This document shows, piece by piece, positions 1-26,689 of a stretch of 26,689 nt of DNA. Position 1 is the stretch's first letter. Every line of letters begins with the position of its first letter. The notes below the pieces were generated by a model. It did not search any database, was not told the DNA's origin, and was given only the letters and a program-made list of their open reading frames with translations. The stretch is from a virus: positions 1-26,689 of the IMG/VR virus record IMGVR_UViG_3300044858_000832; one strand, given 5' to 3'. Made by a program: the position numbers and the translations under genes.

Positions 1-3000
1 TTTTTGCGTTCAGCGCAGCAGTTGACGTCGCTGTACTCTCTATTGCGAAATTGGTTGCACCAAACACCATCCACATCGGCGCACCTGCTTGTGTCAAATC
101 CCACAGAATAACCCTTGTAGCTTCCACTGTAATCAACACCTGCGCCGGGAACTGTCGTGCACTACCTCTGTAGACCTGCGTAACGCCACTACCTGCATTC
201 AGCTTATAGAACACCGCAGCTGTCGTATCATAGTAGTAACTATTAGTAGTTGCACCGCTGATAGCTCTTGCACCAGCCTCATTAGCAGCGCTCCCTAACC
301 AGTTACCCGACAAGGTCTCATTCTCCCAAGACGTATGTGAGCAACGCTTACGCCATGCACCACCGTCAGAGTCCTTAGTGGTGTCATAGATGAAGGTATC
401 TACAAGGGTACCTGGGAAGACTGTCTTGTCGATGGCGGATAGTGTATTGTCAGCTGTAGTAATAGTAGAAGATGTTGTCAGTGCCCCTGTGACTGCCATC
501 CCAGAGGCGGTGATATCTAATACTGTTGCACTGTTGAACTTAAGTAACAAGTTACCTGCAGAATAGCTATGATCGAGTACAGTTGCATTATTGCTGTTAT
601 CAAAGTAGAACTGAGTGTAAGGTCCACCGCCATTAGCTTTGAATTGTACACCAGATCTGTAAGCGCCATCCGTGTTGACACTGAGAAGGTTATGAGCACC
701 TGTGGTTAAGGTAGAGCTTATAAGCCCTGTAACAGCTAAGCCAGTCGCAGTGAATGATGCACGTATACCGTTATTAGCGTATATACGGACAGAGTCGTTA
801 GTCTCGTCAATCCCAATAGCAGTGTACAGACTGGAATCTGTGGATAAATATGCGGCGTCGTTATCGATGTATGTATAGAGTGTTCTAGTACCGTTGGTCA
901 GCGAAGATACAAAGCCACTGCTGCCTTTGTTAACACTCAATGTGCCTGTAACAGCAACAGGCGCAGCAAAACTAGTAATCGAAGTAGCCTTAGCGATGGA
1001 CATCACCACTAGACCACTGGCATTATACACCTCAAATGCATCATTCTCTGACGCAGCACCTTTACCTATCAACCACTGATCAACACCGTTATTCTGAAAT
1101 GTGATACGTGTGGCAGTAGATGCGGTGTTGTTCATCGTCAGGGCTAAATTAGACGATTTTGTGAGTGTCAAATTACCTGTGACAGCTAACCCTGTCGAAG
1201 TAAAATCAGCTATCCCACCTACACGTAGTGTCTCTCCCCCAAGACTGCCAGACTGAAATAACTCTACAAGTTTCGTAGCTTCGGTAGCCTTAACAAACAG
1301 TCCAGGGTTATTAGTTCCATTTGCATAGCGGAAGAGTTCATATGTAGTAGCATCTGCGCCACGAAATTGTACACCTGCTGTGCTGGATATGAGACCAGTG
1401 ACGGCAAGACCGCTAGCAGAAAACACGCCCTTCAAAAGGCCATTAACGCCAAACTCAATATTAGTGGCAGTGTTCGTATTCAGAAATGCTGAATATGCGG
1501 ATCCGCCTGCTAATTGTGCAGAGCTCCCCATAAGACCAAAGCTAAGATCACCGCCTGTATTAGTCTGGCGTAAGTATGATATTGATGCACCCGCGCCTGT
1601 GATGCTCGCCCAGTTTCCGCTGTTTGCTGTACCATTAGTATTAGTGAATTGACCAGTAGCGCCTAATGTACCTGTTACTGCGAGACCGCTAGCGGAAAAC
1701 GTCCCCACCGGTGCACCAGCACCGCTCGTGTTAGTAGCGCCACAACCAATTGCAACGCGGGTAGCTGCATGGAGACCTGCCAAACCGTAGCCTATGTAAA
1801 GATTATTAGCAGACGAATCAGCATCCATCCATGCCACCATCATTTTGCTAGCAGCGTTTGTGTAATGTGGTGTAGCAATTACGCCGATCTTACGTGTTGC
1901 ATCAGTGATTGTAGATGCGGAGATGTCTGCACCGACGAGCAACGCACCAGAACCCGTGATAGCACCGTTCTGTGCACTGATAGCGCCTGTTGCGTTAAAT
2001 GTACCTGTGACTCCAACACCAACTGCGTTCCACGACAGGATACCTGAACCGGCAACAGCCAAGTAACCTATCCAACCGGTGGGCGTATTAATAAATGGAG
2101 CAGAGTTGTACAAAGATAACCCAGCTTCTGTTGATAGTGGAGTGCCTGTAGGTTTAAAGCGAGAAGCATCAGCGACACCCGTAGAGCTGAATGTACCTGT
2201 GATTACTGCATTACCATTGGAACCACTACCTGTGATACGAAACACTTCCGTTGTCGAGCCACTGTACCCAAGTCTGATGGCGAAGGCTGATTGTTGTCCA
2301 GCCAACGCATACCCATAAAGTGCAAAGGTGTTGTTATTAGCGGATGTAGAATCCAAGCCTTGCATACGAAGTATTGGGCCACTAATACCAGCAGAATATG
2401 CTGCGGTATCTTTCACCACCAGCGGAATTGCACCAGTAAGGGTGACAGTATCAGTTGCACTGATTGTACCAGTAACAGCCACACCTGTAGCAGTCAGCTT
2501 CAGCGTATTAACACCGCCGATGTACATATCGAGTGTATTCGCGCTAGACTCAAACAGATAAGTGTCACTACCACCATCGAGATACAGTTTATTAGTAGCC
2601 GGTAATGAGAACCAACCTGGTCCGACGGAGAATTGCGTAATCTGCGTGCCGCTACCACCGTGATAACCATATGTCAGCACAGTGGCATTAAAGTTAAATT
2701 GACCGGCGCTGTTACCATCATGCCAAAGCTCTATTTGCGGATTCGCATTTCCAATCACACGAAGGTTATCTACGAAGGCTGCTTTGTAGCTATTTACAAA
2801 TTTACTAGCAGAGGTTGCATTGGTTATTGTGCTTGTAACACTCAGCGTTCCGGTCACAGCAGCGCCTGTAGCAGTCAGCTTAAGTGTATTCACTCCGCCA
2901 ACGTAAGCATCCAGTACATTAGCGCCAGATTCAAACAGATACGTATCGCCACCGACACCTGCAGCACCGTCTAAGTATAACTTCTTTGTACCTTCAAGTA

Positions 3001-3142
3001 CAATATCATTAAGAGACTTGATATTGACAATCGCTTTATTCAGATTGTCAAAGTTAGTATCAATCTCAGCATTAGTAAGTGGGAGACCTTTTACCGTACT
3101 CCCAGTGCTATTTCCAGTTTCCCGTAAAAGGATCTCAGCCAT
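1..3142 (-). CDS. Large repetitive tail fiber protein, C-terminus beyond window
   Basis: The reading frame starts at an ATG sharing one base with the stop codon of the preceding gene (TAATG). It stays open for 1047 codons to the left edge, so the C-terminus is missing. The N-terminus holds a segment reading GLPLTNAEIDTNFDNLN (about residues 19-35), a type of motif that in my recollection is common near the start of large phage fibers. The middle (about 90-890) is built from some ten spaced copies of a short motif like ATGLAVTGTLSATG, typical of an elongated beta-rich trimeric shaft. From about residue 900 the sequence changes to a non-repetitive domain with DGGAWRKRCSHTSWENETL and later PMWMVF. 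I have seen this combination in large phage fibers, and it probably begins a globular adhesin or carbohydrate-binding part. Role: host recognition. The fiber class is secure; the receptor is unknown. Confidence 0.85.
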   Translation of the reverse strand, partial: MAEILLRETGNSTGSTVKGLPLTNAEIDTNFDNLNKAIVNIKSLNDIVLEGTKKLYLDGAAGVGGDTYLFESGANVLDAYVGGVNTLKLTATGAAVTGTLSVTSTITNATSASKFVNSYKAAFVDNLRVIGNANPQIELWHDGNSAGQFNFNATVLTYGYHGGSGTQITQFSVGPGWFSLPATNKLYLDGGSDTYLFESSANTLDMYIGGVNTLKLTATGVAVTGTISATDTVTLTGAIPLVVKDTAAYSAGISGPILRMQGLDSTSANNNTFALYGYALAGQQSAFAIRLGYSGSTTEVFRITGSGSNGNAVITGTFSSTGVADASRFKPTGTPLSTEAGLSLYNSAPFINTPTGWIGYLAVAGSGILSWNAVGVGVTGTFNATGAISAQNGAITGSGALLVGADISASTITDATRKIGVIATPHYTNAASKMMVAWMDADSSANNLYIGYGLAGLHAATRVAIGCGATNTSGAGAPVGTFSASGLAVTGTLGATGQFTNTNGTANSGNWASITGAGASISYLRQTNTGGDLSFGLMGSSAQLAGGSAYSAFLNTNTATNIEFGVNGLLKGVFSASGLAVTGLISSTAGVQFRGADATTYELFRYANGTNNPGLFVKATEATKLVELFQSGSLGGETLRVGGIADFTSTGLAVTGNLTLTKSSNLALTMNNTASTATRITFQNNGVDQWLIGKGAASENDAFEVYNASGLVVMSIAKATSITSFAAPVAVTGTLSVNKGSSGFVSSLTNGTRTLYTYIDNDAAYLSTDSSLYTAIGIDETNDSVRIYANNGIRASFTATGLAVTGLISSTLTTGAHNLLSVNTDGAYRSGVQFKANGGGPYTQFYFDNSNNATVLDHSYSAGNLLLKFNSATVLDITASGMAVTGALTTSSTITTADNTLSAIDKTVFPGTLVDTFIYDTTKDSDGGAWRKRCSHTSWENETLSGNWLGSAANEAGARAISGATTNSYYYDTTAAVFYKLNAGSGVTQVYRGSARQFPAQVLITVEATRVILWDLTQAGAPMWMVFGATNFAIESTATSTAALNAK
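2460..2985 (-). repeat. Duplicated ~45-residue module in the fiber shaft
   Basis: Two closely similar stretches of the fiber lie at about 2985-2830 and 2610-2460. Each reads K-LYLDG, then DTYLFES-AN-LD-Y-GGVNTLKLTATG, then AVTGT. The first copy has a five-residue insertion (AAGVG). The similarity is visible at DNA level, so this is probably an intragenic duplication. Confidence 0.8.
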
Positions 3143-3600
3143 TATGCGCCCCTAAGAGTCCAGATGACGGACATAGAGTCCGCAGCACCTTTGGTTATCA
3201 CATCGAAGATAGCTCTAGCAATCATACTACCAGATGCTGCATCGTTGAACATACCAACTTCGACTAAAGCGCCTGTACCAGTACCAGCGGGGAACACAGC
3301 AGTAACCACTAAGCTGTCATTTGCGAAGCTAGTGGTAGAGATCACAGCACTATTAATAGCAACTCTTGCGACTTCAGCCGCTAAAGTGGTCTGTGCAGCA
3401 GCTGCAGCAGTATTGGTAGTACCTACAGCCATGTGCGACAAAGCACTAGCGGCTGCATCTTTCATTCTGGATATAAACAAGGCTAATCCAGTTTGTACAA
3501 CTAAGTTATCAATCTCTCGTGTTTCTTTAAGAGCACCTTCTGCATCTCTGACTTCTATATGCAGTTTGCCCTTGAAACTTACAGAACTGTCTAATTTCAT
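3142..3600 (-). CDS. Conserved phage tail/baseplate-type structural protein
   Basis: A 152-residue protein. An in-frame ATG nine bases upstream (3609) has AAGG directly against it with no spacer. The ATG at 3600 has AGGA eight bases upstream, so I take 3600 as the start. The sequence has the layout of a common small phage tail protein: a short beta N-terminus, NLVVQTGLALF near residue 37, a MAVGTTNTAAAAAQTTLAAE stretch, then VTAVFPAGTGTGALVEVGMF and a C-terminal end with WTLRG. Family members sit among fiber genes of many siphoviruses and myoviruses. The gene starts two bases after the preceding stop region and overlaps the big fiber gene by one base, so it probably acts as a fiber-attachment or fiber-base component. 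That exact role is inferred. Confidence 0.7.
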   Translation of the reverse strand: MKLDSSVSFKGKLHIEVRDAEGALKETREIDNLVVQTGLALFISRMKDAAASALSHMAVGTTNTAAAAAQTTLAAEVARVAINSAVISTTSFANDSLVVTAVFPAGTGTGALVEVGMFNDAASGSMIARAIFDVITKGAADSMSVIWTLRGA

Positions 3601-3611
3601 TTCTTGCATCC

Positions 3612-4139
3612 TTAAGTTAATTGTGCATATGACCCTACAGCGTAGTCTTCTGCGAAGTACGTATTATCGTTGTAACTCTGTATCAGGCATGCACCTGTGG
3701 ATGTAAAGCTTATAGTATCGTCTAACACCTTAGACATACTAATATAATTCGTATCCGCTATAGAAACGGTATCTGATAAGGACTTTGTAAGGTCTATTGC
3801 GCTTATGCTATCAATTACACTATAAGTATCATGCAATATCTTGGACACATCTATAGAGGTGATGGCATCAGTTGCAGACATTGTGTCAGCTAATGACTTT
3901 GTAAATGCGATAGCCGCACTGTCTAGAATACTGAATGCATCTACATTATAGACCTCTCTGTAGTTATCTACGATGTTTCTATCAGAGAGTGGTCCGAAAT
4001 CAGTAATCGAAATGTCAATAGACGGAGTATCGACACCAATATCTGAAGCAGCATAATCACCAAGTGAGACATCGATAGCTGTATCTGGTGTCTCAATAAC
4101 GCGGTCAGTCCCTGATAGAACAATCGTTTTTACGCTCAT
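3612..4139 (-). CDS. Small tail-associated protein with four tandem 17-19-residue repeats
   Basis: A 175-residue protein not recognised as a named family. Residues 77-149 hold four consecutive units of 17-19 residues with the pattern I-(A/D/S)-x-(T/S)-K-x-L-x-D-T-x-S-x-x-(D/T); the DT pairs fall at regular spacing. The N-terminal 60 residues are acidic and beta-prone, and the last ~25 are tyrosine- and asparagine-rich. There is no signal peptide or membrane segment. The start overlaps the stop of the upstream gene by four bases (ATGA), so the two genes are translationally coupled. Its position between two fiber or tip genes suggests a structural part of the tail fiber network. An extended repeat stalk is inferred from the pattern only. 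Confidence 0.65.
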   Translation of the reverse strand: MSVKTIVLSGTDRVIETPDTAIDVSLGDYAASDIGVDTPSIDISITDFGPLSDRNIVDNYREVYNVDAFSILDSAAIAFTKSLADTMSATDAITSIDVSKILHDTYSVIDSISAIDLTKSLSDTVSIADTNYISMSKVLDDTISFTSTGACLIQSYNDNTYFAEDYAVGSYAQLT

Positions 4140-4741
4140 GTTGTTAACTCAGTTGGACTAAATAAGAATTCAATCATACCACGCATAGGCTTCCAGGTGC
4201 GCGGATAAAGCGCACTAGCAGGCTCAGTTACGCGTAACTCAAAGAATCCATGTGTAGGAATCCCAGGCTTAGGTTGCACTGCCCAATCAGTGGACAACGC
4301 TTTTGGGAACTGCAGATACACCTTATTTGGAATGTAGCTGGCCCAATCTGAAGATTGTGAAGGTGGTACAGCATTGACAATATCAGTACCTATTAGGCGC
4401 TTGTAGTACCCATCACCATAGGTTACAACTTCCTCTCGTGAATACGCTACAGCAGCACTCCATGCGCCCATCTCTACTGGGACACGTACGTTTAACGTGT
4501 CTGTTACACCGCCAGGTTCTACTGTAGTAGGTACTACTTCTAGACCATCTTCGTCAAGCAGACCTGTATTAGCAGCCTCAATTACAGAGGCTTCGAATTC
4601 ATAAGCGCCACTGTAGGCGTTAGTTAAAAAGTTTAATGTTACTTCAAATTCCTGTTGTTCACCCTGGATAAGAGACCAGAGTACGGAACCTGAATCCGTT
4701 TGCAAATCTGTTGTTGTATCAGTAATTCTTGCTCTAGCCAT
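4136..4741 (-). CDS. Tail-tip accessory protein with chitin-binding-like segment
   Basis: A 201-residue protein. The first ~90 residues look like an immunoglobulin-like beta domain (alternating hydrophobics, LWSLIQGEQQEFEVTLNF near 21-38). Residues ~94-133 have the spacing of a small carbohydrate-binding module of the ChtBD3/CBM5-12 type: W94, Y100, VVTYGDGYYK, then N-PP and W133. The last ~60 residues end in a hydrophobic FFELRV...FLFSPT strand pair. The ATG is preceded by AGGA at about ten bases. This is the first gene after a 188-base gene-free stretch and is translationally coupled to the next gene. Likely a surface adhesin or fiber accessory protein. The carbohydrate-binding assignment is a motif-level call. 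Confidence 0.65.
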   Translation of the reverse strand: MARARITDTTTDLQTDSGSVLWSLIQGEQQEFEVTLNFLTNAYSGAYEFEASVIEAANTGLLDEDGLEVVPTTVEPGGVTDTLNVRVPVEMGAWSAAVAYSREEVVTYGDGYYKRLIGTDIVNAVPPSQSSDWASYIPNKVYLQFPKALSTDWAVQPKPGIPTHGFFELRVTEPASALYPRTWKPMRGMIEFLFSPTELTT

Positions 4742-4929
4742 GATGCTTAATTCCTAGGGTTAATACATAGGTTAATGATTAAAGAGGTATATACATGATA
4801 CTGCTGACATCTGTAGCGATTAATACAGGGGAGCGGTAAAGTTCAATAATTTAACAGTTTCGCACAAGATAGAATTATCGCAGTTACTATAATATCACGA
4901 CTATAGATTTATCTGCGATTTCTAGAATC
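4742..4929 (-). other. AT-rich gene-free stretch with imperfect hairpin
   Basis: This is the longest clearly non-coding gap between tail genes here. On the minus strand it holds a two-part inverted repeat at 4917-4879, with CGCAG and CTGCG as outer arms and CTATA and TATAG as inner arms. No U-tract follows, so it is not a standard terminator. Further down, TTGAAC followed after 15-16 bases by TATTAA/ATTAAT is a weak sigma70-like candidate. I see no ORF with a ribosome binding site. A promoter or RNA processing region for the last fiber genes is possible but unproven. Confidence 0.35.
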
Positions 4930-5781
4930 TTATACCGTTATAGTAAGTTCTAACGCTTCCATAACTAGGAAGTTTGCAACACCACCTGTTAAGCCTGTGA
5001 TCGACACCGTTACATCTGCATTAGTATCAACTGAGGAGTACGTAGGTGCAATAGTACCTGAATTATCTGTAATAACCTGACGCGATAGTAGACCTCTATT
5101 TTGAGCAGACATGCTATGCTTAGCGTGTGCAGCGCTATCGTTAGCCGCTGTTTTCATTGTAGTGGAGCCTAGTTTTAATACAGTTGTCTTCGCATCAACG
5201 TTATTGATTGTGGAGAAGGTTGCATCGAGACTGATGCCACTATGCACGCCTAACACGCCACCAGGTATCGAATAAGCCATCATGTTAACAGCTGTGATTA
5301 CCGCTGAGTATGCCTCTGCAGAGCCTACCGCGGTAAGCAACGACGTAGCTTCCGCGCCTGCTGGTGTATACGGTATAAATTGAGCCTCTGCTTTAGTGAA
5401 TTTAGTGAATACTTGTCCAACGGTAGTCGTAGCGAAGACTGTGTAGTAGTATCCTGCAAGTCCACCTACTACAGCATCTGCCGGCAGGTATAACCATGCT
5501 GAGCTATATACAGCTGGCAGTACTACATCTAACGTGACGATACCATCAGCGTCTATAGTACCACTGCTGCCAAGCACGACAGGCACTGCTGTTTTTACTA
5601 TAATTTCTGTACTCTTTTCAGGTGCAACTGCTGCACTAATCAATTCATTAAACTTAACCAGCGTGGTGGATAAGGTGCGACCGGTCTTACGATTATAGGC
5701 TACAACGTTAGTACCATTATTAGATTGCACCTCCCAGTTACTAGAGAGCTGCTGCGCCATTAGCTGAGATCTGACATTCAT
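4930..5781 (-). CDS. Unrecognised tail-fiber-region structural protein
   Basis: A 283-residue protein with a good ribosome binding site (AAGGA, seven bases before ATG). The first ~45 residues form a short charged start containing QQLSSNWEVQ and a KTGRT segment. The rest is a beta-rich, Ala/Thr/Val/Ser-rich protein typical of phage fiber or decoration proteins. Around residues 215-235 is a His/Ser-rich AAHAKHSMSAQNRGLLSR stretch, and the C-terminus is VMEALELTITV. There is no catalytic motif, signal peptide or membrane helix. It sits between the GC-rich islet and the gene-free stretch, downstream of the central tip protein. A structural role is inferred from context and composition. Confidence 0.6.
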   Translation of the reverse strand: MNVRSQLMAQQLSSNWEVQSNNGTNVVAYNRKTGRTLSTTLVKFNELISAAVAPEKSTEIIVKTAVPVVLGSSGTIDADGIVTLDVVLPAVYSSAWLYLPADAVVGGLAGYYYTVFATTTVGQVFTKFTKAEAQFIPYTPAGAEATSLLTAVGSAEAYSAVITAVNMMAYSIPGGVLGVHSGISLDATFSTINNVDAKTTVLKLGSTTMKTAANDSAAHAKHSMSAQNRGLLSRQVITDNSGTIAPTYSSVDTNADVTVSITGLTGGVANFLVMEALELTITV

Positions 5782-5784
5782 TTG

Positions 5785-6030
5785 TTATCCTTCGTCATTC
5801 ATTAGAATTACATTAAAGTTTAAATACTTTCGTCTATCGCCCGCTTTTCCTTCTGCCACATCGAACGGCTGGAAAATGCCCATAACCGCCCCAGGTTGCC
5901 CCAGGGCGCGGCGCGGTTTCGCGGGATGGCATGGGTATCGGCGAACGCCCAATTGTCCCGCCTGCGACCACTCTGCGCGCTTACGACAGCGAACCGTGAC
6001 TGCGTCAATGTAGTAAATACCACCACTCAC
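5785..6030 (-). CDS. Doubtful 81-aa ORF inside the GC-rich islet
   Basis: This frame begins with GTG immediately after the TGA of the 419-aa gene and runs to a TAA just before the next gene's start. The product would be basic and Cys/Arg/Pro-rich (RCRKRAEWSQAG, RRYPCHPAKPRRALGQPGA), unlike every neighbour. No Shine-Dalgarno sequence precedes the GTG. A second minus-strand frame (6026-5820, also GTG) and plus-strand frames through the same bases are also open, as expected from a lack of AT-rich stops in GC-rich DNA. It may be a degraded fragment of a transferred gene. I list it with low confidence so the interval is not left unexplained. Confidence 0.2.
   Translation of the reverse strand: MSGGIYYIDAVTVRCRKRAEWSQAGQLGVRRYPCHPAKPRRALGQPGAVMGIFQPFDVAEGKAGDRRKYLNFNVILMNDEG
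5831..6010. other. GC-rich islet, likely recent foreign insertion
   Basis: By hand count 114 of 180 bases are G or C (63%), while both flanking fiber genes look near 40%. The change is abrupt on both sides and coincides exactly with the space between the stop of the 419-aa gene and the start of the 283-aa gene. No terminal repeats or target duplication could be identified by eye. Confidence 0.7.
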
Positions 6031-7290
6031 TCATAAGCTAGCAATCACCAAGGGAAATGGATTACTATTCACATCGGTCGGTGAGAAATGACCAGAGTAG
6101 CCTAACTGTTGTGTCATTCCGTCAACACCCCAACATGTCACGTGATGAGTAAAAGCCGCCTTAATACGTGCATAACGTGTTCCGCCTGAATCGTAGAAAG
6201 TTAGATATTCACCGTATGGATTGAATGCATGGTAGTACTGACTAGTACCTTGAGGGTCATAGTATCTGTGTATAACGACCCCGGTCATCGATTTCATACT
6301 GTTAAGCAAGACACCTTGACCTATTGGCACAGCATATTCTATCGTCTGGTTATAACCTATTGTTGGTGCGCTATAGAAAGCTGGTGCAGAGAAACTCCCA
6401 TTTGCTGTTACTATGGCATAAGGTCTGGCTACATTTGCGGTATACTCAATGGATATTGGTGTGTAATCTGAGTTCCAGATCCTGTTACCGCTAGCATCAT
6501 ATATCTCTAAACCGTAATCTGGTGAGGTAGGCGGCTCATCTAGATCTACTATAGTGTAACTTACAGTACACGAGGTGTCCCCTGTCCAAGCTGAGCATAC
6601 TGTATTCCATACAACAGGTGTCTGGTGGGAACATAAATAGACGCCTGTGTATTGACCTCCACCATTCACTTGCCAATTATGTAGAGACACTGATCCGCTA
6701 CCTGTGACATCTGTAATGAAAATCAATGGTTGATTCGTTAAAGGTCTGCTGAAGGTTAGTAAACTAGCTGCTGAATTAAACCATTGATCTCCTGAGTTAT
6801 TCCAGTCTGGAAAAGAACCTAAATCATTAACTATGACAGATGCTACATTGATTGTTCCAGATTCTAATATAGTGGCGTATTTAGATGTAAGCGATATATT
6901 TGAAATGCTATCTTCATTAAGCGCCTTAATACCATAAGTCGGGAATGTACCTGCGTCACTGCCAAAAGAAGCATACTTCTTATTTTTCAAGACTAGATTA
7001 AAGAAAGGTGTTGACCCAAATTGTAATAACGAACCGTAAGTGTTGTTCAAAGCGGGTACTTGTGCAACACCGTTAATATCTATATATTTGTCGGGAACCT
7101 CTAATAAGCAATACCAGGCATAATATCTAGCCCCAATACGTAATGGACCATCAGCTTGTACAGAGCTTACTTTCCCTGTTTCACTATATGACTGAGGCTC
7201 ATTAGCACCGTAATAAAAATAATTGGTAAAGATTGATGAGTCAAACGCTAAATCTCCGTTAGCTTTAAACGTTTTCAAACCATGAGCCAT
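6031..7290 (-). CDS. Tail protein downstream of the J-like tip protein (possibly DUF6453-like)
   Basis: A 419-residue protein. Its ATG overlaps the stop of the J-like gene by one base (TAATG) and GGAG lies eight bases upstream. It starts MAHGLKTFKANGDLAFDSS, a beginning shared by a group of proteins encoded directly after host-specificity protein J in many siphoviruses; I recall this group as DUF6453, which needs a search to confirm. The remainder is rich in Tyr, Gly, Ser, Thr and aromatic residues, with no membrane segments, and looks like beta-structured fiber or tip material. It is probably attached to the tail tip and helps in surface recognition. Confidence 0.65.
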   Translation of the reverse strand: MAHGLKTFKANGDLAFDSSIFTNYFYYGANEPQSYSETGKVSSVQADGPLRIGARYYAWYCLLEVPDKYIDINGVAQVPALNNTYGSLLQFGSTPFFNLVLKNKKYASFGSDAGTFPTYGIKALNEDSISNISLTSKYATILESGTINVASVIVNDLGSFPDWNNSGDQWFNSAASLLTFSRPLTNQPLIFITDVTGSGSVSLHNWQVNGGGQYTGVYLCSHQTPVVWNTVCSAWTGDTSCTVSYTIVDLDEPPTSPDYGLEIYDASGNRIWNSDYTPISIEYTANVARPYAIVTANGSFSAPAFYSAPTIGYNQTIEYAVPIGQGVLLNSMKSMTGVVIHRYYDPQGTSQYYHAFNPYGEYLTFYDSGGTRYARIKAAFTHHVTCWGVDGMTQQLGYSGHFSPTDVNSNPFPLVIASL

Positions 7291-10200
7291 TATCGTGTCT
7301 CCGATGCATTAAGATTACCTAACTTAACGCGTAAGACACCTGCGGCATCAAACACCATAATAACATCGTCTTTAATATACAGCGCAGCACCTGTAGTAGC
7401 TGACTTGACTTCAACACTGGAGGCTTTCACATCGCCTCTTACAATAAGTTGTGATCCATCCCACTTCAAGTAGTTCGTAGCATCACCGATTGAGAACTTA
7501 TAGGTAGTATCTTTATAACCAAGCCAAAGTCCCGTACCAGTAGCATAATCTGTTTGTCCACCACGTATAAAACCTGCGGTGTCTAAGACAATATTACCGG
7601 CAGTTATCGAGCCCATATTAGCTGATAACGCGCTCAGACTTCCGACCTTAAGCGTAGACCAGTAAGGCTGTGTCGCCCAGTACGTCAAGTCTGTAGTTGG
7701 GTTATACACTCCGTCTAATTGATACATGTATTCGCCAGCACTCAGTGTCGGCACACTAGCGCTCCACACTAAGCTAGTTAGTCCATAGATTTCAGTTGGA
7801 AATGAAACAGACCCACTGGTTTGCACGCTATTCACAACGTTAGGTGTTGCTACAGAAGATTTACCATAGGCGGTTCTGTAAGAGTTACCTTGAGCGCCAG
7901 CTGCACCATTTGCACCATTTGCTCCAGCTGAACCAGCAACACCAGCTTTAATTTTAGAGAATGTTTGCAATATAGTATATTGTGACACTACACCAGCAAG
8001 ATTCTTATAACTTACAATGAAAGCTAATGAGCCTATATCAGCGGAAATAGCAGTTAAGTCAGCGTATCGTCTAGTGTATGTTGCCACTGTAGATGCGACA
8101 CCAGCTGTAACGTTAGTTGGTACAGCATTGACGGTATATTGATCGTTTCCAGTACCATATGCTACTCTGGTGGTTCCTCTATACACATCGATATCGCACC
8201 CTGATCCAGTAAATTGCGGATTATTACCGTCCGAATCAGTAGCTATACCATGTGTAGCGTTCGATAGTACCACAGATATTGCATCAGTAGCATCTTTGAG
8301 ACTTACTATTGCTATGCTATCAGTCGATAATACGGTTGTGGCTGCTCCGTCTTCCCTCAATTTAACTTTAAACGTTACAGGTACATTAGAGAAAGAACTT
8401 GGTGGTGTATATACATAGAAACTTTCTGTAGTATTCTTAACTGACACATCATCTTGCAAGAACTCATAATATGGTGTACCAATTGTATTAAATGCCGATG
8501 CTGTTATCATGGCATTGCTTGGCGATGGTAATGTCCCAGATGCATTATAGGAAAAGGACATTGGCAATGAAGTTAGCATTATTGATCTGGATGTCAACCC
8601 ATCTGCACCTTGCGCACCATCAGCGCCATCAGCACCTATCGAGCCTGCATAACCTATTGATTGTACTATGGATGAAGACCAATTAAAATTGGTAGTTGTA
8701 GCTGTAATTACATCAGAGATCTGAATTGAGGCCTTGTATAATGTATAACCAGGTGTCTCACCAGTTGTAGATACAAGCGACCAACCAGATGGCGCTGCGC
8801 CAAATAATAAAGTAGCCCACGTCAATGTTCCTGATCCTGTTGGCGCTGCAGGAGGTGTTACGTCCCATTTGAATACAGCTATTTCATTACTCTTAGTACC
8901 CTCGCCATTCATTGAGATATCAGAAATAGTAGGACTACTGAAGTCAATTATAGTAGTCGCTGTATTAACATAATCAGATACTACAACTGACATTTCCCAC
9001 AGCTTAATAGAAGGCGTTCCAGGGTTAGCACCGATTGTTACAGACCAGTTTCCAGCATTTAGAAGATTAATAATCTGTCTGGTAGTCCAATCGAATGCAG
9101 CTGATATGGTGCCAGCGCTAGGCATCGCAGTCGACCACTGGAAGAATCTTATAGTGCTCTCCTGTTTTGCGCTTTCTGGCAGATACACTTCAGGTGTCGA
9201 CCATACTAATGTATTTGTATTTGCACCAGTTCTGTTATAGCTCGTAGCGACCGCGCGAGTCACATAGACTTTAGCATTGCCAGCTGGCACTTCAGCATGC
9301 CATACTACACCAATGTCAGTAGGTACAGTTAGTGGGCCATTTGGAAATGTCCATGAGCCTCCTGTAGGTGGTGACACGGCTGCATCTCTGGTAAAAGCCT
9401 CAAGTGTAATACTATTTAGATTAGTACCAACATTTAGAACTGGAGTACTCCAGATAGGAGTTGTTATATGTGATACTTCACTATCTCTTATAACACTACG
9501 ACTGTAGTATAACTCATTCCCATCATCAGCAGGTGTGTCTATACTCCACCCAGAAGGTGGTGTAAGCACATCAGTGCTGAAATTATAAGAGCCACCTGTG
9601 GGAGGTGTATTTAAGAGGGTAGCACTGCGTTTATAAATAGCTATCTGAAGTACCTTGAAGGATGTAACAGCTATCTGATTAGATGTCATACCTAGGGAAG
9701 GCCAACCAGATCTGGGCGCAGAGCCTTTAGAACTCATAGCAACAACTGTAAATTGGTAGTCCTGCGATACTAATGAGGGTAACTCAAAAGACGTGCTAGT
9801 AGTGTTACCAATCTCTACCCACACTGTATTTGGACCAGGTGGTGTCAGTTCCGTAGTAAGTAGAACTTTGTATTGAATGACTCTGACGTCATTAGCGGCG
9901 GTCCACGTTAATTTACCTGCAGAGGAAGCTCCATTAACTGGTGGAACTAATTGCAAATTAGTCACCTGCGCTAATTCTCGATTGTATACATTACGTACTT
10001 GTACGATTGCATCGTCAGCCACATTCCATGCTAGATCATTTGCATCGTACTTTACACCAGATACTTCTAACGTACCTTTGTCCGTTATCTTTACATCGTC
10101 GATCTTTATAATTTCACCAGGAATATTCAAGACAGTGCTAGTTACTTTTATAAAATCGCCAGGCTCAAGATGTAATAATTGTGGTATTAATACTAAACGA

Positions 10201-11645
10201 TATACGACACCTGTGCGAGATGACCTAACACGCTGCTCAGCTTTAGCTGTTGCGTGCTGCGGAGTAGTAATACCCTGCTCAAAGAACTCAGCTTCTAAAG
10301 GAAGTTGACTATCGACTGTTCTATAGGTATTGTAAGCTGTACCATTCTTCACTGGCCAGTATACAGTATCCTCTGCGAAGTCTTCATTCTCATTACTGAA
10401 TTTTATTGTAGCATAATTCAACCGAGTCTGTGCGTCGGGCCATGAGACACCATTTTCGCCGCTACGGATTATCATTGAATCATCAATGTATGCTGATATA
10501 GCGTCTCTCACCCAACCGTTAGTACTAGACGTTGTGGGAGAACCTGGGATAGGATCATTAGCTGGTGCAACAGCAGGTACCCATACATCTGTACGTCTGA
10601 ATAGGTCTACTGCAGATCCGGAGCCAAATTGAACAACATCATTTATGTCATATGGGCCTTCTGAGTTGTAAACGTATGGATGCTTTAACATCAACTTATA
10701 CTTACCACCAGCCCAAACTAAATCAGCTAAGCCCATAGTATCTAATAATAAATTAATATTATCGCGTAATGGTTTAGACGAATCCAGGGCGATGTTAGCT
10801 TCATATCGCTTTATATCTTTTTGACCACCTTTTTGAATCCACAGCTTACCTTGACGTGTAACATCAGCCATTACAACTTCTTCACAAATCAGGTATGCCT
10901 GATAGAACGATTCTAGATCTATTTTGGACACAGATAAGCCACGTCCATATTTTGTACTAAGTAGATAATCTAGCAAACATAGTGCCGGATTATTACTATA
11001 AATTTTCTCAGCGCTTAATGTACGTAACCCTTGCGCACCTTCAATAGTATAGACCTTAAGTCCCTCTACATAGAACTTGGTAACAGGAACTCCACCGAAT
11101 TGTGGGTCATCTCTATTCAACCTGAAGAATAAAGTTGCATTGGTCGTGTCAGTAAATAATGCCGTACTTCTATTTGCATCATTAGCTACCATAAATGGAT
11201 CATTTCGTCCACCTACAGTATCTACATGCGCACGAACATCAGATCCCCAGTCTAACACTGGCTTATCATCAACATCAACCTGATAACATCTATTAATGCC
11301 TGAAAAACCAATTACTGTCTGTATTCCAAGAATTTCATGCTTGCTACCAGAGTAAGTGCCTAGAGAACCGAAGTCATCGACTCCTGTAGCATGATGCTCT
11401 GCGTAACTAATTGAATTGAATGTCTTATGATATACTCGTGTTCCACCTACTGCATTGCGCCCGTATAGAACATATACAGGTTTGGCCTCACCTTCGGTAT
11501 TAAGTATGATACCTTTTGCAGCGTCCGCCCTGGCTGCAGCCTCTTCCTGAGCGCGACGTTGGCGTTCTCTAGCCTTCTCAGCAGCTTGTTGTTGGAAGAT
11601 CATTGAAACAACAAACATCGCTATTTGAAATAGAGGATTACTCAT
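7290..11645 (-). CDS. Central tail tip / host-specificity protein J-like
   Basis: A 1451-residue tail hub and receptor-binding protein. The N-terminus has a hydrophobic stretch (about 5-18) followed by a charged helix rich in QAAEKARERQRRAQEE. The hub section (about 40-560) includes YLLSTKYGRGLS and TRQGKLWIQKGGQ, which match gpJ-type baseplate hub proteins. A fibronectin type III-like domain lies at about 573-660. Four related modules of about 75-85 residues with PPTGGS and WSTP landmarks follow at about 662-994. A collagen-like patch (GADGADGAQGADG, ~999-1015), a beta domain (~1040-1230), a second collagen-like patch (GANGANGAAGAQG, ~1233-1254) and a fifth module (~1256-1335) come next. The C-terminus resembles a short folding or attachment tail. 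It overlaps both neighbours by one base. Confidence 0.88.
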   Translation of the reverse strand: MSNPLFQIAMFVVSMIFQQQAAEKARERQRRAQEEAAARADAAKGIILNTEGEAKPVYVLYGRNAVGGTRVYHKTFNSISYAEHHATGVDDFGSLGTYSGSKHEILGIQTVIGFSGINRCYQVDVDDKPVLDWGSDVRAHVDTVGGRNDPFMVANDANRSTALFTDTTNATLFFRLNRDDPQFGGVPVTKFYVEGLKVYTIEGAQGLRTLSAEKIYSNNPALCLLDYLLSTKYGRGLSVSKIDLESFYQAYLICEEVVMADVTRQGKLWIQKGGQKDIKRYEANIALDSSKPLRDNINLLLDTMGLADLVWAGGKYKLMLKHPYVYNSEGPYDINDVVQFGSGSAVDLFRRTDVWVPAVAPANDPIPGSPTTSSTNGWVRDAISAYIDDSMIIRSGENGVSWPDAQTRLNYATIKFSNENEDFAEDTVYWPVKNGTAYNTYRTVDSQLPLEAEFFEQGITTPQHATAKAEQRVRSSRTGVVYRLVLIPQLLHLEPGDFIKVTSTVLNIPGEIIKIDDVKITDKGTLEVSGVKYDANDLAWNVADDAIVQVRNVYNRELAQVTNLQLVPPVNGASSAGKLTWTAANDVRVIQYKVLLTTELTPPGPNTVWVEIGNTTSTSFELPSLVSQDYQFTVVAMSSKGSAPRSGWPSLGMTSNQIAVTSFKVLQIAIYKRSATLLNTPPTGGSYNFSTDVLTPPSGWSIDTPADDGNELYYSRSVIRDSEVSHITTPIWSTPVLNVGTNLNSITLEAFTRDAAVSPPTGGSWTFPNGPLTVPTDIGVVWHAEVPAGNAKVYVTRAVATSYNRTGANTNTLVWSTPEVYLPESAKQESTIRFFQWSTAMPSAGTISAAFDWTTRQIINLLNAGNWSVTIGANPGTPSIKLWEMSVVVSDYVNTATTIIDFSSPTISDISMNGEGTKSNEIAVFKWDVTPPAAPTGSGTLTWATLLFGAAPSGWSLVSTTGETPGYTLYKASIQISDVITATTTNFNWSSSIVQSIGYAGSIGADGADGAQGADGLTSRSIMLTSLPMSFSYNASGTLPSPSNAMITASAFNTIGTPYYEFLQDDVSVKNTTESFYVYTPPSSFSNVPVTFKVKLREDGAATTVLSTDSIAIVSLKDATDAISVVLSNATHGIATDSDGNNPQFTGSGCDIDVYRGTTRVAYGTGNDQYTVNAVPTNVTAGVASTVATYTRRYADLTAISADIGSLAFIVSYKNLAGVVSQYTILQTFSKIKAGVAGSAGANGANGAAGAQGNSYRTAYGKSSVATPNVVNSVQTSGSVSFPTEIYGLTSLVWSASVPTLSAGEYMYQLDGVYNPTTDLTYWATQPYWSTLKVGSLSALSANMGSITAGNIVLDTAGFIRGGQTDYATGTGLWLGYKDTTYKFSIGDATNYLKWDGSQLIVRGDVKASSVEVKSATTGAALYIKDDVIMVFDAAGVLRVKLGNLNASETR

Positions 11646-12244
11646 TATGATTTACCCCATACGTGTTGCACTTGTTTCGAGCCTTCAAACACCTCATCGA
11701 AAGCTGTATCCGCATTATTTCGTTGTGACATTGATTCTTTCGTCGTATGAAAGCTGTTCACACGATCCAAGCTAGCCATCGGTGATGCACACTCTATTAC
11801 AATGATTACAGAGCCTTCACTGGCGTCCACTGTTAGAGTAGTTGTATCTACAACACCTTCGTAAGCTGTCTGAATATCTCCAGAATTTAAGAAGGGAGAA
11901 TCTGGTGCTACACCACCTATTGAAGCTTCCGTAGTATTAAAGAATACACCATATACAGAAACTTCAGAGCCTGTGATCCCTGCTTCGATTAAGCTTCGTA
12001 AAGAAAATTCAGGGTCTATCAGTGTTATTTTGTATGCTTCTCTATCTACTACCTTAGACAACTTTGGAGGCTCTACAGCTTTAAGCAATCCACCTGCCTG
12101 ATATAATTCACCTAAGATTGTTATATCATATGGATTATCTGTGTATCTAAGTGTCTGAGATTGTGTTACTATTTTTACAGCAATAATTGCGCGGATATCA
12201 TCTGAAGCTAAAGCTTGCAGAATGTTAGTACTGAGTTGCCTCAT
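11645..12244 (-). CDS. Minor tail protein, L-like/DUF1833-type
   Basis: A 199-residue protein. The start (ATG at 12244) overlaps the upstream stop by four bases and follows AGGAG. Features include an N-terminal RQLSTNILQAL segment, TLRYTDNPYDITILGELYQA near residues 34-53, and the C-terminal ECASPMASLDR region followed by SQRNNADTAFDE and VWGKS. This layout matches proteins encoded directly before the central tip protein in lambdoid and related siphoviruses (gpL-like or DUF1833-type tail tip components). Lambda gpL binds an Fe-S cluster through four cysteines; here I see only one Cys, so a metal cluster is not supported. Probable role: links tube end to the J-like hub. Confidence 0.65.
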   Translation of the reverse strand: MRQLSTNILQALASDDIRAIIAVKIVTQSQTLRYTDNPYDITILGELYQAGGLLKAVEPPKLSKVVDREAYKITLIDPEFSLRSLIEAGITGSEVSVYGVFFNTTEASIGGVAPDSPFLNSGDIQTAYEGVVDTTTLTVDASEGSVIIVIECASPMASLDRVNSFHTTKESMSQRNNADTAFDEVFEGSKQVQHVWGKS

Positions 12245-12744
12245 TCTTTTCTCCTAAAGGCGAGATGGTTATGTCGTAACCAGCCCTCCTTTTCAAGAAT
12301 TCTGGCTATCGAATTTGTATCATCCAGGTGACATGAACCTGACATTATTAATGGAATTTCTCTATCATCACAAATATTGCATAGTAGCTTATGCATCGCT
12401 ATTACACAATTTATACGTTCCATAGTATTTGGCAATTTTGTATCACAGTAGGTTTGAACACAAGTGCGCTCACCATTAAGTTCACTCTGCCGTATATCAG
12501 CTAACAGCATACCACATACTGTACCTTCCTTGTAGCTAACTAGAAATATATCACCAGCATTAAGTCTAGACTGTAACGATTTTATACAGAATTCTCTATT
12601 AGGCTTTAGAATACTCTCTCGAAAATACATGTCAACACATATCTCTAGGAGTTCAAGTGGAGGTCTTCTTCTAGTATAGCTTTCAACAATAATTCCTTGA
12701 TATTCCAATATGAAAGATTTAGGAATATCCGCTAATGTTTTCAT
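12241..12744 (-). CDS. GNAT-like N-acetyltransferase fold protein in tail-tip operon
   Basis: A 167-residue Cys-containing protein unlike the structural genes around it. The arrangement suggests a GNAT fold: a helical N-terminal half, two strands joined by a turn (IFLVSYKEGTVCGMLLADI, about residues 85-103), a central helix (ERINCVIAMHKLLCNI), then LIMSGSCHLDDTNSIARILEKEGW and a final strand. The last part resembles the common GNAT ending in which a helix leads to a G-(F/W) turn. The acetyl-CoA pyrophosphate loop (R/Q-x-x-G-x-G/A) is not recognisable, so activity is doubtful. Two sampled 60-base lines give 36 GC of 120 (30%), clearly more AT-rich than neighbours. It overlaps both neighbours by four bases (ATGA), so it is fully built into the operon. 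Confidence 0.5.
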   Translation of the reverse strand: MKTLADIPKSFILEYQGIIVESYTRRRPPLELLEICVDMYFRESILKPNREFCIKSLQSRLNAGDIFLVSYKEGTVCGMLLADIRQSELNGERTCVQTYCDTKLPNTMERINCVIAMHKLLCNICDDREIPLIMSGSCHLDDTNSIARILEKEGWLRHNHLAFRRKE

Positions 12745-13397
12745 AATTTCTCAATAATTTTAGTTGAGCCCTGGTCTATAATCATGCCATCCGCGAACTT
12801 AATTCCACGGATGAAAGATGCATCATATTTAGCACGCATTGTTACTAGATCACCATATTGGATTGCAACACCATCGACTTTCGAAACTAATAATTTCGGT
12901 ATCAATTCCACAGTAGAGCTTACACTAACACCTAAGTTTAGCGTATGTGCTACACTGGCTATCATATACACTTTCGAATCACCAGTGAAAGTTATGAACT
13001 CACCAGCATTGATATTAGCAACATCTATACCGCGACTACCGTTGGCAATGATTGTAACACTGCTTGCGTTAGCACTGGCATTGCCAGATAACGCCAAAGT
13101 AGCCCCTGCGATAGAACGCATCTTTCGATTAATATTAATCTGAGGCATGCGTACATAGAAGGTGTTTACATTGTTCAATGCAGAATGTATCAACACGTTC
13201 TCTGGATTGTGAATTGGAGAAATACCTGCTTCAATTTCCCATCGCTGTGCATCTTGTGAACTTGTCACAGATTTCAGATTCATTGTATCGCCATCGAATA
13301 TAGGCGCGTTATTAGTGATTGACAGCGGAGCCGTGAATACCATCGATAATTCGCTATCTGCACCTGTATTGGAACTGGTCTTTAATATTCCATACAT
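12741..13397 (-). CDS. Distal tail / minor tail protein
   Basis: A 218-residue protein following the tape measure gene, the usual place of the distal tail (Dit-like) or gpM-like component. AAGGA lies seven bases before the ATG. The sequence is beta-rich with short runs of Ala/Ser/Asn. It contains QRWEIEAGISPIHNPEN near residues 51-67 and a segment (about 95-155) in which FITFTGDSKVYMI suggests a small beta-barrel insertion. It has no membrane segment. Likely forms the ring joining tail tube to the hub. The functional name rests largely on position, as I do not recognise a specific family. Confidence 0.55.
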   Translation of the reverse strand: MYGILKTSSNTGADSELSMVFTAPLSITNNAPIFDGDTMNLKSVTSSQDAQRWEIEAGISPIHNPENVLIHSALNNVNTFYVRMPQININRKMRSIAGATLALSGNASANASSVTIIANGSRGIDVANINAGEFITFTGDSKVYMIASVAHTLNLGVSVSSTVELIPKLLVSKVDGVAIQYGDLVTMRAKYDASFIRGIKFADGMIIDQGSTKIIEKL

Positions 13398-13410
13398 ACT
13401 ATTTCCTTAT

Positions 13411-13440
13411 AAAACGGGAGAGGTCTGCTAGACCCCTCCC
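13411..13440 (-). terminator. Intrinsic terminator directly after the tape measure gene
   Basis: On the minus strand GGGAGGGGTCT, loop AGC, AGACCTCTCCC form an 11-bp stem with a single G-U pair, followed by GTTTTAT. It lies 7 bases after the tape measure stop codon, and the ribosome binding site of the next gene (AAGGA) follows at once. Confidence 0.85.
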
Positions 13441-13446
13441 TACAGT

Positions 13447-16400
13447 TTAACGTCCGCGATAGCTTATCTCACGGTTATGCATGTTAACACCGTTAGCAAT
13501 CTGAGGTAGCATTGACATAATCTCCTTCTTAGTCTGTCTGGAGACATCGCCGGTGATATTTAGGTTGAATACTTGTTGCTTTCGCTCGTCAGACATCTGT
13601 GTTTTATCTATTGTACTCAGTGTAGCTGCGCCAGACATACTGCTAGAGACTAATCCACCTTCTGCGAATTTAGCAAAGCTTCCATCATTTATAGCTGATA
13701 GAATCGGTAAGAATTTCTTTGTAGATGCCGCGTTTATGACATACTCACCATTGGACAGCATCGCTGCTATACTATCAGACGTTCCAGTCCCAGGTCCGGC
13801 TACTCTACCTCCGTTTGCCATCCATAGGCCACCCCAGTCCCAATCTGCACTCATTGTGTTAACAGAAGAACCAAAGAAGTCTGAGGTATCGATAGAAGAC
13901 CCACCAAATAACCCACCTAATACTGAACTTGCACCACCTAGTACAGAACTCGATGTACTATTGCTACCAAACAACCCATTAAAGACATTCTTAAGAATAT
14001 CCCAAGCCGTGCTAAGAACACTCTTTAGATCAGTCCAGGCAGAAGTTAATGTACCACGTAATGAAGTCCAGCCTGACGACAAAGTATAGGCAAAACCTTC
14101 ATTACCCTCTGCCAGAGCTTCTTTAGTAGCCATTGTACTATCCTCAACTAGAGCTGTGTTAGTCAGCTTATCAGCTTTCTGCAGAGCTTCCATATCAAAG
14201 ATATTAGCATTAGAAATATCAGATGCAGCTCTATTACCAATATTTAATGTCTCTTCTGTGCTTGCTATATTTTCCTTCAACACAGCACCAATATTATCAG
14301 GGGTAGACATTAAAGCTTTCTCCATAATTCTGGAGGACTTTGGTAGATTATCATTAAGCGTATTAAAGCCCAGACCTTCTAGATTCTTTCGAAGGTTGCT
14401 ACCATCCGTATCTTCTTTAGCAGCAGGTGTCTCACCTAGTATAAATTCTTTGAAGTTCGCACCAAGGCCTTTTAAGTAGCCTCCTACGCCCTCGAATTCA
14501 ACTCCTTTTCGAACTTCAAATACTTTACCAATGTTAGTGAAGCTCTGAGCCTGGCTAGCCATATATCTAGATATCATACCCTCAAAGGTGCCTTTCATAA
14601 ATGCATCTACGAAGCTCTTCACAGATACATCTATGATCCTATTAGCAAAACTAGCAGTCATAGTGCGTAGCAGAGACTCTGGTCCTTCCATCCAGTTTCT
14701 ATTACCTTTTAGGACTTCAGATATGCCACCTGACAGTGAAGATGTAAATTCAGATCCGAAAGCTATACCTAAATTTCTGGCCTCAGCTTTGATAAAGCTA
14801 CCCCATTTCAAATTAGCTAAGGATTCACCAACAGCTCTGGCGATTTGAGGCGCTACAGCTTTTTCAGTTGTACGCTGCTTTCGCTGATTCAGTGCGATTA
14901 CCCGCTTATCACCACCACCTGGTTTCTTTTCTTCAGCCTCTATAGCATCTCTAGCTTCTTCGAACCTATTAAGGTGGTATTCTATAGACTGTTCTGTCCA
15001 CTCATCTAAGTTATCGGCAACATCTTTAGTAAATCCTTTGAGTGTCTCTCTAAACTCCTGATCACCGCGACCGGCAAATGTCTTCACCACTGCATCAGAG
15101 AAGTTCATATTATCCAACTTCTCGGTGAATTTACCTTTGGTTTGCGTCGGCACCAAAGCATCTTTCTTTGATGCTGTCTTATCTAACAGATTCTGAATGC
15201 GATCTGGTGCATCACGTAGAAATTCAGCAGATCCAAATATACCACCAGTCGGTTTAAGAGCATTAGCTGCCTCATCTCTGACCTTAGCTAGTAACTTGCG
15301 GCGCTCCTCAGATGTTTCAGCCTGATAACCTAATTCGGCCGTCCTATAAGCAACCATCCTATCTTTGATCTTGGTGTACTTATCGAGAGTGTCTACTAAT
15401 TCATCACGTTCAGCACCAGTAAGCTCACCTATCTTTTCTATAGATGATGTGAATCCACTAGACTCTAATGTATTTAGTATAACATTGTTGGCGTAGCCTA
15501 AATCTAGATTGCTCATCGCTTCTCTGATTGCGTTTCCAGAATCTTCAGCAGTTCTACCAAATGCAGTTTTGATCGCATTCATAATACGATCTCTCATACC
15601 GCCAAGGCCCATCGAGTCAATTACGCCATTGAATGCCTCTAGTGCTCTATCGATGAGACCGCCTGAAGTATCAGGTTTTAGTGGCTTCTCGACTACAACG
15701 CTGGCGCCTAGCAGCTTTTCAGCATACTTAGGATCTTCTGCCCATCGCCTTCCGCCTTCCCCACGTTGTAACCCAAGCGAGAACTTGAACATATCCTCTT
15801 CAGCACCTAATGCCAGCTTATATCTACGCTTAATAAGACTAGAGTAGTCCTCTTCAAATTCTATGATATCCTTGTATACTCTAAACTTCTGGTCTTTAGG
15901 ATTACCATTAGCGTCCTTATCGCCTCGAGTTACAGACGGCTGATTCCCTACAGCAATCATATTACCTAGGTTATTACCTACAATCTTGGCACCATAACCT
16001 GTTTCTAGACCCCAATGACGGAGAATTATATCAGGACTAACACCTAAAGTTTTACCGACGCGTTCAGCTGACGTACGATATGTACGTTCAAAAAGTGCTT
16101 TACCACCTTCGCTGAAGCCAGGTAATTCTGCACCACTGTTAATCGCCTCAAGAAGACCTTGGTATTTAGCAGTAGACTTCGCATTGACAACAAATTCGCC
16201 ATTAGATAACCTTGCAAGGATACTGTCGGATGTACCTGTGCCAGCACCTTTTATAGAGCCACCGGTAGCATAAGCTTCAGGGTCTTTCCCCTCGTTACCT
16301 CTTAACATCCATTCAAAGAAATCAAACGGTAACTTAAATTTGGTCTCTCTAAATTTAGGTGCCTTATATCTAGGATTGTCTTCAAAGTGCTGAGGTTTTC

Positions 16401-19400
16401 CATATATTGCTGGATCTGGGTTGTATTGAGCTGGTACAAGATCTCTATACTTAGTGCCTAGCATCAGTGCACCAGCTGCATGTCTTAGCGTCTGTGACAT
16501 CGGACCTTTATCAGCCATCAATCTTACCATCTCATCAGACATAGCGATGCTCATTATAGAGAACGGATTCTTAGATCCATTGAACGTAGCATCGTCTGCA
16601 AAATCCCAAGCATCATCCAGAAACTTAGACTCACCGGCTGTCTCTTGCGTCAGATTGGATATGTAAGCACGCATAGCCAGCGCCATGAATGATTTACCAT
16701 CGCTGCTTATAGGGAAAGGAGCATTTGCCATCGTATGCATATACGCAAGATATTCCTCATCTACTCTGGCACCACCTATTCTGGAAGATGCATCAGCGAG
16801 GTAATTATTCATGCCTAATGCTTTGCGATTATTGAGTAACTCATGGTGTCCGAATTCATGACGGCCAATTATATACTTCAACTCGTTCTCTAACTGACTA
16901 CCTTTATTTCCAAATTTAGGATAGGCAATCATCTTATCGTTAAGACTATAGCCACCTTCAAAAGCGTCTCCTGATAACAGTCTTTTCAGGCCAGCACCTT
17001 TAACATCAGAATTCAGCCCACCGTAAAGTTTGTCAAAATCTATATTACCACCATCTGCGAACCCTGGGGACATATTCTTAAGACGATCACGTTCGTCGTA
17101 ATGCAGTTCTTTTAGAATATTACCAAATTGAGTCTTATCATTGTCGACCAGACTTTGACGAAGCCTCTTCATAAATGGCACTAGATATCCTGTATCAGCA
17201 TTAATTCCGCTAGTTAGAAACTTATTTATCTCAGAGATCGAGTCTTTCGGGCTTTCGAAGGCAGTTTGTGTGACTAAGGCAAAAATACCTTCCAGACCAG
17301 CTTCTGTAATTATAGATTCAATGCTGTCTAGAGAGTTCGTACTGCCAATAGCTTGATAATCTCTTACATCAAAGTTCTTAAACTTGCCAGCTCTCGCCTG
17401 ATAATCTCTAGCATCAAAGAATCTGTCTTTAACCATACCTCCGTTTGCAAATGCAGGTAGCCCGGAATTGATACGCTCAAGTAAATCTTTATTCTGTGAT
17501 GTAGCTTTAGCATTTACAACGTATTCACCGTTAGATAATCTGGCTAGAATACTGTCAGAAGTTCCAGTCCCTGGCCCAGTTATGTGGCCTCCAGTTGCTC
17601 TGGCTGGCAGATTATTGCCTACCGGTGGTGAACCAGGTTTGTCTGATGCCTTATCCGGTTCTGACGATCCAGAAATATACTTGATACCATAATATAGAGC
17701 CGCTCCAATTAATGCGCCGATACCTAAGATTATTGCGCCCTTAGCCGCTCCTGTAGCAGCAGCAATTAAGACCGGCAGTGAGAATATACTAGCAATAGCT
17801 GTAATGCCAATACCCACTGTAGCTATCATCTGCCTGATATAAGGTGATGTGACACCAAATACCTGCCTAAGTTCCGTAGCTAGACCCGTAAATATGCCAC
17901 CCATTAGCGGACCTAAGTTACGCCAAGTGGTTAGAACCACATTATTAGCTGTAGCCCAGGCTGCTTGTAATTGAGCTAGAAATCCCGGACCTAAGCTAGC
18001 TGACATAGCGTTACGGATATTCTGGAACATCGTAGAAAGATCCATACCTAGCACCTTAGGTGCCAGTGCTGCAATTGTTAATGCTGTACCACCAGCTGCA
18101 ACACCTCCTGCCACTGCTTCGCCTCGTGTATAATCTGAACCTTCAACTATAGGCTTATTGGAGCCAGTGAATTCTTTTATAGCATTTCTAGGTTTTACTG
18201 TTAAGGCGTCTATATGCTCTTTTATCTTCTTGCTAATGCCGTCCCATAACTCAGCCATCTTGGTAACAAATGGATCGAACATATTTTTCTTAGCAAAATC
18301 CATAGCATACAAAAATGCATCTTTAAGGCTCTGCCAGTTAGATAACGCAAGTATCAGTGCACCAACACTAATAACGAAGACACCTATCGGACTTAACAAT
18401 ATCGGCAGTGCAAATGCAACGGCAGTGCTTACAGCCGCAAGGAGCGCATTCGTAAATAGTGCAGTCATCTGGACTGCGGCAACACCTATAAATGCACCGA
18501 TGGCTTGACCTGTCAGTGCAGACGCGATGATAGTACCATATTTAGCCCATTCAGAGGACTCACCCATCCCTTTTACAATCTCAACACCTATTTGGTATCC
18601 AGCGAAAGTACCTGCAGTACCACCTATACCAGCAAACAGAGATGTAGCACCTGCCTTGAAAGCTTGCGACGATTCATCTATTTTCTTGTTTAGGCCTTTG
18701 AGTTGTGTATTAACCTCTTGTCTCGCTGATACAAAGTCAGCAATTCTAGCCGGAGATGCTCCACGCTGTCTTGCAGTAGCTAAGTCATTATCAGCGCCAG
18801 CGAGTCTTCTTTGCAGAATTTGTTGAGACAATCTATCGGTTAGCACAGAAGCTATCTTGGTAGGTCCAGTCATTACTGTCTTCAGAACGTCTGTAGCAAT
18901 ATCGCGACCTTTCTGAAACAGAAGTGCTAGCTTAGCGATAACAGTCAGAGATCCAATCATACCGGCACTACCGCCTGGGCCGCTCCCTAGAAAACCCTTG
19001 ACGATAACATCAACAAACTCTCTGAATCCAGCAATCATACGCCTAGAGGCATCAGCCACTAACTGCTTATCAAGTATCTTCTCCATATACAGGAGTAATA
19101 CCGTGGTGTACACACCGAATGTGAATGTAGGAAGCTTCTCGCCAAATATTGGGATTAGTCTCTTTGACAACGCATGTAGTGCCAGACCTATCATTGTAGA
19201 TATTGAAGCAAATACAGGTACTTGCCAATCAGAAGGTAATGCATTAAACATGTCATGTCCAGGTACTCTAAGTTCTCTACCCCTCTTCGGACCTCTAGCA
19301 ACCTTACCTTCAGGGTCTGATTCGACCATTTTGCCGAGTTTCATATACTCGAATTTAACTTTATCCTGTATACCAAGCATCTGCTTGATAGCATGAATAA

Positions 19401-21276
19401 AGGCGCTATCTGAATTATCAAACCAGGCTCTGAAATCATTCACCATAATTTGCAAAGACTTGCCGATGCTCGTAGCCAATATTGCAGTCATTATCGAGTG
19501 AAACTTCTGAACAAAATAATCTTTAATTGATTTCAAGCTACCGACTATATCATTCAGTGAGGATTTCGCACCAGATGCTAGTGCTTCCGTAACATTCTCT
19601 GGCGTCCTAGGTTTTTCCGTTAGGCTCTGTATAAGAGCTGATAGCATATTGCCATCTTGAGTATTAGCACTATTTGTACCGACATTCCTGATACCAGACT
19701 GTATGCCGACCATCGTGAAGCCACGCCTATCTGACATCCCAGAGTCCGAATAAATTCTACCCCCAGATTGCGCTCTTTTAGTCGACGGTAGGGAGGCCTC
19801 GACATCACGCCTCTTATTGACCTCCTTTATATAGGTCTTGATTGCGTCGATGCCTTTCGAAACCCCTTTACCTATTTTCGCGAAGGAGTCACTAAGTGAA
19901 TCGAATACACCTTTAAATACACCAGCTATTACAACACCTGCTGTAACAAAGGCAGTAACTATACCCTTCACCAGTGATTTGATTGAATCCATTTCCGGAA
20001 GAAAAGAGAAGGCATCTTTAAATTTCTCTTTAACGCCTGATATGTCAAACATACTACTAAACATACCTTTAATAGCCTCAATAGCATTCCTCGCGATAGA
20101 TGGTAACTTCTCGAAGAAGTCTATGGTGTCCAACATTAGGTCAATTACAGCAATCTCAAATACAGATGCATAATGTTGTATTCTCTCCGCGAACTTACCT
20201 ATGGCTACAGCCATACTATTTATTTGTTCAGCTGGTCCACCGGTGCTGCTAAAGAACAGATTGGAGATAGCTCTGAACAGCAGCAATCCAGACGTTTGCA
20301 TATTTTGAAAAGCTTGCGCAAAAGTTACACCAACTTTCTTGAACTTAGCATCCATCACTTCTGTCTGAGCAAGAATCGCTTTGAATACATCTTCAGATGT
20401 TAGCTTACCTTCTTCACCTAACTTACGCAGATCGCCCACAGCCTTGCCCATACCCTCAGCAATAGCTCTAGCTAATGCAGGAGCATTCTCGAGTACTGCT
20501 CTAAGTTCCTCTCCAGCTAACACACCAGATGCCAGACCCTGACCTAATTGCAATATAGCACTTCTAGCTTCTTGCATAGTTGTGCCGGATACAGCTAGTG
20601 ATTTACCTATCGTAGACGTCACCCTAGCTATTTCCTTCTGGCTGACACCTAGATCCCCGCTGGCCGAAGCAATTTTGGTATATAGCGTGGCAATATCTGC
20701 TAATGGTGTGCGAGTATCAACAGCAATTCTAGTTACATCTCTAAAAGCATTAGCAAACTTAGCTGTAGAACCAGCAACTAGATTTATCTTTGTGTCAATG
20801 TTAGTCAGTATGTCGGAAAATACTGCTAGTGACGCAGCTGTACCAGATGCTATGGTGACCTTTAAGAGTGTAGATGACAGTGTACCAGTACTTCTAGCAG
20901 CTTTATCTGTTACAGAGGAAAATTCAGAAACAGATTTAGAGTAGGATTGTATTTGACCAGTAGCTTTATCTATGCCATCAGCTGTGAAAGTTGTAGGACG
21001 ACGAAGAGAATTTTTCACCTTATCGATTTCTCTACCAAGCTTTTGCACATTAGATGTAGCAGTACCAGTCGCAACCTCGGCTTTGTTACCTTTAAGATCT
21101 GCTTTGAACTTAGAGGTCGAGTCCTTAATTCTATCTACTTTCTTTTGAGCGTCATCTGAATTAATCTTTATATCTACGCTCTTTACATTATCTAAGCCTC
21201 TTAACTTGTTTCTTAATCTGTCGACGGTAGAATTAGCTTTCTTACCATCTACTAGTACTTCTAATTCTATTGACAT
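13447..21276 (-). CDS. Tape measure protein with metallopeptidase-like and glucosaminidase-like domains
   Basis: A 2609-residue tape measure protein that sets tail length and is ejected ahead of the DNA. The frame can be extended to a TTG at 21288, but GGAG lies six bases before the ATG at 21276, so I use the latter. Domains: a charged N-terminal helix (1-170); the classic tape-measure domain (~179-324, RTPLADIATLYTKIASASGD, QEARSAILQLGQGLASG); hydrophobic, membrane-like segments at ~435-462, 686-732, 876-977, 1055-1075 and 1145-1200. Repeat 1 is at 1227-1280. An HExxH region follows with HEFGH at 1473-1477 and E1507/E1508 downstream. Repeat 2 is at 1670-1725. A glucosaminidase-like domain spans ~1727-1860 (GLETGYG with E1758, NNLGN, WAEDPKYAEKL). 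Helical regions follow, then repeat 3 at 2487-2541. Terminators flank the gene on both sides. Confidence 0.95.
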   Translation of the reverse strand: MSIELEVLVDGKKANSTVDRLRNKLRGLDNVKSVDIKINSDDAQKKVDRIKDSTSKFKADLKGNKAEVATGTATSNVQKLGREIDKVKNSLRRPTTFTADGIDKATGQIQSYSKSVSEFSSVTDKAARSTGTLSSTLLKVTIASGTAASLAVFSDILTNIDTKINLVAGSTAKFANAFRDVTRIAVDTRTPLADIATLYTKIASASGDLGVSQKEIARVTSTIGKSLAVSGTTMQEARSAILQLGQGLASGVLAGEELRAVLENAPALARAIAEGMGKAVGDLRKLGEEGKLTSEDVFKAILAQTEVMDAKFKKVGVTFAQAFQNMQTSGLLLFRAISNLFFSSTGGPAEQINSMAVAIGKFAERIQHYASVFEIAVIDLMLDTIDFFEKLPSIARNAIEAIKGMFSSMFDISGVKEKFKDAFSFLPEMDSIKSLVKGIVTAFVTAGVVIAGVFKGVFDSLSDSFAKIGKGVSKGIDAIKTYIKEVNKRRDVEASLPSTKRAQSGGRIYSDSGMSDRRGFTMVGIQSGIRNVGTNSANTQDGNMLSALIQSLTEKPRTPENVTEALASGAKSSLNDIVGSLKSIKDYFVQKFHSIMTAILATSIGKSLQIMVNDFRAWFDNSDSAFIHAIKQMLGIQDKVKFEYMKLGKMVESDPEGKVARGPKRGRELRVPGHDMFNALPSDWQVPVFASISTMIGLALHALSKRLIPIFGEKLPTFTFGVYTTVLLLYMEKILDKQLVADASRRMIAGFREFVDVIVKGFLGSGPGGSAGMIGSLTVIAKLALLFQKGRDIATDVLKTVMTGPTKIASVLTDRLSQQILQRRLAGADNDLATARQRGASPARIADFVSARQEVNTQLKGLNKKIDESSQAFKAGATSLFAGIGGTAGTFAGYQIGVEIVKGMGESSEWAKYGTIIASALTGQAIGAFIGVAAVQMTALFTNALLAAVSTAVAFALPILLSPIGVFVISVGALILALSNWQSLKDAFLYAMDFAKKNMFDPFVTKMAELWDGISKKIKEHIDALTVKPRNAIKEFTGSNKPIVEGSDYTRGEAVAGGVAAGGTALTIAALAPKVLGMDLSTMFQNIRNAMSASLGPGFLAQLQAAWATANNVVLTTWRNLGPLMGGIFTGLATELRQVFGVTSPYIRQMIATVGIGITAIASIFSLPVLIAAATGAAKGAIILGIGALIGAALYYGIKYISGSSEPDKASDKPGSPPVGNNLPARATGGHITGPGTGTSDSILARLSNGEYVVNAKATSQNKDLLERINSGLPAFANGGMVKDRFFDARDYQARAGKFKNFDVRDYQAIGSTNSLDSIESIITEAGLEGIFALVTQTAFESPKDSISEINKFLTSGINADTGYLVPFMKRLRQSLVDNDKTQFGNILKELHYDERDRLKNMSPGFADGGNIDFDKLYGGLNSDVKGAGLKRLLSGDAFEGGYSLNDKMIAYPKFGNKGSQLENELKYIIGRHEFGHHELLNNRKALGMNNYLADASSRIGGARVDEEYLAYMHTMANAPFPISSDGKSFMALAMRAYISNLTQETAGESKFLDDAWDFADDATFNGSKNPFSIMSIAMSDEMVRLMADKGPMSQTLRHAAGALMLGTKYRDLVPAQYNPDPAIYGKPQHFEDNPRYKAPKFRETKFKLPFDFFEWMLRGNEGKDPEAYATGGSIKGAGTGTSDSILARLSNGEFVVNAKSTAKYQGLLEAINSGAELPGFSEGGKALFERTYRTSAERVGKTLGVSPDIILRHWGLETGYGAKIVGNNLGNMIAVGNQPSVTRGDKDANGNPKDQKFRVYKDIIEFEEDYSSLIKRRYKLALGAEEDMFKFSLGLQRGEGGRRWAEDPKYAEKLLGASVVVEKPLKPDTSGGLIDRALEAFNGVIDSMGLGGMRDRIMNAIKTAFGRTAEDSGNAIREAMSNLDLGYANNVILNTLESSGFTSSIEKIGELTGAERDELVDTLDKYTKIKDRMVAYRTAELGYQAETSEERRKLLAKVRDEAANALKPTGGIFGSAEFLRDAPDRIQNLLDKTASKKDALVPTQTKGKFTEKLDNMNFSDAVVKTFAGRGDQEFRETLKGFTKDVADNLDEWTEQSIEYHLNRFEEARDAIEAEEKKPGGGDKRVIALNQRKQRTTEKAVAPQIARAVGESLANLKWGSFIKAEARNLGIAFGSEFTSSLSGGISEVLKGNRNWMEGPESLLRTMTASFANRIIDVSVKSFVDAFMKGTFEGMISRYMASQAQSFTNIGKVFEVRKGVEFEGVGGYLKGLGANFKEFILGETPAAKEDTDGSNLRKNLEGLGFNTLNDNLPKSSRIMEKALMSTPDNIGAVLKENIASTEETLNIGNRAASDISNANIFDMEALQKADKLTNTALVEDSTMATKEALAEGNEGFAYTLSSGWTSLRGTLTSAWTDLKSVLSTAWDILKNVFNGLFGSNSTSSSVLGGASSVLGGLFGGSSIDTSDFFGSSVNTMSADWDWGGLWMANGGRVAGPGTGTSDSIAAMLSNGEYVINAASTKKFLPILSAINDGSFAKFAEGGLVSSSMSGAATLSTIDKTQMSDERKQQVFNLNITGDVSRQTKKEIMSMLPQIANGVNMHNREISYRGR
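13654..13818 (-). repeat. Tape measure module, copy 3
   Basis: Residues 2487-2541 of the tape measure read A-NGG-RVAGPGTGTSDSI, then LSNGEYVINAASTKKF, and end in FAEGG. It is homologous to the copies at 16102-16269 and 17437-17598. Motifs of this kind are frequent in phage tape measure proteins. This copy is the most divergent and lies near the C-terminus. Confidence 0.85.
16102..16269 (-). repeat. Tape measure module, copy 2
   Basis: Residues 1670-1725 read ATGGSIKGAGTGTSDSILAR, then LSNGEFVVNAKSTAKY, ending in FSEGG. It separates the HExxH region from the glucosaminidase-like domain. Confidence 0.88.
17437..17598 (-). repeat. Tape measure module, copy 1
   Basis: Residues 1227-1280 read ATGGHITGPGTGTSDSILAR, then LSNGEYVVNAKATSQNK, ending in FANGG. 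It follows the last hydrophobic cluster and precedes the HExxH region. Confidence 0.88.
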
Positions 21277-21286
21277 TGAATTCTCC

Positions 21287-21321
21287 AAAAAATACCCCCG
21301 ATGACATTTGCCATCAGGGGT
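21287..21321 (-). terminator. Intrinsic terminator immediately before the tape measure gene
   Basis: On the minus strand ACCCCTGATG, an eight-base loop and CATCGGGGGT form a 10-bp stem with one G-U pair, followed by ATTTTTT. The GGAG ribosome binding site of the tape measure gene begins at the very next base after the U-tract. Terminated transcripts therefore exclude the tape measure, while readthrough transcripts include it. Confidence 0.85.
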
Positions 21322-21322
21322 C

Positions 21323-21628
21323 TCATTTTGTTATCTTTCCAATCGGCTTTCCGTATTTCAACGCTATTCTTTCTACGAAGAAAGGTGCAGCCTGTTTAGA
21401 GCTGCCCTCGTTTAATGCTTTGATATACGGAACTGGGTTCTTTATTACAAATGTTTCTTTAGACTGTTTGGTGCTATCCCAACTCTTTTGAGCTAGGCCT
21501 GTGTCAACCGGAGTCGCAATTTTAAGTTCCGCAAGCATAGTTAACACAGTTGCAGTTGCCTTATCAGAACCAGCCTGTTTCACCTTGCTACGTAACTTAC
21601 CTATTTCAAACTCCAAGTTTTTCAACAT
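21323..21628 (-). CDS. HK97 gp10-like tail completion protein
   Basis: A 101-residue basic protein. Its ATG overlaps the stop of the frameshifted chaperone by one base (TGATG) with AGGAG seven bases upstream. It has the signature of the HK97 gp10-like (lambda Z-type) family: TPVDTG at residues 39-44, a following SW, and NPVPYIKALNEGSSKQAAPF at 64-83. Members act at the neck or tube end during head-tail joining. Usually the gene lies between the stopper and the tail terminator; here it comes after the chaperone pair and just before the tape measure. The stop codon lies against the base of the terminator hairpin. Confidence 0.75.
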   Translation of the reverse strand: MLKNLEFEIGKLRSKVKQAGSDKATATVLTMLAELKIATPVDTGLAQKSWDSTKQSKETFVIKNPVPYIKALNEGSSKQAAPFFVERIALKYGKPIGKITK

Positions 21629-22280
21629 CAGGCGTCTCCTACAATATCAGATAGTGCATCACCACCTTTAGCGCCAAGCATTTTTCTAAACAACGCTGAA
21701 TTCTTAAGTCCATTGTCTTTAGATTTGCCTTTCATAGCTGCTAATGATGGAAATATCTTTTCTCTAGAGATCTTAGCACCGCTAGCTTCGATTTGTAATG
21801 CGGCTCTGTAATCTTCTCGCCAACCCACCGGTCTCTCTTTAAAGTATAACTGCCACCCACGAAACTCTGTGTATGGCATATCACAAACCTCTTGGAAAGA
21901 ACAGCGAAGAGTATAAGCTAATTCATATAGCTCAAGATCTTCTTCGCTTAATTCGACTTTCCCGCTTTAGACAATCCAGAGTATTCCATGATACTCGCTG
22001 ACAGGGCAGAGAGGTCATCGAGGGGAAATTCCTGCAGTTCTTCCGACGTAAATTCCACAAGTTCTGGAGCGCCGAGTTTAATTACAACTTCAAGCATTCG
22101 CAGACCAGCATCATCGGAATCACCATTTTGTTCCTTAGCAAGCTTCTGAACTTCGATAACTTGCTTTGTGCTCAGCTTGAAAATCTCCACGGTCTCACCC
22201 ATGAACTTAACCTTCTTGCCAGGAGCCTGTTTGAATACACGCTTTTCCATAATTGCCTTATCTTTCTCAATTGTTAACAT
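21628..22280 (-). CDS. Tail assembly chaperone, -1 frameshift fusion (gpGT-like)
   Basis: The second reading frame (through 21628) has no start or ribosome binding site of its own for its upstream part. It is entered from the 110-aa chaperone by a -1 slip at 21963-21957. The fused product is 217 residues: the first 108 from the zero frame, then VELSEEDLELYELAY and the conserved block GWQLYFKERPVGWREDYRAA, ending in DIVGDA. In lambda the equivalent gpG and gpGT bind the tape measure and recruit tube subunits, with GT made at low percentage. Position between tube protein and tape measure fits this. An internal ATG at 21879 could start an 83-aa form, but no good Shine-Dalgarno precedes it. Confidence 0.88.
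21903..21963 (-). promoter_or_regulatory. Programmed -1 ribosomal frameshift site with downstream stem
   Basis: The heptamer G GGA AAG (21963-21957) lies in the correct zero-frame phase and is identical to the lambda G-T slippery sequence. Eight bases downstream begins an 8-bp perfect stem AGCGAAGA/TCTTCGCT (21948-21941 with 21910-21903). It encloses a second 5-bp stem AGCTA/TAGCT. The zero-frame TAA (21950-21948) touches the first stem base. Slippery site, spacer and stem all fit the textbook arrangement. Confidence 0.92.
21948..22280 (-). CDS. Tail assembly chaperone, short form (gpG-like)
   Basis: A 110-residue product ending at TAA in the zero frame. The sequence contains KRVFKQAPGKKVKFMGETVE, TKQVIEVQKLAKEQ and an acidic C-terminal half (VEFTSEELQEFPLDDLSAL), as expected of gpG-type chaperones. 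The ATG at 22280 has only AAGG at ten bases. A second in-frame ATG at 22250 has AAGG five bases upstream and would remove the first ten residues, so the true start may be 22250. It acts in the cytoplasm during tail assembly and is absent from the finished virion in studied phages. Confidence 0.85.
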   Translation of the reverse strand: MLTIEKDKAIMEKRVFKQAPGKKVKFMGETVEIFKLSTKQVIEVQKLAKEQNGDSDDAGLRMLEVVIKLGAPELVEFTSEELQEFPLDDLSALSASIMEYSGLSKAGKSN

Positions 22281-22282
22281 GA

Positions 22283-22528
22283 TTATTTAGCCTTGAAAGC
22301 TTCTTTGTGAATAAGTTGAAACTCATCTAGCTGCTTTCGCATGCCATGAAGAATTGTCAATGTACGGAAGACTTCAGACGATTTTACTTGATCACCATCG
22401 AACTCTGCAATACGTGCAGTCGTCTTTCTGATACTAATATCAATAAAACGACGCATATGTTTGGCAGTAATTCGAAGGACGTAGCCTTGAGTAAAAGGCT
22501 TATCTTTGTCGTTTTCGATATTATCCAT
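22283..22528 (-). CDS. Small charged protein between tube and chaperone genes
   Basis: An 81-residue, helix-prone, charged protein that I do not recognise. It has AGGA six bases before the ATG and ends two bases before the chaperone start. Landmarks are the basic HMRRFIDISIRKTTARI segment (about 24-40) and LHGMRKQLDEFQLIHKEAF near the C-terminus. There is no cysteine, signal peptide or membrane segment. Its place between the major tail protein and the chaperone pair suggests a tail assembly factor. This is inference from order only. Confidence 0.6.
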   Translation of the reverse strand: MDNIENDKDKPFTQGYVLRITAKHMRRFIDISIRKTTARIAEFDGDQVKSSEVFRTLTILHGMRKQLDEFQLIHKEAFKAK

Positions 22529-22545
22529 TAATTATCCTAAATATC

Positions 22546-22601
22546 GAGGGCGTGACAAGGGACTGTCATCGTTTAATGCACGCGGTCAGCAATGCACCCT
22601 C
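22546..22601 (-). other. Structured intergenic RNA candidate after the tube gene
   Basis: The 85-base gap after the major tail protein can fold: outer arms GAGGG and CCCTC (22601-22597 with 22550-22546), an inner TGACA/TGTCA hairpin, and two direct copies of AATGCAC. No U-tract follows, so it is not an intrinsic terminator. It may stabilise the 3' end of the abundant tube-protein mRNA. Confidence 0.35.
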
Positions 22602-22613
22602 AAACATCAGTTA

Positions 22614-23189
22614 TTAGGCCGTAGTGAAAGCGCCGTAGAAGTCAGATTGCACCGACAGAGTCAGGGTAGCGGTGTTCGCATCCGTCAGCTGCGGGTTGAC
22701 AAGCAGAGCTTCGATCTTACCAAGCCAGAAGAACTGGGTATTCGGCACGGTCATCACCGACGCGCCAACGGAACCATCAGCGCCGTCGGTATCAGTGTTA
22801 GCCAAGGTGAAGCGGAAGGCGTGAGTAACACCATCGGCAACAGCATTGCCCAGCAGCGTGCCAGACGCCCAATCAGCGGGTACGTAGTTAATCGTCAGCT
22901 CCAGGTTAGGAGCATCAGACTGACCTTGAACCTGCTGCGACTGAGCTTGACCGTACACAGGTACATTAACAATATTCGGAGGAGTGCCGATAGACGGGAA
23001 CTCACGAATATTATCAATCAGTTTAAAATTAGTAGCGCCGGCAGTGTCGGCTGCGGTGGTGAACTTATCATCCCACGAACCGTACACAGTAGGCGAAGCC
23101 GGTAGAGCAACGTCTGCCGAAGCGCTCGCGCCAAAATTGATTGCCAGCGTCGAATAGATACCAGCGCCAATAGAAGTAATGTGTGCCAT
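22614..23189 (-). CDS. Major tail (tube) protein
   Basis: A 191-residue beta-rich protein in the canonical slot after the tail terminator and before the chaperones. It starts MAHITSIGAGIYSTLAINF, carries NIREFPSIGTPPNIVNVPVY in the middle and a C-terminal half with LELTINYVPADW and TLTLSVQSDFYGAF, as expected of a tube-forming siphovirus tail subunit. GGAG lies ten bases before the ATG. The gene is more GC-rich than its neighbours (32 of 60 in one sampled line), a codon pattern shared with the capsid gene, fitting high expression. Subunits stack as rings around the tape measure. Confidence 0.85.
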   Translation of the reverse strand: MAHITSIGAGIYSTLAINFGASASADVALPASPTVYGSWDDKFTTAADTAGATNFKLIDNIREFPSIGTPPNIVNVPVYGQAQSQQVQGQSDAPNLELTINYVPADWASGTLLGNAVADGVTHAFRFTLANTDTDGADGSVGASVMTVPNTQFFWLGKIEALLVNPQLTDANTATLTLSVQSDFYGAFTTA

Positions 23190-23194
23190 AAAGC

Positions 23195-23599
23195 TTAGAC
23201 TCCAGAAGTGAAATAATTGAAAGGTACTGAGTAAATAGCGCGATATAAAGATGGATTATCTCTGTCCGCACCACTGAGTACCAAGTTACTAGCACCTATC
23301 TGTGTTACACCACTGCCCGTAGACAAGTGTTCTCCCACTAGAAAGGTATCTAGTGTATCTGCTATCTGAGTGACCTTGTTAGGCCCTTTACCAGCAGATA
23401 CAAATATATCTATATTTAGTATTCCGGAAACGGAGTTAATGTTAACTCCTTTACCACCCGAAATGATGTGTACCCTAATGTAGTCACCTGCTGTCTCTCC
23501 GAGAAAGTTAGATGGAAACGTAGGAATGTTCTTCGCATCCCATCTACCAGTCTTAAAGATTGAAAAGATGTCTTTTTGTATATCGGCGTATTTACCCAT
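23195..23599 (-). CDS. Tail terminator protein
   Basis: A 134-residue protein immediately upstream of the tube gene. The pattern (an N-terminal helix with YADIQKDIFSIFKTGRW, then GDYIRVHIISG, ILNIDIFVSAGKGPNKVTQI, and a late GADRDNPSLYRAIYSVPFNY) fits small ring-forming terminators of the lambda gpU / DUF4128 type. Such proteins cap the finished tube and provide the surface that joins the head. GAGG precedes the ATG by about nine bases; it follows the stopper gene directly. Confidence 0.72.
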   Translation of the reverse strand: MGKYADIQKDIFSIFKTGRWDAKNIPTFPSNFLGETAGDYIRVHIISGGKGVNINSVSGILNIDIFVSAGKGPNKVTQIADTLDTFLVGEHLSTGSGVTQIGASNLVLSGADRDNPSLYRAIYSVPFNYFTSGV

Positions 23600-23968
23600 T
23601 TAATTGGTCCTCGCCACATCTAATACCACAATATAACCATTGTCTTTTATTGGTGGAATAATCTTCCAACTCTTACCTTCGAAGACAGCGGTGTCATAAA
23701 TTGTTAAGTCAGAAATGTCAGCTGTGATAACAATGATTTCAGCCTTCAATGTGTTGGCCTCAGTCAATTGCAACTCACGCTTATCTCTTTTCTTTTCAAT
23801 CACAACACCTTTTATTACAGTAGACACAACTTCTGTCTGTTCTGCAGTAGCCGTCCTAAAGTTAAAGCTAGAAGCATCACTCTGCTGCAATGTGATATCA
23901 ATGGCTAAGTCCTTAATAGCAGAGAAGGCTTTCCTAACATTAGATCTTACTGTAGAGCGTAAACTCAT
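23600..23968 (-). CDS. Head closure / head-tail stopper protein
   Basis: A 122-residue protein between adaptor and tail terminator, the usual location of the SPP1 gp16-like stopper. The N-terminus is basic (LRSTVRSNVRKAFSAIKDLA), and the rest is a compact beta fold (KGVVIEKKRDKREL, AEIIVITADISDLTIYDTAV, GKSWKIIPPI). GGAGG lies eight bases before the ATG, which overlaps the adaptor stop by one base. It probably plugs the connector after packaging. The assignment rests on size, fold pattern and order. Confidence 0.65.
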   Translation of the reverse strand: MSLRSTVRSNVRKAFSAIKDLAIDITLQQSDASSFNFRTATAEQTEVVSTVIKGVVIEKKRDKRELQLTEANTLKAEIIVITADISDLTIYDTAVFEGKSWKIIPPIKDNGYIVVLDVARTN

Positions 23969-24450
23969 TAGTTTGCCCTCCAGACAGTTCTACTGCCAGC
24001 TCCTCCTATACTACGTAGTGGTCTTATCATGTTATATACAACACTAGGGAGCATACTTACACTCTTAACATTCTTAAGTTTAATTGGACCTACTTCGATG
24101 TCGGTAACACCACCGGTGTCATCCAACAAACCATCATTATTAAGCAGATGATAAGCCAACTCGTAAGTCGACTTAATGATTCTTTGAGGAACCTCATCAC
24201 CTAACGTGACAGTCATCCCAAGCTTCGGGTCGAAGTAGTCACCATAACGTGGAAATGCTAATAGCTGATCTTCACTTACGGCATAGCCTGTCCAGTTTAA
24301 CTCATCTAGAATGCTGGTAGCAGTAACCAGAGATTGAGCCTTTTGCGTCTCGGACGCGTCAGTCCAGGCCACAACGTCGAGTCTGTCAGCGAAGTATGCT
24401 TCTGCCTCTTCGACAGTAACGTATGAGTTAGTACTTTTAGCTAATGCCAT
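23968..24450 (-). CDS. Head-tail adaptor protein (annotated in relatives as DnaT-like)
   Basis: A 160-residue protein directly after the capsid gene. Landmarks are SYVTVEEAEAYFADR (about residues 8-22), KAQSLVTATSILDELNW, AFPRYG and VPQRIIKSTYELAYHLL. This is the pattern of head completion proteins that attach to the portal (gp6/gp15-like); related sequences are often labelled putative DnaT-like ssDNA-binding, probably misleading in this context. No strong Shine-Dalgarno is seen (GGTG at about six bases), so translation may depend on the capsid gene ending eleven bases upstream. Confidence 0.75.
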   Translation of the reverse strand: MALAKSTNSYVTVEEAEAYFADRLDVVAWTDASETQKAQSLVTATSILDELNWTGYAVSEDQLLAFPRYGDYFDPKLGMTVTLGDEVPQRIIKSTYELAYHLLNNDGLLDDTGGVTDIEVGPIKLKNVKSVSMLPSVVYNMIRPLRSIGGAGSRTVWRAN

Positions 24451-24461
24451 AAGCTACACCA

Positions 24462-25661
24462 TTACGAGTGGAAGACCGGGAGAATACCAAGGCTCAGAGC
24501 AGAGCTATACTTACGCTGCCACACACCTTGCACATAGGCCGGAGTACCAGTGACCAGACCGTCAGTAGCGGCGGTAAGGGCAACATAAGCGGCATTTTCC
24601 ACAACTTCCTTGTAGTCAGCATCAGACGCGAAAGCATCTTCGCTACCAGCCCAGGTGTAACCAGCCGGATGAGCGATGTAGCCCCAGCGATACCAAATTT
24701 CAGTAGTACCACCACCCTTGTAGGCAGAAGGCGAACGCGCCATTTCAACCGGAGTAGGAACGGCCAGAGCGTTAAAGTTGATCGAGCCAGGCAGCACGAT
24801 GAAGCTGGTCTTCGTACCAGTGATATCAACACCAGGACCAGTGTTCAGCTTAGTCAGCTCGGCGCTAGACATAGACTGAGTGGCTCTAGTCAAGATAAGA
24901 CGAAACTTACCCTGGAAGATCGTCTGAAAGTCAACACCAGCTTCGCTAACCTTATCCTGATCCACCAGATTGGCGGAACGGAAAGAAGCCATAACTTCGG
25001 GGCTAGTAACCAGGTAGGCGTACGACGGTTCGTAATCCTTCCAACCCTTACCCATAGCTTGCAGGAAGCCTTCTGCACGAGCAGCGCCCTGAATAATAGC
25101 GGTAGCGTCAACGACAGCCTTAGCCGAACCAAGATCCACGTAGAAGCCATACTTCTTGTCCGTAGGGTCATTATCAAACGTCTGACCACCCAGACCATTA
25201 GCGCCTTGAGCCTTACCAGCACCATTAAGGGCTTCGGTAATAGCAACGCCCTTAAGCACAGCCAGAAGAGCGTTATGCTCGTCTTGAGTACGCGTCTCGG
25301 AGAAGTCACGACCAATCTTAGCCAGACCATCTTCCTGCGTAACGACCTGCTTCATGTTGACCTTCTCAGCGCCATGCGTGCGAACGGTCTTGACATACTT
25401 CAGGAACTCGCTGTCTTGCGTGGTCTTAGTACCAGCGGTGCTGTCAGAAATCGACGCAACGTTGATGGTAGGATTCAGCGGCTTTCTCCAGCGAAGCTGA
25501 CCAATGTAGGTCTCGGTATCGACGTTGATCTCAGGATTCGAGACAGCAATACCAGTACCAACCAGTTTCTTAGCACTGGTGTAAGCTTCGTCAGCGTAAG
25601 CACCAATTGCCTCTTGCAGAACGGTGTCAGTTGCACCGGTAATAGACTTTGTAGCGGACAT
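24462..25661 (-). CDS. Major capsid protein
   Basis: A 399-residue protein following the scaffold, with AAGGA six bases before ATG. It begins SATKSITGATDTVLQEAIGA and contains EKVNMKQVVTQEDGLAKIGR, LVTSPEVMASFRSAN, and the C-terminal block EIWYRWGYIAHPAGYTWAG, which is characteristic of a HK97-fold phage capsid group (I recall it as the Gp13-like group; to be confirmed by search). No N-terminal protease-processing region is obvious, since the scaffold is a separate gene. Codon use is strongly biased to GC-richer codons and almost lacks TTA, CTA and TCA, consistent with very high expression. As a by-product a long open frame exists on the opposite strand. Confidence 0.88.
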   Translation of the reverse strand: MSATKSITGATDTVLQEAIGAYADEAYTSAKKLVGTGIAVSNPEINVDTETYIGQLRWRKPLNPTINVASISDSTAGTKTTQDSEFLKYVKTVRTHGAEKVNMKQVVTQEDGLAKIGRDFSETRTQDEHNALLAVLKGVAITEALNGAGKAQGANGLGGQTFDNDPTDKKYGFYVDLGSAKAVVDATAIIQGAARAEGFLQAMGKGWKDYEPSYAYLVTSPEVMASFRSANLVDQDKVSEAGVDFQTIFQGKFRLILTRATQSMSSAELTKLNTGPGVDITGTKTSFIVLPGSINFNALAVPTPVEMARSPSAYKGGGTTEIWYRWGYIAHPAGYTWAGSEDAFASDADYKEVVENAAYVALTAATDGLVTGTPAYVQGVWQRKYSSALSLGILPVFHS

Positions 25662-25676
25662 ATTGTTTCCTTGTTA

Positions 25677-26378
25677 TTATCGAGAGAATTTACCTGCAGC
25701 AGCCATCGCAATGACTTCTGCCTGTGATTTAGCAAATAAAGAAGTACTCTTTGTCTGATCACTTTGGCCACCCTTAGGTTCACCTTGGCCACCAGCTCCA
25801 GAGTTAGTTCTCGGTTTAAACAAGAAGGCTTGATCTTCGTCAGCCGCAAACGACTTAACAAAATCATGCAATGATACACCAGACTTGTGAATCCACTCGC
25901 CTTTATCATTACGAACAAGCTGATCGATTACCTCTTTAAAGGCAATCTGTGAGGCTCGTTCGTTTCTGAATTCTAGAATACTAAGTGCGGTTTTAACTTC
26001 CACGTCGCGGGTAAGTTCAACAACACGCTTCTCAGCAGCTTCTCTGGCAATCTTCTCATCCTTCAGACGTTGCTCATAAGCTTCCTTATGTTTACCTTCG
26101 TCCTCCAAACGCTTAAGTTCAGCCTCACGCTCAGCAGTTTCCTTAGCCTTTAATTTGGCTTCTGCTTCATCACGTGCTTTGTAAGCCTTGTCTAGATTTT
26201 CTTTGATCTTCGCTAGTTCAGCATCAGATTTCTCTTTAGCCAGACGCTCGATCTTTTCTTCAGCGGTTTCGTTCTTAAGTCTTTCCTTTTCTTCCTCTTT
26301 CTTAATTGCAAGCTCTTCCGCAGCAATCTCTTCAGGAGTCTTAGGGGTACCGTCTTCTTTGTTTGGATTTACAGCCAT
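25677..26378 (-). CDS. Capsid scaffolding protein
   Basis: A 233-residue protein with GGAG about nine bases before ATG. Residues ~15-130 are an almost uninterrupted Glu/Lys/Ala-rich coiled coil (AEEKIERLAKEKSDAELAKI). A short folded segment follows (ALSILEFRNERASQIAF, GVSLHDFVKSF). After a Gly/Gln-rich linker comes a C-terminal helix, SLFAKSQAEVIAMAAAGKF, that is typical of scaffold tails which contact the capsid protein. It directly precedes the major capsid gene. It is expected to guide prohead assembly and then leave or be degraded. Confidence 0.85.
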   Translation of the reverse strand: MAVNPNKEDGTPKTPEEIAAEELAIKKEEEKERLKNETAEEKIERLAKEKSDAELAKIKENLDKAYKARDEAEAKLKAKETAEREAELKRLEDEGKHKEAYEQRLKDEKIAREAAEKRVVELTRDVEVKTALSILEFRNERASQIAFKEVIDQLVRNDKGEWIHKSGVSLHDFVKSFAADEDQAFLFKPRTNSGAGGQGEPKGGQSDQTKSTSLFAKSQAEVIAMAAAGKFSR

Positions 26379-26404
26379 TTTGTTTCATCTCCTGGGCACG
26401 GCCC

Positions 26405-26444
26405 AAAAACTTCTCAAGAGAGCACACACGGTGCACTCCCTGAG
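26405..26444 (-). terminator. Terminator-like hairpin before the scaffold gene
   Basis: On the minus strand CTCAGGGAGTGCAC, loop CGTGT and GTGCTCTCTTGAG form a long stem with one bulge and one mismatch, followed by AAGTTTTTGGG. It lies in the 76-base gap after the upstream gene. It may partly separate the portal/packaging genes from the highly expressed scaffold-capsid genes. Confidence 0.6.
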
Positions 26445-26454
26445 TAGATTAAAA

Positions 26455-26689
26455 TTATCCAATACCGTACCAGTACAAATTCTTATCGAACTTGTGCTCA
26501 ATAGGTTTCAGAATGTCTTCTCTTGTGAGGATATCCTCGATTTGCAATACTTTACCACCAACAACAGAACGACCAGGCACTGGAATAAGTCCTGTGTCGA
26601 TAGCCTCATTGAGATATTGATCATACAGATCCTTAGGCAAACCTCTTGCACGCATCTCATTTAATGTGTGCAGGATAACGTTAGACTCT
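26455..26689 (-). CDS. C-terminal end of an upstream head-module protein (5' truncated by window)
   Basis: The frame is open from the right edge (ESNVILHTLNE) to the TAA at 26455, giving at least 78 residues. An internal ATG at 26655 has no ribosome binding site, so I read this as the 3' end of a larger gene. Recognisable parts are ARGLPKDLYDQYLNEAIDTG and VVGGKVLQIEDILTREDIL. The last residues are KNLYWYGIG. Genes in this position just before a scaffold are often portal, protease or head morphogenesis proteins. Too little is visible to choose. Confidence 0.55.
   Translation of the reverse strand, partial: ESNVILHTLNEMRARGLPKDLYDQYLNEAIDTGLIPVPGRSVVGGKVLQIEDILTREDILKPIEHKFDKNLYWYGIG

Follow-up and report, generated by a model that had tools for sequence, protein, structure and literature searches.

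A predicted gluzincin-like metallopeptidase module between linker repeats of a siphovirus tape measure protein

Organization of the tape measure protein

The window, i.e. the entire stretch of DNA analyzed here, is a virus record of 26,689 bp (IMGVR_UViG_3300044858_000832) whose minus strand carries siphovirus tail genes. One of these, at 13447..21276 (−), encodes the tape measure protein (TMP), which determines tail length; it has 2609 aa and was recognized by TMP_3 (E = 1e-53), TIGR02675 and many PHROGs tape measure families; the start was placed at the ATG at 21276, with a TTG four codons upstream as a possible alternative. Following the protein from its N-terminus (all features are on the minus strand), domain search identified the TMP_3 domain at aa 154-336 (20269..20817), and a Kyte-Doolittle profile placed the last hydrophobic stretch ahead of the repeats at aa 1149-1199 (17680..17832). 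A repeat unit of ~62 aa with the signature GxGTGTSDSI (hereinafter, the GTGTSDSI repeat) is present in three copies, at aa 1224-1285 (17422..17607), aa 1667-1730 (16087..16278) and aa 2484-2546 (13639..13827). Between copies 1 and 2 lie a variable module of 127 aa (aa 1284-1410; 17047..17427) and a module of 256 aa (aa 1411-1666; 16279..17046) that is predicted to be a gluzincin-like metallopeptidase; copy 2 is followed by a GH73/FlgJ-like glucosaminidase domain detected by domain search (aa 1736-1856; 15709..16071). The HExxH cassette is accordingly located downstream of the last hydrophobic stretch (aa 1149-1199) and upstream of GH73 (from aa 1736).

Counted from the ATG at 21276, HEFGH occupies residues 1473-1477 (16846..16860) and DEEYLAY residues 1506-1512 (16741..16761), so that E1507 or E1508, the candidate third zinc ligands, are found where the original prediction had put them. 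The same prediction treated a segment of ~390 residues as a single unit, which did not hold: the segment consists of two modules, and its proposed boundary at 16102 falls inside repeat copy 2 (16087-16278).

Outside the TMP gene, the predicted capsid protein of the window (24462-25661, minus strand) is 99.7% identical to that of a 75-kb relative, G001, whereas some tail genes of the two are only about 42% identical, indicating strong mosaicism. The next capsid relatives are those of EBPR siphovirus 1 (55%) and the Naomviridae DSS3_VP1/PM1 (42%).

Conservation of the HExxH module

The sole close relative found for the HExxH module is in a 75 kb record, IMGVR_UViG_3300042553_000326 (L002). Identity between the two TMPs is 95% over aa 1411-1666 but only 58-82% over the TMP_3, middle and GH73 regions; repeat 2, at 94%, is the exception to that range, and apart from it the module is the best conserved large piece of the protein. 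The substitutions in the module are overwhelmingly silent (dN = 0.030, dS = 1.03, omega = 0.03), and L002 retains HEFGH with both histidines as well as both glutamates of the E1507/E1508 pair, so that H1473, E1474, H1477 and a downstream Glu are all conserved in this homologue. The L002 counterpart of aa 1284-1410, in contrast, is an unrelated stretch of 302 aa. Given the 95% identity and the omega of 0.03 next to a replaced neighbor, the HExxH module stands, as judged from sequence comparison, as a unit of its own on which purifying selection acts strongly; so many silent sites have changed that recent shared ancestry alone does not account for the similarity.

The upstream module of the window (aa 1284-1410) is unclassified, and so is the 302-aa module that substitutes for it (L002:7173-8078, plus strand), which is carried by L006 and L079 as well.

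Recurrence of HExGH motifs in repeat-bracketed slots

The GTGTSDSI repeat, for which no Pfam family was reported, is carried by 803 phage records, mostly in the TMPs of mycobacteriophages and Gordonia phages, and a search of 399 genomes of the phylum with the repeat pattern gave no match. In IMG/VR, a degenerate repeat scan combined with a second scan yielded at least 132 ORFs with the repeat; among the matches listed, at least 27 ORFs contained two or more copies and at least 5 contained three. The three-repeat TMPs among the matches listed (those of the window, L002, L049, L039 and L173) comprise three module families, namely window/L002, L039/L173 and L049, and in 5/5 of them the first inter-repeat segment includes HExGH (HEFGH in the window and L002, HELGH in L049, HEIGH in L039 and L173). 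Among the matches listed, none of the 22 two-repeat ORFs has HExGH between its repeats. Elsewhere in the listed repeat ORFs, HExxH was seen only as HELIH in L075 and as HEIGH in L133. The latter is a fragmentary contig from the L039 family whose sequence begins within the module, with the motif just ahead of its first retained repeat. The L075 site belongs to a 1298-aa inter-repeat segment (L075:2462-6355, minus strand) that combines a methyltransferase-like stretch, HELIH and possible lysozyme-like parts in one TMP.

In single-sequence comparison, the three HExGH families showed no significant mutual similarity. HExGH was found in 3 of the 10 sequence-independent inter-repeat clusters, whereas 20,000 shuffles never reached two, so the motif is present well beyond chance. 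When whole TMPs were shuffled preserving composition, any HExxH arose in 0.85% of cases. Cultured phages with the repeat lack HExxH in their TMPs (PJ16, Bas82, Pan1, Tourach, R5C, ShedlockHolmes, Marinitoga virus 2 and 9NA), as does EBPR siphovirus 1, the TMP of which has one, C-terminal repeat.

Other inter-repeat slots hold a pesticin-type lysozyme (L066, L169 and L170), an SLT transglycosylase (L053), a weak match to a phage lysozyme (L063) or, in the cultured mycobacteriophage Tourach, an NlpC/P60 domain between two TMP repeats; some have no recognizable domain. In L049, an SLT transglycosylase lies downstream of the HExGH module, and in 2/3 families the HExGH module adjoins a glycosidase. 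On the strength of the lysozyme, SLT and NlpC/P60 matches in other slots, the inter-repeat slot is a predicted enzyme position whose recognized occupants act on the cell wall, and the HExxH module, as a predicted enzyme between TMP linker repeats, occupies the same kind of position. The repeat seems to serve both as a linker and as an exchange point.

The HEIGH module of L039 and L173 (aa 3034-3602 of the TMP ORF at L039:651-12824; L173:2897-4603, minus strand) opens with MSRRNFLKLSGVAVADVAG; this stretch, located in the interior of the TMP, resembles a twin-arginine (TAT) signal (SRRNFLK), and the match of the module start to Pfam TAT_signal was below the cut-off. This start would fit an extracytoplasmic origin of the L039/L173 family, and the module gives the impression of a complete exported protein that was taken up between two repeats.

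Sequence and structure searches

The profile search suggested in the original prediction left the module without a family: no match was found in Pfam even at E = 10, nor in PHROGs, NCBIfam or PDB sequences, and Pfam peptidase families including M78, M48, U49, M90 and the polyvalent zincins gave no profile match above the cut-off. A tblastn search of phage and plasmid collections with the module retrieved nothing, and the alignment profile used in the genome search (A1) had no match in 385 alphaproteobacterial genomes. Scans with degenerate patterns (HEFGHHE, HE[hydrophobic]GHHEL and HExGH...E) returned M78, U49 and other zincins, with no homologue beyond the motif. Two candidates were rejected: the lone match of the module in genome contigs (L019) was due to chance, lying antisense to a formate-dehydrogenase-like gene, and an M78-type match (L020) was the nearest in motif spacing, with no homology beyond the motif.

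Four small phage proteins of 158-175 aa (L150, L151, L154 and L162) contain the similar pattern HELGHHE...EEEF.AW; this family had no Pfam match above the cut-off, and its PHROGs metallo-protease matches were only marginal. Another phage protein, of 519 aa (L164:3068-4624, minus strand), joins an M48-like HELGHHE region to an InPase domain in the manner of polyvalent proteins. The four small proteins were added as remote members in alignments A4 and A6. Comparison of the A1 and A4 profiles gave a 54% probability over 21 columns, covering the motif only, and PDB sequence searches with the A6 and A4 profiles found no peptidase.

AlphaFold prediction from the two true family members only produced a poor model (pLDDT 37), and no peptidase was among its fold matches. 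With A6, the best model reached pLDDT 54 and pTM 0.52, and only 1/5 models exceeded pLDDT 43. This model consists of a helix (10-23), three strands (28-32, 38-40 and 45-49), a helix bearing HExxH at 69-73 (57-78) and a helix bearing E103/E104 (99-113), so that in this weak model E1507/E1508, aligned to the EE of the HELGHHE phage proteins, are on a predicted helix. The top six PDB fold matches (jannalysin, PprI, selecase, ArdC, jannalysin and selecase) are all of the metallopeptidase fold, although none is significant (E = 0.7-2); viral fold matches, likewise not significant, included proteins named peptidase, lethal factor and SprT-like. Since the two-member model was poor and matched no peptidase, the four remote proteins appear to have driven the fold, and there is some circularity in the model: the sequences that were added are zincin-like in their own right, and their resemblance to the window lies mainly at the motif. 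Thus, the structure prediction and structural search called for in the original prediction recovered the zincin order of core elements, with gluzincins as the best PDB matches, but at pLDDT 54 and a best E of 0.7; the model counts as support for a gluzincin fold, not as proof.

Taken at the level of the motif, the module has the HExxH of the gluzincin clan MA(E). The gluzincin-like reading of HExxH...E gains from purifying selection, from the recurrence of HExGH in the same slot and from the zincin-order model, and is held back by the weakness of that model and by the fact that no library names a family. The latter two features would also suit a module that is catalytically dead or structural and whose HExxH is accidental or a relic, but we consider this very unlikely because omega is 0.03, all four candidate residues are kept, and unrelated families share HExGH in the corresponding slot, an outcome that shuffling fails to reproduce.

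Possible functions of the module

Starting from the observed motif, selection, same-slot recurrence and hydrolases in other slots, we infer the fold, zinc binding, ejection and substrate of the module. We judge it marginally probable that aa 1411-1666 are a gluzincin-like zinc metallopeptidase cassette that is ejected with the TMP and cuts peptide bonds in the host envelope beside GH73. TMPs exit the tail at infection. Under this scenario, each enzyme, bracketed by ~62-aa GTGTSDSI repeats in the enzyme slot of the TMP, would leave the tail with it; the cassette would fold in the host envelope, coordinate zinc by H1473, H1477 and either E1507 or E1508, and hydrolyze peptide bonds, E1474 acting as general base, while the neighboring GH73 cuts glycan strands, so that a path for the DNA is opened. 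It is the occupants of the other slots that make peptide-bond cleavage in the host envelope the likeliest role. Cutting of peptidoglycan crosslinks, one of the activities originally proposed, is possible given the context; it is not favored over a protein substrate because we know of no established HExxH-type peptidoglycan (cell-wall) endopeptidase, and the cell-wall metallopeptidase families known to us are not HExxH.

The main rival of the envelope-acting reading, which we regard as rather unlikely, is that the same metallopeptidase fold has the TMP itself as its substrate, whereby cleavage in the tail or at ejection frees the muralytic part. The module is suitably placed, after the last hydrophobic stretch (aa 1149-1199) and ahead of GH73 (aa 1736); T5 pb2 is cut, by whichever protease, after R1127, between a hydrophobic stretch and a muralytic metallopeptidase motif (PMC10038345), and self-processing has been proposed for polyvalent-protein zincin domains, such as that of P1 DdrB (PMC5512222). 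However, TMPs with two repeats and one enzyme do without a protease of this kind, and no conserved site of cleavage emerged. A broader version, unlikely in our estimate, is that the repeat-bracketed slot is exchangeable and has independently recruited three unrelated HExGH gluzincins, always as an extra cassette ahead of another enzyme or module, with the peptidase serving on board to release the muralytic domain that follows it when the TMP is ejected.

It is also highly improbable that the peptidase is an ejected effector that accompanies the DNA into the cytoplasm to cleave a host protein. No domain is more common in polyvalent proteins than the zincin type, for which host proteins may be the targets in some cases (PMC5512222); furthermore, ArdC is among the fold matches of the module. 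Yet the neighboring slots hold cell-wall enzymes and no cytoplasmic effectors, and an extracytoplasmic ancestor is suggested by the TAT-like export signal with which the L039/L173 module opens.

Relation to known systems

The metallopeptidase of T5 pb2 is, we presume, of the M23/LAS kind and not HExxH. Both T5 pb2 and P23-45 gp96 are TMPs with metallopeptidase motifs (PMC10038345, PMC10770324), and T5 pb2 resembles the window TMP in that its metallopeptidase domain follows hydrophobic stretches; the T5 domain is muralytic and is cleaved away from the rest (PMC10038345). The module described here differs from both in that it lies between GTGTSDSI repeats, ahead of a separate GH73 domain. In mycobacteriophage TM4, the mt3 motif is a TMP hydrolase motif with demonstrated peptidoglycan-degrading activity (PMC1796659) and so, as predicted here, an enzyme module inside a TMP that aids entry, whereas no library places our module in a wall-hydrolase family.

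The zincin domains of polyvalent proteins (P1 DdrB, N4 virion RNAP, ArdC) have HExxH, a Glu on the next helix and a three-stranded core (PMC5512222). The module, according to the weak model, would have the same order of core elements and, like them, belongs to a phage protein of very large size that is delivered upon infection, but the polyvalent proteins are head-packaged or conjugatively transferred, whereas the host protein here is a TMP_3 TMP with GH73, outside the class as defined by ArdC-N, DdrB or RNAP-type partners and head packaging or transfer. Tape measure proteins are not mentioned in the polyvalent-protein paper (PMC5512222). The minigluzincins (jannalysin, selecase and abylysin) and M78 IrrE/PprI share the core order of the model and HExxH...E; unlike the module, they are free-standing cellular proteins, and their sequence and fold scores to it are not significant.

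The original prediction knew of no standard account of such a combination, and was correct only in part. Both ingredients have been published, but separately, metallopeptidase motifs for TMPs and zincins for ejected phage proteins; titles and abstracts from the open-licence full-text literature on TMPs with zincin or HExxH contained nothing on the two together. Thus, the general idea is already known, and the HExxH peptidase type in this TMP position appears to be undescribed. That unrelated TMPs have HExGH in one and the same slot suggests that, in some phages, protein-cutting and glycan-cutting tools are brought together through the envelope or the TMP is processed by an on-board protease. 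The module is compact and expressible, with named candidate catalytic residues, making the substrate of a TMP peptidase directly testable. The GTGTSDSI repeat may be used as a marker for finding further ejected enzymes; some repeat-bearing TMPs are annotated as 'endolysin' in RefSeq.
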